Source: an uncultured Lachnospiraceae bacterium
GTDB lineage: Bacteria; Bacillota; Clostridia; Lachnospirales; Lachnospiraceae
Direction: 5' to 3'
Length of the DNA: 64,000 nucleotides
Assembly: GCA_947626745.1 (NCBI GenBank)
Contig: CANQTF010000006.1
Span: forward strand, 1 to 64,000
The notes beneath the pieces were generated by a model. The model did not search any database. It was not told where the DNA came from and saw only the letters and a program-made list of their open reading frames with translations. The position numbers were made by a program, and so were the translations under genes. This document shows, piece after piece, positions 1-64,000 of this stretch (its first letter is position 1; every line of letters starts with the position of its first letter).

Positions 1-1266
1 CACCACCTTCCCGTCAAAGCTGTTTTCCACCTTGATAAAAAACATCTTCCCTTTTGCAAATGAGGACAGACGGATAAACGGTTCTCTGCCGCCTCCTTTC
101 ATCTTCCCGCAGGCTTCCGCCGCATTGTCCAACGCATTCCCAACAATCACACCGATGTCATAGCTCCCGATCACGATATTGTCCGTAAAAAGCAGCTTAT
201 CCGCATACAGCTTTACGTCAGGCATGGTGCGCATCATTTCATGATATTTTACGTTCAGAAGCGTATCCACCACCGCGTTCCCTGTTTTATACGGTAATTC
301 CAGTCTGTCAAAGGTCCTGTTCAGCTCCGACAGATACTGCTGCAGCTCTGCGGTTTTTCCGCCTTCCTCGGCGAGCTGTGTGATAACGGCGATCGTGTTC
401 CCCATGTCATGCTTCATGCCCCGTATGCCGGAATAGATATGCTCCAGCTCCGCTATCTGCCCCTGCATATCAGCCACCTGCTTTTCCAGCACCGCCTTGC
501 TGTTTTTCTCCCGATTCAGCGAGACCATATCCTGAAACAGCTTCACACTGTATATGACCGACAGCAGGTTCAGCCCTAAGATCGCAGGGATCACCAACAG
601 CAGCACCGGGTGGCTTCCATACAGCACCTGCGGCATGCCGTTTTCCGCCCGTACCACGATCAGCCGCAGCAGCATACATACAAGCAGTCCCGCCGCGCTC
701 GGCGCAAGCAGAAAATATAATTCCGTTCTGCTTATGAGATGATCCTTTTCCCGAAAGCCGTCTGCTATGCTCCGCAGAGAGCGGAAGCAAAGAACGGAGA
801 ATACGGCACACAGTATCATCTGCTGCCCTATGGCGGTCACGTCGAATATGGCTGTGATCCCGGTCTTATTTCTGATATATCCCCTTTCTATGCACCAGAT
901 CCACACATCGTACAGTACGCCTCCGGCTCTCGATACGCTGTGCGCCGCAAAAAAACCTGTCTGCATGACCATCATAAACGTGACGGCCAAGTAACCTGTG
1001 ATCGGCCTTGCCGCCCTGTAAAAAGCGAAGACAAACAGGAGTAAGACCGCAAAGGAGACGAGCCGGCTGCAGACTGCACGCATATCCTCATATCCGCCGG
1101 TCAGGAGCCTGTTGGCGCATAAAATAAATACGGCGTATAAGACCGCCACATACAGCGGCTTTTTTCTTCCTCTGTATTCCAAAAAGTTTCCCATGAAATA
1201 CTGCAGACAGAACCCTTGGAATGCCGCGCAATATATTTCAAAGAGAAGATTTGACCCCTTAAGCAT
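1..1266 (-). CDS. GHKL-type sensor histidine kinase, 3' end outside window
   Basis: Membrane sensor kinase of an AgrC/LytTR-type two-component pair; 422 codons are visible and the frame runs off the window edge. The first ~200 residues are hydrophobic with several membrane segments. A coiled linker follows, then the phosphoacceptor region GMKHDMGN and the N-box NALDNAAEA of a GHKL ATPase; the G-boxes lie beyond the edge. The start ATG overlaps the stop of the upstream response regulator by 8 bases (ATGCTTAA), so the two are translationally coupled. Family knowledge: such kinases often sense peptides, but no peptide precursor is visible here, so the ligand is unknown. Confidence 0.9.
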   Translation of the reverse strand, partial: MLKGSNLLFEIYCAAFQGFCLQYFMGNFLEYRGRKKPLYVAVLYAVFILCANRLLTGGYEDMRAVCSRLVSFAVLLLFVFAFYRAARPITGYLAVTFMMVMQTGFFAAHSVSRAGGVLYDVWIWCIERGYIRNKTGITAIFDVTAIGQQMILCAVFSVLCFRSLRSIADGFREKDHLISRTELYFLLAPSAAGLLVCMLLRLIVVRAENGMPQVLYGSHPVLLLVIPAILGLNLLSVIYSVKLFQDMVSLNREKNSKAVLEKQVADMQGQIAELEHIYSGIRGMKHDMGNTIAVITQLAEEGGKTAELQQYLSELNRTFDRLELPYKTGNAVVDTLLNVKYHEMMRTMPDVKLYADKLLFTDNIVIGSYDIGVIVGNALDNAAEACGKMKGGGREPFIRLSSFAKGKMFFIKVENSFDGKVV

Positions 1267-1984
1267 CTGCCGCGCCTCCGCCGCCGATATAGCGCACATA
1301 TGCCTTTACAAACTCCGGATATCTGTCCTTCGCCAGATAGATCCTGTCGGCATTGTCCAGCTCTATCATATCGTTTGTGTATTCCGCTATATGTGCCATA
1401 TTCACAATATATCCTCTGTGGCAGCGGTAAAAACCGTCTCCCAATTTTTCCTCCAGTCTGCGCATGGCGTACCATGCCTCTATCTCGCCCTTGACCGTGT
1501 GTACCACGACCCTGTTGGCTCTGCTTTCGATATACAGGATATCCCTCTGTTTCAGCGTATAGCTGCGCTTCTTCCCTTTGATAAGAAGCGCCGGCTCCGC
1601 CCTCTTATCACGTCTTCTTTCCGCCTCTCTCTGCGCATTGGCGAAGACTTCCCCGAATCTCTGTTCCTCAATGGGCTTTAAGAGATAGTGGAACGCGCCT
1701 ACGTCAAAGGCGTCAAACACATACTCCTTCACCACCGTCACAAAGATGATGACTGCACGCTCGTCATACCTTCGTATGGCTCTCGCTGTCTCTATCCCGT
1801 TTCTTCCTTTCATCTGTATGTCAAGAAAGATCATGTCAAAGCGCCTGTCTTGGGCGAGCAGCTCCTCTCCGGAGGCAAACTGCCAAGTCCTGCAGTCCGC
1901 GCCCTGTCTGCCGATCAGGCGGACAAGCTGCTCCCTTATGGCCTTTTCATCATCACATACCGCTATCTCTGTCAGACCGCTCAC
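1259..1984 (-). CDS. LytTR-family response regulator
   Basis: DNA-binding response regulator of 241 residues, partner of the overlapping kinase. The receiver domain (about 1-120) has the acidic pocket VCDDEK, the phosphoacceptor in MIFLDIQM and the conserved lysine in LLKPIEE. The C-terminal LytTR domain (about 140-236) carries the family pattern FYRCHRGYIVNMAHI. The apparent start is GTG preceded by GAGGGG at short spacing. It is first in the pair, so kinase expression depends on it. Targets are unknown; LytTR proteins bind direct repeats and frequently control cell-surface genes or bacteriocins. Confidence 0.92.
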   Translation of the reverse strand: MSGLTEIAVCDDEKAIREQLVRLIGRQGADCRTWQFASGEELLAQDRRFDMIFLDIQMKGRNGIETARAIRRYDERAVIIFVTVVKEYVFDAFDVGAFHYLLKPIEEQRFGEVFANAQREAERRRDKRAEPALLIKGKKRSYTLKQRDILYIESRANRVVVHTVKGEIEAWYAMRRLEEKLGDGFYRCHRGYIVNMAHIAEYTNDMIELDNADRIYLAKDRYPEFVKAYVRYIGGGGAADA

Positions 1985-2091
1985 TTCCCCTCTTTTCCGT
2001 AATCGGCTCCCGCTGCCAAGCTTCTTTGCAGCGATTCCGTCTCTTCTGTAGCTTATATCGGCAGATTTTTCCGCGAAATGGGCAAAATTAT

Positions 2092-2173
2092 ATAAAACCC
2101 CCTTTTTTTGGTACGAAACCCTTCCGATCTTACCGGAAAAGCCTCATGACCTGATAAAGCAAGGGGGTTTTAT
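2092..2173 (-). terminator. Long-loop 13-bp inverted repeat between glycosyltransferase and response regulator
   Basis: ATAAAACCCCCTT at 2092-2104 is perfectly repeated in inverted orientation at 2161-2173. The 56-nt loop holds a minor hairpin (TTCCG 2122-2126 with CGGAA 2134-2138). On the minus strand the structure follows the glycosyltransferase stop and is followed by an AT-rich tract, so it may terminate that transcript. The large loop is atypical for a simple terminator, so an operator or cis-regulatory RNA for the downstream regulator pair is possible. Confidence 0.5.
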
Positions 2174-2208
2174 CAAAAAAATAAGAAACATATTAGAAAT
2201 AGGCGTAG

Positions 2209-3336
2209 CTACCGCGTTCCCGCTGCGAGCTCCTCCGCAAACGCCGCGATCTTTTCGGCTGCGGACGGATCCACCGCCTTGCGCTGCGCCTCTGTCATTT
2301 TGACGACTGTCTCCCTGTCAGTCGATCGCCGTACCGCCTGCAGCAGCTCTTTTTTCAGATCGGAAACGCCTATGCTCATCCCGCATGCGGCGAAAAAGGC
2401 CGCGTTTCTTGTCTCGCATCCGGGTATCGGCGAGATGTGGATCAGCGGGATATTGGCGACGGCTGCCTCCGTTGAAGAGATCCCGCCCGGTTTTGAGATG
2501 TATAGCTCGCAGACCTGCAAATACGCCGCGATACGCTCCGTATTCTTTAACAAAAGAAGCTGCGGCTCGTCGTGATATTTCTCCGCCATTTTTCTATACA
2601 GCTTTTGATTGGTACCGCAGACAACGATCAGGACGACTTCCCTGTGTTCCTGCAGATAGCCCTGCAGAATGCGGACTGCCTTATAGATCTCTCCCGCTCC
2701 GATACTTCCTCCCGCTAACAGGATATAGCGGTTTTGGGGATCTAAGCCCAGACGCGCCAGCGTCCTTTCCCGATCCGCCTTCTCACGAAATCCCCGTTTC
2801 ACAGGAATCCCTATGGGGATTATCTTTTCCGGCGGGATGCCCCATGAACAAAATTCCTGTTTCTGCATCGTAGAGGGTATGACGAAATAATCACATGCTA
2901 TCTCTTCCGTGAACGGGATGCAGGTGTAATCCGTGGCGATAAAGATGAGCTTCGGCAGCGGTACGCCCCGTCTGCGCAGATGCGTCAATATCTCGCCCGG
3001 AAACAGATGCGTCGTCAGGATCACGTCATAGGAATGCGCTCTCAGATACTCCTGCATACGGTCCGCCGCCTTTTTGTTCGCCCAGTATACAGGCGACTTT
3101 CCGGGCAGACGCCTGCACAGATCGCCAAGCCTGTATATGCCGCCGAACAGTCCGGGCGCCTTTTGGGCGCACTGTACATAGCAGCCGCCGACCCGTGCAG
3201 CCGCAGCTTTGCCGAACAGGGTATACGGATCCAAGATATCCGCCCTATGGCCTCTGCGCACCAATTCCTCATGCATGGCCTGAGCCGCCGCATTATGCCC
3301 GCCTCCCGTGGCGCACGATAAGATCAACGCTTCCAT
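2209..3336 (-). CDS. MGDG-synthase-type (UgtP-like) glycosyltransferase
   Basis: Likely processive diacylglycerol glycosyltransferase making glucosyl- or galactosyl-diacylglycerol at the inner membrane face, for membrane lipid or lipoteichoic acid anchor synthesis. It has an N-terminal MGDG-synthase domain with the glycine-rich SCATGGGHNAAA motif, and a C-terminal GT28 fold with LAGGSIGAGE and the donor-binding YISKPGGISSTEA. I start at the ATG at 3336 (MEALIL), which has GAGGAT 5 bases upstream; an in-frame ATG at 3354 has a poorer site. It overlaps the plsY-like gene, so both lipid genes form one operon. The exact sugar donor cannot be read from sequence. Confidence 0.85.
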   Translation of the reverse strand: MEALILSCATGGGHNAAAQAMHEELVRRGHRADILDPYTLFGKAAAARVGGCYVQCAQKAPGLFGGIYRLGDLCRRLPGKSPVYWANKKAADRMQEYLRAHSYDVILTTHLFPGEILTHLRRRGVPLPKLIFIATDYTCIPFTEEIACDYFVIPSTMQKQEFCSWGIPPEKIIPIGIPVKRGFREKADRERTLARLGLDPQNRYILLAGGSIGAGEIYKAVRILQGYLQEHREVVLIVVCGTNQKLYRKMAEKYHDEPQLLLLKNTERIAAYLQVCELYISKPGGISSTEAAVANIPLIHISPIPGCETRNAAFFAACGMSIGVSDLKKELLQAVRRSTDRETVVKMTEAQRKAVDPSAAEKIAAFAEELAAGTR

Positions 3337-3932
3337 AGTATCCTCACCCGACATTTTTCTTCTTTAGCGTTATCGCAGCGCAGATTCAGATTGACCGCGA
3401 GGGAAATGATCCAAAACGCCGCTATGATATAAATATCGTCCACGAACAGGAGCATGCCGACCGCCGCGCATCTGTATGCCCATATGGTCCTGTCGCAGTG
3501 CGGCGTGATCCGTACCACCAGCGAAAAGAAGAGAAACATAAACGCCAGAATGAACGCCGGGTGCAGATCCGGAAAAAGTCCCAGCAGACAGCCGAAGGTG
3601 ACGGCTATGCCTTTCCCGCCCCGAAATCCGTGAAAGATCGGGAACATGTGCCCCATCACCGGCGCGACGACGACAAAAAGCAGCCCGAGCCCTTCGCGCT
3701 CCGCTCCTTGCAGATACAGCTGCACCGGCAGGAAGCCCTTAAGCAGATCGCCGCACAGTGTCAGGATACCGCACCAGAAGCCCCCGTAAAGAAAGGCGTT
3801 CGCCGTTCCCGGATTGCCGTCCGGGCTCTGCGCCGCGATATCTCCCTTCTGCAGGATCGCTGCGGCGGCTCTGGCAAACAGGACGCTGCCGCACAGATAG
3901 CCCATAACAATATAGATACCGCTTCTCAGCAT
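3324..3932 (-). CDS. plsY: PlsY-family glycerol-3-phosphate acyltransferase
   Basis: Polytopic membrane enzyme of about 200 residues that in the PlsY family moves acyl groups from acyl-phosphate to glycerol-3-phosphate, the first step of phosphatidic acid synthesis. Visible: the first signature region as PDGNPGTANA and the GHMFPIFHGFRGGKGIA loop. The first signature differs from the common GSGNIGATN form, so it belongs to a divergent branch and could be a second, specialised copy. I choose the ATG at 3932 because the GTG at 3941 lies inside the GGAG ribosome binding site. It overlaps the downstream glycosyltransferase gene. Confidence 0.85.
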   Translation of the reverse strand: MLRSGIYIVMGYLCGSVLFARAAAAILQKGDIAAQSPDGNPGTANAFLYGGFWCGILTLCGDLLKGFLPVQLYLQGAEREGLGLLFVVVAPVMGHMFPIFHGFRGGKGIAVTFGCLLGLFPDLHPAFILAFMFLFFSLVVRITPHCDRTIWAYRCAAVGMLLFVDDIYIIAAFWIISLAVNLNLRCDNAKEEKCRVRILWKR

Positions 3933-4009
3933 GTCATTCACTCCGTTCGTTGGGTCTTTCGTATTTCTCTGTCCCGGATCATCTTCCGTTACCGATACCC
4001 ATGATTATC

Positions 4010-4038
4010 ATTTTATTTTTGTATGTGGGGAACGTCAA
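4010..4038 (-). promoter_or_regulatory. Predicted sigma-A promoter for plsY-glycosyltransferase operon
   Basis: On the minus strand TTGACG (4033-4038) is separated by 17 bases from TAAAAT (4010-4015). It lies about 80 bases upstream of plsY and back to back with the promoter of the divergent kinase gene. Confidence 0.6.
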
Positions 4039-4065
4039 TAGGGAATTGAAAAAGTTTCCCGCCCC

Positions 4066-4094
4066 TTGAATCCGCATGCTTTTTCCCGTATAAT
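4066..4094 (+). promoter_or_regulatory. Predicted sigma-A promoter for the two-SBP hybrid kinase
   Basis: TTGAAT (4066-4071), a 17-base spacer and a perfect TATAAT (4089-4094) lie 55 bases before the kinase start. The ribosome binding site AAAGGAG is at 4132-4138. Confidence 0.7.
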
Positions 4095-4148
4095 AATAAA
4101 AGTCATACTCGGGAGCGCCGTCGCCCCGGACAAAGGAGAAAACTTTCA

Positions 4149-7100
4149 ATGAGGAAAATACGCCCGCTGTGCCTCGCACTGAGCGCACTTCTACTGCTGT
4201 CATCCCGCTTCACCGCATACGCCGCGGCTCCGGCCGCAGAACAGCCGGAGGTCCTTCGGGTGGGCTTCTTCGCTTTCTCCGGCTACCACACGATAGCGGA
4301 GGACGGACACCGGAGCGGCTACGGCTATGAATTTCTGCAGCGTCTGGCTATCCACGGCGGCTGGTCCTACGAATATGTGGGCTACGAAAGCTCTTACGCG
4401 GATTCCCTCGACATGCTCCGTTCCGGCGAGGTGGATCTGGTCACTTCCGTCTCCAAGACGCCGGAGCGGGAAGCGGAATTTCTGTTCTCCGCGCAGGACA
4501 TCGGCGTCAATTCCACCATTTTCACCGTCAAAGCCGGCAACGCGGATATCGTGGAAGGGGACTATGCCACTTACGACGGCATCCGGGTCGGCATGCTGGA
4601 GGGCAATTCCAAGAACGCCAATTTTGAACGCTTCGCGGCGGAGCACGCGTTTACCTATCAGCCGGTCTATTTCGCCGAACAGGACGACCTGACGGCCGCT
4701 CTTCAGGACGGCAGCATAGACGCCGCCGTCACCGGGAGTCTGCGGCTCTTGGAGAACGAGTGGCTGTTGGAATCCTTCGACGCCAGCCCGTTCTATGTCT
4801 GCACCCGCAAAGACCGGCCCGATCTGATGGCCCGGATCGACACGGCCATCAATGAGATGGATCTGCACGACCCCAACTGGCGGGCCACCCTGCACGAGAT
4901 CTACTACGCCACCGCTCAGGACGGCTCCGTTATCCTGAACGCGGGAGAGCGGGCATTTCTGGAAGAGCATCGGGCGTCCGGCGTTCCCCTGAAGCTGCTC
5001 ATCAACCCCGACCGGAAACCTTACTGCTACTTTCGGGACGGTCAGGCGCAGGGGATCCTGCCCGCCCTGTTCGAGCTTCTCGCCGAGCGTCTCGGCCTGA
5101 ACTATGAATATATCCCCGTGCGGGACCGCCGCGAGTATTATGCGCTCCGGGCGTCCGGCGCGGCCGATGTGGTCTTAGATTTCGCCGGCGATTACTATCT
5201 GGCGGAGGAAGAGGGCTACAAGATCACCGTGCCCTACTTTCAGACCAGCTTTGCCCGTCTGACCCTGAACGGCTTCGACGGGACGGTGGAGCATCTGGCT
5301 GCGACGGAGCGGGCAGACGCCATCGACCGCTACATAGCGTCCCGGTACGCCGAGGAGGCCGTGACGCGGTATCCCTCCAACGGCGACTGCGTACAGGCGG
5401 TGCTTGACGGCGAGGCGGACGCCGTTATCCTTTACTCTTACGCCGCCGAGATGTATGTCCAGCAGGACGTGCGTAACCGGCTGTCTTCCGTCACCCTTTG
5501 GGATACCTCTTTCTCCTATGCCGTGAAGAACGACGTAAAGGGCGGGCGCTATCTGCTCTCGCTGTTGGACAAAGGCTCCGACAGCTTTACCGACGCGGAG
5601 CTGGACGCCGTCATGACCGACGAGGTCGACGCCGGACGGGAACAGAACGTCAGCCTGACCGCGTTCCTCTATCGGAATCCGATCTACAGCGTGCTGGGCG
5701 TGGCTCTCGTACTGCTGCTCCTCTTTGCGTTTGTCATGCTCGCGGTGCGCACCCGCAATCAGCGGCAGTTACAGAAAAAGATCGATCTGGCCACGGGCGA
5801 ACTGCGGAAAAAGACGCAGGAGCTGACGGAAGCGCTTCAGGCTGCCGATGCCGCCAACCGTGCCAAGACGACCTTTCTCAACAATATGTCGCACGATATC
5901 CGCACGCCCATGAACGCTATCATCGGGTATACCGCCCTGACGACCGCTCATCTGAACGACCGCGACCGGGCGGAGGACTATCTGTCCAAGATCGCACAGG
6001 CCTCCAATCATCTGCTCTCTCTCATCAACGATGTGTTGGATATGAGCCGCATCGAATCCGGCAAGGTCACCATCAACGAACGGCCGGAAAACCTCGCGGA
6101 TATCCTGCAGGGTCTGCGGAATATCATTCAGGCGGACATTCACGCCAAGCATCTGGAGCTGTACATCGACACCGTGGACGTGACGGACGAGGAGATCTGC
6201 TGCGACAAGCTGCGTCTGAATCAGATCCTGCTGAACCTGACCTCCAACGCTATCAAATTTACCCCTGTCGGCGGCACAGTCGCCGTCCGCGTGACACAGC
6301 GGGCCGCTTCCGCCCCCGACCGAGGGCTTTATGAATTTCAGGTGAGCGATACCGGCATCGGCATGAGCGAAGAATTTGCGCGCACCGTATTCGATCCCTT
6401 TACCAGAGAGCAGACGTCCACCGTCAGCGGTATTCAGGGAACGGGGCTGGGCATGGCCATTACCAAGAATATCATAGATATGATGGGCGGCACTATCAGT
6501 GTGGAGAGCGTACACGGCCAAGGCACTACCTTTACCGTCAGGCTGGAGCTGCGTTTCAGCGCCGCACATAAGGAGATGAGCCCTATCGCGGAGCTGAAAG
6601 GGTTCCGCGGTCTGGTGGTGGACGACGATATGGTCTGCTGCCAGAGCGTGTCCAAGATGCTCAGGCAGATCGGTATGCGGGCTGAGTGGGCGCTGTCCGG
6701 CCGCGAGGCGATCGCGCGCACCACGGAGGCCGTGGAGCTTGCCGATCCCTTTGAAGTCTACATCGTGGATTGGTCCATGCCGGAGCTGAGCGGCATCGAA
6801 ACCGTCAGTGCGATCCGTAAGATCGTGGGTGCGGACTCTCCGATCATCCTCATGTCAGCCTATGACTGGTCTGACATCGCGCCGGAGGCCAAAGAGGCCG
6901 GCGTCACAGGCTTCATCAGCAAGCCGCTCTTTGCTTCCGATCTGCACCGTACGCTGGAACGCAGCCTCGGACAGGGCAAGGCCGAAACGGAGCCGTCTCT
7001 CAGAGCCAGTGCGCTTCCGCGGGAAGCTTCCTTCACAGGAAAACGCATCCTTCTCGCCGAGGACAATGAACTCAACCGGGAGATCGCCGTGGAGATCCTG

Positions 7101-7430
7101 AAAGAGGCCGGCTTCCTGGTGGAGTGCGCCGAGAACGGCAGGGAAGCCTGTGATATGCTCGGCGCGGCCGGGCCGGGATATTATGATCTGATCCTGATGG
7201 ATATCCAGATGCCTGTCATGGACGGTTACGCCGCCACGCAGACGATCCGCGCTATGGAAGATCCGGCGCTTGCCGCAATCCCGATCATCGCCATGACCGC
7301 CAACGCCTTCGAGGAAGACCGCGAACAGGCGCTGACCGCGGGCATGAACGGCCATTTGGCCAAGCCGATCGATCTGGACAAGATGCTTGCGCTTTTGCGG
7401 GAGCTGTTTCAAAGGAGGGATATACTGTGA
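4149..7430 (+). CDS. Hybrid sensor histidine kinase with two periplasmic-binding domains and two receivers
   Basis: Large membrane kinase of 1093 residues. Order: signal peptide (1-25); two tandem SBP_bac_3-type solute-binding domains outside the cell (about 35-260 and 280-495); one membrane helix (about 510-533); HisKA with phosphoacceptor NNMSHDIRTPMNAIIG (His near 582); HATPase with N-box NLTSNAIKFTP, DTGIGM and GTGLGM; receiver 1 (about 820-935, VVDDD, VDWSMPELSG, SKPLF); receiver 2 (about 965-1085, LAEDNELN, LMDIQMPVMDG, AKPID). Family knowledge: BvgS-like kinases sense small solutes through such domains. No DNA-binding regulator is adjacent, so the output partner must lie elsewhere. A promoter and a strong ribosome site precede it. 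Confidence 0.92.
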   Translation: MRKIRPLCLALSALLLLSSRFTAYAAAPAAEQPEVLRVGFFAFSGYHTIAEDGHRSGYGYEFLQRLAIHGGWSYEYVGYESSYADSLDMLRSGEVDLVTSVSKTPEREAEFLFSAQDIGVNSTIFTVKAGNADIVEGDYATYDGIRVGMLEGNSKNANFERFAAEHAFTYQPVYFAEQDDLTAALQDGSIDAAVTGSLRLLENEWLLESFDASPFYVCTRKDRPDLMARIDTAINEMDLHDPNWRATLHEIYYATAQDGSVILNAGERAFLEEHRASGVPLKLLINPDRKPYCYFRDGQAQGILPALFELLAERLGLNYEYIPVRDRREYYALRASGAADVVLDFAGDYYLAEEEGYKITVPYFQTSFARLTLNGFDGTVEHLAATERADAIDRYIASRYAEEAVTRYPSNGDCVQAVLDGEADAVILYSYAAEMYVQQDVRNRLSSVTLWDTSFSYAVKNDVKGGRYLLSLLDKGSDSFTDAELDAVMTDEVDAGREQNVSLTAFLYRNPIYSVLGVALVLLLLFAFVMLAVRTRNQRQLQKKIDLATGELRKKTQELTEALQAADAANRAKTTFLNNMSHDIRTPMNAIIGYTALTTAHLNDRDRAEDYLSKIAQASNHLLSLINDVLDMSRIESGKVTINERPENLADILQGLRNIIQADIHAKHLELYIDTVDVTDEEICCDKLRLNQILLNLTSNAIKFTPVGGTVAVRVTQRAASAPDRGLYEFQVSDTGIGMSEEFARTVFDPFTREQTSTVSGIQGTGLGMAITKNIIDMMGGTISVESVHGQGTTFTVRLELRFSAAHKEMSPIAELKGFRGLVVDDDMVCCQSVSKMLRQIGMRAEWALSGREAIARTTEAVELADPFEVYIVDWSMPELSGIETVSAIRKIVGADSPIILMSAYDWSDIAPEAKEAGVTGFISKPLFASDLHRTLERSLGQGKAETEPSLRASALPREASFTGKRILLAEDNELNREIAVEILKEAGFLVECAENGREACDMLGAAGPGYYDLILMDIQMPVMDGYAATQTIRAMEDPALAAIPIIAMTANAFEEDREQALTAGMNGHLAKPIDLDKMLALLRELFQRRDIL

Positions 7431-7507
7431 ATCTGACTCAGCCGCTTCGCAGGAACTGCTTGACGCGGGCTACTTTCATATCTATCGCTTTACCGGGTGA
7501 GCCGTGA
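7427..7507 (+). pseudogene. Tiny coupled reading frame or gene remnant after the hybrid kinase
   Basis: A GTG at 7427 overlaps the kinase stop (GTGA) and is preceded by a strong AAAGGAGG site at the normal distance, the usual arrangement for a coupled downstream gene. Yet the frame closes after 26 residues. A second frame over the same bases reads QELLDAGYFHIYRFTG before its stop, which looks like the tail of a globular protein. I infer the 5' and 3' ends of a deleted gene, but a small translated peptide is not excluded. No function can be assigned. Confidence 0.35.
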
Positions 7508-7515
7508 GAGCGCCT

Positions 7516-8289
7516 TTAGGACAGAAGCGCTCTGTAGATCTCTTCGTCCGTGTCCTTGAACACGTTAAATATCACCTTGATGCGGCTGCCTGTCCTCTCC
7601 TTGTAGTCCTTCACCGCAGACACCGCTATCTGAGCGGCTCTCCTGTTCGGAAACATGAACACGCCCGTAGAGATGCAGCAGAACGCAACGGAAGCCGCTC
7701 CGTTCTCATCGGCGGCCGCAAGGCAGTTTGTGTAACAGGAGGCGAGCAGCCTCTCGTGCTCTTGGGTCAGGCTCCCCTGTACGACCGGGCCGACCGTATG
7801 GATCACGTAGGTGCAGGGGAGATTGTAGGCCGGCGTGACCTTGGCCCTTCCCACGGGTTCTTCATATCCCTGCTCCTGCATGATCTTGGCGCACCTGTTT
7901 CTGAGCTGCACGCCCGCATAGGTGTGGATACAGTTGTCGATACAGCTGTGGCACGGCTGATAACAGCCCGTCATACCGCTGTTTGCGGCATTCACGATGG
8001 CGTCTGTCTTTAGTCTGGTGATATCCCCTTTCCAGAGATAGAGATCCGGACAAAGTTCTTCCATATCCGCAACGGATACCGGCCCCTTCTCTGCATTGAC
8101 CTCCTGCAGATATTCGTCTTGGATCCGTAAGAACTCCTCGGAGATATCGCCCGGCAGCCTGACATTCATAAGCGAGCGGAGCAGCGTCCGCTGCCCGCTG
8201 CGGTCGGCCGGGATCTTCATCTTCGCATATCCCGACTGTTCCTGCAGCAGATATTCTATCAGATACATCCGTCTTTCATCTTGATCCAT
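7516..8289 (-). CDS. Zinc-type macrodomain protein-ADP-ribose hydrolase
   Basis: A 257-residue enzyme expected to remove ADP-ribose from proteins. The macrodomain begins around 85 with LWKGDITRLKTDAIVNAANS; the insert GCYQPCHSCIDNCIHTYAG supplies the Cys/His residues typical of the zinc-containing macrodomain class; the ribose/phosphate loop is CCISTGVFMFP. The N-terminal ~80 residues form the helical extension usual for this class. It overlaps rsgA by 14 bases, so it is the last gene of the stp-prkC-rsgA transcript. In known systems this class is often linked to sirtuin-type modifiers and lipoyl proteins; none is visible here. Confidence 0.88.
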   Translation of the reverse strand: MDQDERRMYLIEYLLQEQSGYAKMKIPADRSGQRTLLRSLMNVRLPGDISEEFLRIQDEYLQEVNAEKGPVSVADMEELCPDLYLWKGDITRLKTDAIVNAANSGMTGCYQPCHSCIDNCIHTYAGVQLRNRCAKIMQEQGYEEPVGRAKVTPAYNLPCTYVIHTVGPVVQGSLTQEHERLLASCYTNCLAAADENGAASVAFCCISTGVFMFPNRRAAQIAVSAVKDYKERTGSRIKVIFNVFKDTDEEIYRALLS

Positions 8290-9166
8290 GATACCGCCTT
8301 ACTTCCTTCAGTTCCTGATAGAGCGTCCTGTAATTCTCGTAGCGCACCCTGCTGATCTTTCCGGTCTCCACGGCGGCCTTGACGCCGCAGTCCGGCTCGC
8401 TTATGTGCGCGCACCCGCTGAATCTGCAGCTTGGCTCGTACTGCGAGAACTCCGGATAATACTGCCCCAGCTCCTCCTTGGTGATCTCGGAGATGTCCAG
8501 AGACGTAAAGCCCGGGGTATCCATGATAAAGGTCTCTCCTCCGAGCGCGATGATCTCGGAGTGGCGTGTCGTATGTCTTCCCCGCTCGATCTTCCTGCTG
8601 ATCTCGCCTGTCTCCATGTGCGCCGCCGGCGCCAGCCGGTTGATCAGAGACGATTTTCCCACGCCGCTCGGCCCGGCCACCGTGGTAGTCTTGCCCTCCA
8701 ACAGCTCCCGGACCTTTTCCAGACCTTCGTCCTCCAATGCGCTGATGAACAGCACCTGACAGCCGCACGTCTCGTACGCGCAGCGCAGCGCCTCTTTCTC
8801 TCCGTCCGAGGCGATGTCCTGTTTGTTGAAGCATACGATAGCCGGCAGCTGCTGCCGCTCCATGCGGATCAGAAATCGGTCAAGCAGATTGAAGTTGGGA
8901 TCGGGCCTTACGATAGCGAAGACGATCATCGCCTGATCCACGTTCGCGACCGCAGGACGGAGCAGCGCGTTGGTCCTCGGAAGGATCTCCAGAATGTTCC
9001 CTTCCTTCTCCTTTTCGTCCAGCACTTCAAGCCTGACGTTGTCTCCCACGAGCGGTTTTATCTTCTCGTTGCGGAAAATCCCCTTTGCCTTACATTCATA
9101 GACGCCTCTGCCCTCTGCATGGACATAGTAAAATCCCGCAATGCCTTTGATAATCTTTCCAGTCAT
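8276..9166 (-). CDS. rsgA: Ribosome small-subunit assembly GTPase RsgA
   Basis: Circularly permuted GTPase of 296 residues that assists late 30S maturation. Order: N-terminal OB fold; permuted G4 motif FNKQD (about 117); G1 GPSGVGKSS (about 165); switch region; G3 DTPGF (about 211); C-terminal zinc module with CRFSGCAH and a further DC pair (about 245-260). Full length and all motifs are intact. It lies 24 bases downstream of prkC and overlaps the macrodomain gene, as part of the conserved Firmicutes stp-prkC-rsgA string. Confidence 0.96.
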   Translation of the reverse strand: MTGKIIKGIAGFYYVHAEGRGVYECKAKGIFRNEKIKPLVGDNVRLEVLDEKEKEGNILEILPRTNALLRPAVANVDQAMIVFAIVRPDPNFNLLDRFLIRMERQQLPAIVCFNKQDIASDGEKEALRCAYETCGCQVLFISALEDEGLEKVRELLEGKTTTVAGPSGVGKSSLINRLAPAAHMETGEISRKIERGRHTTRHSEIIALGGETFIMDTPGFTSLDISEITKEELGQYYPEFSQYEPSCRFSGCAHISEPDCGVKAAVETGKISRVRYENYRTLYQELKEVRRYHGSR

Positions 9167-9190
9167 CCGTCCTCCGTGTCAGCTTCCGTC

Positions 9191-11311
9191 CTACTCCTGC
9201 GTAAAATTGACCTCTCTCGTCACGGTCTTCTCCTCAGTGCTGGCCTCACCCGGGATCAGCTCTCCCGTCTCCGGATTCGGTGTGGCCGCCGCCTCATGCT
9301 CTACCGTAAAACGGAACGTCACAGTGCCGCTTGGCGACTTGATCCCCGTATAATTCACCACGACGGGGAAGGTGGACGTCTGTGTACTGAGAAGCTGCGT
9401 GCCGTCCGCCGTCGTCACCGTGACGTTCACAGACATGCCGCCGCGGTAATCGGGATCCTCCGTCGGGGCTGCGATCCCCTCGGAATAGCGGTATGTCACC
9501 TCTTCCGGCCCGGTACTGATCTTCAGATCCACGGCCGTTCCCTGTTCCACATAAGAGCCGACGGAATAACTCTGGTAGCACACCTTGTCGGTCAGAGACG
9601 CGTCCTCGTTGCTCACCGTCGTGACCGTGCCGACGCTCAGTCCGCTCTCCACCAGATTGACAGTGGCGTCCTCCTCCGTAAGCCCGACCACGTTCGGCAC
9701 TCTGACTTTCGTGTCTTCCGTTCCCTGACTCACGCGGAGCGTGACGGAGGAACCGCTGGGCGCCGTCGTGTCCGCCTCAGGCGACTGCGAGATGACGTAG
9801 CCGCTCTCCACAGAGGCGTCATAACTCTGTGTCACGCTGACCACGAAGCCTTCCTTTTCCAGCATGGAGACGGCCTCCTCTTCGGACTTGCCCGTCACCG
9901 CCGGAACGGTCACGCCGTCCTCGCCCTGTGCAACGGTCATCACGATCACCGTATTCTTGTCTATCATCAGACCGTCCTGCACGCTCGCGCGAAGAACGGT
10001 ACCCTCCGCGTAGTTGGTGTTCACCTCATACTGGATCTCCGGCGTCAGCCCAAGCTCCAGCAGGGCGCGCTTCGCATCGTCCACGTTCATGCCGACGACC
10101 CGGATCATCTCCACCTGCTCGGCGGACGCCTCCTGTCCGTCGCCGTCCGCATCCGCGCCAAACCGGAATACGCCGAATGCCCTTCCCACGAAAAAGATCA
10201 CGATGCAGCCGATCAGGAGAGCCGCCACAACTGCGAGGATCGTCGTGATCTTCTCCATTTTGGGATCGTAATCCTCATCGTCCTCATCCTCGTCCCAATC
10301 CTCGTCCTCGTCATCTTCCTCCTCATCCTCGTCATCTTCATAGACATGGCTGTTGTCCTTTTTCAGACGCATCACCTCGTCCATCGAATCGCGTCTGTCG
10401 GACTGTCTCTTGATCCGCGCCATATCCCTGTCCGTGATCATGCGGGTGGACGCTTCCTCGTCGGGATCGATCACCTTGACGAAATCCCCGTCGGGATCGA
10501 TCAGCGACTGCTTCAGATCGGCAATCAGCTCACCCATCGACTGATATCTCCTGTCGGGACTCTTCTGGCAGCATTTACACACGATCTGCTCCACGCTGAC
10601 CGGGATCTCGGAAACATACTCCCTGGGAGACGGCATCTCCTCCTGTATATGCTTGATAGCGATCGCCACCGTGGTCTCCCCGTTGAAGGGCACTCTGCCC
10701 GTGAGCATTTCAAACATGGTGATGCCGAGCGAGTAGATATCGCTCTTCTCGTCACTGTAACCGCCTCTCGCCTGTTCCGGCGAAGTGTAGTGTACCGATC
10801 CCATGACATTGGACGTGATCGTATTGCTGGTAGCGGCCTTCGCAATGCCGAAATCCGTCACCTTGACCTTGCCCTCTTTGGAGATAATGATGTTCTGCGG
10901 TTTGATGTCACGGTGTATGATATGGTGGTTATGCGCCGCCTCGATACCCATGGACACTTGGATCGCGATGCTGACTGCCTCCTTGACGGACAGTCTCGCC
11001 TTCTTCTCGATATATTTCTTCAGGGTGATGCCCTCCACCAGCTCCATTACGATATAGTGGATCCCGCCCTCCTCGCCGACGTCGTATACGTTGACGATGT
11101 TCGGATGCATCAGTCCCGCCGCCGCCTGTGCCTCGATCCGGAATTTGGACACAAAATTCGCGTTCTCCCCGAACTCCTGCTTCAGCACCTTGACCGCAAC
11201 GGACCGGTTCAGCTTGTGATCTTTTGCTTTATATACATCCGACATACCGCCGGTACCGATCTTTTCCAGTATCTCGTACCGGTCCCCTATCATCATTCCT
11301 ATCTTAATCAT
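9191..11311 (-). CDS. prkC: PASTA-domain serine/threonine protein kinase
   Basis: Membrane Ser/Thr kinase of 706 residues that senses peptidoglycan fragments or lipid II. The kinase domain (about 12-270) has GTGGMSDVYKA, HRDIKPQN and DFGIAKA. A juxtamembrane segment (about 322-349) is almost entirely Asp and Glu. A membrane helix follows (about 352-374), then three extracellular PASTA repeats (about 390-596) and a C-terminal beta-rich domain of ~110 residues. I start at the ATG at 11311, which has GAGGTGG upstream and overlaps the stp stop (ATGATTAA). The partner phosphatase is the gene before it. Confidence 0.95.
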   Translation of the reverse strand: MIKIGMMIGDRYEILEKIGTGGMSDVYKAKDHKLNRSVAVKVLKQEFGENANFVSKFRIEAQAAAGLMHPNIVNVYDVGEEGGIHYIVMELVEGITLKKYIEKKARLSVKEAVSIAIQVSMGIEAAHNHHIIHRDIKPQNIIISKEGKVKVTDFGIAKAATSNTITSNVMGSVHYTSPEQARGGYSDEKSDIYSLGITMFEMLTGRVPFNGETTVAIAIKHIQEEMPSPREYVSEIPVSVEQIVCKCCQKSPDRRYQSMGELIADLKQSLIDPDGDFVKVIDPDEEASTRMITDRDMARIKRQSDRRDSMDEVMRLKKDNSHVYEDDEDEEEDDEDEDWDEDEDDEDYDPKMEKITTILAVVAALLIGCIVIFFVGRAFGVFRFGADADGDGQEASAEQVEMIRVVGMNVDDAKRALLELGLTPEIQYEVNTNYAEGTVLRASVQDGLMIDKNTVIVMTVAQGEDGVTVPAVTGKSEEEAVSMLEKEGFVVSVTQSYDASVESGYVISQSPEADTTAPSGSSVTLRVSQGTEDTKVRVPNVVGLTEEDATVNLVESGLSVGTVTTVSNEDASLTDKVCYQSYSVGSYVEQGTAVDLKISTGPEEVTYRYSEGIAAPTEDPDYRGGMSVNVTVTTADGTQLLSTQTSTFPVVVNYTGIKSPSGTVTFRFTVEHEAAATPNPETGELIPGEASTEEKTVTREVNFTQE

Positions 11312-12050
11312 GTTCCACCTCATCTGCCAACGGCTCGATAACGATCACGGAAATATTGTCTTTACCGCCGTTTTGGTTGGCTGTTTCCACCAGTTTCTCC
11401 ACTCTGCTCTCAAGGCTTCCCTCTCCTGTCAGGATTCGACGGATCGCCTCGTCCTCCACCATGTTTGTCAGGCCGTCGGAGCACAGCATCACCAGATCGC
11501 CGGGCTTCAGTTCCCTGCTGAAAAAGTCCGCGTCAATGTAATCCCTCGCACCGATCGCCCTTGTGATAATGTTCTTATCCGGGTGGTTTTTCGCCGCCGA
11601 GCGGTCCAGACCGCCCATCCGCACCATCTCTGCCACTAGGGAATGATCCTCCGTGATCTGCTCGATCCCGTCGCCTATGACGTACAGTCTGCTGTCTCCC
11701 ACATTGGCCACTTCCAGATATTTTCCGATGCATGTGGCCGCCACCAGAGTCGTCCCCATACCGTTGTAGGCTATGTTCTCCTGCGCCCTCTGCCGTATGC
11801 GGGCGTTCGCCTTGCCGATCGCCGCTCCCATGATCCTGACGGGATTCTTCTCGAACGACGCGCCGATCTCGTCCACAATAGTCTCCACCGCATAGCGGGA
11901 CGCATAATCTCCCGCCTTATGTCCGCCCATGCCGTCCGCAACGATAAACAGATTCGGCAGATTGCCTATCGGTGTCTCTGACAGATAGATGAAATCCTGA
12001 TTCAGTTGTCTTTTCCGTCCGATATCCGTTATCGCATAGGATCTTAGCAC
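11304..12050 (-). CDS. stp: PP2C-family protein phosphatase (Stp/PrpC)
   Basis: Metal-dependent Ser/Thr phosphatase of 248 residues that reverses the phosphorylation made by the adjacent PASTA kinase. PP2C motifs visible: VADGMGGHKAGD near the N terminus, NVGDSRLY, LCSDGLTNMV and KDNISVIVIE. The start is GTG at 12050 with AGGAGG 8 bases upstream. It has its own promoter inside the 3' end of rlmN, and its stop overlaps the kinase start, so kinase and phosphatase are made together. Confidence 0.95.
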   Translation of the reverse strand: MLRSYAITDIGRKRQLNQDFIYLSETPIGNLPNLFIVADGMGGHKAGDYASRYAVETIVDEIGASFEKNPVRIMGAAIGKANARIRQRAQENIAYNGMGTTLVAATCIGKYLEVANVGDSRLYVIGDGIEQITEDHSLVAEMVRMGGLDRSAAKNHPDKNIITRAIGARDYIDADFFSRELKPGDLVMLCSDGLTNMVEDEAIRRILTGEGSLESRVEKLVETANQNGGKDNISVIVIEPLADEVEHD

Positions 12051-12108
12051 CGTAACTTCCTCCTATTGTCGTCTCCTACACTTACCATATATATCCATAA
12101 CCCTGAAC

Positions 12109-12137
12109 ATTTTAACACACTGTTCCCAAAAGGTCAA
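12109..12137 (-). promoter_or_regulatory. Internal promoter for stp-prkC-rsgA-macrodomain genes
   Basis: On the minus strand TTGACC (12132-12137), a 17-base spacer and TAAAAT (12109-12114). The -35 element overlaps the rlmN stop codon, so signalling genes can be expressed separately from the upstream translation genes. Confidence 0.6.
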
Positions 12138-13183
12138 AAGATATCAGAAGTCCGCCTCTCTTCCATGTATCTTCTCCGGAGCTGTCCGCAGGCGCCGTCG
12201 ATATCCCGCCCCAGTTCTCTTCTGACCGTCACGTTGATGCCCCTGCGCCGCAGCTTCTCCTGAAATGCGTCCACCGCCCGACGGTCCGACTGCACATAGT
12301 CCCGCTCCTTGACGGGATTGACTGGTATCAGATTGACATGGCAGTTGAGGCGGCCGATGAGCCCGGCAAGCTGCTCCGCGTCCCTGTCCGAATCGTTGAC
12401 GCCCTTCACCAGACTGTACTCGAAGGTGATCCGTCTGCCCGTCTGCTCGAAATAGTAGGCACACGCCTCCGTCAGCTCCTGCAGGGAGTACCTTTTTGCG
12501 ATCGGCATCAACTGCCTTCTCTTTTCGTCCGTCGCCGCGTGCAGTGACAGCGCCAGTGTGATCTGCAGCTTCCTGTCCGCAAGCTGCCGCATCTTAGGCA
12601 CGATCCCGCAGGTGGATACCGTGATGTTCCGCTGACTGATATGCTGCCCGTTTTCGTCCGTCAGCAGTTCGATAAACCGCAGCAGATTGTCATAGTTGTC
12701 TAACGGCTCGCCGCTTCCCATGACGACCACATGGGACACCCGCTCCCCGGTATGCCGCATGACGGCGTACACCTGCTCCAGCATCTCCGACGAAAGAAGG
12801 CTCCGCTCCAGTCCGTCCAGCGTCGAGGCGCAGAACCGGCAGCCCATGCGGCAGCCCACCTGTGAGGAGATGCAGACGGAATTGCCGTGTCTGTAGCGCA
12901 TCAGAACGCTCTCCACCGTGTTGCCGTCCGCCAGCGCAAAGAGATATTTCCGTGTGCCGTCGAGTGCGGACTCCTGCACGCGCACCGGCCTGAGCACGGT
13001 ATAGTCGTACCGTTCTCTGCATTTATCCCTGAGCGTCTTCGGAAGGTTCGTCATTTCCTCATAGCAGACGGCGAGCCTTTGGTGCATCCAGCCGTACAGC
13101 TGCTTCGCGCGAAAGGGCTTCTCGCCCATAGCCTTCATCTCTTCCTCAAGCTCTGTCAGCGTAAGCGATCTGAGATCCGTCAT
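12134..13183 (-). CDS. rlmN: 23S rRNA (adenine-2503-C2) methyltransferase RlmN
   Basis: Radical SAM enzyme that methylates C2 of A2503 in 23S rRNA and of A37 in some tRNAs. 349 residues, typical length. The iron-sulfur motif is GCRMGCRFC (about 108-118), followed by the GSGEPLDN SAM-binding stretch; the methyl-carrying cysteine is likely in DGACGQ near the C terminus. The start overlaps the rsmB stop by 4 bases, so it belongs to the translation-factor operon. Confidence 0.96.
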   Translation of the reverse strand: MTDLRSLTLTELEEEMKAMGEKPFRAKQLYGWMHQRLAVCYEEMTNLPKTLRDKCRERYDYTVLRPVRVQESALDGTRKYLFALADGNTVESVLMRYRHGNSVCISSQVGCRMGCRFCASTLDGLERSLLSSEMLEQVYAVMRHTGERVSHVVVMGSGEPLDNYDNLLRFIELLTDENGQHISQRNITVSTCGIVPKMRQLADRKLQITLALSLHAATDEKRRQLMPIAKRYSLQELTEACAYYFEQTGRRITFEYSLVKGVNDSDRDAEQLAGLIGRLNCHVNLIPVNPVKERDYVQSDRRAVDAFQEKLRRRGINVTVRRELGRDIDGACGQLRRRYMEERRTSDIF

Positions 13184-14532
13184 ACCTGTCCTCTCCTGCG
13201 CAGCTTCGCTATGAAAAAGCCGTCCGTGCCGTGTATGCCGGGCAGAAGCTGCACATATCCCCTATCCGCGGTCTCCCGCACGGCCTCCGGCAGCTCCCGC
13301 GCCATGCTCACCGTCTCCAGGCCGCATGTCCGGCAGAGCCACTCCACCGTCTCCTCGTTCTCCGCCGGATTCATGGTACACGTGCTGTACATCAGCGTAC
13401 CCGTCGGTTTCAGATACCGTACCACGTTCTGCAGGATATCTCTCTGCAGCCGCTGCACCTCCTGCATAGCTGCGGGTGTCACACGGTATTTGATGTCCTG
13501 CTTCTTGCCGATCACGCCAAGTCCCGAGCAGGGAACGTCGGCGAGAAGCACATCCGCCCGGCCCACCAGTCCGCTGTCCTCCTCGCGGGCGTCGCGCACC
13601 CTGACGGTTACATTCGTCAGGCGCAGTCTGCGCATATTTTCCTCTATCCTGTCAGTCTTATAAGACGTCAGGTCACAGGCGATGACCTGCCCTGTTCCCG
13701 CCAGCTTGGAGGCCGCGTGCAGGGCCTTGCCGCCGGGTGCGGCGCAGACGTCGATCACGGTGTCGCCCGGCCTGATGCCCGCAGCCTCGACCACCAGCAT
13801 GGAGCTGACGTCCTGCACCGCAAAAGCCCCCTCCGCGTAACCCGCGAGGCTGCGTATGCCCTCCGCATTTTCCACGGTCGCGGCATAGGGCAGATACGGA
13901 CTCAGCTTTGCCGCAGCGCCCTGTCTGCGCCACGCCTCGAGCAGACGCCCGCGCTCCTTGTCATCGACCGTCTCCTGAAATCTGACGCTGACCGCCCCGC
14001 GCCGCAGAAAGGACTGTAAGATCTTCTCGCACCGCTCTTCGCCGTAAGCGCCGCAGAAATGGTCCACCAGCCAGGGCGGCATGGAGTAACATACCGACAG
14101 GTATTCCCGATATGCCGTCTGTCTGTCCGGGTAAACGATCCGGTCCCTGCCTCTTGCGACGGCGCGCAGCACGCCGTTGACATAGCCCTGCAGAGGCTGA
14201 AAATGCCGTTTCCCCGCGAGCTTGACCGCCTCGTTGCATGCCGCCGCGTCAGGGATATTGTCCATAAAAAGGATCTGATAGCAGCTCATGCGGAGCAGCT
14301 CCCGGATAAGCGGCTTCATCTTGTCCACGGGCGTTTTGGAGAACTGCCCGAGCACATAGTCGATCTGGATCCTGCGCTCTGTCGTGCCCTCGGCGACCCG
14401 CTTGATAAATGCCTTCTCCCTGCCGTCCAGATAATCGTATTTCTCCAGAACGGCTGCGATCAGAACGTTGCTGTATTCATTTTCTTTTGACAGTTCCAGC
14501 AGGATATCCAGAACGATCTCCCGTACATTCAT
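13180..14532 (-). CDS. rsmB: 16S rRNA (cytosine-967-C5) methyltransferase RsmB
   Basis: SAM-dependent m5C methyltransferase of 450 residues. An N-terminal NusB-like RNA-binding domain (about 1-140) is followed by the catalytic domain. Motifs: VCAAPGGKALH for SAM binding, VPCSGLGVIGKKQD with one catalytic cysteine, and STCTMNPAENE with the second. Length and motifs are normal. It is co-directional with the zinc peptidase gene upstream and overlaps rlmN. Confidence 0.96.
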   Translation of the reverse strand: MNVREIVLDILLELSKENEYSNVLIAAVLEKYDYLDGREKAFIKRVAEGTTERRIQIDYVLGQFSKTPVDKMKPLIRELLRMSCYQILFMDNIPDAAACNEAVKLAGKRHFQPLQGYVNGVLRAVARGRDRIVYPDRQTAYREYLSVCYSMPPWLVDHFCGAYGEERCEKILQSFLRRGAVSVRFQETVDDKERGRLLEAWRRQGAAAKLSPYLPYAATVENAEGIRSLAGYAEGAFAVQDVSSMLVVEAAGIRPGDTVIDVCAAPGGKALHAASKLAGTGQVIACDLTSYKTDRIEENMRRLRLTNVTVRVRDAREEDSGLVGRADVLLADVPCSGLGVIGKKQDIKYRVTPAAMQEVQRLQRDILQNVVRYLKPTGTLMYSTCTMNPAENEETVEWLCRTCGLETVSMARELPEAVRETADRGYVQLLPGIHGTDGFFIAKLRRRGQV

Positions 14533-14579
14533 CTCTTCTCCACCCCGAAACGCTTCCGCGCGGCCCGGCCGCCGGCCGC

Positions 14580-15299
14580 TCAGTCATCTCGTCTGCCCCG
14601 GCCGCCAAACAGCAGGATCAGCCTAAGAAGCTGTAAGATCGCGGTCGCCGCAGCCGCCACATAGGTGAGGGCAGCAGCGGACAGCACCTTGCGGCAGCCC
14701 TGCACTTCTCCCTGCTCCAGCATACCGTAATCACCGAGCATCGCAAGGGCTCGCGAGGAGGCGTTGAACTCCACCGGAAGCGTCACGATCTGGAAGAGCA
14801 CCGACAGCGCAAACACCCAGATGCCGATTTGGATCAGCGTCTGGCTCATACCCATGAGGACGCCGAGCAGAATGATCGGCACACCTGCCATCGACCCAAT
14901 ATTCGCCACCGGGACAAGCGCCGTCCTGAACGTCAGCGGCGCGTATCCCCTGTGATGCTGCACCGCGTGCCCGCACTCGTGCGCCGCCACACCGATCGCA
15001 GCCACGGAATCCGAGCCGTACACGGAATCCGACAGGCGCAGCACCTTGTTCGACGGGTCATAGTGATCCGTCAGGCTGCCGGCCACGTGCTCTATGCGCA
15101 CATCGCAGATACCCGACATCTGCAGAATCCGCTGCGCCGCCTGTGCGCCTGTCATACCGCTCCTGCTCCTGACCCGGGAATACTTCCGATAGGTGGAGTT
15201 GACGCGCGTCTGCGCCCAGATGCACAGCACCGCCCCGATCAGCACCAGAAAATAGGTGGGATCAAAATAGTAACCGTAATAACCGCCGTAGTAACCCAT
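14580..15299 (-). CDS. YugP-family zinc membrane metallopeptidase
   Basis: Integral membrane protein of 239 residues with the HExxH-type motif AAHECGHAVQHHRG (about 103-116), bounded by an N-terminal membrane helix and several C-terminal ones. The N terminus is rich in Tyr and Gly. The family is conserved next to rsmB in Firmicutes; its substrate is not established, though membrane protein quality control is plausible from its fold. It sits between fmt and rsmB in the operon. Confidence 0.88.
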   Translation of the reverse strand: MGYYGGYYGYYFDPTYFLVLIGAVLCIWAQTRVNSTYRKYSRVRSRSGMTGAQAAQRILQMSGICDVRIEHVAGSLTDHYDPSNKVLRLSDSVYGSDSVAAIGVAAHECGHAVQHHRGYAPLTFRTALVPVANIGSMAGVPIILLGVLMGMSQTLIQIGIWVFALSVLFQIVTLPVEFNASSRALAMLGDYGMLEQGEVQGCRKVLSAAALTYVAAAATAILQLLRLILLFGGRGRRDD

Positions 15300-15318
15300 A
15301 CTTTTCCTTCCTTTCTTC

Positions 15319-16281
15319 CTATGCGCCCAAACGCTCCCCCGCCTTCATCGGATAGCCCAACAGGAAATCCTTCACCGCCATACGCTTCTTTCCCTCCGGC
15401 TGTACGGCCAGGATCTTGAGAAATCCGTTCCCGGCCCGCACATAGAAGGCATCGCGCTCCACAAGCGCCACCGTGCCCGCCGTGACGTCCAAGTCCTCCG
15501 GTCCTAGCTTTGTCTGCATCTGTTCACGCGTCACCGGCTCCTCCTCCCAGATCTTGAGCGTTTTGCCGGCTCTGACGGTATATGCGCCCGGCCACGAGAT
15601 CAGCCCGCGGATCAGGCGGTCCAGCGTCTCGGCATCCTGCTGCCAGTCGAGCCTTCCCATGCTCTTGTGCAGCATCTTGGCATAGCACGAAGCCTCGTCG
15701 TCCTGTTTCACCGGGGTCACGTCGCCTCTCTCTATCCTGACAAGCGCTTCCACGATCAGCCCGGCGCCCGCGGCCGCCAGTTTGTCATGCAGACTGTCCC
15801 CGGTCTCCCGCGCGTCGATAGGGATCTCCGTCTTCATGAGCATATCGCCCGTGTCGATGCCCTTGTCCATCTGCATAATGGTGACGCCGCTGGTCTTCTC
15901 CCCGTTTATGACGGCCCACTGGATCGGCCCCGCGCCTCTGTATTTCGGCAGCAGAGAGGCGTGGATATTCACGCAGCCGTACTTCGGCATGGCGAGTATC
16001 TCCTCCGTCAGGATCTGCCCGAATGCCGCCACCACGAAGATGTCCGCCCCATAGGCGCGCAGCGTCTCCACGGCATCGGCCTCCCTGACTCTGACAGGCT
16101 GGAACACCGGTATGCCGTGTGCGAGCGCACACTGCTTCACCGGCGTCATCTGTACCTCTTTGCCCCTTCCTTTCGGCTTATCCGGCTGCGTCACCACGGC
16201 CGCCACCTCATGTCCCGCAGCTATGATCGCCTGAAGCGCGCTCACCGCGAAATCAGGCGTTCCCATGAACACGACTTTCAT
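15319..16281 (-). CDS. fmt: Methionyl-tRNA formyltransferase
   Basis: Transfers formyl from 10-formyl-tetrahydrofolate to initiator Met-tRNA. 320 residues. The N-terminal Rossmann domain shows FMGTPDFAVSAL and the catalytic region HASLLPKYRGAGPIQWA; the C-terminal tRNA-binding domain is present. It directly follows def in the transcript, pairing formylation with deformylation as in most bacteria. Confidence 0.97.
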   Translation of the reverse strand: MKVVFMGTPDFAVSALQAIIAAGHEVAAVVTQPDKPKGRGKEVQMTPVKQCALAHGIPVFQPVRVREADAVETLRAYGADIFVVAAFGQILTEEILAMPKYGCVNIHASLLPKYRGAGPIQWAVINGEKTSGVTIMQMDKGIDTGDMLMKTEIPIDARETGDSLHDKLAAAGAGLIVEALVRIERGDVTPVKQDDEASCYAKMLHKSMGRLDWQQDAETLDRLIRGLISWPGAYTVRAGKTLKIWEEEPVTREQMQTKLGPEDLDVTAGTVALVERDAFYVRAGNGFLKILAVQPEGKKRMAVKDFLLGYPMKAGERLGA

Positions 16282-16295
16282 ACCGTTCTCCCTCT

Positions 16296-16781
16296 CTACT
16301 CTTCCTCCGCTTCCGCCAGATCCGCCGTGTTCACAAGCGGCCCGTCCACCTTTTCCACGTACAGATGACCGTCCAGATGATCCAGCTCATGGCACAGCGC
16401 GCGCGCCAGAAGCTCCGTTCCCTCCAGTTCAAACGCCCGCATATCCTCATCGTAGGCGAGCACCTTGACATAGTTGGGTCTCGTCACTATCCCGCTCTTG
16501 CCGGGCACGCTCAGACAGCCCTCGTATCCCTCCTGCTCCCCGCTCGTCTCCATGATCTTCGGGTTGATGAGCAGGATCGGATCTTCCCCTGTGACGTCGA
16601 TCACCACGATCCTTTTCAGGACGCCCACCTGCGGCGCCGCAAGTCCGACGCCCTCCGCCTCGTACAGCGTCTCAAACATATCGTCTATCAGCTCCTGCAC
16701 TCTCGGCGTGATCTCCGTCACCTCCTTGCACCGCTTTTCCAAGACCGGATCTCCCATCTCTCTGATCTTTCTGATCGCCAT
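16296..16781 (-). CDS. def: Peptide deformylase
   Basis: Metal-dependent enzyme that removes formyl from nascent proteins. 161 residues. All three signatures are intact: GLAAPQVG (about 43-50), EGCLSVP (about 89-95) and CHELDHLDG (about 131-139), giving the Cys and two His metal ligands and the catalytic Glu. It lies between priA and fmt with short gaps. Confidence 0.97.
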   Translation of the reverse strand: MAIRKIREMGDPVLEKRCKEVTEITPRVQELIDDMFETLYEAEGVGLAAPQVGVLKRIVVIDVTGEDPILLINPKIMETSGEQEGYEGCLSVPGKSGIVTRPNYVKVLAYDEDMRAFELEGTELLARALCHELDHLDGHLYVEKVDGPLVNTADLAEAEEE

Positions 16782-16809
16782 GTCTATCCTCTCCTTTTTC
16801 CTTTCCCTG

Positions 16810-19059
16810 TTAATATGTATTCATCGGGTCAAAATCATACTGCACCGTCACGTTTTTTACCTCATTTTCCCGGCAGAAGAGCTCCAGTGTATCCACGATC
16901 TCCACCAACACCTGATAATCCCCGTGCTTCACATAGAAAACATGCCGGTAGAGATCGTTGATCTTACCGACCGCGGCCTGTGCCGGCCCGATCACCTGCA
17001 GCCTTCTGCCGCCCCGCTCGTACCGATCCGCGCTGTCGTTTACCAGTGCCGCCAGCCGCTCGCACAACGCACGCCCCGCCTCCTGCTGCGCGGAAATGAA
17101 CAACACGGCGAGCATATGCGCCACCGGCGGATACTGCATGAGATCGCGGTAGAGGATCTCCTCCTCGTAGAAGCCGCGGTAATCCTGTTTTGCCGCATAC
17201 ACGATACTGTAATGCTCCGGCTGATAGGTCTGGATCACCACCTCGCCCGCTTTGTCCCCTCTGCCGGCCCTGCCCGCAGCCTGTGTAAGGAGCTGAAAAG
17301 TCCGCTCTCCCGCCCGGTAATCGTTCCGGTTCAGGGACAGATCCGCCGCCAGTATCCCGACCAGCGTGACATTCGGGAAGTCGTGGCCCTTGACGATCAT
17401 CTGCGTGCCCACCAGAATGTCCGCCTTCTCGTCCGCAAATGCCGCCAGTATCTTCTCGTAGCTCTCCTTCGTCCGGGTCGTATCGGCGTCCATGCGCAGC
17501 ACTCTCGCCGTCGGAAATTCCCGGCGCACCGCCTCCACGATCTGCTCCGTGCCGGCCTTGAAGCCCATCAGATACTTGGAGCCGCAGGAGGGACAGACAG
17601 GGCGGCGCGGTTCCTCGTAACCGCAGTAATGGCACACCAGCTTTCCGTTTCCGTGCTCCGAGAGCGAGACATCGCAGTGCGGGCAGCGCATCACATGTCC
17701 GCACGCCCTGCAGGACACAAATCCGGCGTAGCCCCGCCTGTTTAAAAACAGCATCGTCTGCTCGCCGGCCGCCAGTCTCTGCTCTATCAGCGCGCGCAGT
17801 CTGCCGCTGAAAACAGAGCGGTTGCCGCATTTCAGCTCTTCCCGCAGATCCACGATATGTACGTCCGGCAGTCTGCTGTTCCCGTGTCTGCCGTTCATTT
17901 CGTACAGCTTATATTCCCCCGTCCGGGCGCGGTAATACGCCTCCATGGACGGGGTCGCCGATCCGAGCACCACAGCCGCGCCGTGCATCGACGCGATCTG
18001 TATCGCAGTCTCCCTTGCATGGTATTTGGGCGCGGATTCGCTCTTGTAGCTTCCCTCGTGCTCCTCGTCCACGACGATCACGCCCAGATCGGGAAAAGGC
18101 GTAAACAGTGCAGAGCGCGGACCGATGATCACGTCGATATCGCCCTCCGCCGCACGCCGGATCTGATCGTATTTTTCCCCCTGAGAGAGGGTGGAGTTCA
18201 TCACGGATACCCTGTCGCCGAACCGCTTGTAGAAGCGCAGCAGCGTCTGGTAGGTGAGGGCAATCTCCGGTATGAGCACGATCGCCTGTTTTCCCAGCGC
18301 GATCATCTGCTCTATGATCCCCAGATACACCTCCGTCTTGCCGCTCCCGGTCACGCCGTGCAGCAAATAGGTATGGGGCGTGCCCGCCCGGTAATCCCGC
18401 ATGACGTCCTCGATGACGGTCCGCTGCACATCGCTCAGAACGATGCGCTTTTCCTCTCCCGCCACGTGCTTCACGGGATTCCTGTAGATGCTCTCCGTCT
18501 CGATCTTTAAGAAGCCCTGCCGTTCGAGCGTCTGCAGGGTCGCCGGCGCGATATTGAGCTTGCGGCGGATCAGCTCATAGGGAAGCTCTTCGTCGTCCGC
18601 CAGCGCCCGCAGGACTCTGGCTTTTGCCGTCTGGCGCTTCTCTTCGCACGCCGCCGCCGCCTCGCGCAGCTTCTCGGCCGCAAGGCAGCCCGTCACTTTC
18701 TTCTGTTCCAGCTGCCGCAGCTTCTGCTTCACGGGCAGGACCGTCTTGAGCGCGGCGATCATGGTTGAGCCGTACTGCCGTTTCAGCCAGTACGCGATCC
18801 GGATCTGGGCGCTCTGCGCAGTGATGCCCTTTGCGTCCACCGAGGTGATATCCTTGATCTTTCCGATCGGATAGTCCGCCCGCTCGCTGATGTCCACCAC
18901 ATACCCGACTTTATCCCGATTGCCGCTCCCGAACGGCACATGCACGCGCACGCCCGGATATACGGCCTCTGCCAGCTCCTGCGGGATCCTGTACTGAAAG
19001 GGACGGTCCACCTTCTCGTGGGAGATATCCACGATGATGTCCGCATATTTTTCCGCCAT
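16810..19059 (-). CDS. priA: Primosomal protein N' (replication restart helicase PriA)
   Basis: DEAH-like helicase that reloads the replisome at stalled forks. 749 residues. Visible: N-terminal 3'-end binding domain, Walker A GVTGSGKTEVY (about 236), Walker B DEEHEGSYK (about 328), helicase motif GSATPSMEAY, and a zinc module with four CxxC-type pairs (CRACGHVMRCPHC and CHYCGYEEPRRPVCPSC). Complete by length. It follows murE by seven bases and precedes def. Confidence 0.97.
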   Translation of the reverse strand: MAEKYADIIVDISHEKVDRPFQYRIPQELAEAVYPGVRVHVPFGSGNRDKVGYVVDISERADYPIGKIKDITSVDAKGITAQSAQIRIAYWLKRQYGSTMIAALKTVLPVKQKLRQLEQKKVTGCLAAEKLREAAAACEEKRQTAKARVLRALADDEELPYELIRRKLNIAPATLQTLERQGFLKIETESIYRNPVKHVAGEEKRIVLSDVQRTVIEDVMRDYRAGTPHTYLLHGVTGSGKTEVYLGIIEQMIALGKQAIVLIPEIALTYQTLLRFYKRFGDRVSVMNSTLSQGEKYDQIRRAAEGDIDVIIGPRSALFTPFPDLGVIVVDEEHEGSYKSESAPKYHARETAIQIASMHGAAVVLGSATPSMEAYYRARTGEYKLYEMNGRHGNSRLPDVHIVDLREELKCGNRSVFSGRLRALIEQRLAAGEQTMLFLNRRGYAGFVSCRACGHVMRCPHCDVSLSEHGNGKLVCHYCGYEEPRRPVCPSCGSKYLMGFKAGTEQIVEAVRREFPTARVLRMDADTTRTKESYEKILAAFADEKADILVGTQMIVKGHDFPNVTLVGILAADLSLNRNDYRAGERTFQLLTQAAGRAGRGDKAGEVVIQTYQPEHYSIVYAAKQDYRGFYEEEILYRDLMQYPPVAHMLAVLFISAQQEAGRALCERLAALVNDSADRYERGGRRLQVIGPAQAAVGKINDLYRHVFYVKHGDYQVLVEIVDTLELFCRENEVKNVTVQYDFDPMNTY

Positions 19060-19066
19060 GCCGCCT

Positions 19067-20533
19067 CTACCTTCCTTCGAGTATCTCCCGGATCAACACT
19101 CTCTCGTCCATCGGATATTTCACGCCGTTGATCTCCTGATAATCTTCATGCCCCTTGCCGGCCAGCACGATGATGTCTCCCGGCTCCCCGTGCGCGATCG
19201 CGTAGGCGATCGCCTCTTTTCTGTCACAGATCTCCACATACCTGCCGTCCGTCCTGCCGATGCCGGTCTTGATGTCGTCAATGATCGCCTGCGGCTCTTC
19301 GGTACGCGGGTTGTCTGAGGTGATGATCGTCAGATCCGCCAGTCTGCCGCTCACTTCTCCCATCTCATACCTTCTGGATCTGGCGCGGTTGCCGCCGCAG
19401 CCAAAGAGACAGATCAGTCTGTGGGGCTGATACTCCCGCAGTGTGGTGAGCAGGTTCTCGAGCGCCATCGCGTTGTGGGCGTAGTCTATGATCAGCGTGA
19501 ACTCGTCTGACACTTTGACGGGTTCGATCCTGCCCTTCACCTTCGCGGAGAAGAGCGCCGCCTTGACCGCTTCCTCCCCGACATTGAAATGTCTACAGAT
19601 TGCGATCGCCGTCAGCGCATTGTAAACGCTGAATTTGCCGGGCGTGGCGATCTGTACGTGCATCTGTGACAGCCCCGTCACGTCGAAGGACATGCCAAGA
19701 TTGCCGGCCTCTTTCAGAAAAGCGATATTGACTGCCCGAAGATCCGCCTCCGTATCGATGCCGTATGTCTCCAAAACACATGTGTGCCCCGCAGTGACCG
19801 CTTCCCAGTGTACGTCGTCGTGATTGACGATGCCGACCCTGCACTGCTTGAACAGCAGCCCTTTACAGTGCAGATAATCGTCGAAGTCCTTGTGTTCTCC
19901 CTTGCCGATATGGTCGGGCTCCAGATTCGTAAAGATGCCGTAGTCAAAGACGAAGCCCTGCGTCCTGTGGAGCATCAGACCCTGAGACGACACCTCCATC
20001 ACTACCGTATCGCAGCCGGCATCCGCCATCTGCCTGAAATACTTCTGGATCAGATAAGACTCCGGCGTCGTGTGGTCCGCATGAATGTGGGTATCCCCTA
20101 TGATGATCTCTATCGTGCCGATCAGTCCCACTTTTCTGCCGGCATGTTCCAGAATGGATTTCACAAGATAGGTCGTGGTCGTCTTGCCCTTCGTTCCGGT
20201 GATCCCGATGATCTTCAGCTCCTCGGCCGGATGCCCGAAAAAAGCCGCCGACAGGAATGCCAGCGCATAGTGCGTATCCGGCACTCTGATCACCGTCACA
20301 TCCGCCTCCGCGGGCAGCTCCACAGCCTGTTCCGCCACGATCACGGCCGCACCCGCCCTGACGGCGTCGGCTGCAAATGTGTGCCCGTCCACGACCGCGC
20401 CCGCGATACAGACGAACATACACCCCGGCCCGGCCTTGCGGGAGTCATACACGATATCCGTAACCTCCCTGTCAAGCGTACCGCGAACACATTCATGATC
20501 CACTTTCTCCAACAAATTTTTCAGCGCTGCCAT
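19067..20533 (-). CDS. murE: UDP-MurNAc-tripeptide synthetase, meso-DAP type
   Basis: Adds the third stem-peptide residue to UDP-MurNAc-dipeptide in peptidoglycan synthesis. 488 residues. The ATP loop is GITGTKGKTTTT (about 111-122). The substrate-selecting motif reads SDNPRTEEP, and DNPR marks meso-diaminopimelate specificity. It is first in the operon, has its own promoter, and uses the ribosome site AGGGGG before ATG. Confidence 0.96.
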   Translation of the reverse strand: MAALKNLLEKVDHECVRGTLDREVTDIVYDSRKAGPGCMFVCIAGAVVDGHTFAADAVRAGAAVIVAEQAVELPAEADVTVIRVPDTHYALAFLSAAFFGHPAEELKIIGITGTKGKTTTTYLVKSILEHAGRKVGLIGTIEIIIGDTHIHADHTTPESYLIQKYFRQMADAGCDTVVMEVSSQGLMLHRTQGFVFDYGIFTNLEPDHIGKGEHKDFDDYLHCKGLLFKQCRVGIVNHDDVHWEAVTAGHTCVLETYGIDTEADLRAVNIAFLKEAGNLGMSFDVTGLSQMHVQIATPGKFSVYNALTAIAICRHFNVGEEAVKAALFSAKVKGRIEPVKVSDEFTLIIDYAHNAMALENLLTTLREYQPHRLICLFGCGGNRARSRRYEMGEVSGRLADLTIITSDNPRTEEPQAIIDDIKTGIGRTDGRYVEICDRKEAIAYAIAHGEPGDIIVLAGKGHEDYQEINGVKYPMDERVLIREILEGR

Positions 20534-20559
20534 GATTTCCCCCTATGCTCTTTTCTCAT

Positions 20560-20588
20560 ACCATAGCACGAAACCCGCTCTTTTTCAA
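20560..20588 (-). promoter_or_regulatory. Predicted promoter of the murE-priA operon
   Basis: Minus strand TTGAAA (20583-20588), 17-base spacer, TATGGT (20560-20565), about 27 bases before the murE start. The 190 bases upstream of this site are AT-rich without a gene; they also contain a run of nine C at 20721-20729. Confidence 0.6.
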
Positions 20589-20744
20589 CTTACGCAGTAC
20601 TTTCGTCCTACTTTTTACGATCACTTTAAGATTATTTTAGAAATATTAAATAAAGTAAACACATTTTGGACACAATTAGCTTTTAAAGTAAAAGACAAGA
20701 TAGTTGAATGCTCACTATCTCCCCCCCCCTCATAAGAAATGCAG

Positions 20745-20769
20745 AAAAGTCCGGATCCCCCGGACTTTT
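20745..20769. terminator. Bidirectional-looking rho-independent terminator
   Basis: AAAAGTCCGG (20745-20754), a five-base loop and CCGGACTTTT (20760-20769) form a perfect 10-bp stem with A and T tracts on the two sides. It lies 11 bases beyond the end of the pfkB-family gene on the minus strand and insulates it from murE. Confidence 0.85.
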
Positions 20770-20780
20770 TTGTATTGCTC

Positions 20781-21725
20781 CTATACGTCTGCGTCCATCT
20801 TCTCCACCACTATTCTATTCATCAGCTCCTCGGCTGTTTCCAACGGGATCTCGGCGCTCTCCGCGGTGGTCGCGTTCGCCGCGGCAACGGCACAGGCGCG
20901 CCGCAGCGCCTCCTCCTCCGTCTCGCCCGTCATATGCGACATGGCATAGGAGGCTACGACGCTGTCCCCGCAGCCCACCGTATTGACGGGAACGATCCCT
21001 TTTACGTTGGCATACAGCACACCGTCTCCGGTAACGCTCATAAGCCCTCTGTGTCCCATGGACACGATCACCCTGGCGATCCCCTGTCCGCAGAGGGATC
21101 GCGCCGCCTCCGCGATCCCTCGCCGGTCCGTGATCCTGTGTCCCATGACATACTCCAGCTCTTTCCAGTTGGGCTTGATTGTCTGCGGTTTCGCGCGCAT
21201 ACCGAGCCGAAGCGGCTCCCCGCTGGAATCCAGCCAGATCGGCACACCCGCGCCCTGTGCGCGCACGATCAGCTCCGCATAGACGGCATCTTCGATCCCC
21301 TGCGCCACAGACCCGGACAGGATCACCAACGCACACTCCGCCAGCAGACTGTCATATTGTTCGAAAAAGGCTTCCTTCTCCTGCGCCGAGATGACCGGGC
21401 CGGGTTCAAGGATCTCCGTGACGAATCCGTCGTCCGCCAGAATGTTCATATTGCTCCGCGTCTCGCCCGCCACATGGACGAAACGGCATTCGGCCCCGCG
21501 CTTTGCGAGCTCCTCCTCGATAAACCTGCCGCTGTAACCGCCCAGAAATCCGGTCGCCGCAGTCTCATAGCCGTACTGCCTGAGTATCTTTGTCACGTTG
21601 ACGCCCTTGCCGCCCGCTATCTTCACGGCGGTGCGCATCCTGTTCACCTGACCCACGATGACGCCCTGCGTCGTGTAAGTCTTGTCCACCGCGGGATTCA
21701 ACGTCACGGTCATGATTTTCTGCAT
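20781..21725 (-). CDS. pfkB: PfkB-family hexose-phosphate kinase (1-phosphofructokinase type)
   Basis: Sugar kinase of 314 residues of the FruK/LacC branch, expected to phosphorylate fructose-1-phosphate or tagatose-6-phosphate. Visible: TVTLNPAVDKTY at the N terminus, the substrate stretch GGKGVNVTKIL, and the ATP/anion-hole motif NTVGCGDSVVA containing the catalytic Asp (the usual GAGD is GCGD here). It follows recJ by four bases with a good AAAGGAG site. No PTS gene is adjacent, so the substrate is uncertain. Confidence 0.88.
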   Translation of the reverse strand: MQKIMTVTLNPAVDKTYTTQGVIVGQVNRMRTAVKIAGGKGVNVTKILRQYGYETAATGFLGGYSGRFIEEELAKRGAECRFVHVAGETRSNMNILADDGFVTEILEPGPVISAQEKEAFFEQYDSLLAECALVILSGSVAQGIEDAVYAELIVRAQGAGVPIWLDSSGEPLRLGMRAKPQTIKPNWKELEYVMGHRITDRRGIAEAARSLCGQGIARVIVSMGHRGLMSVTGDGVLYANVKGIVPVNTVGCGDSVVASYAMSHMTGETEEEALRRACAVAAANATTAESAEIPLETAEELMNRIVVEKMDADV

Positions 21726-21729
21726 CGTC

Positions 21730-23508
21730 TTAATCTCCTTTGCAATAGTCCTGCATGATCATCTGCAGCCGTTCCCTGCCCTGATAGACGTCCAGCTCCG
21801 GATAGTAGATCACATGGATCCGCATACTGCCGCCGCTCCCTCCGTACAGCCTTTCACATGCGTCCTGTCCGAAGTTTGCCCGCAAAAAGGCATGCCATAC
21901 CTCCAGATCGCCGAAATACAGCATTTCAAACCGTCTGCCTTCCTGATCCTCCACGGTATATCTGCCCACGCTGCCGTTCTTCCCCAGTATCCTTCCCCTG
22001 ACAAGCCTAAGATTCTTCTGCGCAAAGACCGGCTTCGGATTGCCGTTGCCGAAGGGCTCGAGCACGGACAGCTGCCGCACAAGCTCCGGCGTCACGTAGG
22101 ACATCGGCATGGGCACGTCGATATGTATCTTCTCCTCGAGATCTTCCTCGGACAGACCGCAGTGTTCGTTCAGATACCGGCGGAAGCGCTCCACATTCTC
22201 CCGCGGCATGGAGACGCCCGCCGCCATTTTGTGCCCGCCGTACTTCGTGTACAGCTCCTTGCACTCGCTCATCCTGTCATACATGTGGTACGTCTCTATG
22301 GAGCGCCCCGATCCCTTGACGCCGTCCTCCGCGTCCGTGAGCACGAAGACAGGCTTCCCGTACCGCTCTCTGATACGCCCTGCGATGATCCCCGCCAGAC
22401 TCTCATGACAGTCGGGCAGGTACACGACCAACACCTTATCGCCGCGCAGATCGCTCTCCTCGATCAGCCGGACGGCGCGCTGCGTTCCCTGCAGCGTCAT
22501 ATTCTTCCTGCTGTCGTTCAGTTCCTTCAGTTCACCCGCGATCCGCACGGCCTCGGCGCCGTCTTCGGCCGCAAACATCTGCAGGGCCCTGTCCGCGGTG
22601 TCCAGTCTGCCCGTGGCATTGAGGCACGGCCCCAGAACGAAGCCGATGTGGTACGCCGAGAGCGGCCTGTCCCGCAGTCCGCACACGGTCAGCAGCGCCT
22701 GCATACCCCTGTTGGCGGATCCGGCGATCCGGCGTAGCCCGTACTTGACGATGACTCGGTTTTCGTCCACCAGCTCCATCACATCGCCCACAGTGGCAAA
22801 CGCCGCGAAAGCAAGCAGTTCCTGCAAAAGCGTCTGCCCTTCCCCGCCCGGCTTTTCGCCTAACATCACCTGCATCAGCTTGTAGGCCACCACCGCGCCG
22901 CAGATGCCGTCAAAGGGATAACCGCACGCCTCCTGTTTCGGATCGATGACCGCGTCCGCAGCCGGCAGAAGCTCTCTTCTTGTGCCGTCGCTCTTAGTCT
23001 CGTAGGGCACTTCGTGATGATCCGTCACCACCACCGTCATGCCGAGGGATCTCGCAAGCGCTATCTGCGCGCCTGCGGCGATGCCGTTGTCGCAGGTCAG
23101 GATCATATCGACGCCGGCCTCCTGCGCTTCCTCGATCATGTGATCGTTCATGCCATAGCCGTCATGGATCCGATGCGGTATCACCACATCCGCATCCGCG
23201 CCCAGAAAACGCAGACCGGCAAGCAGGATATACGAAGCGCAGATACCGTCGATGTCATAGTCGCCGATCACGCGTATCCTTCTGCGATCCCGGATCTTGT
23301 CCATGAGTATCTCCGCAGCGCGCTCTGCGTCCTTTAAAAGGCGCGGCGGGTGCATATCCGCCAGCGTGCCGTTCAGGAACCTGTCGATATTCTCATCGCC
23401 GACGATATCCCTGTTGCGTATGATCCTCGCAATCACCTGATCGATATGAAATTTTTCCGCTGTCGCGGCAAAATCCGCTCTCTTCGCGGAGACGACCCAT
23501 TTTGCCAT
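21730..23508 (-). CDS. recJ: Single-strand DNA exonuclease RecJ
   Basis: 5'-3' exonuclease of the DHH superfamily used in recombination and mismatch repair. 592 residues. Motifs: IGDYDIDGICA (about 79), TDHHEVP for the DHH metal site, and the DHHA1 region with KYGGHKMAAG; a C-terminal OB fold follows. Length is typical. Coupled to the pfkB-family gene downstream. Confidence 0.95.
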   Translation of the reverse strand: MAKWVVSAKRADFAATAEKFHIDQVIARIIRNRDIVGDENIDRFLNGTLADMHPPRLLKDAERAAEILMDKIRDRRRIRVIGDYDIDGICASYILLAGLRFLGADADVVIPHRIHDGYGMNDHMIEEAQEAGVDMILTCDNGIAAGAQIALARSLGMTVVVTDHHEVPYETKSDGTRRELLPAADAVIDPKQEACGYPFDGICGAVVAYKLMQVMLGEKPGGEGQTLLQELLAFAAFATVGDVMELVDENRVIVKYGLRRIAGSANRGMQALLTVCGLRDRPLSAYHIGFVLGPCLNATGRLDTADRALQMFAAEDGAEAVRIAGELKELNDSRKNMTLQGTQRAVRLIEESDLRGDKVLVVYLPDCHESLAGIIAGRIRERYGKPVFVLTDAEDGVKGSGRSIETYHMYDRMSECKELYTKYGGHKMAAGVSMPRENVERFRRYLNEHCGLSEEDLEEKIHIDVPMPMSYVTPELVRQLSVLEPFGNGNPKPVFAQKNLRLVRGRILGKNGSVGRYTVEDQEGRRFEMLYFGDLEVWHAFLRANFGQDACERLYGGSGGSMRIHVIYYPELDVYQGRERLQMIMQDYCKGD

Positions 23509-23543
23509 ATTCGCTCCGGCCGTACCGGCCCTCTACTTTCAGA

Positions 23544-23572
23544 AAGGCGTTCTGCGACAAACAGAACGCCTT
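23544..23572 (-). terminator. Hairpin terminator after secDF
   Basis: AAGGCGTTCTG (23544-23554) pairs perfectly with CAGAACGCCTT (23562-23572) around a seven-base loop. A second hairpin, CCGTACG/CGTACGG at 23582-23588 and 23597-23603, lies between it and the secDF stop. The pair separates the SCIFF-secDF transcript from recJ. Confidence 0.7.
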
Positions 23573-23606
23573 CCGTCTTCTCCGTACGCTTTTCGCCGTA
23601 CGGGAT

Positions 23607-25877
23607 CTATTTTGCAGCTTTCTTCACAAATTTTGTGCGGAACACAAACCACATCGCGCCCGTCAGGCAGATAGACGAGTAGGTACCGCATATGATGCCC
23701 GCGATCAGCGGCAGCGCAAACTCCCTGATAGACGACACGCCGAACACCTCCAGCGCCGCCACCATGAAGAAGGTCGTCAGGGAAGTGAAGATACTTCTGG
23801 ACAAGGTCTGTGTGATGCTCCTGTTCACCAGTTCCTGCAAGTCATCTCTGTCCCGTCTGCCGCGCAGATTCTCACGGATCCGGTCGAAGATAACGATCGT
23901 CGCGTTGATAGAGTAACCCACGATCGTCAGCATACACGCAATAAACGTATTGCCGACGGACACTCTCACCGCCGCATAGAAAGCGAGCACGACGAGCACA
24001 TCGTGTAACAGCGCGAGCACGGAGCTTGCGCCGAAGCGGATATCCTTGAACCGGAACCAGATATATAACAGCATGAGGATCGTGGAGACGATGATCGCTT
24101 TGACCGCATCCGACTGCATCTCGGAGCTGATCGTCGCACTGATCGTCTCCGCGGTGATGCCGGTCTTATCCACGCCGAAGTTTGCAGCCATCGTGTCGGC
24201 GAACCGTTCACGTTCCTCCACATTCAGCGTCCTCGTCTTGATGATGACCTGATTGGAGCCAGCGACCTTAGTCGTCTGCACATTGGCGTCGCCCGTGATA
24301 TCCTCGATCAGCGGCACGATCTGCGCGTCGATCTCCTCTATGCTCATATCCTCATTCAGCGTCATGGTCGTGGAAGTACCGCCCACAAAGTCAAGACTGT
24401 AGTTGAGCGGCATACCCGTCCTTGCCTTATTGACACCCATCACGACGAAGCCCGCCACGATGACCGCCGCCGAAAGCCCGAAGAACAGATATTTCTTGGA
24501 GAGGAAATCGATCGTCTTTCTCTCCTTGCCCACGCCGTACGCCTTCTCGCTCTGGATACCCAGCGCATACAGCACATTGATCAGGAACTTCGTCACAAAC
24601 AGCGCCGTGAACATGGAAATGATGATACCTAACATCAAGGTGACGGAGAATCCCCGGATCGTTCCGCTTCCCATAAAATAGAGCACCACAGCCGCGATCA
24701 GGGTCGTGATATTGCCGTCCAGAATGGCGGACAGCGCCTTGTTAAAACCGATCTTAATGGACGACTGCACCGTCTTGCCGGTGGCCAGCTCCTCTCTGAT
24801 ACGCGCAAAGATGATGACATTGGCATCCACCGCCATACCGACGGAGAGAATGATACCTGCGATACCGGGCAGCGTCAGCGTCGCCTCGAACGCGTAAAGC
24901 AGTATCACCGTCAGTTCCGCGTACAGGCACAGCGCCAGTGACGCCGCAAAGCCGGCTATATAGTAGACTGCGATCATGAATACGACCACCAGCGCGAAAC
25001 CGACCGCCGCCGCGATCAGACTCGTGTGGATCGCCTCCGAGCCGAGCTGTGCGCCGACCACATTGGAGCGCAGCTCCTCCAGTTCCAGCTTCAGGCCGCC
25101 GATGCGGATAGTAGATGCGAGCCGCTGCGCTTCCTCCGCGCCGCCCTGACCCATCGTGATGACGGCGTTGCCGTCCGTAATGACGGCGTTGACAGTGGGT
25201 GCGCTGACAATGGCATCGTCATAATAGATCGCAATCGATTCGCCGTTGTTGTACGCCTTCTCGGTCGCTTCCGCAAAAGCCGCCGCGCCTGTATCGTTCA
25301 GCGTCAGTGTCACCACATTCTCCACGTTGCCCATCTGCTGGTCCTGCTGTGCCCTCGCCTGTGCGTCCACCACTTCCGTACCTGTGATGATAACGGAGCC
25401 GTCGGCAAGCAGCTCGTCGATCGTCTTGTTGAGCACATACTGCGTGACAAGATTGCCGTCCGCGTCGATCGTGAGACCGCCCGTGTAGTTCTCGTTGCCC
25501 TCGCTGTCCGTCTGTGAGATAAAGTACAGGCTGCCCGGCTTGCCGAGTTCCTCCAAGATCGCGTTGGCGTCCGTCACACCGGGGATCTCGATGTTGATAC
25601 GATCGTCCCCTTCCTGATAGACCTGTGCCTCCGTGCTGTAGCCCTGCACACGCTGCTGCAGCTTATAGATCGTATCGCTCATATCCTCGGAGCTGGGATT
25701 CTCGTCTCCCACCACCTGATAGGTGATGCTGACGCCGCCCGCCAGGTCAAGTCCCAGCTTGATGCTCGACGCCGAGCCGGACTTGTCCGATCCGATGCCG
25801 AAGATCGCCGTATAACCAAGCAGTCCGAGTATCAGGACATACACAATCAGACTTATAACCGCTCTGCTCTTTTTCAT
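23607..25877 (-). CDS. secDF: Fused SecD-SecF protein-export membrane protein
   Basis: Proton-driven accessory subunit of the Sec translocase; 756 residues, with SecD (about 1-430) and SecF (about 455-756) fused. Twelve membrane helices are expected. Visible: the extracytoplasmic P1 region of SecD, the SecD helix signature GMAVDANVIIFARIREEL, and the SecF equivalents LDFVGGTS and INATIVIFDRIRENL. The start overlaps the scfB stop by 4 bases (ATGA). Location directly after the SCIFF maturase is a recurrent Clostridia arrangement. Confidence 0.95.
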   Translation of the reverse strand: MKKSRAVISLIVYVLILGLLGYTAIFGIGSDKSGSASSIKLGLDLAGGVSITYQVVGDENPSSEDMSDTIYKLQQRVQGYSTEAQVYQEGDDRINIEIPGVTDANAILEELGKPGSLYFISQTDSEGNENYTGGLTIDADGNLVTQYVLNKTIDELLADGSVIITGTEVVDAQARAQQDQQMGNVENVVTLTLNDTGAAAFAEATEKAYNNGESIAIYYDDAIVSAPTVNAVITDGNAVITMGQGGAEEAQRLASTIRIGGLKLELEELRSNVVGAQLGSEAIHTSLIAAAVGFALVVVFMIAVYYIAGFAASLALCLYAELTVILLYAFEATLTLPGIAGIILSVGMAVDANVIIFARIREELATGKTVQSSIKIGFNKALSAILDGNITTLIAAVVLYFMGSGTIRGFSVTLMLGIIISMFTALFVTKFLINVLYALGIQSEKAYGVGKERKTIDFLSKKYLFFGLSAAVIVAGFVVMGVNKARTGMPLNYSLDFVGGTSTTMTLNEDMSIEEIDAQIVPLIEDITGDANVQTTKVAGSNQVIIKTRTLNVEERERFADTMAANFGVDKTGITAETISATISSEMQSDAVKAIIVSTILMLLYIWFRFKDIRFGASSVLALLHDVLVVLAFYAAVRVSVGNTFIACMLTIVGYSINATIVIFDRIRENLRGRRDRDDLQELVNRSITQTLSRSIFTSLTTFFMVAALEVFGVSSIREFALPLIAGIICGTYSSICLTGAMWFVFRTKFVKKAAK

Positions 25878-27274
25878 AATATCTTCTCCTTTTCCTCATC
25901 GGCAAGCGCCGCTTTTATCATGATCGCGCACTCAACGCGCTTCCTCTGCAGTTCACAGCCAAGATCGTAGGAACCGTTGATATCTTTGCTGAAGTTGTAC
26001 GCATTGGCGGCGCACCCGCCGCTGCAGTAGTACTTTGCAAAGCATTCCCTGCACTTCTCCTTGGAATACACATTGCAGGTCTTAAAAGCGTCTCTGATAT
26101 CCGTCCGGACGATGCCGTCCTCCACGTTCCCCATCAGGAACTCTTCCTGTCCGACAAACTGATGACACGGATACAGATCGCCCCATGGGGTGACGGAGAG
26201 ATATTCCGTCCCCGACCCGCAGCCCGACAGTCTCTTGGCGACACACGGGCCACCCTCTAAATCTATCATAAAATGGAAAAATTGAAAACCTTTTCCTGCT
26301 TTTTTTCTGCGGATATACTCGAGCGCCAGTTTATCGTACTCCGCGAGCAGCGCCGGGATATCCTCTTCCCGCAGCGCGTACTCCTCCTCCGGCAGCGCCA
26401 CCACCGGTTCCATGGAGATCTGCTCGAAACCCTCGTCGGCAAGATGTTTGACGTCCTCGGCGAAGTCCAGATTGTGCCTCGTGAACGTGCCGCGCACATA
26501 ATAGTTCATCTGATGTCTGCTCTCGGCCACCTTCTTATACTTAGGCACGACTTCGTCATAACTTCCCTGCCCGCCCCTGTGCGGACGCATCAGGTCATGT
26601 ATCTCCTTTCGCCCGTCGATGCTTAAGACGATGTTCGCCATCTCCCTGTTGGCAAACTCCATGACTTCATCGTCAAGCAGCACGCCGTTGGTCGTCAGCG
26701 TAAAGCGGAACTTCTTGTTGTGCGGTTTCTCCAGACTCCTGCCGTAAGCCACCAGATCCTTGACGACCTGCCAGTTCATGAGCGGCTCTCCGCCGAAGAA
26801 ATCCACCTCCAGATTGACCCTGTTCCCCGAGTTCGCCACGAGAAAATCAAGCGCCTTCTTTCCCACCTCATAGCTCATGAGCGCCCGTCTGCCGTGGTAC
26901 TCTCCCTCCTTTGCGAAGCAGTATCTGCAGGCCAGATTGCAGTCATGCGCGATATGGAGACACAGCGCTTTCACCACCGTCTCCCTGTTCTTAAAGCTGT
27001 CGATATACTTCTCGTAGATGTCCTCCGTATACAGCATGCCGGCGTCCCGCAGAGCGAGGATCTCCGCAACCGTCTCGGCGATCTCTTCGTCCGTCATATC
27101 CGACAGCTCCGGCGCCACGTAAGCGCCGATCTCCTCCGCCGTCTCTTTTCCTGCGCCAAGCGCCTTCTCCACGGCCGGGATCGCGCGGTACGCTGCCTCG
27201 TCCACCACGTGTACGCTGCCGCTGTTGACGTCCAGCACGATATGATATCCGTTATTGATGTATTGATGTATCAC
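25874..27274 (-). CDS. scfB: SCIFF peptide maturase, radical SAM/SPASM thioether synthase
   Basis: Radical SAM enzyme of 466 residues that forms thioether cross-links in the SCIFF precursor. Order: N-terminal peptide-recognition (RRE-like) segment to about 90; radical SAM core with CNLACRYCF (about 113); SPASM region with CGSGTEYLS and the cysteine-rich CNVYSKEKCRECFAKYYC. The start is GTG at 27274 with AGGAG 8 bases upstream. The precursor gene scfA lies 110 bases upstream, separated by a strong hairpin. Family assignment rests on this neighbour and on the SPASM cysteine pattern. Confidence 0.94.
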   Translation of the reverse strand: MIHQYINNGYHIVLDVNSGSVHVVDEAAYRAIPAVEKALGAGKETAEEIGAYVAPELSDMTDEEIAETVAEILALRDAGMLYTEDIYEKYIDSFKNRETVVKALCLHIAHDCNLACRYCFAKEGEYHGRRALMSYEVGKKALDFLVANSGNRVNLEVDFFGGEPLMNWQVVKDLVAYGRSLEKPHNKKFRFTLTTNGVLLDDEVMEFANREMANIVLSIDGRKEIHDLMRPHRGGQGSYDEVVPKYKKVAESRHQMNYYVRGTFTRHNLDFAEDVKHLADEGFEQISMEPVVALPEEEYALREEDIPALLAEYDKLALEYIRRKKAGKGFQFFHFMIDLEGGPCVAKRLSGCGSGTEYLSVTPWGDLYPCHQFVGQEEFLMGNVEDGIVRTDIRDAFKTCNVYSKEKCRECFAKYYCSGGCAANAYNFSKDINGSYDLGCELQRKRVECAIMIKAALADEEKEKIL

Positions 27275-27309
27275 TTCTGTTCTCCTAAACCCGGATATAT
27301 AAACGCATA

Positions 27310-27338
27310 ATAAGCAGCGATACCGGATCGCTGCTTAT
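27310..27338 (-). promoter_or_regulatory. 12-bp perfect hairpin between scfA and scfB
   Basis: ATAAGCAGCGAT (27310-27321) and ATCGCTGCTTAT (27327-27338) form a perfect stem around a five-base loop. No T run follows on the minus strand, so partial termination, an RNA processing stop or protection of the abundant scfA message is more likely than full termination. Confidence 0.7.
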
Positions 27339-27384
27339 GATTCGTATATAATTCCTCTCTCTTCAGCTGAAACCCGCCGGCCCG

Positions 27385-27528
27385 TTATCTGGCCTTCTCG
27401 CAGGTCTGGTTGCCTACCGTGCAGGACGTCTTGCATGCGGACTGGCAGGAAGTCTGGCACTCGCCGCAGCCGCCCTTCTTCATGGACTCTTTCATATCTC
27501 TTGTGCTCAATGTCTTAATATGCTTCAT
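27385..27528 (-). CDS. scfA: SCIFF ribosomal peptide precursor (six cysteines in forty-five)
   Basis: A 47-residue peptide that starts MKHIKTLSTRDMKESM and ends with a cysteine-rich core. Cysteines are at positions 21, 24, 28, 32, 36 and 43, matching the SCIFF family, whose cysteines become thioether-linked to neighbouring residues by ScfB. The ribosome site GGAGG stands about 10 bases upstream. The family is near-universal in Clostridia but the role of the mature peptide is not settled. It has an extended -10 promoter and a hairpin after the stop. Confidence 0.95.
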   Translation of the reverse strand: MKHIKTLSTRDMKESMKKGGCGECQTSCQSACKTSCTVGNQTCEKAR

Positions 27529-27577
27529 AATACCGTATCCTCCGTTTATCGCTCGTCGCGTATTCTGCTTTTCGCCT

Positions 27578-27588
27578 ATTGTACCATA
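27578..27588 (-). promoter_or_regulatory. Extended -10 promoter for scfA
   Basis: Minus strand TATGGTACAAT carries the TG extension plus TACAAT (27578-27583), about 50 bases before scfA. No good -35 is present at 17 bases, as expected for an extended -10 element. Confidence 0.55.
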
Positions 27589-27630
27589 CTTTTTTCAATA
27601 GGAAAAGCATTTTTCTAATTTTTTGTCCTC

Positions 27631-28005
27631 CTAACTCACCATGCCGCCTAACATGCCGCTTCCCGCGCACAGGAAAAAGACCGTCACCATGCTGTTCGAC
27701 ACATCCTGCAGACCTCTGTTGACAATGAGGGAGACGATCACCAGTATCGCATAGTACGCGACGCCCATGGCAAGCCCCCACAGAAATTTCTTCCGTCCGG
27801 CACGTTTGCCGGCGAGAAGACCGGCCGCAAAAGTGACCGCTATGTAGATGCCGATGATGCACAGGGACACCGTCTTTTCGGACAGGCCGAACCTGTACAG
27901 CAGAAAGGCAAGCAGCAAAAGAAGCCCCGCCGTCAGGACGTATGCCGCCAGCATACACTTTGTGATAAAGACTACTTTCTCCAGATAGATCTCCTTTTTC
28001 CCCAT
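27631..28005 (-). CDS. TIGR04086/DUF3792-type small membrane protein
   Basis: Membrane protein of 124 residues with four predicted helices and the middle loop AGKRAGRKKF. I recognise the type as the small membrane protein commonly found beside the SCIFF genes in Clostridia. No enzymatic motif is seen. It lies upstream of scfA on the same strand with a 102-base gap that contains the scfA promoter, so it may be co-transcribed or separately expressed. Function unknown. Confidence 0.7.
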   Translation of the reverse strand: MGKKEIYLEKVVFITKCMLAAYVLTAGLLLLLAFLLYRFGLSEKTVSLCIIGIYIAVTFAAGLLAGKRAGRKKFLWGLAMGVAYYAILVIVSLIVNRGLQDVSNSMVTVFFLCAGSGMLGGMVS

Positions 28006-28113
28006 CTTATTCTCCTTCTTCGTTTCTCCGCCGCCCGATCCCGCCGGAAGGCCCTGCGCCGCCTCCGCAGGATCTACGTCTATACGAATGTATATTCATC
28101 ATACCCGAAAAAC

Positions 28114-28143
28114 TTGACACCTTCTCGCATTCCATAGTAATAT
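28114..28143 (+). promoter_or_regulatory. Predicted promoter for the CNNM/CorC gene
   Basis: TTGACA (28114-28119), 18-base spacer, TAATAT (28138-28143), about 75 bases before the gene. Confidence 0.55.
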
Positions 28144-28219
28144 TTCTGTAACTGTCCGTTTCCGTTCACACGAAAACGGCCCGGATACATCATCACACAA
28201 ACAAGGAGTGAATCTTTCA

Positions 28220-29515
28220 TTGGATACCACAGGTGTCATACAACTCGTAACACTGCTTTCTCTCGTTTTTTTATCGGGATTTTTCTCATCTGCCGAGACG
28301 GCGTTCTCGACAGTCAATCGCGTGCGGATACGCACGCTCGTTCAGGAGGGGAATAAGCGGGCTGCCAGAGTGCAGACCATATTGGATCACTACGGCAAGA
28401 TGCTCAGCGCCGTGCTGATCGGCAACAACATCGTGAACCTCTCCGCCTCCTCGGTCACGACCACATTCGCCATCAGGCTCTGGGGCAATTACGCCGTCGG
28501 CATCGCAACCGGCGTCCTGACCTTCCTCGTGCTCATGTTCGGCGAGATCATACCCAAGACCTGGGCGATGCAGCGGTCCGAAAGGATCACCCTGATGTAC
28601 GGCGGCCCGATCCGCGCGCTGACAATCGTGCTGACGCCCGTCATCTTCCTTATCGACAAGCTGTCCAACTGGATCCTGCGCTTCTTACATATCAGCTCGG
28701 ACGGCAACACCTTCAGCATCACCGAGAAAGAATTGAAGACCTATGTGGACGTAAGCCACGAGGACGGCGTCATCGAGTCCGAGGAGCGGGAACTGATCTA
28801 CAACGTGTTCGACTTCGGCGACACGGTCGCCAAGGACATCATGATCCCCCGCATACAGATGACCACCGTTCCGATCGACGCGACCTATCAGGAACTGCTG
28901 TCCACCTTTCAGGATTCGATGTTCACAAGGATCCCCGTCTACGACGAAGACCCCGATCATATCATCGGCGTGGTCAACATCAAGGATTTTATTCTCGTCA
29001 AAGACAAGGAAAAATTCCAGCTTAAGAAGATCCTGCGCGAAGCCTACTACACCTACGAGTATAAGAGGGTGGCGGATCTGCTCATGGAGATTCGCGAGAG
29101 ATCGCTGAGCATCGCTTTCGTGCTGAGCGAATACGGCGCAACGATCGGCATGATCACAATGGAAGACATGATAGAGGAGCTGGTCGGGGAGATCCGCGAC
29201 GAGTACGATGAGGACGAGGAAGAACTGATCCAAGAGCTCGAGGACGGCCGATATCTCGTGGAGGCGCAGATGAAACTCAGCGACATCAACGACGCGCTGG
29301 ATATCGAACTGGACTCCGAGGACTATGACTCCGTGGGCGGACTCATGATAGACAAACTGGAGCGTCTGCCGCAGGACGACGAAACCATAGAGCTGGACAA
29401 CGGTATCACACTGCAGGCCAAAGGCGTACAGGATAACCGTATCGTGAAAGTGCTGATCATGCTTCCGGCGGCAGATACTTCACCAGAAGCCGTTCCAGCG
29501 CAGCCCCCTCAATAG
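28220..29515 (+). CDS. CNNM/CorC-family membrane protein (hemolysin C-like)
   Basis: Protein of about 431 residues: an N-terminal DUF21/CNNM membrane domain with several helices (SGFFSSAETAFSTVNRVR is the family start), a cytoplasmic CBS pair (about 205-330, MIPRIQM and GVVNIKDF) and a C-terminal CorC/HlyC domain (about 350-420). Homologues export Mg2+ or help cation homeostasis. I choose the TTG at 28220, because the GTG at 28208 overlaps the AAGGAG ribosome site. The last 59 bases overlap the convergent kinase gene. Confidence 0.85.
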   Translation: MDTTGVIQLVTLLSLVFLSGFFSSAETAFSTVNRVRIRTLVQEGNKRAARVQTILDHYGKMLSAVLIGNNIVNLSASSVTTTFAIRLWGNYAVGIATGVLTFLVLMFGEIIPKTWAMQRSERITLMYGGPIRALTIVLTPVIFLIDKLSNWILRFLHISSDGNTFSITEKELKTYVDVSHEDGVIESEERELIYNVFDFGDTVAKDIMIPRIQMTTVPIDATYQELLSTFQDSMFTRIPVYDEDPDHIIGVVNIKDFILVKDKEKFQLKKILREAYYTYEYKRVADLLMEIRERSLSIAFVLSEYGATIGMITMEDMIEELVGEIRDEYDEDEEELIQELEDGRYLVEAQMKLSDINDALDIELDSEDYDSVGGLMIDKLERLPQDDETIELDNGITLQAKGVQDNRIVKVLIMLPAADTSPEAVPAQPPQ

Positions 29516-31663
29516 GCTTGGCCAGATAATCGTCAAACCCCTTTTCGAGATACATCTCGCGGACTCCCGCGATCGCATTGGCGGTCAGCACGATCACCTT
29601 CGCATCTCTGCTCCTGTTGTCCGGCATCCTGTTAAGCTCCTCGAGCGTCTCGATGCCGTCCATCACGGGCATCATGTGATCCAACAGGATCACGTCATAC
29701 CGTTCTTTCGCTGCGGCCTCCAGACACTCTCTGCCGCTCGTGACACAGGTGACCTGCACCTTGGTCTTGCGCAGGAGTCCTCTGATCACGGCAAGATTGA
29801 CCTTGTTGTCATCGACCGCCAGCACCTTGGCGTTCGGCGCGACAAACAGCGGCCCGGCCGACACCTGTTCCCCGCGCGGCTCCGGCTGCTCCTTCAGCGA
29901 GCCGACGGTCGCCTCGCCGTTCAGCTTCTGCTGCAGGATAACGGTAAATACGGAGCCCTTGCCATACTCGCTCTCGACCGTCACCGTGCCGTTCATCAGG
30001 GTCACAAGCTTATCCACGATGCTCAGCCCCAGCCCTGTGCCCTCTATGGCGTGTACCTGTTCCTCGTTGACCCGGTCAAACTTGCCGAACAGTCTGCCGA
30101 TATTCTCCTGTTTGATGCCGATGCCGGTATCCGCCACGGCAAAAGACAGCTTCACCAAGCCCTGCGCCTGTTTCTCATAGGCGACGGTCAGGGTCACGCT
30201 TCCCTTCATCGTATATTTGATTGCATTGGTCAGAATATTGAGGATCACCTGACGGACCCTCACCTCGTCGCCAAACAGGTCGTCCGGCGTGTCCTCCGGC
30301 ACGTTGAATGTGAGCGCGAGCCCCTTGTCCTTCGCGCGCGCGATGCACTCTGTCCAGAGATCCTTCAGCAGCGTTTTCAGGGAGTACGGCTCCTCCACCA
30401 GCTCCATCATGCCCGATTCGATCTTGGAGAAATCCAAGATATCGTTGATGATCACCAGAAGCGTTTTGCTGGCGCTCTGAATGTTTTTCGCATATTCCAG
30501 CGTGGCCGGCTCCGCGCTCTCCCTGAGGATCATCTCGTTCATGCCCATCACGGCGTTGATCGGCGTCCTGATCTCGTGCGACATATTGGCAAGGAACGTG
30601 CTCTTCGCCTCATTCGCCTTGTCCGCGCGCTGTTTTTCCCGCTCCAGACGCTCCAGCATACGGACGCGCTCCGTCACGTCATGCACGATAACGATATAGC
30701 CGATGATATCCTGATAGTCGTCATAGATCTTATCGATGCTGATGCTGCAGATATTGTTCCTCTGCCAGCAGCGCGCCTCCACCCGGTTCTTGTTCCCGCG
30801 GAACTAAACGCGTCGCGCTCCAGCACAAAGATATCCTCCAGCCGCAGCTTGCAGCACTCCTCCGCGCTCAGCCCCAGAAAGATCGTGGCGCCGTTGTTCA
30901 CGATGCAGAGCCGCTCTGCCTCGTCGAACAGAAACACCGGCTCGTCCACGGAATAGTAGACAAACTTTGACATATTCTCTAGCGTCACCCGCGAACCGTT
31001 GTAGAACAGATAGGTCCTGCACAGGACCACCTGTGCCGCAAACTGCCCCAGCGTGCTCGCCGGCAAAGCAGAAAACCCGAGGATCTGTAAGAACGTGTCC
31101 AGCGCGCACCCGAAGCCCACGATCACGACGCACAATAGCAGCCAGTATGCGATGTCCTTCTCTCTTCTCTTGACGGACCTGCGCACCATATAGACGCTCA
31201 GACAGAACAGATCGACCGCGACGACCGCGCAGAATACCACATAGGCGACACTGAAAAAGCCCGGCCGGATCCGATAGGACATGCCGTAGGCCGTCATCTC
31301 AAAGACCACGTTCTCCCGCCGTACCACGAAAGGATAGAGGAGCACGCTCAGCCACACGAAGCCCGCCGACCACCGCTTCATCCGGCCGCCGATATTTGAC
31401 CAGAAGATCATCATATCGGTAAAGCAGATCAGCAGCCCGAAGATATGTATCATGCCGACCGCCCGAAACAGCGCCGCCAGATCCTTGTCGGTCTGTATCA
31501 GCACCAGCCCGATAAAGAGGCCCCAGCCCCCGCTGAACATCGTGGAAAGAAAATAGAGCCTGTCTATCACGCCCCTCCTGCCGGTCTTCCTGATAGAACT
31601 CAGACCGACAAAATAGGTAATGGAAGACAGGGCAAATATCAGATAAAAAAGAACGTCCTTCAT
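29457..31663 (-). pseudogene. 7TM-PAS hybrid histidine kinase with a single frameshift
   Basis: Two frames together spell one kinase of about 735 residues. The upstream frame (31663 to about 30800) has seven hydrophobic segments, then a PAS domain reaching ERDAF. The downstream frame resumes at FRGNKNRVEARCW, finishes the PAS domain (VIVHDVTERV), then gives HisKA (FLANMSHEIRTPINAVMG), HATPase (NILTNAIKYT, GTGLGLSI) and a receiver (VDDNKVN, LLDHMMPVMDG, AKPIEG). Adding one base near 30800 restores a continuous protein of normal layout. Either a recent inactivating deletion or a sequencing error. It ends the hisS-aspS operon, 12 bases after the SseB-like gene. Confidence 0.85.
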
Positions 31664-31675
31664 ACGCTGTTTCTC

Positions 31676-32611
31676 CTACGTGCGCGCGGCAAGCGCCATC
31701 ACCGCCTCGATCTCCGCCCCGTTCTCCGGCGCGGGCGCAACCGTCTCATGCCGCAGATCCGGCATCACTCTGCCGATCTGATCGCCCTGCCCGCTCCGCT
31801 CCAGCGTATAGTAGCGCACCTCTTTCGTATCCTGCATGCGGGTCACGTATATGCGGTAACATGCGCCCTGCTTGTCCTTCTCTTCCGGCATGTCCACCCG
31901 AATAAGCTGCATATTTTCCGTGACGTTCATCGTCATCACCGAGAAGTCCTCCGCCGTGACCGCAGCGGCCTCCTTCCGCTCTGCGGGATAACATTCCCTG
32001 CACAAGTTCAGAAGGAGCTGTCCGGCCTCGCCCTGCAGCTTCCCGATCCCTTCCTCGCCCTGCGCAAACAGATATTGCGGAAGAAGCTGAAATGCCACCC
32101 GGTCGTACACCAGCTTCGCGAACTGCTTCTCCGTCACCCGGATCGTCTGCGGCTGTCCCGCCGCGTCCCTGCGCTTCACCGCCACCTCCAGTATCTCTTT
32201 CGGTATCACCATATTGTGGCTGAAAGGGTTTAAGACCATCGTCGTCACCTGCGCCTGACCGGACATCACCATGGACAGGCACACCTGAAAAGGCATGGAA
32301 AGCACGCCTGTATTCCGGCGCTCCGGCGGAATCTGCGCTGCGGATGTAAAGATCGGAAACAGCTGTTCCCCCGACTCCTTGCGCAGAAGGCAGGGGGTGA
32401 TCTTCGCATTTTGCGGAAGCCGCACGGGCTTTCCCTCCCGCATCAGCCGTTTTGTCTCCTCGTCCAGTCCCTGCAGCGGCATGATCGGCACCAGCACCGT
32501 GGAGCTTTCCAAAACTCCCATAACCGCGGCATACTTTTCCTTCTGCCTGTCCTTCGCAAATTCTTCCGCCAGCGCTTCCAGCTGCGCATTACCCAAATTC
32601 TGACCCGCCAT
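31676..32611 (-). CDS. SseB-domain protein
   Basis: Soluble protein of about 311 residues. The N-terminal half (ESSTVLVPIMPL through SGEQLFPIFTSAAQIP) fits the SseB N-terminal domain, a module widespread in actinobacteria and firmicutes without a clear role; the C-terminal part is unassigned. I start at the ATG at 32611 (MAGQNLG) with AAGGAG upstream and after the preceding stop; a longer frame to 32746 would run inside the acyltransferase gene and has an arginine-rich, non-natural N terminus. Confidence 0.65.
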   Translation of the reverse strand: MAGQNLGNAQLEALAEEFAKDRQKEKYAAVMGVLESSTVLVPIMPLQGLDEETKRLMREGKPVRLPQNAKITPCLLRKESGEQLFPIFTSAAQIPPERRNTGVLSMPFQVCLSMVMSGQAQVTTMVLNPFSHNMVIPKEILEVAVKRRDAAGQPQTIRVTEKQFAKLVYDRVAFQLLPQYLFAQGEEGIGKLQGEAGQLLLNLCRECYPAERKEAAAVTAEDFSVMTMNVTENMQLIRVDMPEEKDKQGACYRIYVTRMQDTKEVRYYTLERSGQGDQIGRVMPDLRHETVAPAPENGAEIEAVMALAART

Positions 32612-32634
32612 AACCCGCTTTCTCCTTCTTCGCC

Positions 32635-33789
32635 TCAGTCCTTCCGGGACTGCTTCTTGCCTGCGCCGACCTTTCCGGCCAGCCCGATCAGCTTCCTGTC
32701 GATCAGGTGCAGCAGCACGGCCGCGGCAGCGGACGCGGCGTAGCACGCTATGATATAGCCGACCCTGTTCTTGATCGGCATGTACGTCAGGAACAGATTG
32801 TGGATCAGGTACAACTCCAGCGCGATACTTCCCAGAAGATCCATGGCCTTATTGCCAAGCCTGATCTTCTGCGTCACAAGAATGACCGTGAGCACCACGA
32901 AGAACACAAACGGCGTCTGTACCGCCAGTGTCTGCCACTTCTCTTTGTAGCCGGGATAGCCTGTCCACTCATGCCAGTATCCGGCCGTCTGCAGCATATA
33001 CATCGTTCTGTTGTAGAAAAATGCCGTACACAGCACGGAAAGGATCAGCGAGATCCCATAGAATTTCCGAAAGAAGCCGAGGAGCTGTTTCTCCCATCTG
33101 GCAAAAAGCACGCCGACAAACATCAAGAACGTCGTGTTGTACCACCACTCTCCGTGAAACCACAGCCCCTGCGTTGGCGTCTTCGTGTCATGACCGAGGA
33201 ACAGGCTGCCCGCGATCAGCAAAACGACGCAGACGCCGTACACCAGACAGGCGGCGTCGCGGTTTTTGACCAAGCGGAACACCAGATAAAACAGCAGGTA
33301 CAGGAAAAATATCTCCACCACATACCACATCTGGTTGTTCATCAGGATCACGCCCGTCAGATAGGGAAGCAGCTCCTTCCCCTCCATTTTGAAGCCCCAC
33401 AGACAGGAGCCGATGATAAACGCAAAATTGCAGATATAGAACGGGATCAGGATCGCCGGAAGCCTGTGCCGCAGAAACCCTTTCAGATAGTCCGGCTTAT
33501 CCCGCAGACTGCTGTACAGCCCGTAGCCGGAGAAAAAGAAGAACATTCCCACGAAGCAGACGCCGATATCCACCATAAAGAGCAGGATACCGGGATCTTC
33601 CTTGGCAAAATAGATCGTCTGCGACATATGGTGCAGCATGATCGCCGCAGCGCAGAAGCCCAGAAGCCCCTTCGATACTTTCAGAGAAAGCGCCTCCTCA
33701 TGCCATGTACCCTTTGCGGCCGGCCTTACGCCGGTCAGAAGGAGCACCGCCAGCGCGCTGTAAAAGATAAAATAATAGTCCTTCGCCAT
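32635..33789 (-). CDS. Acyltransferase-3 family membrane protein
   Basis: Integral membrane protein of 384 residues with about ten helices. Family features: an early His in MLHHMSQTIYF, the FFFFSGYGLYSSL stretch and FLRHRLPAILIPFYI, all as in acyltransferase-3 proteins that O-acetylate surface sugars or lipids. Located between aspS and the SseB-like gene, with 19 and 24-base gaps. Substrate unknown. Confidence 0.85.
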   Translation of the reverse strand: MAKDYYFIFYSALAVLLLTGVRPAAKGTWHEEALSLKVSKGLLGFCAAAIMLHHMSQTIYFAKEDPGILLFMVDIGVCFVGMFFFFSGYGLYSSLRDKPDYLKGFLRHRLPAILIPFYICNFAFIIGSCLWGFKMEGKELLPYLTGVILMNNQMWYVVEIFFLYLLFYLVFRLVKNRDAACLVYGVCVVLLIAGSLFLGHDTKTPTQGLWFHGEWWYNTTFLMFVGVLFARWEKQLLGFFRKFYGISLILSVLCTAFFYNRTMYMLQTAGYWHEWTGYPGYKEKWQTLAVQTPFVFFVVLTVILVTQKIRLGNKAMDLLGSIALELYLIHNLFLTYMPIKNRVGYIIACYAASAAAAVLLHLIDRKLIGLAGKVGAGKKQSRKD

Positions 33790-33808
33790 ACTGTGATCCC
33801 CCGATCTG

Positions 33809-35605
33809 TCATTCTGCGGCTTCTTCCGGCAGGATCGCGATACGAAGCTCGTTTAGCTGCTCCGCATCCACCGTCCCCGGCGCTTCCGTCATGAGACAGG
33901 AGGCGTCCTTGACCTTCGGGAAAGCGATGACTTCACGGATATTCTCCGCGCCCACTAAAAGCATCACGAAACGATCAAGCCCGTACGCCAGCCCCGCGTG
34001 CGGCGGCACGCCGTACCGGAACGCGTTCAGCAGAAAGCCGAACCGCTCCCAGGCCTGCTCTTTCGTGAAGCCCAGCACCTCAAACATTTTTTCCTGTATG
34101 TCGTTCTGGTGGATCCTGACGGAGCCGCCGCCCAGCTCCACGCCGTTCAGCACGATATCGTACGCCTTGGCACGGACGCGCCCCGGATCGGAGTCGATAT
34201 ACTGCCAGTCCTCCTCCATCGGCATGGTAAAAGGGTGGTGCATCGCCATGTAACGGTTCTCCTCGTCGCTCCACTCCAGCAGCGGGAACTCCACCACCCA
34301 GAGGAAATTGAACTTGGATTCGTCGATCAGGCCAAGCTGTCTTCCCAGTTCCACCCGCAGAGCGCCGAGCACGCTGTATACGATATTCTTCTTATCGGCC
34401 GCAAAGAGGAGCAGATCGCCCTTCTCGCCCTGCATCGCCTGTACCAGACGATCTGTTTCCTCCTCTGTCATGAACTTGGTGAAGGAGGATTTGTAACTGC
34501 CGTCCTCCTGTATGCTCAGATAGGCAAGTCCCTTCGCGCCGTATCCCTTGGCGAAGTCCACCAACGCATCGATCTTCTTGCGGGGCATGGCTGCCTGTCC
34601 CTTCACATTCAGCCCGCGGACGGAGCCGCCGCTTGCCAGCGCAGACGTAAATACGCCGAAGCCGCAGTCTGCCACCACGTCGGAGACGTCCGTAAGCTCC
34701 ATTTCAAAACGCGTGTCCGGCTTGTCGGAGCCGTACCGGTCCATAGCCTCCTGCCACTTGAGTCTGGGCAGCGGGAGCTGCACATCCAGACCGATCGCCT
34801 CCTTGCATATGTGCTTGATCAGTCTTTCGTTGACATCGATCACATCGTCCACGTCCACGAAGGCAAGCTCCATATCCGCCTGTGTGAACTCCGGCTGTCT
34901 GTCGGCGCGCAGATCCTCGTCGCGGAAGCACCGCGCGATCTGAAAATACCGGTCATAGCCGGCGCACATCAGAAGCTGCTTGTAGAGCTGCGGCGACTGC
35001 GGCAGCGCATAGAAGCTGCCGGGATGCACACGGCTCGGCACGAGATAATCGCGCGCGCCCTCCGGCGTGGATTTGCACAGGATCGGGGTCTCGATCTCCA
35101 GAAATCCTTCTTTCGCCATAAAGGAGCGCATCTCGGAAGCGATCTTACTGCGCAGCATCAGCTTTTCCTGCAGATCCGGTCTGCGCAGATCCAGATACCG
35201 GTATTTCAGGCGGATCTCCTCCTTCGTCTTGGAGTCGTTCTCCACCGGAAACGGCGGTGTCTCCGCCTCGGACAGGATACGCACCTGCGCGGCGCGCACC
35301 TCGATCTCTCCGGTCTTCAGATTCTCGTTCACTGCACCGGAACGTCTCTCCACCCTGCCGACAACGGCGATGACGAACTCGCTCCGCATCTTCTCCGCCT
35401 TGGCAAAGGCTTCCGCGCCGCAGTCGCTCTCCTCGAAAATGATCTGTAATATGCCGGATCGATCCCGCAGATCCACAAAGATGATACCGCCCTTATTCCT
35501 CTGTTTCTGCACCCAGCCCATCACGGTGACCTCTTCCCCCACATTCGCGGTGGAGAGCTCCGCACACCTGCAGGTTCTCTTCCAGCCTTTCATAGACTCC
35601 GCCAT
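33809..35605 (-). CDS. aspS: Aspartyl-tRNA synthetase
   Basis: Class II synthetase of about 598 residues. Order: OB-fold anticodon domain (VMGWVQKQRNKGG, IFVDLRDRSGILQ), catalytic core with motif 2 region CFRDEDLRADRQPEFTQ, the bacterial GAD insertion, and motif 3 GLAYGLDRFVMLL. I start at the ATG at 35605 (MAESMKGW), which has AGGAGG 7 bases upstream; a frame to 35644 would overlap hisS. Tandem hisS-aspS is common in Firmicutes. No T-box leader is visible upstream. Confidence 0.96.
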   Translation of the reverse strand: MAESMKGWKRTCRCAELSTANVGEEVTVMGWVQKQRNKGGIIFVDLRDRSGILQIIFEESDCGAEAFAKAEKMRSEFVIAVVGRVERRSGAVNENLKTGEIEVRAAQVRILSEAETPPFPVENDSKTKEEIRLKYRYLDLRRPDLQEKLMLRSKIASEMRSFMAKEGFLEIETPILCKSTPEGARDYLVPSRVHPGSFYALPQSPQLYKQLLMCAGYDRYFQIARCFRDEDLRADRQPEFTQADMELAFVDVDDVIDVNERLIKHICKEAIGLDVQLPLPRLKWQEAMDRYGSDKPDTRFEMELTDVSDVVADCGFGVFTSALASGGSVRGLNVKGQAAMPRKKIDALVDFAKGYGAKGLAYLSIQEDGSYKSSFTKFMTEEETDRLVQAMQGEKGDLLLFAADKKNIVYSVLGALRVELGRQLGLIDESKFNFLWVVEFPLLEWSDEENRYMAMHHPFTMPMEEDWQYIDSDPGRVRAKAYDIVLNGVELGGGSVRIHQNDIQEKMFEVLGFTKEQAWERFGFLLNAFRYGVPPHAGLAYGLDRFVMLLVGAENIREVIAFPKVKDASCLMTEAPGTVDAEQLNELRIAILPEEAAE

Positions 35606-35636
35606 TTTCCTATCCTCCTCATGTGTCGATGCTTCT

Positions 35637-36911
35637 CTATGCAACCGGTCCCGTCTTCAACGGTTCCCTGTAAAATTCCTTGAAATCCTCATATCCCTGC
35701 GCCGCAAGCTGTTCCTTCTGAAACTTCTTGTTCTTGTTCATCCGCGCCACCAGCACTTGGTCGCCCTGCTCCCGCTGTGTCTGCGCCTGTGCCATGATCT
35801 CGGACAGCCGCCCGCCGTCTATCCCCTTCTCGATGAGATAGGCGATCTTTCGCCCTGCGGAGGGCACCTGAAAGCCGCTCTCCATGAGCAGCAGGATGAT
35901 CCGCTCGAAGCCGATAGAAAACCCGCAGGCCGGCACATCGTGTCCCGTAAAGCGCCCCACCATGCCGTCATATCTTCCGCCGCCCCCGCAGCTGCCGCCG
36001 AACTGCGGCATGGCGATCTCGAAGATCGTGCCCGTATAGTAGGACATGCCCCGCACGAGCGTCGGATCGAATACCAGCTCGAAGAAATCTCCCTTGACGG
36101 CAGCCACGCTCGCAAGGATCTCCCGAAAGCCCGCCTTGACTTCCTCGTCCAGACCGTCTTTCAGCTTGTCGAACAGGAAGCCCACCGCGTCATCGGCTGA
36201 CTCCATATCCTGAAACAGCGCCAGATACCTGTCCACCTGCTCCTTCGCGTAACCGGCGCTTACCAGCTCTTCCTCCACGCCAAGGCTGCCGATCTTGTCC
36301 ATCTTGTCCAGCGTGATGAACACCGTATCGTAATCTTCCTCGGCGAAGCCGCAGTGTGCGGCCATTGCCTTCAGTATCCTCCTGTCATTGATGCGAACCT
36401 GAAAATCCCGAAAGCCAAGCTTGCCGAGCGTCGTGGTCGTGGCCAAGATCAGCTCGATCTCCGCCAGATTGGAGGCCTCGCCCAGTATGTCGATATCGCA
36501 CTGCATGAACTGGCGGTACCGTCCTCTCTGGGGCCTGTCCGCGCGCCACACGTTGCCCATCTGCAGCGCCTTGAAGGGCGACGGCAGCTCCGATGCGTGA
36601 TTGGAATAATACCGCACGAGCGGCACGGTCAGATCGTAGCGCAGTCCGCCGTCCACCAGATCATCTTCCGTCTGCGCCTCGCCGAGCCGCAGCTTCTCGC
36701 CGCGCTTCAGGATCTTGAAGATCAGCTTCTCGTTCTCCCCGCCCGCCTTGCAGTTCAGGTTGGCGAGATTCTCCACGCAGGGCGTCTCGATCGACGTAAA
36801 GCCGAATTTTCCGTAGGTCTCCTTGATGATCCGTATCACGTAGTCACGGATCTCCATCTCCTCCGGCAGGATATCTTTCATGCCCGTCACGGGCTTTTTG
36901 CTGAGTGTCAT
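35637..36911 (-). CDS. hisS: Histidyl-tRNA synthetase
   Basis: Class II synthetase of 424 residues. Motif 2 appears as QMGNVWRADRPQRGRYRQF and the HisA signatures as ELVFDPTLVRGMSYYTGTIFE region and GGRYDGMVGRF. The C-terminal anticodon-binding domain is present. Typical length. It begins the operon hisS-aspS-acyltransferase-SseB-kinase. Confidence 0.95.
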   Translation of the reverse strand: MTLSKKPVTGMKDILPEEMEIRDYVIRIIKETYGKFGFTSIETPCVENLANLNCKAGGENEKLIFKILKRGEKLRLGEAQTEDDLVDGGLRYDLTVPLVRYYSNHASELPSPFKALQMGNVWRADRPQRGRYRQFMQCDIDILGEASNLAEIELILATTTTLGKLGFRDFQVRINDRRILKAMAAHCGFAEEDYDTVFITLDKMDKIGSLGVEEELVSAGYAKEQVDRYLALFQDMESADDAVGFLFDKLKDGLDEEVKAGFREILASVAAVKGDFFELVFDPTLVRGMSYYTGTIFEIAMPQFGGSCGGGGRYDGMVGRFTGHDVPACGFSIGFERIILLLMESGFQVPSAGRKIAYLIEKGIDGGRLSEIMAQAQTQREQGDQVLVARMNKNKKFQKEQLAAQGYEDFKEFYREPLKTGPVA

Positions 36912-36947
36912 AATGTTCTCCTATGTCCGCTTCATTTTACTGCTACG

Positions 36948-36976
36948 ATTCTACACTGTTTTACGGTGTTTTTCAA
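36948..36976 (-). promoter_or_regulatory. Predicted promoter for hisS operon
   Basis: Minus strand TTGAAA (36971-36976), 17-base spacer, TAGAAT (36948-36953), 36 bases before hisS. The leader is too short to hold a T-box. Confidence 0.6.
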
Positions 36977-37024
36977 GAACGTATAGCGAAATCTTTGCAA
37001 AAAGCCGTCGTGCGGCCCGCGCCC

Positions 37025-37053
37025 TTGTGCTGACAGCCGGATTATGCTACAAT
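37025..37053 (+). promoter_or_regulatory. Predicted promoter for the second SBP hybrid kinase
   Basis: TTGTGC (37025-37030), 17-base spacer and TACAAT (37048-37053) with an extended TATGC just before it; back to back with the hisS promoter. Confidence 0.5.
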
Positions 37054-37129
37054 CAGACTGGTTTCTTGCAGTGCATACGAAAGAAGAGCACCGGCATATA
37101 CGATGAGAGATCGAAAGAAGGGATCGATT

Positions 37130-39241
37130 GTGAAGATAAGGGGAATATGCAGAGCAGCGGCGGTCATTTTGTCCGCTGCGGTGGCGTGCGGCGCCGCCGG
37201 GCTGACGGCACGTGCAGCGGAAACGCCGCCTGCCGCTTTTACGGAGGAAGAACGCGCCTACATTGCACAGGCCAAGCCGCTGAAGGTGGGCTATGTCCGC
37301 GACCGCAGACCCGTGTCGTTCTGTGACGGAAACGGTGAACTTGCCGGCATCTCCAGACCGATCTTCGACAGGATCGCCGAGATCAGCGGACTGACCTTTC
37401 AGTATGTGGAGCTCCCCGAAGGACAGGTGACCTATGATTATCTGCTGCAGGAAGGGTTCGATCTCGTCACCGGCGTGGAATACAACAGCGAAAACCAGCA
37501 TGCACGGGGGATCCTGATCAGCGATCCCTATCTGTCCAGCCGGAAGGTCATCGTCGCGAAGGAGGGTCTGAACTTCGCTTCCGACGCTCCCCTGACCGTC
37601 GCCATCTCCACAGGCTCCCAGACGATCAAGAAAGTGCTCTCCGGCCAGTACCCGAATTTTCGGTTTACGGACTATCCGACGATGGAAGCCTGTCTCGACG
37701 CCGTCAAAAACGGCGAGGCGGATCTGCTGATCCAAAACCAGTACGTCACGGAATACTGGCTCTACAAACCCATATACAACGATCTGATGGTGATCCCCGT
37801 CATGGAGATGGGCGACCAGCTCTGTTTTTCCGCGGTGACGCCCCTGATAGAGGATTCTTCCCCGGAATGGCGCGAAAAGGAACTCCTGATCTCTGTCATC
37901 AACAAGTCGATCGCGCAGATACCGGGCAGCGAGATATCCGCCTACGTGGTGTCCGGCACACTGGAAAACATGTATGAGTACACGGCGGCCGATTTTATGT
38001 ATCAGCACCGCTACACGCTCGTTCTGCTCGGCATCGCCCTCCTCATCATCTGCCTTCTGGGATATACGGCCCTGCGCGCCCGCTTCCGCTCGATCAGCGC
38101 CCAGGCGGACGCCAAGGCGAAGAGCGATTTCCTGTCCACCATGAGCCACGAGATCCGCACGCCGTTAAACGGCCTCATCAGCCTGAATTATCTGATGCAG
38201 CAAAACGCGGACGACCGTGACAAGATCACCTCCTACCTGAAACAATCCTCCAATATCTCCCAGTATCTTCTCTCCCTGCTGAACAATATTCTGGATATGT
38301 CCAAGCTGCAGGACCGGGAGGTGACGCTGGAGCAAAAACCTCTGGATCTCGATCTGCTGTTGGAGACAGTGGAATCCGTGGAGCGCGGCGGACTGGAGCG
38401 CAAGGGGCTGCACTTCACCGTCACGGCGGACTTTCCTTATCCGGGCATTCTCGGTGACACCGTGCGCATCCAGCAGATCCTCTTACATCTGTTAGACAAC
38501 GCCCGCAAGTACACGCAGCCGGGAGACACCGTCACCGTGTCCGGCAGCCAGACCAAAGACGCTCACGGGGATATCCTGACACAGATCAGGGTGCGCGACA
38601 CCGGCCGCGGCATGAGCGAAGATTTCTGCAAACAGATCTTTCAGCCCTTCACGCAGGAGCGCGACACTGTCTCGCAGGGCAACGGGGGAACGGGCCTCGG
38701 CCTGTCCATCTGCTCTCTTCTGGCCAAACGTATGGGCGGCAGCCTGACCGTCGAAAGCGCGCTCGGAGAGGGAAGCTGCTTTACCTTTACTTTCACGGCC
38801 AAGCCGGCCGCGCCGGTCTTAGAAGCTGCGGCGGCAAAAGACGCCGAAACAGGCAGCGCGGCACAGTCCGGCAGCCCCCGCATCCTGATCGCAGAGGACA
38901 ATGAACTGAACGGCCAGATCCTGACGGAGCTGCTGGAAGAGGAAGGCTTTCAGGTCCTGCGCACGGAGAACGGCAGGAAGGCCGTGGAAGCCTTCGAGAG
39001 ATCTTCGCCGGGCGAATACGGCGTGATCCTGATGGATCTGCTGATGCCGGAGATGAACGGCTTTGAGGCCGCCGAAGCGATCCGCGCGCTGAACCGTCCC
39101 GACGCCGGAACGGTAAAGATCTATGCGTGTACCGCCAACACCTCGCAGGAGGACAGAGACAGGGCGTTTCGCAGCGGCATGGACGACTTTATCGCCAAAC
39201 CCATCAATGTCACCGAGCTGATCCGGAAATTGCGCGGCTGA
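37130..39241 (+). CDS. Hybrid sensor histidine kinase with one periplasmic-binding domain
   Basis: Membrane kinase of about 703 residues. Order: signal peptide ending near ARAAE; one SBP_bac_3-type solute-binding domain (about 40-260); membrane helix (about 294-312); HisKA with STMSHEIRTPLNGLISL; HATPase with LDNARKYTQ, DTGRGM and GTGLGLSI; C-terminal receiver with AEDNELN, LMDLLMPEMNG and AKPIN. I prefer the GTG at 37130, which has GAAGGG 7 bases upstream, over the ATG at 37103 without a ribosome site. Same architecture as the 4.1-kb kinase but with one sensor domain and one receiver. No regulator gene adjoins. Confidence 0.9.
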   Translation: MKIRGICRAAAVILSAAVACGAAGLTARAAETPPAAFTEEERAYIAQAKPLKVGYVRDRRPVSFCDGNGELAGISRPIFDRIAEISGLTFQYVELPEGQVTYDYLLQEGFDLVTGVEYNSENQHARGILISDPYLSSRKVIVAKEGLNFASDAPLTVAISTGSQTIKKVLSGQYPNFRFTDYPTMEACLDAVKNGEADLLIQNQYVTEYWLYKPIYNDLMVIPVMEMGDQLCFSAVTPLIEDSSPEWREKELLISVINKSIAQIPGSEISAYVVSGTLENMYEYTAADFMYQHRYTLVLLGIALLIICLLGYTALRARFRSISAQADAKAKSDFLSTMSHEIRTPLNGLISLNYLMQQNADDRDKITSYLKQSSNISQYLLSLLNNILDMSKLQDREVTLEQKPLDLDLLLETVESVERGGLERKGLHFTVTADFPYPGILGDTVRIQQILLHLLDNARKYTQPGDTVTVSGSQTKDAHGDILTQIRVRDTGRGMSEDFCKQIFQPFTQERDTVSQGNGGTGLGLSICSLLAKRMGGSLTVESALGEGSCFTFTFTAKPAAPVLEAAAAKDAETGSAAQSGSPRILIAEDNELNGQILTELLEEEGFQVLRTENGRKAVEAFERSSPGEYGVILMDLLMPEMNGFEAAEAIRALNRPDAGTVKIYACTANTSQEDRDRAFRSGMDDFIAKPINVTELIRKLRG

Positions 39242-39268
39242 ACATTTGCGTTCTCTTTCGTTTTTCGG

Positions 39269-39285
39269 TATAATAACATTGTTAT
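39269..39285 (+). promoter_or_regulatory. -10 element and overlapping dyad upstream of kduD
   Basis: A perfect TATAAT (39269-39274) is followed at once by the dyad ATAAC-ATT-GTTAT (39273-39285), placed where a repressor would block initiation. No strong -35 is seen. Confidence 0.45.
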
Positions 39286-39321
39286 CGTTTGAAATCTAAT
39301 CGGAAAGAAGGAAGTGTCATT

Positions 39322-40092
39322 ATGTTTGAACAGAATCTGAGTATGTTTTCCCTATCGGGCAGAACAGCCCTCGTGACCGGCGCTAACACCGGCTTGGGAC
39401 AAGGCATCTGCGTGGCGTTTGCACAGGCGGGCGCAAACGTGATCGGCGTGGCGCGCCGGAGCTGTGCGGAGACCGCCGAAAAGATCGCCGCTTTTTCCGG
39501 CTCTTTCACGGAGCTGATCGCCGATCTGTCGGATATCGGCGTGATCCCCCATATCGTCGAAGAGGCCAAAGCCGCATTCGGACGCGTAGACATTCTCGTA
39601 AACAATGCGGGCATCATCAAGCGATGTGATGCGGTCGATGTCACCGTGGACGACTGGGATGCCGTGATCGACCTGAATGAAAAAATGGTATTTTTCCTCT
39701 GCCAGACTTTCGCAAAGGACTGGATTGCCGACGGCAAAGGCGGCAAGATCATCAACATCGCCTCCATGCTCAGCTATCAGGGCGGCATCAGAGTACCCGC
39801 TTACACCTCCAGCAAGAGCGCCGTTATGGGGCTTACCAGAGCGCTGGCGAACGAGTGGGCGTCTCACAACATCAACGTCAATGCCATAGCCCCGGGCTAT
39901 ATGGCTACCCACAATACGGACAATCTGCGCAGTGACGACCAGCGCAGCGCCGAGATACTCGGACGTATCCCCGCAGGGCGCTGGGGTACACCGGAGGATA
40001 TTGCCGGCGCGGCCGTCTTCCTCGCTTCCGATGCCGCTGCGTATGTTCACGGCTTTACGATCGCCGTAGACGGCGGCTGGCTGGCGAGATAG
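39322..40092 (+). CDS. kduD: 2-dehydro-3-deoxy-D-gluconate 5-dehydrogenase
   Basis: NAD-dependent short-chain dehydrogenase of 256 residues that interconverts 5-keto and 2-keto 3-deoxy-gluconate forms in uronate and pectin breakdown. Visible: TGANTGLGQG cofactor loop, NNAG, catalytic Tyr and Lys in YTSSK, and the KduD-specific tail FTIAVDGGWLAR plus NVNAIAPGYMATHNT. I start at the ATG at 39322 after GAAGGAAG. The partner kduI and other uronate genes are absent here, so it is a stand-alone gene between a kinase and the sulfur locus. Confidence 0.9.
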   Translation: MFEQNLSMFSLSGRTALVTGANTGLGQGICVAFAQAGANVIGVARRSCAETAEKIAAFSGSFTELIADLSDIGVIPHIVEEAKAAFGRVDILVNNAGIIKRCDAVDVTVDDWDAVIDLNEKMVFFLCQTFAKDWIADGKGGKIINIASMLSYQGGIRVPAYTSSKSAVMGLTRALANEWASHNINVNAIAPGYMATHNTDNLRSDDQRSAEILGRIPAGRWGTPEDIAGAAVFLASDAAAYVHGFTIAVDGGWLAR

Positions 40093-40124
40093 TCCGGCTT
40101 TAGCAAAATCTCGGATAAGAGCGG

Positions 40125-40162
40125 AAGGGACGGCCCCGTTCACAGGAACGGGGCTGTCCCTT
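40125..40162. terminator. 17-bp hairpin between convergent kduD and GNAT genes
   Basis: AAGGGACGGCCCCGTTC (40125-40141) pairs with GAACGGGGCTGTCCCTT (40146-40162) with one G-T wobble and a four-base loop. No long T run follows on either side, but position between two converging genes supports bidirectional termination. Confidence 0.7.
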
Positions 40163-40179
40163 CACTGGCTTCGTCGATC

Positions 40180-40680
40180 TTATAAACGGGGCTTCTCCTT
40201 CCCCATTGCCTTTTCCATATATATACAGACAAATCTCGAATCTCCTGCCGGCTCCTCCCCGCCCTCCTTTTTGGGCGCAAGGGTCTTAGGATCCATGTCG
40301 TACCTTGCTCTATATCCCAGCTTTTCATAAAAGGGAACTGCTTCCTCACGACTCGTAATGACTATCCTTTGATAGCCCTTCTCCGAGATCCATTCCTCGG
40401 CCGCCTCTATGCCAAGCCTTCCGGCTCCCAGCCTTCTTGCCGTGCTTATCGTTGCCACTCTCTCAATTTTGGCAAAGCCCTGATCGGGCATGAGATGGAT
40501 CCTGTTGGTACTCAGCGGTCTGCCCTCCTCGTCCACCACCAGAATATATTCCGACTCTCTGGTGTCATCTGCAAATTCGCCTTCCAGAGGAACGTGAAAG
40601 CCCAAGACCATGGCTTCCGTGCGCACATAATATACCCCGGCCCTGGCCCATTCCGAATCTTCTACTCTGATCGCCCGCAT
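40180..40680 (-). CDS. GNAT-family N-acetyltransferase
   Basis: Acetyl-CoA-dependent acetyltransferase of about 166 residues, last gene of the sulfur operon. The pattern IERVATISTARRLGAGRLGIEAAEEW gives the GNAT beta-4/pyrophosphate-binding region, and AVPFYEKLGYRAR is the typical C-terminal motif. I prefer the ATG at 40680, two bases beyond the permease stop with GGAAG upstream; the ATG at 40695 lies inside the permease gene. In Bacillus sulfur operons a GNAT acetylates cysteine conjugates; a similar job here is an inference from context only. Confidence 0.85.
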   Translation of the reverse strand: MRAIRVEDSEWARAGVYYVRTEAMVLGFHVPLEGEFADDTRESEYILVVDEEGRPLSTNRIHLMPDQGFAKIERVATISTARRLGAGRLGIEAAEEWISEKGYQRIVITSREEAVPFYEKLGYRARYDMDPKTLAPKKEGGEEPAGDSRFVCIYMEKAMGKEKPRL

Positions 40681-40682
40681 GC

Positions 40683-41618
40683 CTATACTTCCCATTTGAT
40701 CACCATTCTTTCCACCTTATTCACGGCAATGTCGATCACCGTGGTAATGACGCCGACTACCACGATGCCGGCGAGTATACACCTGTAGTCGGCAAAGCCC
40801 TTATATTTCTCGATAAAATATCCGATACCCAGATTCATGCCGAGCATTTCCGCACCCGACAGGCACATGAACGCTCCCCGGAGACTCTTCGAGATACTCC
40901 TGATGATCCCGGGCAGACAATAGGGAAATATCACCTTGGCCAGCATTCCCAAGGTCCCGACTCCCATTGTCCTGGCGGCCTCAATGATGGACTTATCGAT
41001 CTGCCCGACCCTGGCGATCGTTCCCTGCAGGGTCGGCCAGAACACGGCGAAGAAAATTACCGCAACCGCCGCCTGCCTGAACGTGGAGAGCAGCATGATC
41101 ATATACGCCGAAAACATCAGCGGCGGGATCAGCGTGATCGCATTGGAGATCGGAAGCAGTACTTCCCTCACTCTGGGTATCCAGCCCGCCAACAGGCCAA
41201 GCAGCGTCCCGAGGACGACCGCCAATAAAAAGCCCCAGAACAAAAGCTGCAGGGAGCCCAATACGTCCGCGCCGATCTCCTGCGGTTTATCCACAAAAAC
41301 ATGAAACAAGCCCTCAGGTGACGGGATCAGCAGATCGTTCCTGACTGCCCCCGTTTTGTAAGCCACCTCCCAAAAGGCAAAAAATGCGTAGATGACTACC
41401 GCGATATCCGACGTGCTTTTCTTTTTGTTCATATGCACGCTCACCGCGTAGATCAAAAAGATCAGGCTCAGGGCAGCGATGTAGGCCGCGCTGTCATAGT
41501 ACGCCTTATGCACGGTAAAATAAGGCAGCGCGAGCGTCAGAACGATATTGATGACAAAAAGCAGGGTGGCGATCCCGAATTCGATATACATGCCGGGCGC
41601 AAGCAGGAACTTCTTCAT
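40683..41618 (-). CDS. ABC importer permease, sulfonate/nitrate/taurine type
   Basis: Inner membrane permease of 311 residues with the BPD-type fold. The cytoplasmic EAA-like loop reads IEAARTMGVGTLGMLAKVIFP, and the family layout is six helices after an N-terminal extension of about 100 residues with two or three more. It pairs with the overlapping ATPase and with the lipoprotein four genes upstream. SsuC/TauC relatives carry organosulfur compounds, which fits the neighbours. Confidence 0.88.
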   Translation of the reverse strand: MKKFLLAPGMYIEFGIATLLFVINIVLTLALPYFTVHKAYYDSAAYIAALSLIFLIYAVSVHMNKKKSTSDIAVVIYAFFAFWEVAYKTGAVRNDLLIPSPEGLFHVFVDKPQEIGADVLGSLQLLFWGFLLAVVLGTLLGLLAGWIPRVREVLLPISNAITLIPPLMFSAYMIMLLSTFRQAAVAVIFFAVFWPTLQGTIARVGQIDKSIIEAARTMGVGTLGMLAKVIFPYCLPGIIRSISKSLRGAFMCLSGAEMLGMNLGIGYFIEKYKGFADYRCILAGIVVVGVITTVIDIAVNKVERMVIKWEV

Positions 41619-42439
41619 AATATCACCTCTGAATCAATGTTATCCTCCACATGGGCATAGAAGCTCGCTATCAGCTTTCTGTGAAGGTTTTCATACGCGG
41701 CGGTTCCGATCAGATCCTCTCTTCTTCTGGGATGGGGAAGGCCTACGTTCAAGATCGTCCGTATCTTTCCCGGCTCCATTACCACGATCCTGTCAGAAAG
41801 CAAAATGGCTTCGTCGATGTCATGGGTCACAAATACAACCGTCTTTTTGTGCTCCGTGCAGAGCCTTGAGACAAGCTCCTGAAGTTCGAGCCTAAGCTTG
41901 GGATCCACCGCCCCGAAGGGCTCGTCCAAAAGAAGGACATCCGATTCCAGCGCAAGAGCCCTTGCGACCGCAACTCTCTGTTTCATGCCGCCTGAGAGCT
42001 GGCCGGGGTACTTATTTGCCGCCCCTGCAAGGCCCACGTTCGCAAGATACTCCTCCGCCTTCACTTTCCGCTGCTTCCCGGTATATTTCCTGCCGCTCTG
42101 CCGGATCCCAAACTCCACGTTTCCCTTGGCCGTGAGCCACGGGAACAGGGAATATTGCTGAAATACGACCGCCCTGTCAGGGCCGGGCTCCGTAATTCTC
42201 TTTCCGTCCAAAAGGATCTCCCCCGACTTTGCCTTGTGCAGTCCGCTCAAAAGGCTGAGCAGCGTTGATTTACCGCACCCCGACAATCCCAGGATACATA
42301 CGAACTCACCCTCTTTGATAGCAAGACTCACATGCTCCAGAGCGGAAAATCTGCTTTTCTTGTCTATGTAGTCAAAAGACACATCTCTTATTTCCAGTTT
42401 ATTGGGACTGTCCGACAGATCCCTCATGTTCTCGCCCAT
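41615..42439 (-). CDS. ABC importer ATPase, SsuB/TauB type
   Basis: ATP-binding subunit of 274 residues. Walker A is GLSGCGKST, Q-loop VVFQQYSLFPW, signature QLSGGMKQR, Walker B VLLLDEPFGAVD, H-loop FVTHDIDEA. This is the pattern of nitrate/sulfonate/taurine importers. It overlaps the permease by 4 bases and follows cysK by 14 bases. Confidence 0.93.
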   Translation of the reverse strand: MGENMRDLSDSPNKLEIRDVSFDYIDKKSRFSALEHVSLAIKEGEFVCILGLSGCGKSTLLSLLSGLHKAKSGEILLDGKRITEPGPDRAVVFQQYSLFPWLTAKGNVEFGIRQSGRKYTGKQRKVKAEEYLANVGLAGAANKYPGQLSGGMKQRVAVARALALESDVLLLDEPFGAVDPKLRLELQELVSRLCTEHKKTVVFVTHDIDEAILLSDRIVVMEPGKIRTILNVGLPHPRRREDLIGTAAYENLHRKLIASFYAHVEDNIDSEVIL

Positions 42440-42453
42440 GTCTCCCTCTCATT

Positions 42454-43380
42454 TCAGTCAAACAGCGTTCCGGATAAATATTTTTCTCCGCTGTCCGGTA
42501 TGATCACCACAATGTTCTTCTCTCTGTTCTCAGGTCTTTTTGCCGCTATTTCGGCCGCATACAGGGCGGCTCCGGAGGAGATCCCCGCCAGCACGCCGTC
42601 CTCTCTCGCAAGGATCTTCGCGGTTTCAAAGGCTTCTTCTGTGGTAACGGCGATCACTTCGTCGTATACATCCAAATCCAGCGTATACGGTATAAATCCA
42701 GCGCCGATCCCCTGCAGCTTGTGAGATCCCGGCCGGCCTCCGGACAGAACGGGAGAATCCGCCGGTTCGACCGCGATCACCCGGATATCCGGATTCTGCT
42801 CCTTCAGATATTTGCCCGCGCCGGAAAGCGTTCCTCCGGTTCCCACACCGGCCACCAGAATATCGACTGCCCCATCCGTATCCCGCCAGATCTCAGGCCC
42901 TGTTGTCCTGTAATGCGCAAGCGGATTCGCCTCGTTCGTAAACTGGCCCGGAATGAAGCTGTGCGGGATCTCCTCCGCCAATTCATTGGCCTTTGCGATG
43001 GCGCCCTTCATGCCCTTTGCTCCTTCCGTCAGCACGAGCTCCGCCCCATAAGCCTTCAGGATATTCCTTCTTTCAACGCTCATGGTGTCCGGCATGGTAA
43101 GTATGGTTCGATATCCCTTTGCCGCCGCGATCGAGGCAATACCGATCCCCGTGTTTCCGCTCGTCGGCTCGATGATCACGGAAGCCTTGTTGAGGAGTCC
43201 CTTCTCTTCCGCCTCTTCCAGCATCGCAAGTCCGATCCTGTCCTTGATGCTGCCCGCAGGATTAAAATATTCCAGCTTCGCCAAAATATGAGCGCTGAAG
43301 CCTTTCCTTTCCCTGTAGCCCGTCAGCCTGACAAGCGGTGTGTTTCCCACTAAATCTGCCACATTCTCATATACCTTCAT
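42454..43380 (-). CDS. cysK: Cysteine synthase, canonical active site
   Basis: PLP enzyme of 308 residues making cysteine from O-acetylserine and sulfide. Intact signatures: PLP lysine in [11 protein letters not shown], substrate loop [14 protein letters not shown] in the 140s, TTGPEIW, phosphate loop GTGGTLSG and the PLP N1 serine in PDSGEKYLS. Co-transcribed with the ABC importer, which suggests the imported compound yields sulfide or a thiol that ends in cysteine. Confidence 0.93.
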
Positions 43381-43404
43381 GGTAGTTACCTCGCTCCCTG
43401 CCGA

Positions 43405-44616
43405 TCAATCCCTGAGCTTTGACTCGATCGCGTTGACTGCCGCATCCTTGGACAACGTTCTGTTCATGGGATCTCTGTCCTCCCAAGCCCTGGCATTCCA
43501 CTTTGACGCAGAGATGACCGACTGGTAAGCTTCCGCGGTCTCGCCCGCCGGATGCTTTTTGTACACGTTATCGGGATCCGCCGAAAGCGCTTTTCTGGAG
43601 CCGTCCGACGCCCACAGCTCATCATAGGGGACCTGCGCGGCGATCCTCTTCGGATAGCTTGCAAAAAGCCCTTTCGTGTCATTCTTGGGAAATTCAAAGA
43701 AGGTGTACTTCTTGAAAACTGCCAGGCTGTACAGATCCTTCACATATCCCCAGAGATTCTTGTATTCCGTAATGCGCTTCTTCATCGGCCCTATGTTGTG
43801 GTAGTAACTCGTCTCCCAGCGGACCAAGGTAACGTAAAGCCGGATATCCGAATCGGTTATGTAATCGCCAAACAGAAATCTGTTCGTCTCCAGTCTGCGA
43901 TCGAGCTTCTCGACCGACTCAAAAAAGTCACGATACGCTTCGTCATAAGCCTCCCATGACTGGCAGAAGGCCATCCGATAATGTCCGTTGTTGACGGTAG
44001 GGAACAGCCAGTCGTTAAACTCGTCGATCTCTCTTCTGTACTTCACCGGATAAAGATCCGGGGCATCCGCCGGCTGAAATTTCCGAAACTGGACTTCGAT
44101 ATAGTTTGTCAGCCGATGATAGTCGTTATTGACTGCCTTCTTCTCCTTTATGTCCACGAAGGTAGGCGTCGTAGCCCGCCCCGTGAAACCGGGATCTGCG
44201 TTTTTATAAAATTCACTCAGAAAATAGGCGCCGCAGAGAGGATCCTTGTGATCCTTTCTATCCGCAAAGCCGTGTCCGTATACGTTTGTCTCGCCAGTAT
44301 GAGTCGTCGCCACATCGAGGATCACATCGGTAAGTCCCAAGATGTCGCGCACGATCACGGGGCGGTTCGACCAGTGGCAGCCGTGCGCCCAATATATGGC
44401 ATAGCGTCCCGCCTCCGCCCTGTTGTCATCTTCCCCGTCTCCGAACGGCTTGATGAAGGCATTGGGCTGCCTGATGAAAGCGCCTCTGTCATCGATCTCC
44501 GATCTCGTTTCCTTCGGTCTCGGATCTACGCCGACCTCCTCGGCGTGCTGTCTTGCCTCTTCGTCCGTGTAGGGTACTCCTGCGAGTGCGTCCGATATGT
44601 TACATGTGTTTCCCAT
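43405..44616 (-). CDS. Glutathionyl-hydroquinone reductase-like (Xi-class GST) protein
   Basis: Protein of about 403 residues resembling the YqjG/ECM4 family, which uses a catalytic Cys to remove glutathione from quinone conjugates. The thioredoxin-fold site is YWAHGCHWSNRPVIVRD, where the Cys aligns with the CPW cysteine of the family; the helical C-terminal GST domain holds TDSDIRLYVTLVRW. I start at the ATG at 44616 with GGAGG five bases upstream; a frame extending to 44709 would cross the structured spacer. Glutathione use is unusual in anaerobic Clostridia, so the thiol partner may differ. Confidence 0.82.
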   Translation of the reverse strand: MGNTCNISDALAGVPYTDEEARQHAEEVGVDPRPKETRSEIDDRGAFIRQPNAFIKPFGDGEDDNRAEAGRYAIYWAHGCHWSNRPVIVRDILGLTDVILDVATTHTGETNVYGHGFADRKDHKDPLCGAYFLSEFYKNADPGFTGRATTPTFVDIKEKKAVNNDYHRLTNYIEVQFRKFQPADAPDLYPVKYRREIDEFNDWLFPTVNNGHYRMAFCQSWEAYDEAYRDFFESVEKLDRRLETNRFLFGDYITDSDIRLYVTLVRWETSYYHNIGPMKKRITEYKNLWGYVKDLYSLAVFKKYTFFEFPKNDTKGLFASYPKRIAAQVPYDELWASDGSRKALSADPDNVYKKHPAGETAEAYQSVISASKWNARAWEDRDPMNRTLSKDAAVNAIESKLRD

Positions 44617-44631
44617 TTTATCCTCCATTCT

Positions 44632-44702
44632 GGAGCGTGCTCGCGACAGGGCGACGCGAATCTCAAATTCGCGTCTGCCATCAGGGGAATTTGTGACGCT
44701 CC
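44632..44702 (-). promoter_or_regulatory. Structured spacer RNA upstream of the GST-like gene
   Basis: GGAGCGT (44632-44638) pairs with ACGCTCC (44696-44702), closing a domain that contains the perfect hairpin GACGCGAAT (44653-44661) / ATTCGCGTC (44667-44675). The domain ends just before the ribosome site of the GST-like gene. It could be an intergenic regulatory or processing element. It matches no riboswitch class I recognise. Confidence 0.4.
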
Positions 44703-44715
44703 GGCACAAACTCCC

Positions 44716-44752
44716 GTGTGAAAAATCAGCACATCAGTGTGATTTTTCACAC
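44716..44752 (-). terminator. 13-bp hairpin at the end of the divergent cysK
   Basis: GTGTGAAAAATCA (44716-44728) and TGATTTTTCACAC (44740-44752) form a perfect stem that begins at the last base of the stop codon. It has T-rich arms but no trailing T run, so partial termination or 3'-end protection within the operon is likely. Confidence 0.6.
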
Positions 44753-45684
44753 TATCCTTCCTCAAATAAATCGCTCGATAAATATTTGTTTCCGCCGTCA
44801 GGGAAGAGCACAACTATGTTCTTCCCTTTATTTTCGGGCCTTTTTGCAACAGTGACCGCCGCCCAGAGAGCTGCGCCGGCAGATATGCCGATCAGCAGCC
44901 CTTCCTTCTTCGGGCAGAGTCTTGTGTATCGGTAGGCGTCCTCATCCGTACAGAGCAGGATCTCCCTGTACAGCGCAAGGTCTGTGATCGGGCAGACAGC
45001 GCCGCCGCCGATGCCTTGGATCTTATGAGGGCCTGGCTCTCCGCCGTTCAACACGGGGCAGCCTGCCGGCTCTACCCCATATACCTCAATATTCGGATTC
45101 TGCCTCTTTAAATAGTGGCCGATCCCGCCGGATGTGCCGCTGGTTCCCACCGCTGCCACAAAAATGTCCACTTTACCGTCCATGTCGTTCCATATCTCCG
45201 GGCCGGTATGCTTTTCGTGAGCCTCCGGGTGATGAGGGTTCTCTCCCTGTGCGGGTCGAAACGCCCCCTCTTTTTCTTCCAGCTCCTTTGCCTTAGATCC
45301 CGCCTGTGCAAAGCCGGAATTCTTCGGCGTGAGCGCAACCTCCGCTCCAAAGGCTTTCAGGATCTTAATTTTCTCCCTGCCGGCCCCTTCCTGCATACAG
45401 ATGACCGCATGGTACTTTTTCACCGCCGCCACAAGCGCGATCCCGATTCCGGTATTGCCGGAGGTCCCCTCGGCGATCGTTCCGCCGGCTTTCAGCTTTC
45501 CCTCGGCCTCTGCGGCCTCGATCATATTCAGGGCGGCCCTGTCCTTTACGCTGCCGCCGGGATTCAGTCCCTCGATCTTGGCATAGAGCTTTGCCTCCAG
45601 CTTCTCTTCCTCTTCGATCTTGTTCAAATGCAGCAGCGGCGTATTGCCGATCAGTTGTAACACATTGTCATATATTTTTCCCAT
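44752..45684 (-). CDS. Divergent cysteine synthase-family PLP enzyme
   Basis: Fold-type II PLP protein of 310 residues. The PLP lysine is kept in NPGGSVKDRAA and the phosphate loop is GTSGTSGG. Several positions that are conserved in true O-acetylserine sulfhydrylases differ: the substrate loop is EGTSGNTG (P to G), QFxN is QGEN, TTGPE is HTGPE, and the serine that contacts the PLP ring nitrogen (DSGEKY) is glycine (PDGGNKYLS). It therefore may use another substrate or reaction, such as a C-S lyase or a synthase with another nucleophile. Sits between the lipoprotein and GST-like genes. Confidence 0.85.
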   Translation of the reverse strand: MGKIYDNVLQLIGNTPLLHLNKIEEEEKLEAKLYAKIEGLNPGGSVKDRAALNMIEAAEAEGKLKAGGTIAEGTSGNTGIGIALVAAVKKYHAVICMQEGAGREKIKILKAFGAEVALTPKNSGFAQAGSKAKELEEKEGAFRPAQGENPHHPEAHEKHTGPEIWNDMDGKVDIFVAAVGTSGTSGGIGHYLKRQNPNIEVYGVEPAGCPVLNGGEPGPHKIQGIGGGAVCPITDLALYREILLCTDEDAYRYTRLCPKKEGLLIGISAGAALWAAVTVAKRPENKGKNIVVLFPDGGNKYLSSDLFEEG

Positions 45685-45704
45685 GCCGTTTTCCTCTGCA
45701 AACT

Positions 45705-46931
45705 TTAATTGTCCGAATGGAACTGTTCCAAAAGCGCCGCATAAAATGCATTTTCCGGCTCTCTTGCCACCAGCGCATCGAGCGCCTGCTCGTACGCCGA
45801 CACATCAATATTCTGCTTTATGTCATAGGTCGCGAAATCCGTTCCCGCGCTTGCAAGAAGGCCCGAGTTCGCCGCTGCCTCCACATACTTGACGATTCCA
45901 TTCGTGTTGGGATCCGTCGCATACTTTGTGACCCCTCCGTAGAGGTAGGTCTCCACATAATCGGCTTCCTTGCCGGAATATGCCGCTACCGTCTTTACGA
46001 CGTCATCCTTGATCGCCTCATCCGTCTCGCCCTGCTTGTAATACGCAAAGGCTCTGATCCTCGCCGTCTCATACGCCACAAACGCATCGAACTTTTCGGC
46101 CAGCCTTGCCGACGACGTGACCTCACGGCAGCACACATAATTCTCCTGCAGCGCGCCGGCCGGCGTAACCACCTCCAGATCATAGGCATCTCCGTAGAGG
46201 AGCGCATATTCCATGGGCAGGAATCCGAGATCCACCGTGCCCTTCTGGACTGCCTGTGCCAAGGCCGTCTCATCCGCGAAATAGGAAACATTGCCCGTGG
46301 CTTCGTCCTCGATCGCCGCTATCGTCTGCGCATCCACGCCATTGTCCAGCAGATATTGGCGGGTGATGACCCATGCCGATTCGTTTCTCTGGTATCCCAG
46401 CTTTGCGGACGTAACGGCGTCGATGTCAAGGATCGTCGAAGCATTCCGATACTTTTCCGCATTTCCTTTTTGGGTGATCACTGCGCCGCCCTCAACCGCC
46501 GTACCGGCGATCACCGTGATATCCAAGCCCGAGCCGATCGCCTGAAGATCCGGTACAAAACCCGCGCATAAAATATCAAGCTGGTCATTGTCCCCGGCGA
46601 TCGCCGTCAGCGCATCCTGGCCGGCGATATTGACAGGCTCGACCGTTACGCCCTCTTCCTCAAAGTAGCCCTTTTCAAGCGCCAGGATATTGATCGCGAC
46701 CCGGATATTCCCCGTGGGATAGGACACCTTTAACGTTCCGTTGTCCTCTGCCGTCTTGTCGTCCGCCGCCTTATCTTCTGCCGCCTTGTCCTCCGCCGGG
46801 GCGGCCGCCGAGGTCTCCGGCGTCTCCTCCTCAGCGGGAGCCTGGGATATGGCTGCTGTCTGTCCGCAGCCTGTAAGGGTGACAGCCGCAAGCGCTGCGG
46901 CAAACCATAAACTTAAAAATTTCTTTTTCAT
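45705..46931 (-). CDS. ABC importer substrate-binding lipoprotein, NMT1/TauA-like
   Basis: Extracytoplasmic solute-binding lipoprotein of 408 residues. Lipobox LTGC at the end of a signal peptide (Cys near 22); an Ala/Glu/Asp-rich linker with repeated AEDKAA units (about 30-65); then the SsuA/TauA-type fold starting VSYPTGNIRVAINILALEKGYFEEEGV. Together with the permease and ATPase downstream it forms one importer. The family binds sulfonates, nitrate or pyrimidine-like compounds; gene context favours an organosulfur ligand. Confidence 0.9.
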   Translation of the reverse strand: MKKKFLSLWFAAALAAVTLTGCGQTAAISQAPAEEETPETSAAAPAEDKAAEDKAADDKTAEDNGTLKVSYPTGNIRVAINILALEKGYFEEEGVTVEPVNIAGQDALTAIAGDNDQLDILCAGFVPDLQAIGSGLDITVIAGTAVEGGAVITQKGNAEKYRNASTILDIDAVTSAKLGYQRNESAWVITRQYLLDNGVDAQTIAAIEDEATGNVSYFADETALAQAVQKGTVDLGFLPMEYALLYGDAYDLEVVTPAGALQENYVCCREVTSSARLAEKFDAFVAYETARIRAFAYYKQGETDEAIKDDVVKTVAAYSGKEADYVETYLYGGVTKYATDPNTNGIVKYVEAAANSGLLASAGTDFATYDIKQNIDVSAYEQALDALVAREPENAFYAALLEQFHSDN

Positions 46932-46956
46932 GTGATATCCTCCGTTTTGTGTCGTT

Positions 46957-48078
46957 TTATATCGTCATAAGCGTCAGTGCAAGCTCTGCCGCTCTTTCCA
47001 ACTCTTTTATGACGGTGTACTCTCCGGTCGTATGTACGTTTTCCATTGCGCAGGCCAAAACCATTGTCTGAATGCCGTTCTCCCAAAGCCTGTTGCCGTC
47101 GCTTCCGCCCATGGTGGCAACGAGCTTTGGACTGCTGATACCAATGCTTTCTGCCGCCTTCAGGAATCTTTCTACGACCGCTTCCTCTCTGTTTGTTTTG
47201 AATGCCCTGATGTGGTCGTTCCTGCAACAATGTGCGATCCCGCCGGCCTTCCTCGCGTTTTGTTGAAATCTGTGCAGGATCCTGTCCGCCTCGTCAGCGG
47301 CTTTTTGATGACTCAGGCTTCTGACTTCCCCTGTGATCCTCACGTTTTCCGGAACGATGTTTTTGGCGATCCCGCCGGCGATCGTTCCGAAATTAACGGT
47401 GGTTTCCTCATCGACGTGGCCGGTCTTCATATCTTTCAGGCTCTCCACCGCAATATTTAACGCATTGACGCCTTGCTCCGGCGCGAAGCCGGCATGGGCG
47501 CCCCTGCCCGCAATATCGATCTCAAATGAAATGATCGACGGCGCCGATATTGCGGCCCGCCCTACCGGACCGCTCAGATCAAACACATACGCATTCCTGG
47601 ACTTTAAAATGCCGTAATCAAAATATCTCGATCCCTCGCAAAACGGCTCCTCCGCAACGGTAAAGAGAATCTCTATGTCAGAATGCTTGCGGCCTTCCTC
47701 TCTTAACCGCTCCAGTCCCTCCAAAACGGCAACGACCCCTGACAGGTCATCTGCCCCAAGCACGGTGTCTCCGCCCGAGACGATCTTTCCATCCTCCGTT
47801 ACATATGCCCTCTTGCCGTTCCCGGGAGCCACCGTATCCAAATGGGCCGAAAATAGGAGCGGCGTCCCCTCTCTGTTCCCCCGCAGAAAACCGTATATAT
47901 TCGGGAAGCTGTCGGGATGCGCCTTTAAGTAGGCCGCATCCGTCGTATCCGTTCTGACCTCGACGCCCAGGGAAACCAATCTGTCAACGATGTATCTTGC
48001 TATCGCCTGTTCATGGAACGATTCGCTGTCAAAACCCGAAAGCTCTATGAAATTCTCTACGATTCTGTTTGCTCCCAT
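46957..48078 (-). CDS. M20-family metallopeptidase (PepT-like)
   Basis: Zinc aminopeptidase/deacylase of 373 residues, first gene of the sulfur operon. Metal and catalytic motifs: SAHLDTVAPG, LGADDLSGV, TVAEEPFCEGS, the dimerisation domain start GRGAHAG, and GGSDGN near the C terminus. Closest by pattern to the PepT/PepT-like tripeptidase group; M20 relatives also deacetylate N-acyl cysteine compounds. In this operon, release of a cysteinyl residue from an imported peptide or N-acyl conjugate is plausible but inferred. Confidence 0.88.
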   Translation of the reverse strand: MGANRIVENFIELSGFDSESFHEQAIARYIVDRLVSLGVEVRTDTTDAAYLKAHPDSFPNIYGFLRGNREGTPLLFSAHLDTVAPGNGKRAYVTEDGKIVSGGDTVLGADDLSGVVAVLEGLERLREEGRKHSDIEILFTVAEEPFCEGSRYFDYGILKSRNAYVFDLSGPVGRAAISAPSIISFEIDIAGRGAHAGFAPEQGVNALNIAVESLKDMKTGHVDEETTVNFGTIAGGIAKNIVPENVRITGEVRSLSHQKAADEADRILHRFQQNARKAGGIAHCCRNDHIRAFKTNREEAVVERFLKAAESIGISSPKLVATMGGSDGNRLWENGIQTMVLACAMENVHTTGEYTVIKELERAAELALTLMTI

Positions 48079-48103
48079 GCCCCGATCCTTTCAACCCTCT
48101 ATA

Positions 48104-48120
48104 CCTATCTTTTTTATAGG
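48104..48120. promoter_or_regulatory. 17-bp dyad, candidate Rrf2 operator (site A)
   Basis: Plus strand CCTATCTTTTTTATAGG. It lies about 25 bases downstream of the -10 element of the sulfur operon, suited to block transcription. It shares its form with two more copies near 51.2 kb. Confidence 0.6.
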
Positions 48121-48144
48121 TTTTGTATGTTTGACATTGTAACC

Positions 48145-48173
48145 ATTATAGTTCCTCACCCTATACCTGTCAA
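48145..48173 (-). promoter_or_regulatory. Consensus promoter of the M20-ABC-cysK operon
   Basis: Minus strand TTGACA (48168-48173), exactly 17 bases, TATAAT (48145-48150): a perfect sigma-A consensus. Expected to be strong unless repressed, which fits the operator-like dyad just downstream. Confidence 0.85.
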
Positions 48174-48211
48174 TCATTTTTTTTATTTATTTCATTGATC
48201 CTTTTATCTTC

Positions 48212-49393
48212 TTATCGGATCGCCCTTTTTAGCTGTTCCAGCGCTTTCTCCAAAGTGACTCTCGGACAGGCCACATTAAACCGTTCAAACCCTTCCCCCG
48301 CTTTTCCGAATATGGCGCCGGAATCCAGCCACAGGTTTGCCTTCCTCACGATCAGTCTTTCCAATTCTGTTTCGGACAGGCCGAGCCCTCTGAAATCTAC
48401 CCAGACAAGATAGGTCCCCTCCGGCTCCGTCATGACAAGCTGCGGCAGTTCTTTTTCCAGATAAGCTTTCATGAACCGGATATTTTCTGACACATACGTC
48501 ATCATTTCCTCATACCAGTCATCTCCATAAAGGTACGCGGCCTCACAGGCGGTCAGCCCCATGGCGTTCAACTGGCTGTATCCCGCTGCCGCGATCTGCT
48601 TTTTGAACTGTCTGCGGAGCTCCGCATTGGGAATCAGGATATTGGATACCTGCAGCCCCGCAAGGTTAAATGTCTTTGCCGGAGAGGTACAGGTAACGGA
48701 TATGTCTGCAAACTCCTGCCGCAGATCGGCGAAAACCGTATGCTTCCTGTTTCCCCACACAAAATCCTCATGGATCTCGTCACTCAGGACGATCACATGA
48801 TATTTCCGGCATATTTCTCCTATTTTCAACAGCTCTTCCTCTGTCCACACCCTGCCTACCGGATTGTGCGGGCTGCACAGCAGAAAGAGGGTCACTTTCT
48901 CCTTGGCCGCTTTTCTCTCAAAATCTGCAAAATCAATATGATACTTCCCGTCTTCTCCCAACACCAGATCGCTGCTGACCACTTTTCTGCCGTTATCCTC
49001 TATTACCTCCGTAAACGGATAATAGACCGGCTGCTGGATCAGGACCCCATCGCCCGCCTTCGTGTACGCTTTTACCGCCATGGCAAGCGCAAATACCACG
49101 CCCGGCGTCTTTACGAGCCAGTTCTCCTTTATCTCCCAGCCATGCCGCCTGTTCATCCAGCCGGCCACAGCGCCAAAATAGCTTTCACCGCTCTCGGTAT
49201 AGCCAAAGATCCCGTGCTCCGCTCTTCTGCGAATGGCGTCGATGATCTTCTCCGACGTCTTAAAATCCATATCCGCCACCCAGAGAGGCAGGACATTCTC
49301 AGGCCGTCCGCGCCTTACGGCAAAATCATATTTCAGGCAGCCGGTGCCCCTTCTTTCTATCGGCGTATCAAAATCAAATTTTTCTTCCCGCAT
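48212..49393 (-). CDS. PatB/MalY-family PLP C-S lyase
   Basis: Fold-type I aminotransferase-like enzyme of 393 residues. Motifs: VADMDFKTSEKI near the N terminus, SPHNPVGRVW, SDEIHEDFV and the PLP lysine in SPAKTFNLAGLQVSN. This is the MalY/PatB group, which cleaves cystathionine or cysteine S-conjugates to thiol, pyruvate and ammonia. It follows the transsulfuration gene by 13 bases as a two-gene unit. Confidence 0.9.
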   Translation of the reverse strand: MREEKFDFDTPIERRGTGCLKYDFAVRRGRPENVLPLWVADMDFKTSEKIIDAIRRRAEHGIFGYTESGESYFGAVAGWMNRRHGWEIKENWLVKTPGVVFALAMAVKAYTKAGDGVLIQQPVYYPFTEVIEDNGRKVVSSDLVLGEDGKYHIDFADFERKAAKEKVTLFLLCSPHNPVGRVWTEEELLKIGEICRKYHVIVLSDEIHEDFVWGNRKHTVFADLRQEFADISVTCTSPAKTFNLAGLQVSNILIPNAELRRQFKKQIAAAGYSQLNAMGLTACEAAYLYGDDWYEEMMTYVSENIRFMKAYLEKELPQLVMTEPEGTYLVWVDFRGLGLSETELERLIVRKANLWLDSGAIFGKAGEGFERFNVACPRVTLEKALEQLKRAIR

Positions 49394-49406
49394 ACAAACA
49401 CCCTCT

Positions 49407-50558
49407 TTATCCGAAAGCTTCTATTGCCTGTCTTAGATCCGCGATCAGGTCATTCTTATCTTCAATGCCGGCGGAAAGCCGCAGTATCCGGTCCGTAAGC
49501 CCGTTCTTGATCCGTACCTCTTCCGGCACGTCCGCATGCGTCTGCGTTGTCGGATAGGTGAGAAGGGTCTCCGTCCCGCCCAGACTCTCCGCAAAAGGAA
49601 TGAGCTTGGTAGATCGCAGGATATGAAGCGCCAACTCCCTGCTTTCCACTTCAAAAGTCAGCATACTGCCAAACCCGCTTGCCTGAGCTTTACATATTTC
49701 ATATCCCCTGCTGCCCGGTATCCCCGGGTAATAGACCTTTTTCACCTTCGGCTCGTGCAAAAGATATTCCGCCAAAGCCTTTGCGTTCTCCTGCGCCTTT
49801 TCCATGCGGATCGGCAGCGTTTTGATCCCTCTGATGATCAGCCAGCTGTCAAAGGGCGAAAGCCCCGAGCCCACAGTCTTGATCAGGAACCGGAGCCTGT
49901 CGGATATCTCCTTGGAATTCGTCACAAGAAAACCCGCCAGCGTATCATTGTGCCCGCCAAGGAATTTGGTACCGCTGTGGACGATGATATCCGCGCCAAG
50001 GGCAAAAGGCTTTTGAAAATAAGGAGACATAAATGTATTGTCTACGATCAAAAGAAGGCCATGCTCCTTTGCGATTTTGGAGATCTTGCGGATATCCACC
50101 ACATTCATCATCGGGTTTGTGGGCGTTTCAATGAAGATCGCTTTTGTATTCTCCTGTATGTAATCTTCCACATTCTCCGCAGAACAATCTATGTGGCTGA
50201 ATAAAATGCCGTTCTTCTTATTCACATGATCAAACAGCCTGATACTGCCGCCATACATATCCGTGTCCGTGATCAGATGATCCCCCGGCTCAAACAGCTC
50301 CATCATCGCCGTGATCGCTGCCATGCCGGTAGAAAATGCCAGCGCATCGATGCCGCCCTCAAGGGAGGCCACTATCTTCTCCGCCTGCTGCCGCGTGGGA
50401 TTCTGCAGTCTGCTGTAATCAAACCCCGTGCTCTGTCCTACTTCCGGGTGCGCATAGGTCGCCGTCTGATAGATCGGAAAGCTGATCGCCCCCGTTTTAT
50501 CCTTGTCGTAATCCTTTCCGTTCCCATAAATACATCTTGTTGCAAAACCATAATCCAT
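49407..50558 (-). CDS. Cys/Met-metabolism PLP enzyme (cystathionine synthase/lyase type)
   Basis: Fold-type I gamma-family enzyme of 383 residues. Visible: YSRLQNPTRQQAEKIVA, STGMAAI, TDMYGGSIRLF, the PLP aspartate region VDNTFMSPYFQKP and the PLP lysine in SGTKFLGGHNDT. Family members act as cystathionine gamma-synthase, cystathionine lyase, methionine gamma-lyase or O-acetylhomoserine sulfhydrylase; the sequence does not decide. I start at the ATG at 50558 with AAAGGAG upstream. Divergent from the Rrf2 regulator. Confidence 0.9.
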   Translation of the reverse strand: MDYGFATRCIYGNGKDYDKDKTGAISFPIYQTATYAHPEVGQSTGFDYSRLQNPTRQQAEKIVASLEGGIDALAFSTGMAAITAMMELFEPGDHLITDTDMYGGSIRLFDHVNKKNGILFSHIDCSAENVEDYIQENTKAIFIETPTNPMMNVVDIRKISKIAKEHGLLLIVDNTFMSPYFQKPFALGADIIVHSGTKFLGGHNDTLAGFLVTNSKEISDRLRFLIKTVGSGLSPFDSWLIIRGIKTLPIRMEKAQENAKALAEYLLHEPKVKKVYYPGIPGSRGYEICKAQASGFGSMLTFEVESRELALHILRSTKLIPFAESLGGTETLLTYPTTQTHADVPEEVRIKNGLTDRILRLSAGIEDKNDLIADLRQAIEAFG

Positions 50559-50634
50559 TGCTTTCTCCTTTCTTCGCCCCAATTTATCGGAACCGGGGTA
50601 TCCTTGTTAAAATATTTTCCTTTTCTTTTTGTTC

Positions 50635-50663
50635 TTGATTGCCTACCGTTCCTGTGGTAAGAT
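50635..50663 (+). promoter_or_regulatory. Promoter of the rrf2-type gene with an internal dyad
   Basis: TTGATT (50635-50640), 17-base spacer, TAAGAT (50658-50663). The spacer and -10 contain TACC-N8-GGTA (50644-50659), a possible autoregulatory site, though it does not match the 17-bp dyad. Confidence 0.5.
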
Positions 50664-50713
50664 AAGTTTTGAAACAGCAAACCACATGATACTGCATTTT
50701 GGAGGCGATCACT

Positions 50714-51145
50714 TTGAAGATTTCCACCCGCGGAAGGTATGCTTTCCGCATGATGATAGACTTGGCCCAGCATTACAATGAAGGCTTTATCGCACTGAAG
50801 GATATATCCGCCAGACAGCATATTTCCAAAAAATATCTGGAACAGATTATCCCGTTCTTCAACCGCAGCAATCTGCTCCTCGCCAACAAAGGGCACATGG
50901 GCGGTTATCAGCTGGCAAAGCACCCCAGCCAGATCACTGTCCGGGAGATTCTGGAGAGCGCGGAAGGCAGCCTCACTCCTGTAAGCTGTATGGACAATGT
51001 TCCCAACCGATGCGAAAATGCATGCAGCTGTATCGTCCTGCCCGTCTATCAGGGCCTTTATGAAGTCATACTTGACTACCTGAACGGTATCACGCTTGCA
51101 GATGTCATCAGCAGGGAGAATGACAGCTGCGAATACTATATCTAG
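50714..51145 (+). CDS. Rrf2-family transcriptional regulator (CymR/IscR-like)
   Basis: DNA-binding regulator of 143 residues. The winged helix begins MKISTRGRYAFRMMIDLA, with recognition region ISKKYLEQIIPFF and wing KGHMGGYQLAK. Cysteines at 92, 100, 104 and 106 lie where Fe-S members hold their cluster ligands (IscR uses 92, 98 and 104), so an Fe-S or thiol sensor is possible. CymR members repress cysteine genes via CysK. I start at the TTG at 50714 with GGAGG 8 bases upstream. Divergent from the transsulfuration gene, it is the likely regulator of the whole sulfur locus. Confidence 0.88.
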   Translation: MKISTRGRYAFRMMIDLAQHYNEGFIALKDISARQHISKKYLEQIIPFFNRSNLLLANKGHMGGYQLAKHPSQITVREILESAEGSLTPVSCMDNVPNRCENACSCIVLPVYQGLYEVILDYLNGITLADVISRENDSCEYYI

Positions 51146-51150
51146 GAGCG

Positions 51151-51173
51151 TGCCGGGTAAGAGGCATTTTTTT
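51151..51173 (+). terminator. Weak terminator after the rrf2-type gene
   Basis: TGCC (51151-51154) and GGCA (51163-51166) form a short stem followed by seven T. The stem is short, so read-through is likely. Confidence 0.4.
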
Positions 51174-51194
51174 GTCTCCCTTTTACTTAGTATA

Positions 51195-51211
51195 TCTATC
51201 AATTTGATAGG
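51195..51211. promoter_or_regulatory. 17-bp dyad, candidate Rrf2 operator (site B)
   Basis: Plus strand TCTATCAATTTGATAGG; internal arms CTATCAA/TTGATAG are perfect around one T. Same form as sites A and C. Confidence 0.6.
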
Positions 51212-51285
51212 TTTTATGACAAAAATATGATTCTTTCTGATATCAAAAACAAGAAATCCTGTCCGACCGCATGCCCGTTCCATTT

Positions 51286-51302
51286 CCTACCAAACTAATA
51301 GG
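51286..51302. promoter_or_regulatory. 17-bp dyad, candidate Rrf2 operator (site C)
   Basis: Plus strand CCTACCAAACTAATAGG, placed immediately downstream of the -10 of the minus-strand consensus promoter at 51307-51335, covering its start point. Confidence 0.6.
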
Positions 51303-51306
51303 ATTT

Positions 51307-51335
51307 ATTATACATATAAGACGGGCTTTTGTCAA
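51307..51335 (-). promoter_or_regulatory. Consensus promoter pointing antisense through rrf2
   Basis: Minus strand TTGACA (51330-51335), 17 bases, TATAAT (51307-51312). No good protein gene starts on this strand before 50558, so the transcript would run antisense to rrf2 into the transsulfuration-patB genes. Confidence 0.75.
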
Positions 51336-51339
51336 ATCA

Positions 51340-51562
51340 TTTTTCTCTGGGCTGTCGGTCACGTTTTGGCTGCTTACCGTTCCTCCTCTAACCGTCAGGG
51401 GCTTTATCGCAAGGATAAAATATCCCAACAGTTTCTTGCTTCCACTGAAAAGGCAAGGTATGTTACCGACTGGTTCTTCTTTGCAAATTCTATGGCGCTT
51501 TTTTCAAAAGCCGCTCCACATCCGGGTTTTCGGACAGAAAAAAACTTATCCTTTTCCGGCAT
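51340..51562 (-). pseudogene. Truncated, frameshifted GNAT toxin-like remnant
   Basis: An ATG at 51562 with GAAGGAGAGG upstream opens a frame (MPEKDKFFSVRK, then FEKSAIEFAKKNQSVTYLAF) that ends at 51404. A one-base shift near 51430 continues as KLLGYFILAIKPLTVRGG, the usual next part of toxin-type GNAT acetyltransferases. The catalytic acetyl-CoA core is missing: the homology stops just where the consensus promoter at 51335 begins. The start overlaps the stop of the upstream small gene, as in toxin-antitoxin pairs. Confidence 0.6.
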
Positions 51563-51749
51563 TTTTCCTCTCCTTCATTTTCCGTAACCGCATCATTTCT
51601 CTTAATTCTGTTTCTCCTTTTATCTCTCTTGAGGATACAGGTATCTGAACAGGGCGGTTTTTGGCAGATTCCTCAATCGCATCGGCGAACATCTCCACCT
51701 GCCTCTTGCCCGATATAACAAAATTCTTCGTGATGCTTGAAGTTGCCAT
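51546..51749 (-). CDS. Small antitoxin-like protein
   Basis: A 67-residue charged protein starting MATSSITKNFVISGKRQVEM and ending in a basic helix. It has a textbook AAAGGAGGTG ribosome site six bases before the ATG at 51749. I recognise the type as a small Lachnospiraceae protein that often precedes a GNAT or other toxin gene; here the following gene is a GNAT remnant with overlapping start. Antitoxin role is inferred from this order, not from a known fold. Confidence 0.6.
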   Translation of the reverse strand: MATSSITKNFVISGKRQVEMFADAIEESAKNRPVQIPVSSREIKGETELREMMRLRKMKERKNAGKG

Positions 51750-51778
51750 AAGAAACACCTCCTTTGTCAGTATGGCGC

Positions 51779-51806
51779 ATTCTAAACATAGTTATTCTGA
51801 AAACAA
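51779..51806 (-). promoter_or_regulatory. Promoter for the antitoxin-like gene
   Basis: Minus strand TTGTTT (51801-51806), 16 bases, TAGAAT (51779-51784) with TATG before the -10. An alternative further up is TTGCAA (51879-51884), 17 bases, TAAAAT (51856-51861). The rest of 51750-52055 holds only these sites and the terminator at 51976-52020. Confidence 0.5.
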
Positions 51807-51975
51807 CGGCTTCCATGTCTGTTGGCACTTTGCTTACTCATACTTCCTTAACTAGATTTTATGATGTCTCCGCCGCTTTTGCAATAAATTTTTTATGAAT
51901 TGAATCGTTTGCGGCAGCCTCATATAAAATATAAAAAAAGACGATCTGTTGCAATCGCTTTCCCTGAAAACAGAA

Positions 51976-52020
51976 AAAGCAGCGGATTGTTCCCATATGC
52001 AGAAACAAATTCGCTGCTTT
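51976..52020 (-). terminator. Terminator of the Rpn-family gene
   Basis: AAAGCAGCG (51976-51984) pairs with CGCTGCTTT (52012-52020), with further imperfect pairing inside, and on the minus strand it is followed by a T-rich tract. It ends the transcript of the nuclease gene. Confidence 0.75.
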
Positions 52021-52055
52021 ACTGTTTGTGTTGTTAAGTTGCTGTAATTATGCCA

Positions 52056-53015
52056 TTACAGGCTCTTTTTTTCAATGATAGTTCGCACTTCTTCTGCGGT
52101 TTTTCCAACAGTCCTTGCTATCTTTTCTAGTGAATCACCATCTCTGTGCATGTTCATTATCACTTTTGCTAAAGTGTCATCTCTAATTCCCTGACTCAGA
52201 TTGCACATAACTTTCACATCCTTTCTTAATTTATCCTCTGCCGGAATATCATACTCTGTTTCGATAATGTTTAGTTTCTCATCAGAAGTAAGTTGTTTTG
52301 ACAGCAGCGCCCCTAACAATCGGTGCAGTTCATATTTATCATCATGCACCGGAAGTTCATTGGCTATACCAATCAGGACAATATTCAGCAGGTCAAGTCT
52401 GCCTTTCCACGGATAATCACCGATCAGTTTGTCATTCGATAGATGAATATAATCCATGCAGTTTTCTTCTGTTCCCATGCAAATCCAAATTGAGAATACA
52501 CGCCTTATGTCATTATAATTGGTATTGACAAAATCCCTCTCCTTCTGTGAAGAAATCAGTCTACTCACATAGAATACTGCCCGATTTAAGATATGGTAGC
52601 CTGTCGGCTCATCTTTCTGCGCCTCTACATTTATGATCACCTGTGAGATGCCGTCTTTCATCCGCACATAAAAAATAATGTCAAACCGCAAAAGCCCTTC
52701 GTTGATCTCCGCATTTTCCGTGTTCAGCCCGACAATGCACTGCCCGTTTTCTTTACGTTCTGCATTTGTCAGCCCCGGCTCTACCGGCACAATGCCGATA
52801 AGCGGCTCGCCCTCTATATAAGGCACTACATCTTTGGGGTTCATGCCGTGAAATTCATCAACCGTTTTTACTAAGATATGCGCCAGAATGATCTTATTTC
52901 CAAGCAGACGTTTTGCCCTGTCATCATATTGGGCATCCTGATCTGCAGCGCAGACTGCATTTTTTATTTCCGCATCCTTCAGCCATAAACCTCCTTTTTG
53001 TGATAGGAAATGCAA
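52056..53015 (-). CDS. Rpn-family PD-(D/E)XK nuclease / transposase-like protein
   Basis: Protein of up to 319 residues of the Rpn (recombination-promoting nuclease, PDDEXK) family. Catalytic pattern: RFDIIFYVRM for the Asp and IINVEAQKDE for the ExK-like (ExQ) site; a helical middle and the C-terminal ARTVGKTAEEVRTIIEK follow. The AT-rich composition differs from the flanks. The only in-frame start at 53015 is TTG with a modest AGGGA site, while a perfect AAAGGAGG-ATG just downstream is out of frame, so the N terminus may be frameshifted. Confidence 0.75.
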   Translation of the reverse strand: MHFLSQKGGLWLKDAEIKNAVCAADQDAQYDDRAKRLLGNKIILAHILVKTVDEFHGMNPKDVVPYIEGEPLIGIVPVEPGLTNAERKENGQCIVGLNTENAEINEGLLRFDIIFYVRMKDGISQVIINVEAQKDEPTGYHILNRAVFYVSRLISSQKERDFVNTNYNDIRRVFSIWICMGTEENCMDYIHLSNDKLIGDYPWKGRLDLLNIVLIGIANELPVHDDKYELHRLLGALLSKQLTSDEKLNIIETEYDIPAEDKLRKDVKVMCNLSQGIRDDTLAKVIMNMHRDGDSLEKIARTVGKTAEEVRTIIEKKSL

Positions 53016-53051
53016 AAGCCATTCCCTAAAAAGGTATATGACCTCGGAGAT

Positions 53052-53080
53052 ATTATAACCCGGAATGGCTGTTAAATCAA
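53052..53080 (-). promoter_or_regulatory. Promoter of the Rpn-family gene
   Basis: Minus strand TTGATT (53075-53080), 17 bases, perfect TATAAT (53052-53057), about 37 bases before the TTG start. Confidence 0.65.
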
Positions 53081-53131
53081 CGGAATTTTTTCAGCAGACC
53101 GTATATGCAACCGTATTTATATTTATTTATA

Positions 53132-54667
53132 TCACTCACTGAATAACACACGTTTCCGCTCGACCATCTCCTCGATCCGCTCTATATACTGGGCCACCTC
53201 TTTCACATTCTCGCACCGCTCGATCAGGGTATTTTCGCTGCCGTCCGCCGACGTTCTTCTCGTGACTTTCTTCGTGATACTCCCGGCTCCCAATGCCACG
53301 ATGGTCTGTTTCTCCTCCATGATGAGGATATTGTAGATGCCGTATTTCCCCTCCGCGCAGTAGCCCACATTCTCGAAATTGCCGGACATATTTTTCTGGC
53401 GGTAGAGATAGTAGGGAGACATACCCATAGACCGCGCGCCGAGCGCCGCGATCCGCATGGTCTCCTCCGTATTGTTATAGGCGGTGACCCCGTTCTCCGC
53501 GATCCATTTGTTGAGCGCCGAAGCTCTCTTGACCGCTAACGAGTGTACCGTCAGGGAATCCGGCGTCAGTACGAGGATCTGCTCGATCGTCGCCTGTACG
53601 TCCTCCTCCGTCTCTCCCGGCAGTCCTAAGATGATGTCCATATTGATATTGTCGAAACCGGCTTTGCGCGCCATGAGAAAGGCGTCCGTCACCTGTTTGA
53701 CGGTATGCCGTCTGCCGATCAGATCGAGCGTTTTCTGCCGCATCGTCTGCGGATTCACGGAGATCCTCGTCACGCCGTGCTTTTTCATCACTTTCAGCTT
53801 CTCGTCGGTAATGCTGTCGGCGCGCCCCGCCTCCACGGTAAATTCCTGCACGGCGCCAAAGTCGAATATGCGCCTGAGCGCCGTGAGCAGTCTGTCCAGC
53901 TCCGCCGCAGAGAGGGACGTGGGCGTGCCCCCTCCTATGTATACCGTATCCAGGATCTTACCCTGACAGAGCTTGGCCGTCTCCTCCATTTCATACTCCA
54001 GCGCGTCAAGGTACTCTCCCACGCGCCCGCGCCACGCGCTGATCGGATAGGAAGTGAAGGAGCAGTACAGGCATGTGGTCGGGCAGAAGGGTATGCCTAT
54101 GTAGAGGCTGTAGCCGTTCTCATAGTGGAGTGTTCGCAGGATCTCGGCCTCCCTTTTTGCGATCTCCATGCCGAGAGCGATCTTCTCCCGGCTGACAAAA
54201 TGCTGCTCCTCGAGGTACGAAGCGATATCCTGCTCACTTTTTCCTTCCTCCAGCATGCTCATGATGAGCTTCGTCGGCCTGACGCCCGTCAGATTGCCCC
54301 AGGGAAGTGAGATCCCCGTCTCCTCACGCAGGGACGTGTAGAGAAAACGCCCGAACGTATTCTTGTACGCGGCCGCGTCGGCCTGGCCGACGTCCCAGCA
54401 TGTGTAGGTGTTTTCAATGTTATGTAAACTATTATAGACAGTGAACTTCACGCAGTCGTCCAGAAATTCCAGCTCCATCGAAGGCGGAAGCGCCGATATC
54501 TTTCTGTCCTTAACCACAGACTCCGGCGTCAGGATCTTCAGATCCCACGCCGGATAGAAGGATTTCACCAGTGCATGTGTCTCATATACAAACTGTGCTC
54601 TGTTGCTCTTTAGGATCTGCAAGCCGCCACCACACCTTTCACCGTATTTCGCATGTGTCACTTTCAT
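53132..54667 (-). CDS. hemZ: Coproporphyrinogen dehydrogenase-like radical SAM protein HemZ
   Basis: Radical SAM protein of about 500 residues. The cluster motif is CPTTCLYCSF, preceded by YIGIPF; YIGGGTPTSL is the HemN-like SAM region, and RISVNPQTM with GLPGETEEDV are later HemN-family motifs. The N-terminal ~165 residues are the HemZ-specific part. The frame opens at 54667, but a TTG at 54622 (QILKSNRAQF) with AAAGGTG upstream is a better start. The family is named for an oxygen-independent coproporphyrinogen oxidase role; whether it acts in haem synthesis in Clostridia is doubtful. Confidence 0.88.
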   Translation of the reverse strand: MKVTHAKYGERCGGGLQILKSNRAQFVYETHALVKSFYPAWDLKILTPESVVKDRKISALPPSMELEFLDDCVKFTVYNSLHNIENTYTCWDVGQADAAAYKNTFGRFLYTSLREETGISLPWGNLTGVRPTKLIMSMLEEGKSEQDIASYLEEQHFVSREKIALGMEIAKREAEILRTLHYENGYSLYIGIPFCPTTCLYCSFTSYPISAWRGRVGEYLDALEYEMEETAKLCQGKILDTVYIGGGTPTSLSAAELDRLLTALRRIFDFGAVQEFTVEAGRADSITDEKLKVMKKHGVTRISVNPQTMRQKTLDLIGRRHTVKQVTDAFLMARKAGFDNINMDIILGLPGETEEDVQATIEQILVLTPDSLTVHSLAVKRASALNKWIAENGVTAYNNTEETMRIAALGARSMGMSPYYLYRQKNMSGNFENVGYCAEGKYGIYNILIMEEKQTIVALGAGSITKKVTRRTSADGSENTLIERCENVKEVAQYIERIEEMVERKRVLFSE

Positions 54668-54697
54668 GTTACTACAGATCGGGCGGGTTGTCTAATT

Positions 54698-56146
<1,449 letters not shown>

Positions 56147-56172
56147 CTATTATGCATCAGGACACGCATCGC

Positions 56173-57507
56173 TCACTCGTTGCGGATCGCGGCAAGCGGA
56201 CTCAAGCGCATGGCCCTTCTCGCCGGGAAGAAGCCCGCTATCATGCCGACGAGGACCGCGAAGGCAAGGGCAAGGATCACCAGCCAGAAAGGAATATAAG
56301 AGATGCTGACCGCATACTCCTGTCCTCCCTGCGCCGCCTGTGCCACCTTGTTGATAACGCCCGATATGATAAAGCTGAGGATCAGGCCGATAAAGCCGCC
56401 GATCAGGCCGATAAAGCCCGCCTCCATCAGGAACAGCGTCCTGATATTGCGCAGGTCGCAGCCGAGCACCTTCATGACGCCGATCTCCTTCGTCCGCTCG
56501 TAGATAGACATCATCATCGTGTTGGTGATGCCGATGGCAGCCACAAAGAGAGACACCGCGCCGATACCGCCCAACACGAGCTGTATCATGCCCATCGTCT
56601 TCTGTTCGGCCTCCACCCACTCCGCCTGGCTGTATGTCTGATAGCCCAGATTCGTCAGGTAAGTCTGCACCTCCGCGACGTGGCTCATGTCGTCCACGTT
56701 GACATAGAGGGTGTTATAGAATATCTCCTTGTAGGGTTTTCCCGACTTGGTGGTCGGCTGCCCCGGTATGACCTTGTTCTTGAAGATCTTCTTCAGCTCC
56801 GGTATGAGCTGATCGATATCGCACTGGGTCTGCCAGCCGTACTGCGACCACACTTCCTCGTTCGACGCCTCCACACCGCAGGCGGGGATCAGGTATTTCT
56901 TCGGCATCGGCTGCGTCTGCCCGTTCTCGTCCGTCGTGCCCGCCGCATAGTATGCGCTCGTGTCGAAGATGATAAAGATCGGATCGCGCATCAGGTCGAT
57001 GTCCGGCGTCTCCCACATCTGTCCCGACGAGCCCTTGGCATTGTAGAAATTCTGCAGGACCTGATTTCCGTAGAAGAAGGTCAGCTCCTTATCCTGACCG
57101 GGCAGACGGCCTTCCCCCACATCGATCCTCATCTCCGCAAAGGCTTCCTTCGGCATCGCATACAGCTGCAGATACCCCTCGTAGCCGCCGTATTTGGCGA
57201 GCACCGACATCTGCAGGGAGGGCCACACGGACTCCACATGCTCCAGCCCTTCCAGCTCTCCTATCAGCGCATCGTCCAGATGCATATCCTCGCCGGTCTC
57301 GCTGCTCCAAGAATACACTTCGATCTGGGTCAGACTGCCGTAGGACTCATATTGCTCCATCATGGAGCGGCTGAGTCCCAAGCCCAAGGACACCATGACG
57401 ACGATGGACGCCACGCCGATGACGACGCCGAGGACCGTCAGTATCGTCCGCACTTTTCTTTTCCACAGATTACCGCTGCTCATGCGCAGCAAGTCAAGGA
57501 ATTTCAT
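56173..57507 (-). CDS. MacB/FtsX-type ABC transporter permease
   Basis: Membrane protein of 444 residues. One N-terminal helix (TILTVLGVVIGVASIVVMVS), a large extracytoplasmic MacB-type domain (about 45-300), and three C-terminal helices with YERTKEIGVMKVLGC and FFPARRAMRLSPLAAIRNE, typical of this family. It is the last gene of an ATPase - surface protein - permease operon. Likely a mechanotransmitter exporting a lipid, peptide or lipoprotein. Confidence 0.88.
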   Translation of the reverse strand: MKFLDLLRMSSGNLWKRKVRTILTVLGVVIGVASIVVMVSLGLGLSRSMMEQYESYGSLTQIEVYSWSSETGEDMHLDDALIGELEGLEHVESVWPSLQMSVLAKYGGYEGYLQLYAMPKEAFAEMRIDVGEGRLPGQDKELTFFYGNQVLQNFYNAKGSSGQMWETPDIDLMRDPIFIIFDTSAYYAAGTTDENGQTQPMPKKYLIPACGVEASNEEVWSQYGWQTQCDIDQLIPELKKIFKNKVIPGQPTTKSGKPYKEIFYNTLYVNVDDMSHVAEVQTYLTNLGYQTYSQAEWVEAEQKTMGMIQLVLGGIGAVSLFVAAIGITNTMMMSIYERTKEIGVMKVLGCDLRNIRTLFLMEAGFIGLIGGFIGLILSFIISGVINKVAQAAQGGQEYAVSISYIPFWLVILALAFAVLVGMIAGFFPARRAMRLSPLAAIRNE

Positions 57508-57533
57508 AGCTCACACCACTACGCCCTTTGGCG

Positions 57534-59354
57534 TTACTCCTTATCTTCGCCCTCGGAGGAGATCTCTTCCTCCAGATCGAGCAGGTCGTCCGTCAAAAGC
57601 TTCGCCGCTTTTTTCTTCCTTCGGATCGTCAGGAACACGCCAAGCCCTGCGCCCGCGGCGACGATCACCGCGGCAATGATGCCGATGATCAGACCGGCCT
57701 TCGATCCGCCTTCCTCCTCGGGCATCATCTCGCCGCCCAGCATCATATCATCGCCCGCCATCATATCGTCATAGACTTCCTCGGACACGTAGAGCGTGAT
57801 CGTCTTCTCCGTCGTGCTCACGTTGCCCGCTTCATCTTCGTAGGAGATCTCCATCGTGACCGTGCCGTCGTCCATCGTCGCGGCGATCCCCGTCAGCATC
57901 ACATCCACATTGCCGGTCGCGCCGGACTGCAGATTTCCCACGAAAGCCGACGCCTCATCGACGGAATCCGCATGGAACTTCACCTGCACGTTATAGAGGG
58001 TCGTCTTGCCCGTATTGTAAATGCTGAACATGACATTGGACTGCGAGCCCACCGTGATATCGGCAGGAACGACCTCCGGAATGCTCGTGTCAAAACGGCT
58101 CTCCTGCATGATCGGGATCGAGACGCTGGCCTTGTCCGTCAGGTCGAACATCGTGCCCGCGTCATACTTCATATTCACGTCCAGGACGTACGGCTTCTGC
58201 GCCAGATCGGCCTTGGCCGTCATCTCGATCACAATGTCCGCAGAGGTGTCCGCCCCTATCCTGTCCATGTAGACCGAACTGGAGCCGCTGGTCGGCAGGA
58301 ATGCCGAGTATGTGTTTGTCTTGTCGTCACCCTCCTGCGCCGCCTGCATATCAAAGAGCACATTCGTCACTTCCGTGTCCTTGGAGGTGTTCTGCACATG
58401 GATCGTCAGTGTGAACGTATCCCCCGCAAACACATCCGCCGGATCCGTCTCGAAGCCTGTCACCACGATGCGGGGCTTCGCGCCGCTCGTCTCCTGCCCG
58501 CTGCCGCCGATGATGCCGCTGCCCGGCTTACCCACCGTCTTGACATACACCGTCAGTTCGGCGGGCTCTTCACAGCGCACGCCCGCTTTCGTGTAGGAGA
58601 CATTGAATTTCAGGGGATAATAGCCCGTCATCACATCGCTTCTGGCCGTAAAGTGGAAGGTGAACTCCCTTCTGTTCGCCATCGCCTGTTCCTTCGTGCT
58701 GTTGCCCGGAATATAAGACTCCGTCTGGATATAACTCGTCGCATCGGGGGCAAACGGCCACTCCGTCACCACCGCGGACACCTGCGGCTCCACGACCAGA
58801 TCGTTCAGCTCCTCCGTGCCGAAGTTGATGACCGGAAGGACGATGTCCACCTTCTGCCCGTAACTCACCGTCGGCGTCGCCCAGTTGTCGCCCACCTGCA
58901 GAAACTCGCTGGTGGTCATGGAGACCTTCTCAACGGCGGTGGACTCCATCGTGGATTTCGTCTGCGCGACATACGCCCACAGCTCGGTGACGGACATCTC
59001 GGTATTGGCTATGTAGTACACCGCGCTGTCAAATACCTTGTGAAGATTTTCCATGGCCGTCTCGTCGAGCCGGTAACGGACTTCAAGGCTCTGCATATAG
59101 TAGAGCATATCCGCATCCGCGTCCGACCTGTCCTGATCGGTGATCCGGCTGTCGGACGTGCGGATGACCGCCCCCGTCGAATTGCTGCTGATGCTGCCGC
59201 CAGCGGTGGCTTCCACATAGGGCATCGCAGACGCAAAGCCGCCGGCAGCCAGCGCTGCGGCGATGACCGCCCCCGCCAGAACGCCAAACAGCAGCCTACC
59301 CAGTCCGCGCACGCTGCCCCTTCTTCCATGTTCTGTTTTCTCTCTCTTATTCAT
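57534..59354 (-). CDS. Large extracytoplasmic anchored protein of the MacB-type operon
   Basis: Protein of 606 residues. An N-terminal helix (LLFGVLAGAVIAAALAAGGF) and a C-terminal helix (GLIIGIIAAVIVAAGAGLGV) followed by a short basic and acidic tail hold a ~520-residue external region. That region is built of beta-sandwich, CARDB/NEW3-like repeats (for example VTGFETDPADVFAGDTFTLT). It takes the place of the MacA adaptor between ATPase and permease. Its start overlaps the ATPase stop by 8 bases. Function unknown; a scaffold or substrate-delivery role is inferred from position. Confidence 0.75.
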   Translation of the reverse strand: MNKREKTEHGRRGSVRGLGRLLFGVLAGAVIAAALAAGGFASAMPYVEATAGGSISSNSTGAVIRTSDSRITDQDRSDADADMLYYMQSLEVRYRLDETAMENLHKVFDSAVYYIANTEMSVTELWAYVAQTKSTMESTAVEKVSMTTSEFLQVGDNWATPTVSYGQKVDIVLPVINFGTEELNDLVVEPQVSAVVTEWPFAPDATSYIQTESYIPGNSTKEQAMANRREFTFHFTARSDVMTGYYPLKFNVSYTKAGVRCEEPAELTVYVKTVGKPGSGIIGGSGQETSGAKPRIVVTGFETDPADVFAGDTFTLTIHVQNTSKDTEVTNVLFDMQAAQEGDDKTNTYSAFLPTSGSSSVYMDRIGADTSADIVIEMTAKADLAQKPYVLDVNMKYDAGTMFDLTDKASVSIPIMQESRFDTSIPEVVPADITVGSQSNVMFSIYNTGKTTLYNVQVKFHADSVDEASAFVGNLQSGATGNVDVMLTGIAATMDDGTVTMEISYEDEAGNVSTTEKTITLYVSEEVYDDMMAGDDMMLGGEMMPEEEGGSKAGLIIGIIAAVIVAAGAGLGVFLTIRRKKKAAKLLTDDLLDLEEEISSEGEDKE

Positions 59355-60105
59355 GCTTCTCCCGATCCTTCCCCGGTACGCTTATGATCTCATCCGAGAC
59401 ACCTGTGCCGCGTTTATCTTCTATCTCAATGATCTTACCGTCCTTGATGCGCAGAATGATGTCCGCAAAGCCGGCCAGATAATTGTCGTGCGTCACCATG
59501 ACGAGCGTCTGGTTCTTCTCCCGCACGACCTTTTTCATCAGATTCATCACCTCCACCGAGGTGTTGGAATCCAGATTGCCGGTGGGCTCGTCCGCAAAGA
59601 TGATCTCCGGCTCGACGACCAGCGCTCTGGCCACGCCGACCCGCTGCTGCTGTCCGCCGGACATCTGGTTCGGCCTGTGCTTTTTGTATTTTGTCAGGCC
59701 GACCAGCTCCAGCATCTCCTCCGCCTTGGCGTTCCGCTTCTTCTTGTCCATTCCCTGAAAAGTGAGCGGCAGCGCCACATTCTCGACGGCGTTCATCGTT
59801 CCCAGCAGGTTGAAGGACTGAAAAATAAAGCCGATGTGCTCCCGCCTGAACGCCACAAGCTGATTCTCCGTCTTCGTCTCCATGTGCTCGCCCGCGATCA
59901 CGATCTCGCCCTTGGTGGGGCGCTCCAGACCCGCAAGCATGTTGAGGAGCGTGGATTTGCCCGAGCCGGAGGCGCCGACGATGGAACAGAAATTCCCTCT
60001 GTCAATGGTGAAGCTGACGCCGTTTAAGGCCCGCACCTTCGTCTCTCCGACCCGATAGATCTTATATAGATCCCTGACACTGATCACAGGTTCTGCTGCC
60101 CCCAT
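59347..60105 (-). CDS. MacB/LolD-type ABC transporter ATPase
   Basis: ATP-binding subunit of 252 residues. Walker A GASGSGKST, Q-loop FIFQSFNLLGTMNAVENV, signature MSGGQQQRVGVARAL, Walker B IIFADEPTGNLDS, and VMVTHD. The LolD/MacB signature fits the permease downstream. First gene of the operon. The 170 bases before it hold no further gene that I can see. Confidence 0.94.
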   Translation of the reverse strand: MGAAEPVISVRDLYKIYRVGETKVRALNGVSFTIDRGNFCSIVGASGSGKSTLLNMLAGLERPTKGEIVIAGEHMETKTENQLVAFRREHIGFIFQSFNLLGTMNAVENVALPLTFQGMDKKKRNAKAEEMLELVGLTKYKKHRPNQMSGGQQQRVGVARALVVEPEIIFADEPTGNLDSNTSVEVMNLMKKVVREKNQTLVMVTHDNYLAGFADIILRIKDGKIIEIEDKRGTGVSDEIISVPGKDREKHE

Positions 60106-60277
60106 CTCGCATCATGCCTTTCTCATAATTTCCATGCGCCGGCCGACGGCTTCGTCTCCGGCCCGATACCCGGTATCATGCCCGCGCCGCCGGCCGGTGT
60201 ACGCACACTCTGCCCCGGCAGCGCCCGGCATACCGCCTTCGGTTCGGACAGCGGGAGTCGACACCTCACGGCGTCTG

Positions 60278-62437
60278 CTACTTCTCCGCCTCCTTCTCGA
60301 CGGCCTCGGCCACGAACGCCGGCACCTGTCCCGCGTAGAAGCGGTAATTGAAACTGCGCATGTAGGGATCTCCCGGATAGTCCGTGCCGCGCTTTAAGTA
60401 GATCGTGACCTCGTAATCCTGATCCAGCTCATACGTCATGTTGTGCCAGTTGCCCGAGAACTTCTCATGCGGGTATATGGCCGCCAGGATCTGTGCCATC
60501 TCGTCAGGATCGGAGAAGTCCACCGCGTACAGTTCCGCCGCCACGGCCTCCGCCTGCGGATCGTCGACAAACACCTTCGTGCCGTCCGACGTCTGGCGGT
60601 ATCGGTACTCTCCGGTCACCTCGATCTCCTCCACATCCGATACATCCAGCTGCAGCGGATAGTAAGCGCCCCGCTCTTTCAGGTAATCGATGGTGTTCGT
60701 GAAGCTCTCGTAGACCTCCAGTTCGCAGCCATAGGCGTAACCCTGATATCCGAACGACACCTCCAGCCAGCCGCAGGGCCACTGACGTCTGCCGGCCGTA
60801 AAATCGAAATGCTCCAGATCGGCCACGAGAGCCTCCCGCAGCTTTTGCGCCTCCTCGGGTGGCAGCCAGGCCAGACTCGAGCCGTTGCTGTAGGTAATGT
60901 TCTCCACATAGTCGTAGGAGCGCCGATCCGTCAGGATCTGCATACAGCCTTCCTTATATTCCCGCGACCCGACGATGCGGTTTAAGAGTTCCTCGTTGGC
61001 GGGATCGCTGAAATTCACGAGGAACGTCCTGCCGATCTCTCTGCCGGATCTCAGGCGGTACAGCACATAGACCGAACGCACCAGATCCGTCTCGCCGTAC
61101 GCATACTTGTCCGTCTCTGCCGCCTTCGCCGCCAGCGCAAGCACAGGCGCCGTGTCGGTTAAGAACATATGCTCCCGCTCGTACTCATCCGCGCTGATAT
61201 AGGTGAAATCCTCATCCCAGAAGGAGTTGGCGTAACCGCTGCCCAGATCGACGGCGACGCTCTCCACCTCGTCCTGCTTTGGCACATACTTATCATACCC
61301 GAAAAAGTCAAATTTATAGTTCAGGCACAGCAGCGCAAGCGCCGCCAGCGCCACGCCGCCGGAGACCGGATGCCTGAAGGCGCTCTTGATGTCAAAGTCG
61401 TAAATGACTTCCATGAACGCGCAGACCACCGCGCCACCGATCAAAACGCCCGCCGCCGTCAGAATATCGTTCTGGTAGGAGGCGTCATACAGGATGATGC
61501 CGAGTAACAGCGCGCCCGGCACGGCCACAGCCACCTTGAGCACCGGCTTCAGCGCCGGAAAAGCGATCGCCCTGCCCGCCGCCTCGGAGGGCCGTCTGCG
61601 GTAGCAGAACCAGGCGAGCGCCGTCGCCGCTACTGCAAGTATAATCCATTTGATACCGTATGGCAATACCCGTTGTGCCAGCGCGCCGATCCCCTGCTTC
61701 CAGCCTGTCCGCAACAGGACGCCGGCCGTGTCAAAATAGTCGTACAGCACGGACACCTTCGGGTGCCGATCCACGAAGAACGCGGTATAAGTATCATAGA
61801 AATAGAATCGCAGCTGATCGTTCACCTCGAACCACACGATCTCATAGAGCAGGAGTGTGCCCGTCATGCAGACTGTGACGAACAGGTTGCCCGTCAGCAT
61901 GACCGCCAGCGCCGCCGCACTGTAGATCGCCAGGAAAAACAAAAACTGCCACACGAAGGCGATCCCGATCTCGGCCATCGCCAAGCCGTTCAACGCGCCT
62001 CTTGCTGCCGCCGGGACAAGCCCCAGCAGGATATTCACGATATAAGCTGTCAGGAACAGGAACACGCCGTTCACATAGACCACCGCGAACCGCCGGTTCT
62101 TATCCACGGGAACGCTGTGGTACAGATCCACCTTGCGCCTGTCGCACAGATAAGAGAAGCCCTGCATGGCGATGATCACCGCCATCCCCGCCGAGAAGAC
62201 CGCCAGCACATCGTTGAAGCCCAGCATCTCCGCGGACAGACGGTGCAGCGCATCCACGTACTCCTCACGGGTGCTGATGACCCTGCCCTCCCTGTACCAC
62301 TGATCGACACGGCTAAAGTTCACGAGCAGTCTGCCCATGACGGATACGAACATGCCTAAGAAGGTGACGATCCACACCCACGCGCGGCGTCTCTGATTTT
62401 CTCTGCTGTTAGCCCAGAATGAGTTTTTTGATGTCAT
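60278..62437 (-). CDS. Large ABC-type membrane permease of the YtrA-regulated operon
   Basis: Membrane protein of 719 residues: N-terminal block of about six to seven helices (1-290), two or three more helices (about 300-400), then a ~310-residue extracytoplasmic domain to the C terminus. No ATPase motifs. It starts inside the 3' end of the adjacent ATPase gene (29-base overlap), so the two form one transporter. Similar large permeases accompany YtrA-type regulators in Firmicutes and are linked to envelope stress or antimicrobial peptide response. Substrate unknown. Confidence 0.8.
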   Translation of the reverse strand: MTSKNSFWANSRENQRRRAWVWIVTFLGMFVSVMGRLLVNFSRVDQWYREGRVISTREEYVDALHRLSAEMLGFNDVLAVFSAGMAVIIAMQGFSYLCDRRKVDLYHSVPVDKNRRFAVVYVNGVFLFLTAYIVNILLGLVPAAARGALNGLAMAEIGIAFVWQFLFFLAIYSAAALAVMLTGNLFVTVCMTGTLLLYEIVWFEVNDQLRFYFYDTYTAFFVDRHPKVSVLYDYFDTAGVLLRTGWKQGIGALAQRVLPYGIKWIILAVAATALAWFCYRRRPSEAAGRAIAFPALKPVLKVAVAVPGALLLGIILYDASYQNDILTAAGVLIGGAVVCAFMEVIYDFDIKSAFRHPVSGGVALAALALLCLNYKFDFFGYDKYVPKQDEVESVAVDLGSGYANSFWDEDFTYISADEYEREHMFLTDTAPVLALAAKAAETDKYAYGETDLVRSVYVLYRLRSGREIGRTFLVNFSDPANEELLNRIVGSREYKEGCMQILTDRRSYDYVENITYSNGSSLAWLPPEEAQKLREALVADLEHFDFTAGRRQWPCGWLEVSFGYQGYAYGCELEVYESFTNTIDYLKERGAYYPLQLDVSDVEEIEVTGEYRYRQTSDGTKVFVDDPQAEAVAAELYAVDFSDPDEMAQILAAIYPHEKFSGNWHNMTYELDQDYEVTIYLKRGTDYPGDPYMRSFNYRFYAGQVPAFVAEAVEKEAEK

Positions 62438-63314
62438 AGCCCACTACCTCCGTTTCACTGATAAAGATCTCCTCCAACGAGAGAGGGAGCACCTCATAGA
62501 ATACCGTGTCCACCGTGGCGAACCGCGCCTCGATCTCCTCTCTGGTGCTGCGCACGGTGTAGGTGCAAAGCGAACCCCTCTGCTCCTTCTTAAGCATCTC
62601 CAGGCCGCCTAACGCCTTCCTCTCCTCGTCCGCGTTCGTGAACACGCACTGCACCTTCTGGATATTGTACTTCATGTCCTCCAGCTCCTTGGACAGCAGC
62701 ACGCCGCCCTTGTGCAGAAGTCCCACGTGATCGCAGATGTCCTCCAGCTCCCGCAGGTTGTGGGAGGCGATCACCGGCGTCAGCCCTCTCTCATCCATCT
62801 CCTTGGCGAAGATGGATTTCACGCCCTGACGCATCACCGGATCGAGGCCATCCAGCACCTCGTCGCACAGCAGGTATTTGGTGTGTGTACACACGCCGAG
62901 CAGAAACGCCAGCTGTTTTTTCATGCCCTTGGAAAAGGTATTGATCTTCCTGTTTTTGTCCAGATCGAACTTCTCCAGATATTGATAGAACTCCTCCCTG
63001 TCAAATCCCTCGTAGACGCCGCTGTAGTAGCGCTCCATCGTCTGCGCGTCGGCGTTGGCGAAGAAGTACGGTTCGTCCGCGATGAAGAACAGCTTCCGCT
63101 TTGCCTCCACATTGTCGTACACGGGCAGATCGTCGATCGTCACCGTGCCGCTGTCGGCCTTAAGCACGCCCGCCAGCATCCGCAGCACGGTGCTCTTGCC
63201 CGCTCCGTTGGTGCCGATCAGACCGAACACGGTATTCTCCCTGATCGTCACGCTGATATTGTCCACCGCCCGTATCTTCTCGAAGTTCTTGGTCAGATCA
63301 TGTATCTCTATCAT
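62409..63314 (-). CDS. ABC transporter ATPase of the YtrA-regulated operon
   Basis: ATP-binding protein of 301 residues. Walker A GTNGAGKST, signature FSKGMKKQL (a degenerate LSGG common in this group), Walker B LLCDEVLDGLD, and IASHNLREL as H-loop. The C-terminal ~80 residues are a regulatory extension. It follows the GntR gene by 22 bases and overlaps the permease gene. Confidence 0.92.
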   Translation of the reverse strand: MIEIHDLTKNFEKIRAVDNISVTIRENTVFGLIGTNGAGKSTVLRMLAGVLKADSGTVTIDDLPVYDNVEAKRKLFFIADEPYFFANADAQTMERYYSGVYEGFDREEFYQYLEKFDLDKNRKINTFSKGMKKQLAFLLGVCTHTKYLLCDEVLDGLDPVMRQGVKSIFAKEMDERGLTPVIASHNLRELEDICDHVGLLHKGGVLLSKELEDMKYNIQKVQCVFTNADEERKALGGLEMLKKEQRGSLCTYTVRSTREEIEARFATVDTVFYEVLPLSLEEIFISETEVVGYDIKKLILG

Positions 63315-63336
63315 CGTCTGTCTCCTTTCTCTCCCT

Positions 63337-63690
63337 CTACATTCCCTCTATCATGCGTATGAGATCTTCCTTCGTCACGCCGATCTCCATGGCCTCCCTG
63401 ACTAAGGCGCGTATCTGCTCCGCGTACTCCTGTCTGCGCTGCCTGACCAGCCCGTCGTCGCCGGAGACAAAGCTGCCTCTGCCCCGCACCGTGTAGGTAA
63501 AGCCCTGGCGCTCCAATTCCGCATATGCCTTCTGGATCGTATTCGGGTTGATGGACAACTCCATCGCCAGACTGCGCACCGACGGCATCTGCTCGTCCGC
63601 CCGCAGCGCTCCCGTTAAGATCAGCTTCTTGCATTTCTCCACGATCTGTTCGTAGATCGGACGTGTGTCCTTGTAATCTATGATGATCAC
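63337..63690 (-). CDS. GntR-family regulator, YtrA subfamily
   Basis: Transcription repressor of 117 residues: winged helix (PIYEQIVEKCKKLILTG, MPSVRSLAMELSINPNTIQK, RGSFV) with only a short helical C-terminal dimerisation part, the mark of the YtrA subfamily. It heads the operon regulator - ATPase - permease and probably represses it through the dyad just upstream. The inducer is unknown; cell-wall antibiotics induce relatives. Confidence 0.93.
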   Translation of the reverse strand: MIIIDYKDTRPIYEQIVEKCKKLILTGALRADEQMPSVRSLAMELSINPNTIQKAYAELERQGFTYTVRGRGSFVSGDDGLVRQRRQEYAEQIRALVREAMEIGVTKEDLIRMIEGM

Positions 63691-63771
63691 CGGACTTATC
63701 CCTCCTTTCCCTGTCTCTGCCTAACTCCTGTCTCTATCCCGTCTGCACCCTCAAGTGTTCTATCCGCGCCA

Positions 63772-63796
63772 ACTGTATTATTTATGTTAGTACACT
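63772..63796 (-). promoter_or_regulatory. YtrA-type operator candidate
   Basis: Minus strand AGTGTA (63791-63796), 13 bases, TACAGT (63772-63777). This fits the AGTGTA-N13-TACACT repeat that I recall for Bacillus YtrA with one mismatch. It lies 82 bases before the regulator start. Confidence 0.6.
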
Positions 63797-63807
63797 AAGT
63801 ATGCCAT

Positions 63808-63832
63808 GAAGCCTTGACTTTGTCAAGGCTTC
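63808..63832 (-). terminator. Hairpin after gpmI that also holds a -35-like element
   Basis: GAAGCCTTGAC (63808-63818) and GTCAAGGCTTC (63822-63832) form a perfect 11-bp stem with a three-base loop, 12 bases beyond the gpmI stop. No T run follows on the minus strand. The right part contains TTGACA on the minus strand, with CATACT 17 bases on (63798-63803), a possible promoter for the gntR operon. Confidence 0.6.
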
Positions 63833-63843
63833 AACGAAAATTT

Positions 63844-64000
63844 TTACTTGATGAGCAGGGACTGACCCGTCATCTCCGCCGGCTTCTCCATCTCCATCAG
63901 CTCGATCAGCGTCGGCACGATGTCCGCCAGACAGCCGCCCTCCCGCAGCCTGTAGGAGGGATCTGCGTTGACGAGGATAAACGGCACGGGGTTTGTGGTG
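63844..64000 (-). CDS. gpmI: 2,3-bisphosphoglycerate-independent phosphoglycerate mutase, C-terminal end
   Basis: Only the last 51 residues plus stop lie inside the window. [29 protein letters not shown] and [12 protein letters not shown] are the C-terminal pattern of GpmI (alkaline phosphatase superfamily), which isomerises 3- and 2-phosphoglycerate, the step before the enolase found at 55-56 kb. Confidence 0.88.

Follow-up and report, generated by a model that had tools for sequence, protein, structure and literature searches.

In Bacillus subtilis, the scm/yxe, yha and ytn clusters, which serve the salvage of S-(2-succino)cysteine and S-alkylcysteine, are sulfur-linked and carry a GNAT acyltransferase, an M20 hydrolase and a breakdown enzyme, and an importer is described for yxe. 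The scm/yxe pathway is reported to use a GNAT enzyme, an ABC importer, an M20 enzyme and one exchangeable breakdown enzyme; a yxe locus is defined by at least three yxe components in one cluster, and 11 of 102 such loci are reported to carry neither known breakdown enzyme (PMC9706529). In the pathways described so far, cysteine is recovered from S-conjugates by a flavin enzyme that needs oxygen or, in the case of a single adduct, by a lyase (PMC9706529, PMC12757645, PMC10863075). No anaerobic counterpart of these Bacillus pathways was found in the open-licence PMC literature, among the matches listed.

Here, we describe a gene cluster of an uncultured gut bacterium of the Lachnospiraceae, found in a window (the whole stretch of DNA analysed) of 64,000 nucleotides from a genome of 83.5% completeness. 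It has in common with the B. subtilis clusters a proposed logic of acetylation, breakdown and deacetylation, and differs from them as follows. First, a putative breakdown enzyme related to the Xi-class glutathione transferases (GSTs) stands in place of the FMN monooxygenase or lyase. Second, the M20 enzyme is PepT-like, and the importer is of the NMT1/Ssu type. Third, the cluster carries two additional CysKs and a CGL–PatB pair. The original prediction of a Bacillus-like logic with a different cleaving enzyme is well supported by neighbourhoods conserved between genomes, a palindrome that also stands at cysK and nifS, and CysK paralogues that form clades of their own. On the same evidence, the cluster is predicted, with good support, to import conjugates of cysteine or other thiols and to salvage their sulfur; the broader claim of organosulfur import and salvage is supported in this part, whereas its sulfonate part is not.

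Gene order and putative control of the locus

All the named genes lie where they were originally placed, and their families agree by Pfam and NCBIfam (Table 1). A single minus-strand operon had been proposed for the run from M20 to GNAT, within which the intergenic gaps are −13 to +42 bp; PatB–CGL is probably a separate unit. The cluster probably comprises two transcription units rather than one, because the 133-bp gap between PatB and M20 contains a promoter matching at 12/12 positions, followed by the palindrome. A promoter scan gave 13 sites where 9.4 were expected (sd 2.8), and therefore only the two 12/12 sites are notable. Riboswitch or T-box control of the cluster was considered as well and rejected, because Rfam searches matched nothing in the window; across 15 related loci they gave only a group II intron, an SRP RNA and a tRNA. 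The window contains no tRNA genes.

Table 1. Features of the locus, with positions in the window
Feature	Position	Strand	Evidence or putative role
GNAT N-acyltransferase	40180..40695	-	Pfam Acetyltransf_1 3.1e-12; putative N-acylation of imported cysteine S-conjugate
ABC permease, SsuC/TauC-like	40683..41618	-	Pfam BPD_transp_1
ABC ATPase, nitrate/taurine-type	41615..42439	-	Pfam ABC_tran 7.3e-34
CysK1, cluster-type paralogue of cysteine synthase	42454..43380	-	TIGR01139 (cysK) 446 bits, over cut-off of 351
CxWS-type Xi-like GST (GHR-like)	43405..~44628	-	active-site Cys86; putative thiol-dependent S-conjugate cleavage
CysK2, divergent CysK with bulky-to-glycine changes	44752..45684	-	32-row tree group
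NMT1/SsuA-like substrate-binding lipoprotein, vicinal cysteines (CCR)	45705..46931	-	Pfam NMT1
M20 PepT-like metallohydrolase; putative deacylase or peptidase	46957..48078	-	TIGR01883 282.5 bits, cut-off 274
Palindrome CCTAY-N7-RTAGG, putative operator	48104..48120	.	exact; upstream of M20-to-GNAT operon
Promoter TTGACA-17-TATAAT of M20-to-GNAT operon	48173..48145	-	12/12 sigma70-type match
PatB-family C-S lyase (cystathionine / cysteine-conjugate beta-lyase)	48212..49393	-	TIGR04350 473.7 bits, cut-off 340
CGL/CGS-family PLP enzyme (transsulfuration)	49407..50582	-	Pfam Cys_Met_Meta_PP 2.7e-140
Rrf2-family regulator, possible cysteine regulator	50699..51145	+	Pfam Rrf2 6e-33
Second exact palindrome	51286..51302	.	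just downstream of 12/12 promoter 51335..51307 (-)

The exact palindrome occurs at five sites in the genome, i.e., at the housekeeping cysK, at the desulfurase gene nifS, twice at this cluster and at one ORF elsewhere; 0.13 matches are expected by chance in the window. Between the second copy at the cluster and the CGL start, roughly 700 bp away, lies rrf2. With at most one mismatch, the palindrome was found in 30 of 145 operon-start regions, compared with a mean of 1.6 and a maximum of 5 in resampled sequences, a count that is partly circular since the motif was first spotted in those same regions. Its number is not enriched and its position alone is informative, because the motif read backwards is commoner: 12 genomic occurrences versus 5 and, for a tighter form, 55 versus 15 across 16 genomes. 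By this placement, the cluster is apparently controlled together with cysteine genes. CymR of B. subtilis is described as controlling cysK and cysteine uptake (PMC3828012). As in the CymR regulons of Bacillus and Staphylococcus and the IscR/Rrf2 regulons, an Rrf2 protein is found here beside cysteine genes, with a palindrome at cysK and related genes. This protein exceeds the rrf2_super cut-off and falls below the CymR and IscR equivalog cut-offs (94 of 195 bits for CymR).

The original prediction suggested a search for the same gene order in other genomes and named the lack of a conserved neighbourhood as its refutation; the neighbourhood proved to be conserved. From a starting set of 100 loci, three without a CxWS copy (L046, L048, L054) were set aside, and 31 of the remaining 97 were removed at ≥90% identity in the enzyme, leaving 66 non-redundant loci. 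At least one of M20, CGL, PatB and CysK lies within 10 kb of the enzyme gene in 56 of these, all four in 22, and none in 10, some (not all) of which are explained by contig ends. Individually, M20 was found at 44 loci, CGL at 39, PatB at 36, CysK at 35, GNAT at 30 and a double GNAT at 16, with Rrf2 regulators at 14 and LysR regulators at 17. As controls, 20 windows of 20 kb were taken from seven of these genomes; one contained any of the four enzymes (M20 0, CGL 1, PatB 0, CysK 1), and none a single or double GNAT. One amino-acid-type ATPase, two OppC genes and one Rrf2 gene were present among these controls. The gene order is not due to chance, since the core SBP-CysK-GHR-CysK-ATPase-permease recurs in 9/66 loci, the window included, and the entire ten-gene run in L062.

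An ABC importer, a single or double GNAT and an M20 enzyme, matched at the family level, accompany the CxWS enzyme at 32/66 loci. A compact GHR-SBP3-GNAT-permease-ATPase-M20 run is present at three loci (L095 has a six-gene version), and its permease is closest to the cystine permease model, below the cut-off (175 of 300 bits). Across loci selected for carrying the enzyme, it recurs with three importer types, those at other loci being amino-acid-type or peptide-type; a recognised binding protein is absent from 13/66 loci, some (not all) because contigs end. The enzyme is also present in contigs titled Treponema and Acholeplasmatales, and Butyrivibrio sp. VCB2006 (L107) is an example of a host in culture.

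The CxWS-type relative of Xi-class GSTs

The enzyme had been labelled as like glutathionyl-hydroquinone reductase (GHR), a label that is apt for its Xi-class GST fold, but not as a functional name, the defining motifs being absent. Pfam recognises the GST C-terminal domain alone, and no NCBIfam model matches. In Xi-class GSTs and GHRs, the CPWA motif is described as strictly conserved (PMC6345682). It is replaced by C[HN]WS in 95/95 CxWS proteins, whereas co-aligned classical copies have CPWA (20/20); the 95 are drawn from the redundant set, restricted to full-length copies (121/124), and do not include L055 (CCWSNC) and L056 (CAWSNR), although both belong to the CxWS loci tallied above. The classical copies also keep all three tyrosines of the catalytic triad (20/20), whereas the CxWS proteins keep the equivalents of Y195 (95/95) and Y253 (92/95, with Phe in the other three) and, in 1/95, that of Y296; the third Tyr and its neighbouring His are unaligned in 94/95. 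Compared with Xi-class enzymes such as E. coli YqjG, yeast ECM4 and C. glutamicum MstX, the CxWS proteins share the fold, the active-site Cys and Trp, and arginines that align with R25 and R130 of YqjG, but have His for Trp96 in 76/95. Their single active-site Cys is invariant. By these motifs and a tree (quick, SH-aLRT support only, rooted on one distant row), the CxWS protein is a clade apart from the normal GHR. No description of the enzyme or the cluster was found in open-licence PMC titles and the beginnings of abstracts, among the matches listed.

In the G-site, the Glu-Ser of YqjG is changed to Asp-Tyr in 95/95 CxWS proteins, which by alignment is the same as in the Corynebacterium enzyme and near the Asp-Phe of the Gordonia enzyme. 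Asp-Tyr is no marker of the CxWS enzyme, because the 20 classical copies have it too. The thiol of mycothiol is an N-acetylcysteinyl group. The Asp-Tyr site could suit N-acyl-cysteine conjugates, since MstX of C. glutamicum is described as using mycothiol (PMC6815410).

We give a probability of about 0.5 to the cluster carrying out anaerobic salvage of cysteine S-conjugates, in which the imported conjugate would be N-acylated, stripped of its S-substituent in a thiol-dependent step and deacylated, under control shared with cysteine genes. The pathway that we infer, with its individual reactions, its substrate, its regulation and the pairing of the Rrf2 protein with the palindrome, builds on gene content, neighbourhood conservation, motif changes and palindrome distribution, all read directly from the sequence. 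The lipoprotein and ABC transporter (at other loci, the amino-acid- or peptide-type importer) would bring in a cysteine S-conjugate, to which the GNAT would add an N-acyl group. The active-site Cys of the CxWS enzyme would then attack the conjugate sulfur and set the S-substituent free. The mixed disulfide formed on the enzyme would be resolved by a small thiol to give N-acyl-cysteine; this step would take the place of the flavin monooxygenase, which requires O2, or of the succino-lyase in the Bacillus-type pathway. The M20 hydrolase would release cysteine from N-acyl-cysteine, and CysK2, CysK1, CGL and PatB would carry conjugates or freed sulfur into cysteine and methionine. When cysteine is plentiful, Rrf2 would repress the operon via the palindrome. 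Thiol-dependent cleavage of thioethers, the chemistry proposed here, is known from LigG and omega-class GSTs; LigG-type enzymes belong to another GST class, depend on glutathione and come from aerobic lignin degraders.

The single invariant Cys could also fit a glutaredoxin-like thiol transferase that acts on imported mixed disulfides or S-sulfocysteine rather than on thioethers, a reading that we consider unlikely, although one importer type resembles cystine transporters and Xi enzymes such as MstX are described as having thioltransferase activity, with a monothiol mechanism for the reduction of mixed disulfides (PMC6815410). It leaves unexplained the acyltransferase and M20 enzyme that occur with the CxWS enzyme and an importer at nearly half of the loci. 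Furthermore, mixed disulfides in an anaerobe should be reduced readily without a dedicated enzyme. Less likely again is detoxification of xenobiotics or quinones, in which the GST would strip thiol adducts off toxic electrophiles and the sulfur genes would merely recycle the thiol. The Xi-class fold and the classical CPWA copies with the third Tyr, found within 10 kb at 12/66 loci, agree with this, as does a survey reporting that GHRs with glutathionyl-quercetin substrates are widespread in gut bacteria, its passages on GHRs making no mention of the CxWS clade or cluster (PMC12940152). However, the third Tyr and His are unaligned in nearly all CxWS proteins, the palindrome ties the cluster to cysteine genes, and the cluster has dedicated importers, all of which speak against detoxification.

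Glutathione was also considered as the host thiol. Among 16 genomes (15 of the 18 with a GHR-like match, a tally that includes classical copies, without G185, G295 and G308, together with G349, which has none), PF04262 was found in none (2/14 controls positive) and the glutamate-cysteine ligase family PF04107 in one, G087 (5/14 controls positive). The host thiol of G087 may be glutathione or gamma-glutamylcysteine, since this GCS2-family ligase lies close to its cluster.

Partner enzymes and the importer

The two CysK paralogues are unequal, as originally proposed, each forming a group apart from the housekeeping CysK in quick trees with SH-aLRT support only: 17 rows for CysK1 (support 98, or 95 with three more rows) and 32 rows for CysK2 (100, or 98 with three more rows). 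Added CysK rows with intact frames (L174–L176) fall outside both groups. CysK2 shows Pro-to-Gly, Phe-to-Gly and Ala-to-Gly changes in 32/32 and an Ile-to-Gly change in 94%; it scores just under the TIGR01139 cut-off (348.1 versus 350.95 bits) and just over that of the broader cysKM model TIGR01136 (345.4 versus 344.15 bits). An ordinary methionine/cysteine biosynthesis operon with the GST as a passenger appears improbable: CysK1 does score as a cysteine synthase, and CGL–PatB can be a cystathionine gamma-synthase and beta-lyase, but the housekeeping cysK and cysE sit elsewhere in the same genome, the cluster-type CysKs group on their own, and the GST recurs across the three importer types (among loci picked for the GST). 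A crude pattern for the PatB lysine matched 23/35 copies.

The proposed route also includes an acyltransferase and a deacylase. The acetyl-CoA loop was recognised by a simple pattern in 29/30 cluster GNATs. Speaking against the proposed role, GNATs are a common family, and those of the clusters differ widely, being 29–70% identical to the window copy (19 others aligned, of 29). In the M20 enzyme, H79, D81, D110, E143, E144, D167 and H349 are invariant in 16/16 aligned copies (44 found). It scores 63 bits against the amidohydrolase family TIGR01891 (cut-off 153.75), which we take to be that of the Bacillus N-acetylcysteine deacetylases (ScmP/YtnL). The enzyme may be a peptidase, since it is PepT-like and falls outside this amidohydrolase family. 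A 2SL lyase was absent among annotated representatives of gene clusters common to at least six loci.

For the permease, none of the 16 NCBIfam models listed reaches its cut-off. The lipoprotein has an invariant C267 C268 R269 (24/24) and no PDB relatives by sequence, and its fold matches, i.e., CmpA, NrtA, SsuA, Thi5 and TauA, span too many ligands for one to be named. A reverse search found matches in 111/250 genomes of the family at E 0.001, mostly weak and to the first part only; four genomes, the window's included, have matches with at least 40% identity along most of its length. Eleven neighbourhoods of lipoprotein relatives (nine at 25–31% identity, two at 41–42%) have mixed gene content, with PatB in three (40–59% identity), CysK in three, CGL in two, LysR in three and Rrf2 in one; four contain none of these, one being a 3.5-kb contig, and the CC motif is missing from 4/11 relatives.

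Sulfonate or taurine use, which had been allowed as a substrate on the family resemblance of the transporter to SsuABC/TauABC and to which the SsuA and TauA fold matches also point, is very unlikely, because luciferase-type monooxygenases (PF00296) were found in 0/16 genomes, compared with 10/14 control genomes; moreover, the lipoprotein scores 22 bits against the SsuA family (TIGR01728, cut-off 163.5), and the CxWS enzyme goes with amino-acid or peptide importers at other loci. The same search thus gave neither the SsuD-type monooxygenase of SsuABC/TauABC uptake nor the YxeK-type FMN monooxygenase of the scm/yxe pathway, and the claim that a flavin monooxygenase is lacking holds genome-wide for this luciferase-like family, with the proviso that the window's genome is 83.5% complete.

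Implications of a possible S-conjugate route in anaerobes

Our more specific suggestion, offered tentatively, is that these clusters hold a third, oxygen-independent way of breaking down S-conjugates, in which an enzyme derived from Xi-class GSTs would have lost its quinone site and would perform thiol exchange on N-acyl-cysteine conjugates, in mosaic clusters of rumen and gut Lachnospiraceae whose importers would take up conjugates of glutathione, cysteine or acyl-cysteine. If true, a GST class would have been re-used by bacteria that mostly have none of the glutathione-synthesis genes tested, and yxe-like clusters without a known breakdown enzyme could be explained. Rumen and gut anaerobes should encounter thiol conjugates from plants, hosts and drugs, and they would, in effect, run the mercapturate pathway backwards.

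Gene order and transcription units in the window

The source genome is a 2.69-Mb draft in 49 contigs (83.5% complete), with the window on contig C6. The gene list of the original prediction is matched by ten minus-strand genes and a divergent Rrf2 gene (table below). The M20-to-GNAT stretch of eight genes is tightly spaced (gaps of −13 to +42 bp). Because the 133-bp gap between PatB (a C–S lyase) and M20 holds a perfect TTGACA-17-TATAAT promoter, with the palindrome CCTATAAAAAAGATAGG directly downstream, the ten-gene run is read as two putative transcription units, i.e., CGL–PatB and M20–SBP–CysK2–GHR–CysK1–ATPase–permease–GNAT, in which CGL is a CGL/CGS-family PLP enzyme, SBP the substrate-binding lipoprotein and GHR the CxWS enzyme (a Xi-like GST with C[HN]WS replacing CPWA).

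At residues 265–269, the lipoprotein reads YVCCR, a motif invariant in 24/24 cluster copies; its adjacent cysteine pair is also found in 7 of 11 more distant relatives and might serve to bind a thiol or a metal. An ORF beside the cluster shows a weak, below-cut-off match to the PD-(D/E)XK nuclease family transposase.

Features of the cluster, exact palindrome sites of the source genome and features of two related loci
Feature	Position	Strand	Placement
Ten cluster genes	40180-50582	minus	
Rrf2 gene	50699-51145		divergent from the ten-gene run
Substrate-binding lipoprotein	45705-46931		
Transposase-like ORF	52056-53015	minus	beside the cluster
Perfect promoter	48173..48145		PatB–M20 gap
Second perfect sigma70-type promoter	51307-51335	minus	aimed into rrf2 3' end
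Exact palindrome	48104		at M20 operon
Exact palindrome	51286-51302		beside rrf2, ~700 bp from CGL
Exact palindrome			28 bp ahead of housekeeping cysK reading frame
Exact palindrome			in front of NifS cysteine desulfurase (548.7 bits, cut-off 530.75)
Exact palindrome			near ORF without Pfam match
Housekeeping cysK	C2:174379		
cysE (above cut-off)	C5:106137		
Group II intron (Rfam RF02003)	L095:18885-19025		<4 kb from compact cluster
Ligase and amidotransferase pair	L047:2202-4290 (G087:C3)		close to GHR cluster

Neighbourhood and distribution of the CxWS enzyme

Among 100 loci, 97 carry the CxWS gene, and 66 are non-redundant at an enzyme identity below 90%. With neighbour families named by Pfam on gene-cluster representatives, the 66 loci hold, within 10 kb of the enzyme gene, M20 (44), CGL (39), PatB (36), CysK (35), GNAT (30) and double GNAT (16), together with binding proteins of the NMT1 type (23), the amino-acid type SBP_bac_3 (29) or the peptide type (3). 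The same search over 20 control windows of 20 kb, placed arbitrarily in seven of the same genomes, found one window with both CGL and CysK (one gene each), one amino-acid-type ATPase, two OppC genes and one Rrf2 gene, but no M20, PatB, GNAT or binding protein of these three types. In 32/66 loci, an importer is accompanied by both an acyltransferase (a single or a double GNAT) and M20; nine loci have the core SBP–CysK–GHR–CysK–ATPase–permease, and three the compact run GHR–SBP3–GNAT–permease–ATPase–M20, among them L095, where the gaps measure −14 to +21 bp. The full set of parts is absent from some loci. The enzyme is constant while the importer type varies; as the enzyme was the criterion for choosing the loci, this variation indicates that it is not tied to one transporter.

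In L096, L120, L101 and L111, the CxWS gene precedes a peptide-type importer (SBP_bac_5, OppB, OppC and a pair of ATPases) and an M28 peptidase gene, and in L084 these lie nearby, as if these loci imported peptides, e.g., a glutathione conjugate. In L091, L102 and L112, Rrf2, IscS-like, IscU-like and LysR genes stand ahead of the CxWS gene and two importer modules.

Matches to the window GHR-like protein were found in 5/291 class and 15/250 family genomes (classical, CPWA-type copies and the own genome counted), and a CxWS-set profile matched 3/299 phylum genomes (own genome counted). When named genomes were scanned with a pattern, 389 candidate stretches emerged, including 368 relatives, and the best were kept as 79 loci; many are from Lachnospiraceae, and many titles name the rumen, omasum or reticulum of ruminants. 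Titles naming Treponema (L117, L119, L129), Treponemataceae (L113), Acholeplasmatales (L090, L097, L131, L133) and, for MAGs, 'Bacillales' or 'Bacillus' (L073, L082, L104) suggest transfer or binning error. As several genomes have two or more copies of the CxWS or CPWA type, the enzyme may act on more than a single substrate. CPWA-type copies (CPWAHR, CPWANR, CPWATR) share clusters with CxWS genes in L049, L050, L051 and L127, the last with three adjacent GHR-like genes, one a CPH variant. Seven loci carry short fragments that resemble the GHR C terminus (cluster c20).

A palindrome at sulfur genes and its putative regulator

The palindrome CCTAY-N7-RTAGG has two exact matches in the window (0.13 expected) and five in the whole genome. 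Its backwards control has 12 genomic sites, so the evidence lies in position rather than number. In 145 operon-start regions of related loci, some near-identical and the same regions in which both motifs were first spotted, the palindrome with at most one mismatch occurs in 30 (first-order Markov resampling: mean 1.6, maximum 5) and the LysR-type box TKATAR-N7-YTATMA in 28 (mean 3.0, maximum 8); 398 kb of control loci hold 15 and 35 matches, i.e., ~1.3 and ~3 per length tested. Across 16 genomes, the tighter form CCTAYTN5ARTAGG was found at 15 sites, spread over 10 of these genomes (backwards control, 55 sites); nine of the 15 adjoin cysK, CGL, rrf2, the GHR cluster, a binding lipoprotein or a GCS2 ligase, and six do not.

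On the model of CymR (PMC3828012, PMC9338935), the Rrf2 protein encoded next door is presumed to be the regulator. This protein reaches the Rrf2 superfamily cut-off and falls below the CymR and IscR equivalog cut-offs. Transcription from the second promoter could run antisense through rrf2 or provide CGL–PatB with a leader of ~700 bases. L117 and L119 each have three exact palindromes upstream of the CxWS gene, and a LysR-type box. In L047, a palindrome site stands at the start of a pair encoding a GCS2-family glutamate–cysteine ligase and a class II glutamine amidotransferase.

Cysteine synthase paralogues and a candidate oxygen-free breakdown step

In a quick tree of 74 CysKs, CysK2 falls in a 32-row group (support 100) and CysK1 in one of 17 rows (98), both made up entirely of rows from cluster loci; 17 CysKs sampled elsewhere in the genomes lie outside both groups, and eight further cluster CysKs are placed among these. 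Both groups stay intact when three more non-cluster CysKs are added (98 and 95, respectively). At positions fixed in 25/25 housekeeping-type rows, CysK2 has Pro→Gly ahead of the TSGNTG loop, Phe→Gly past the invariant Gln, Ala→Gly within the GIGAG loop and Leu→Thr (32/32 each), Ser→Ala within GISSGA (97%) and Ile→Gly (94%), which suggests a larger pocket that would take a bulkier β-substituent.

In Bacillus subtilis, a GNAT N-acetylates cysteine adducts, an FMN monooxygenase then breaks them, and an M20 hydrolase removes the acetyl group. The monooxygenase can be replaced by a lyase, 11/102 yxe loci have neither, and the authors remark that lack of oxygen might make the monooxygenase ineffective (PMC9706529, PMC12757645). 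The clusters described here have the same kinds of parts, with the CxWS enzyme in the place that a breakdown enzyme would take. Luciferase-type monooxygenases were found in 0/16 genomes, and the tested glutathione-synthesis families in 0/16 and 1/16, the glutamate–cysteine ligase family (GCS2) in G087 only. In the Xi mechanism, the active-site cysteine attacks the sulfur of the conjugate and a mixed disulfide forms; in ECM4, glutathione was bound to Cys46 after a GS-menadione soak (PMC5063366). Such an attack by the CxWS enzyme would provide an oxygen-free breakdown step. The thiol of mycothiol is N-acetyl-cysteinyl; if the 3m1g enzyme uses mycothiol, the Asp–Tyr site that the CxWS enzyme shares with it would fit an N-acyl-cysteine substrate. 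It is possible that the CxWS enzyme only reduces mixed disulfides, and the M20 protein is PepT-like and could be a peptidase. Everything past the sequence is our inference; likely natural substrates would be cysteine or glutathione adducts from plants, hosts or xenobiotics that reach the rumen and gut.
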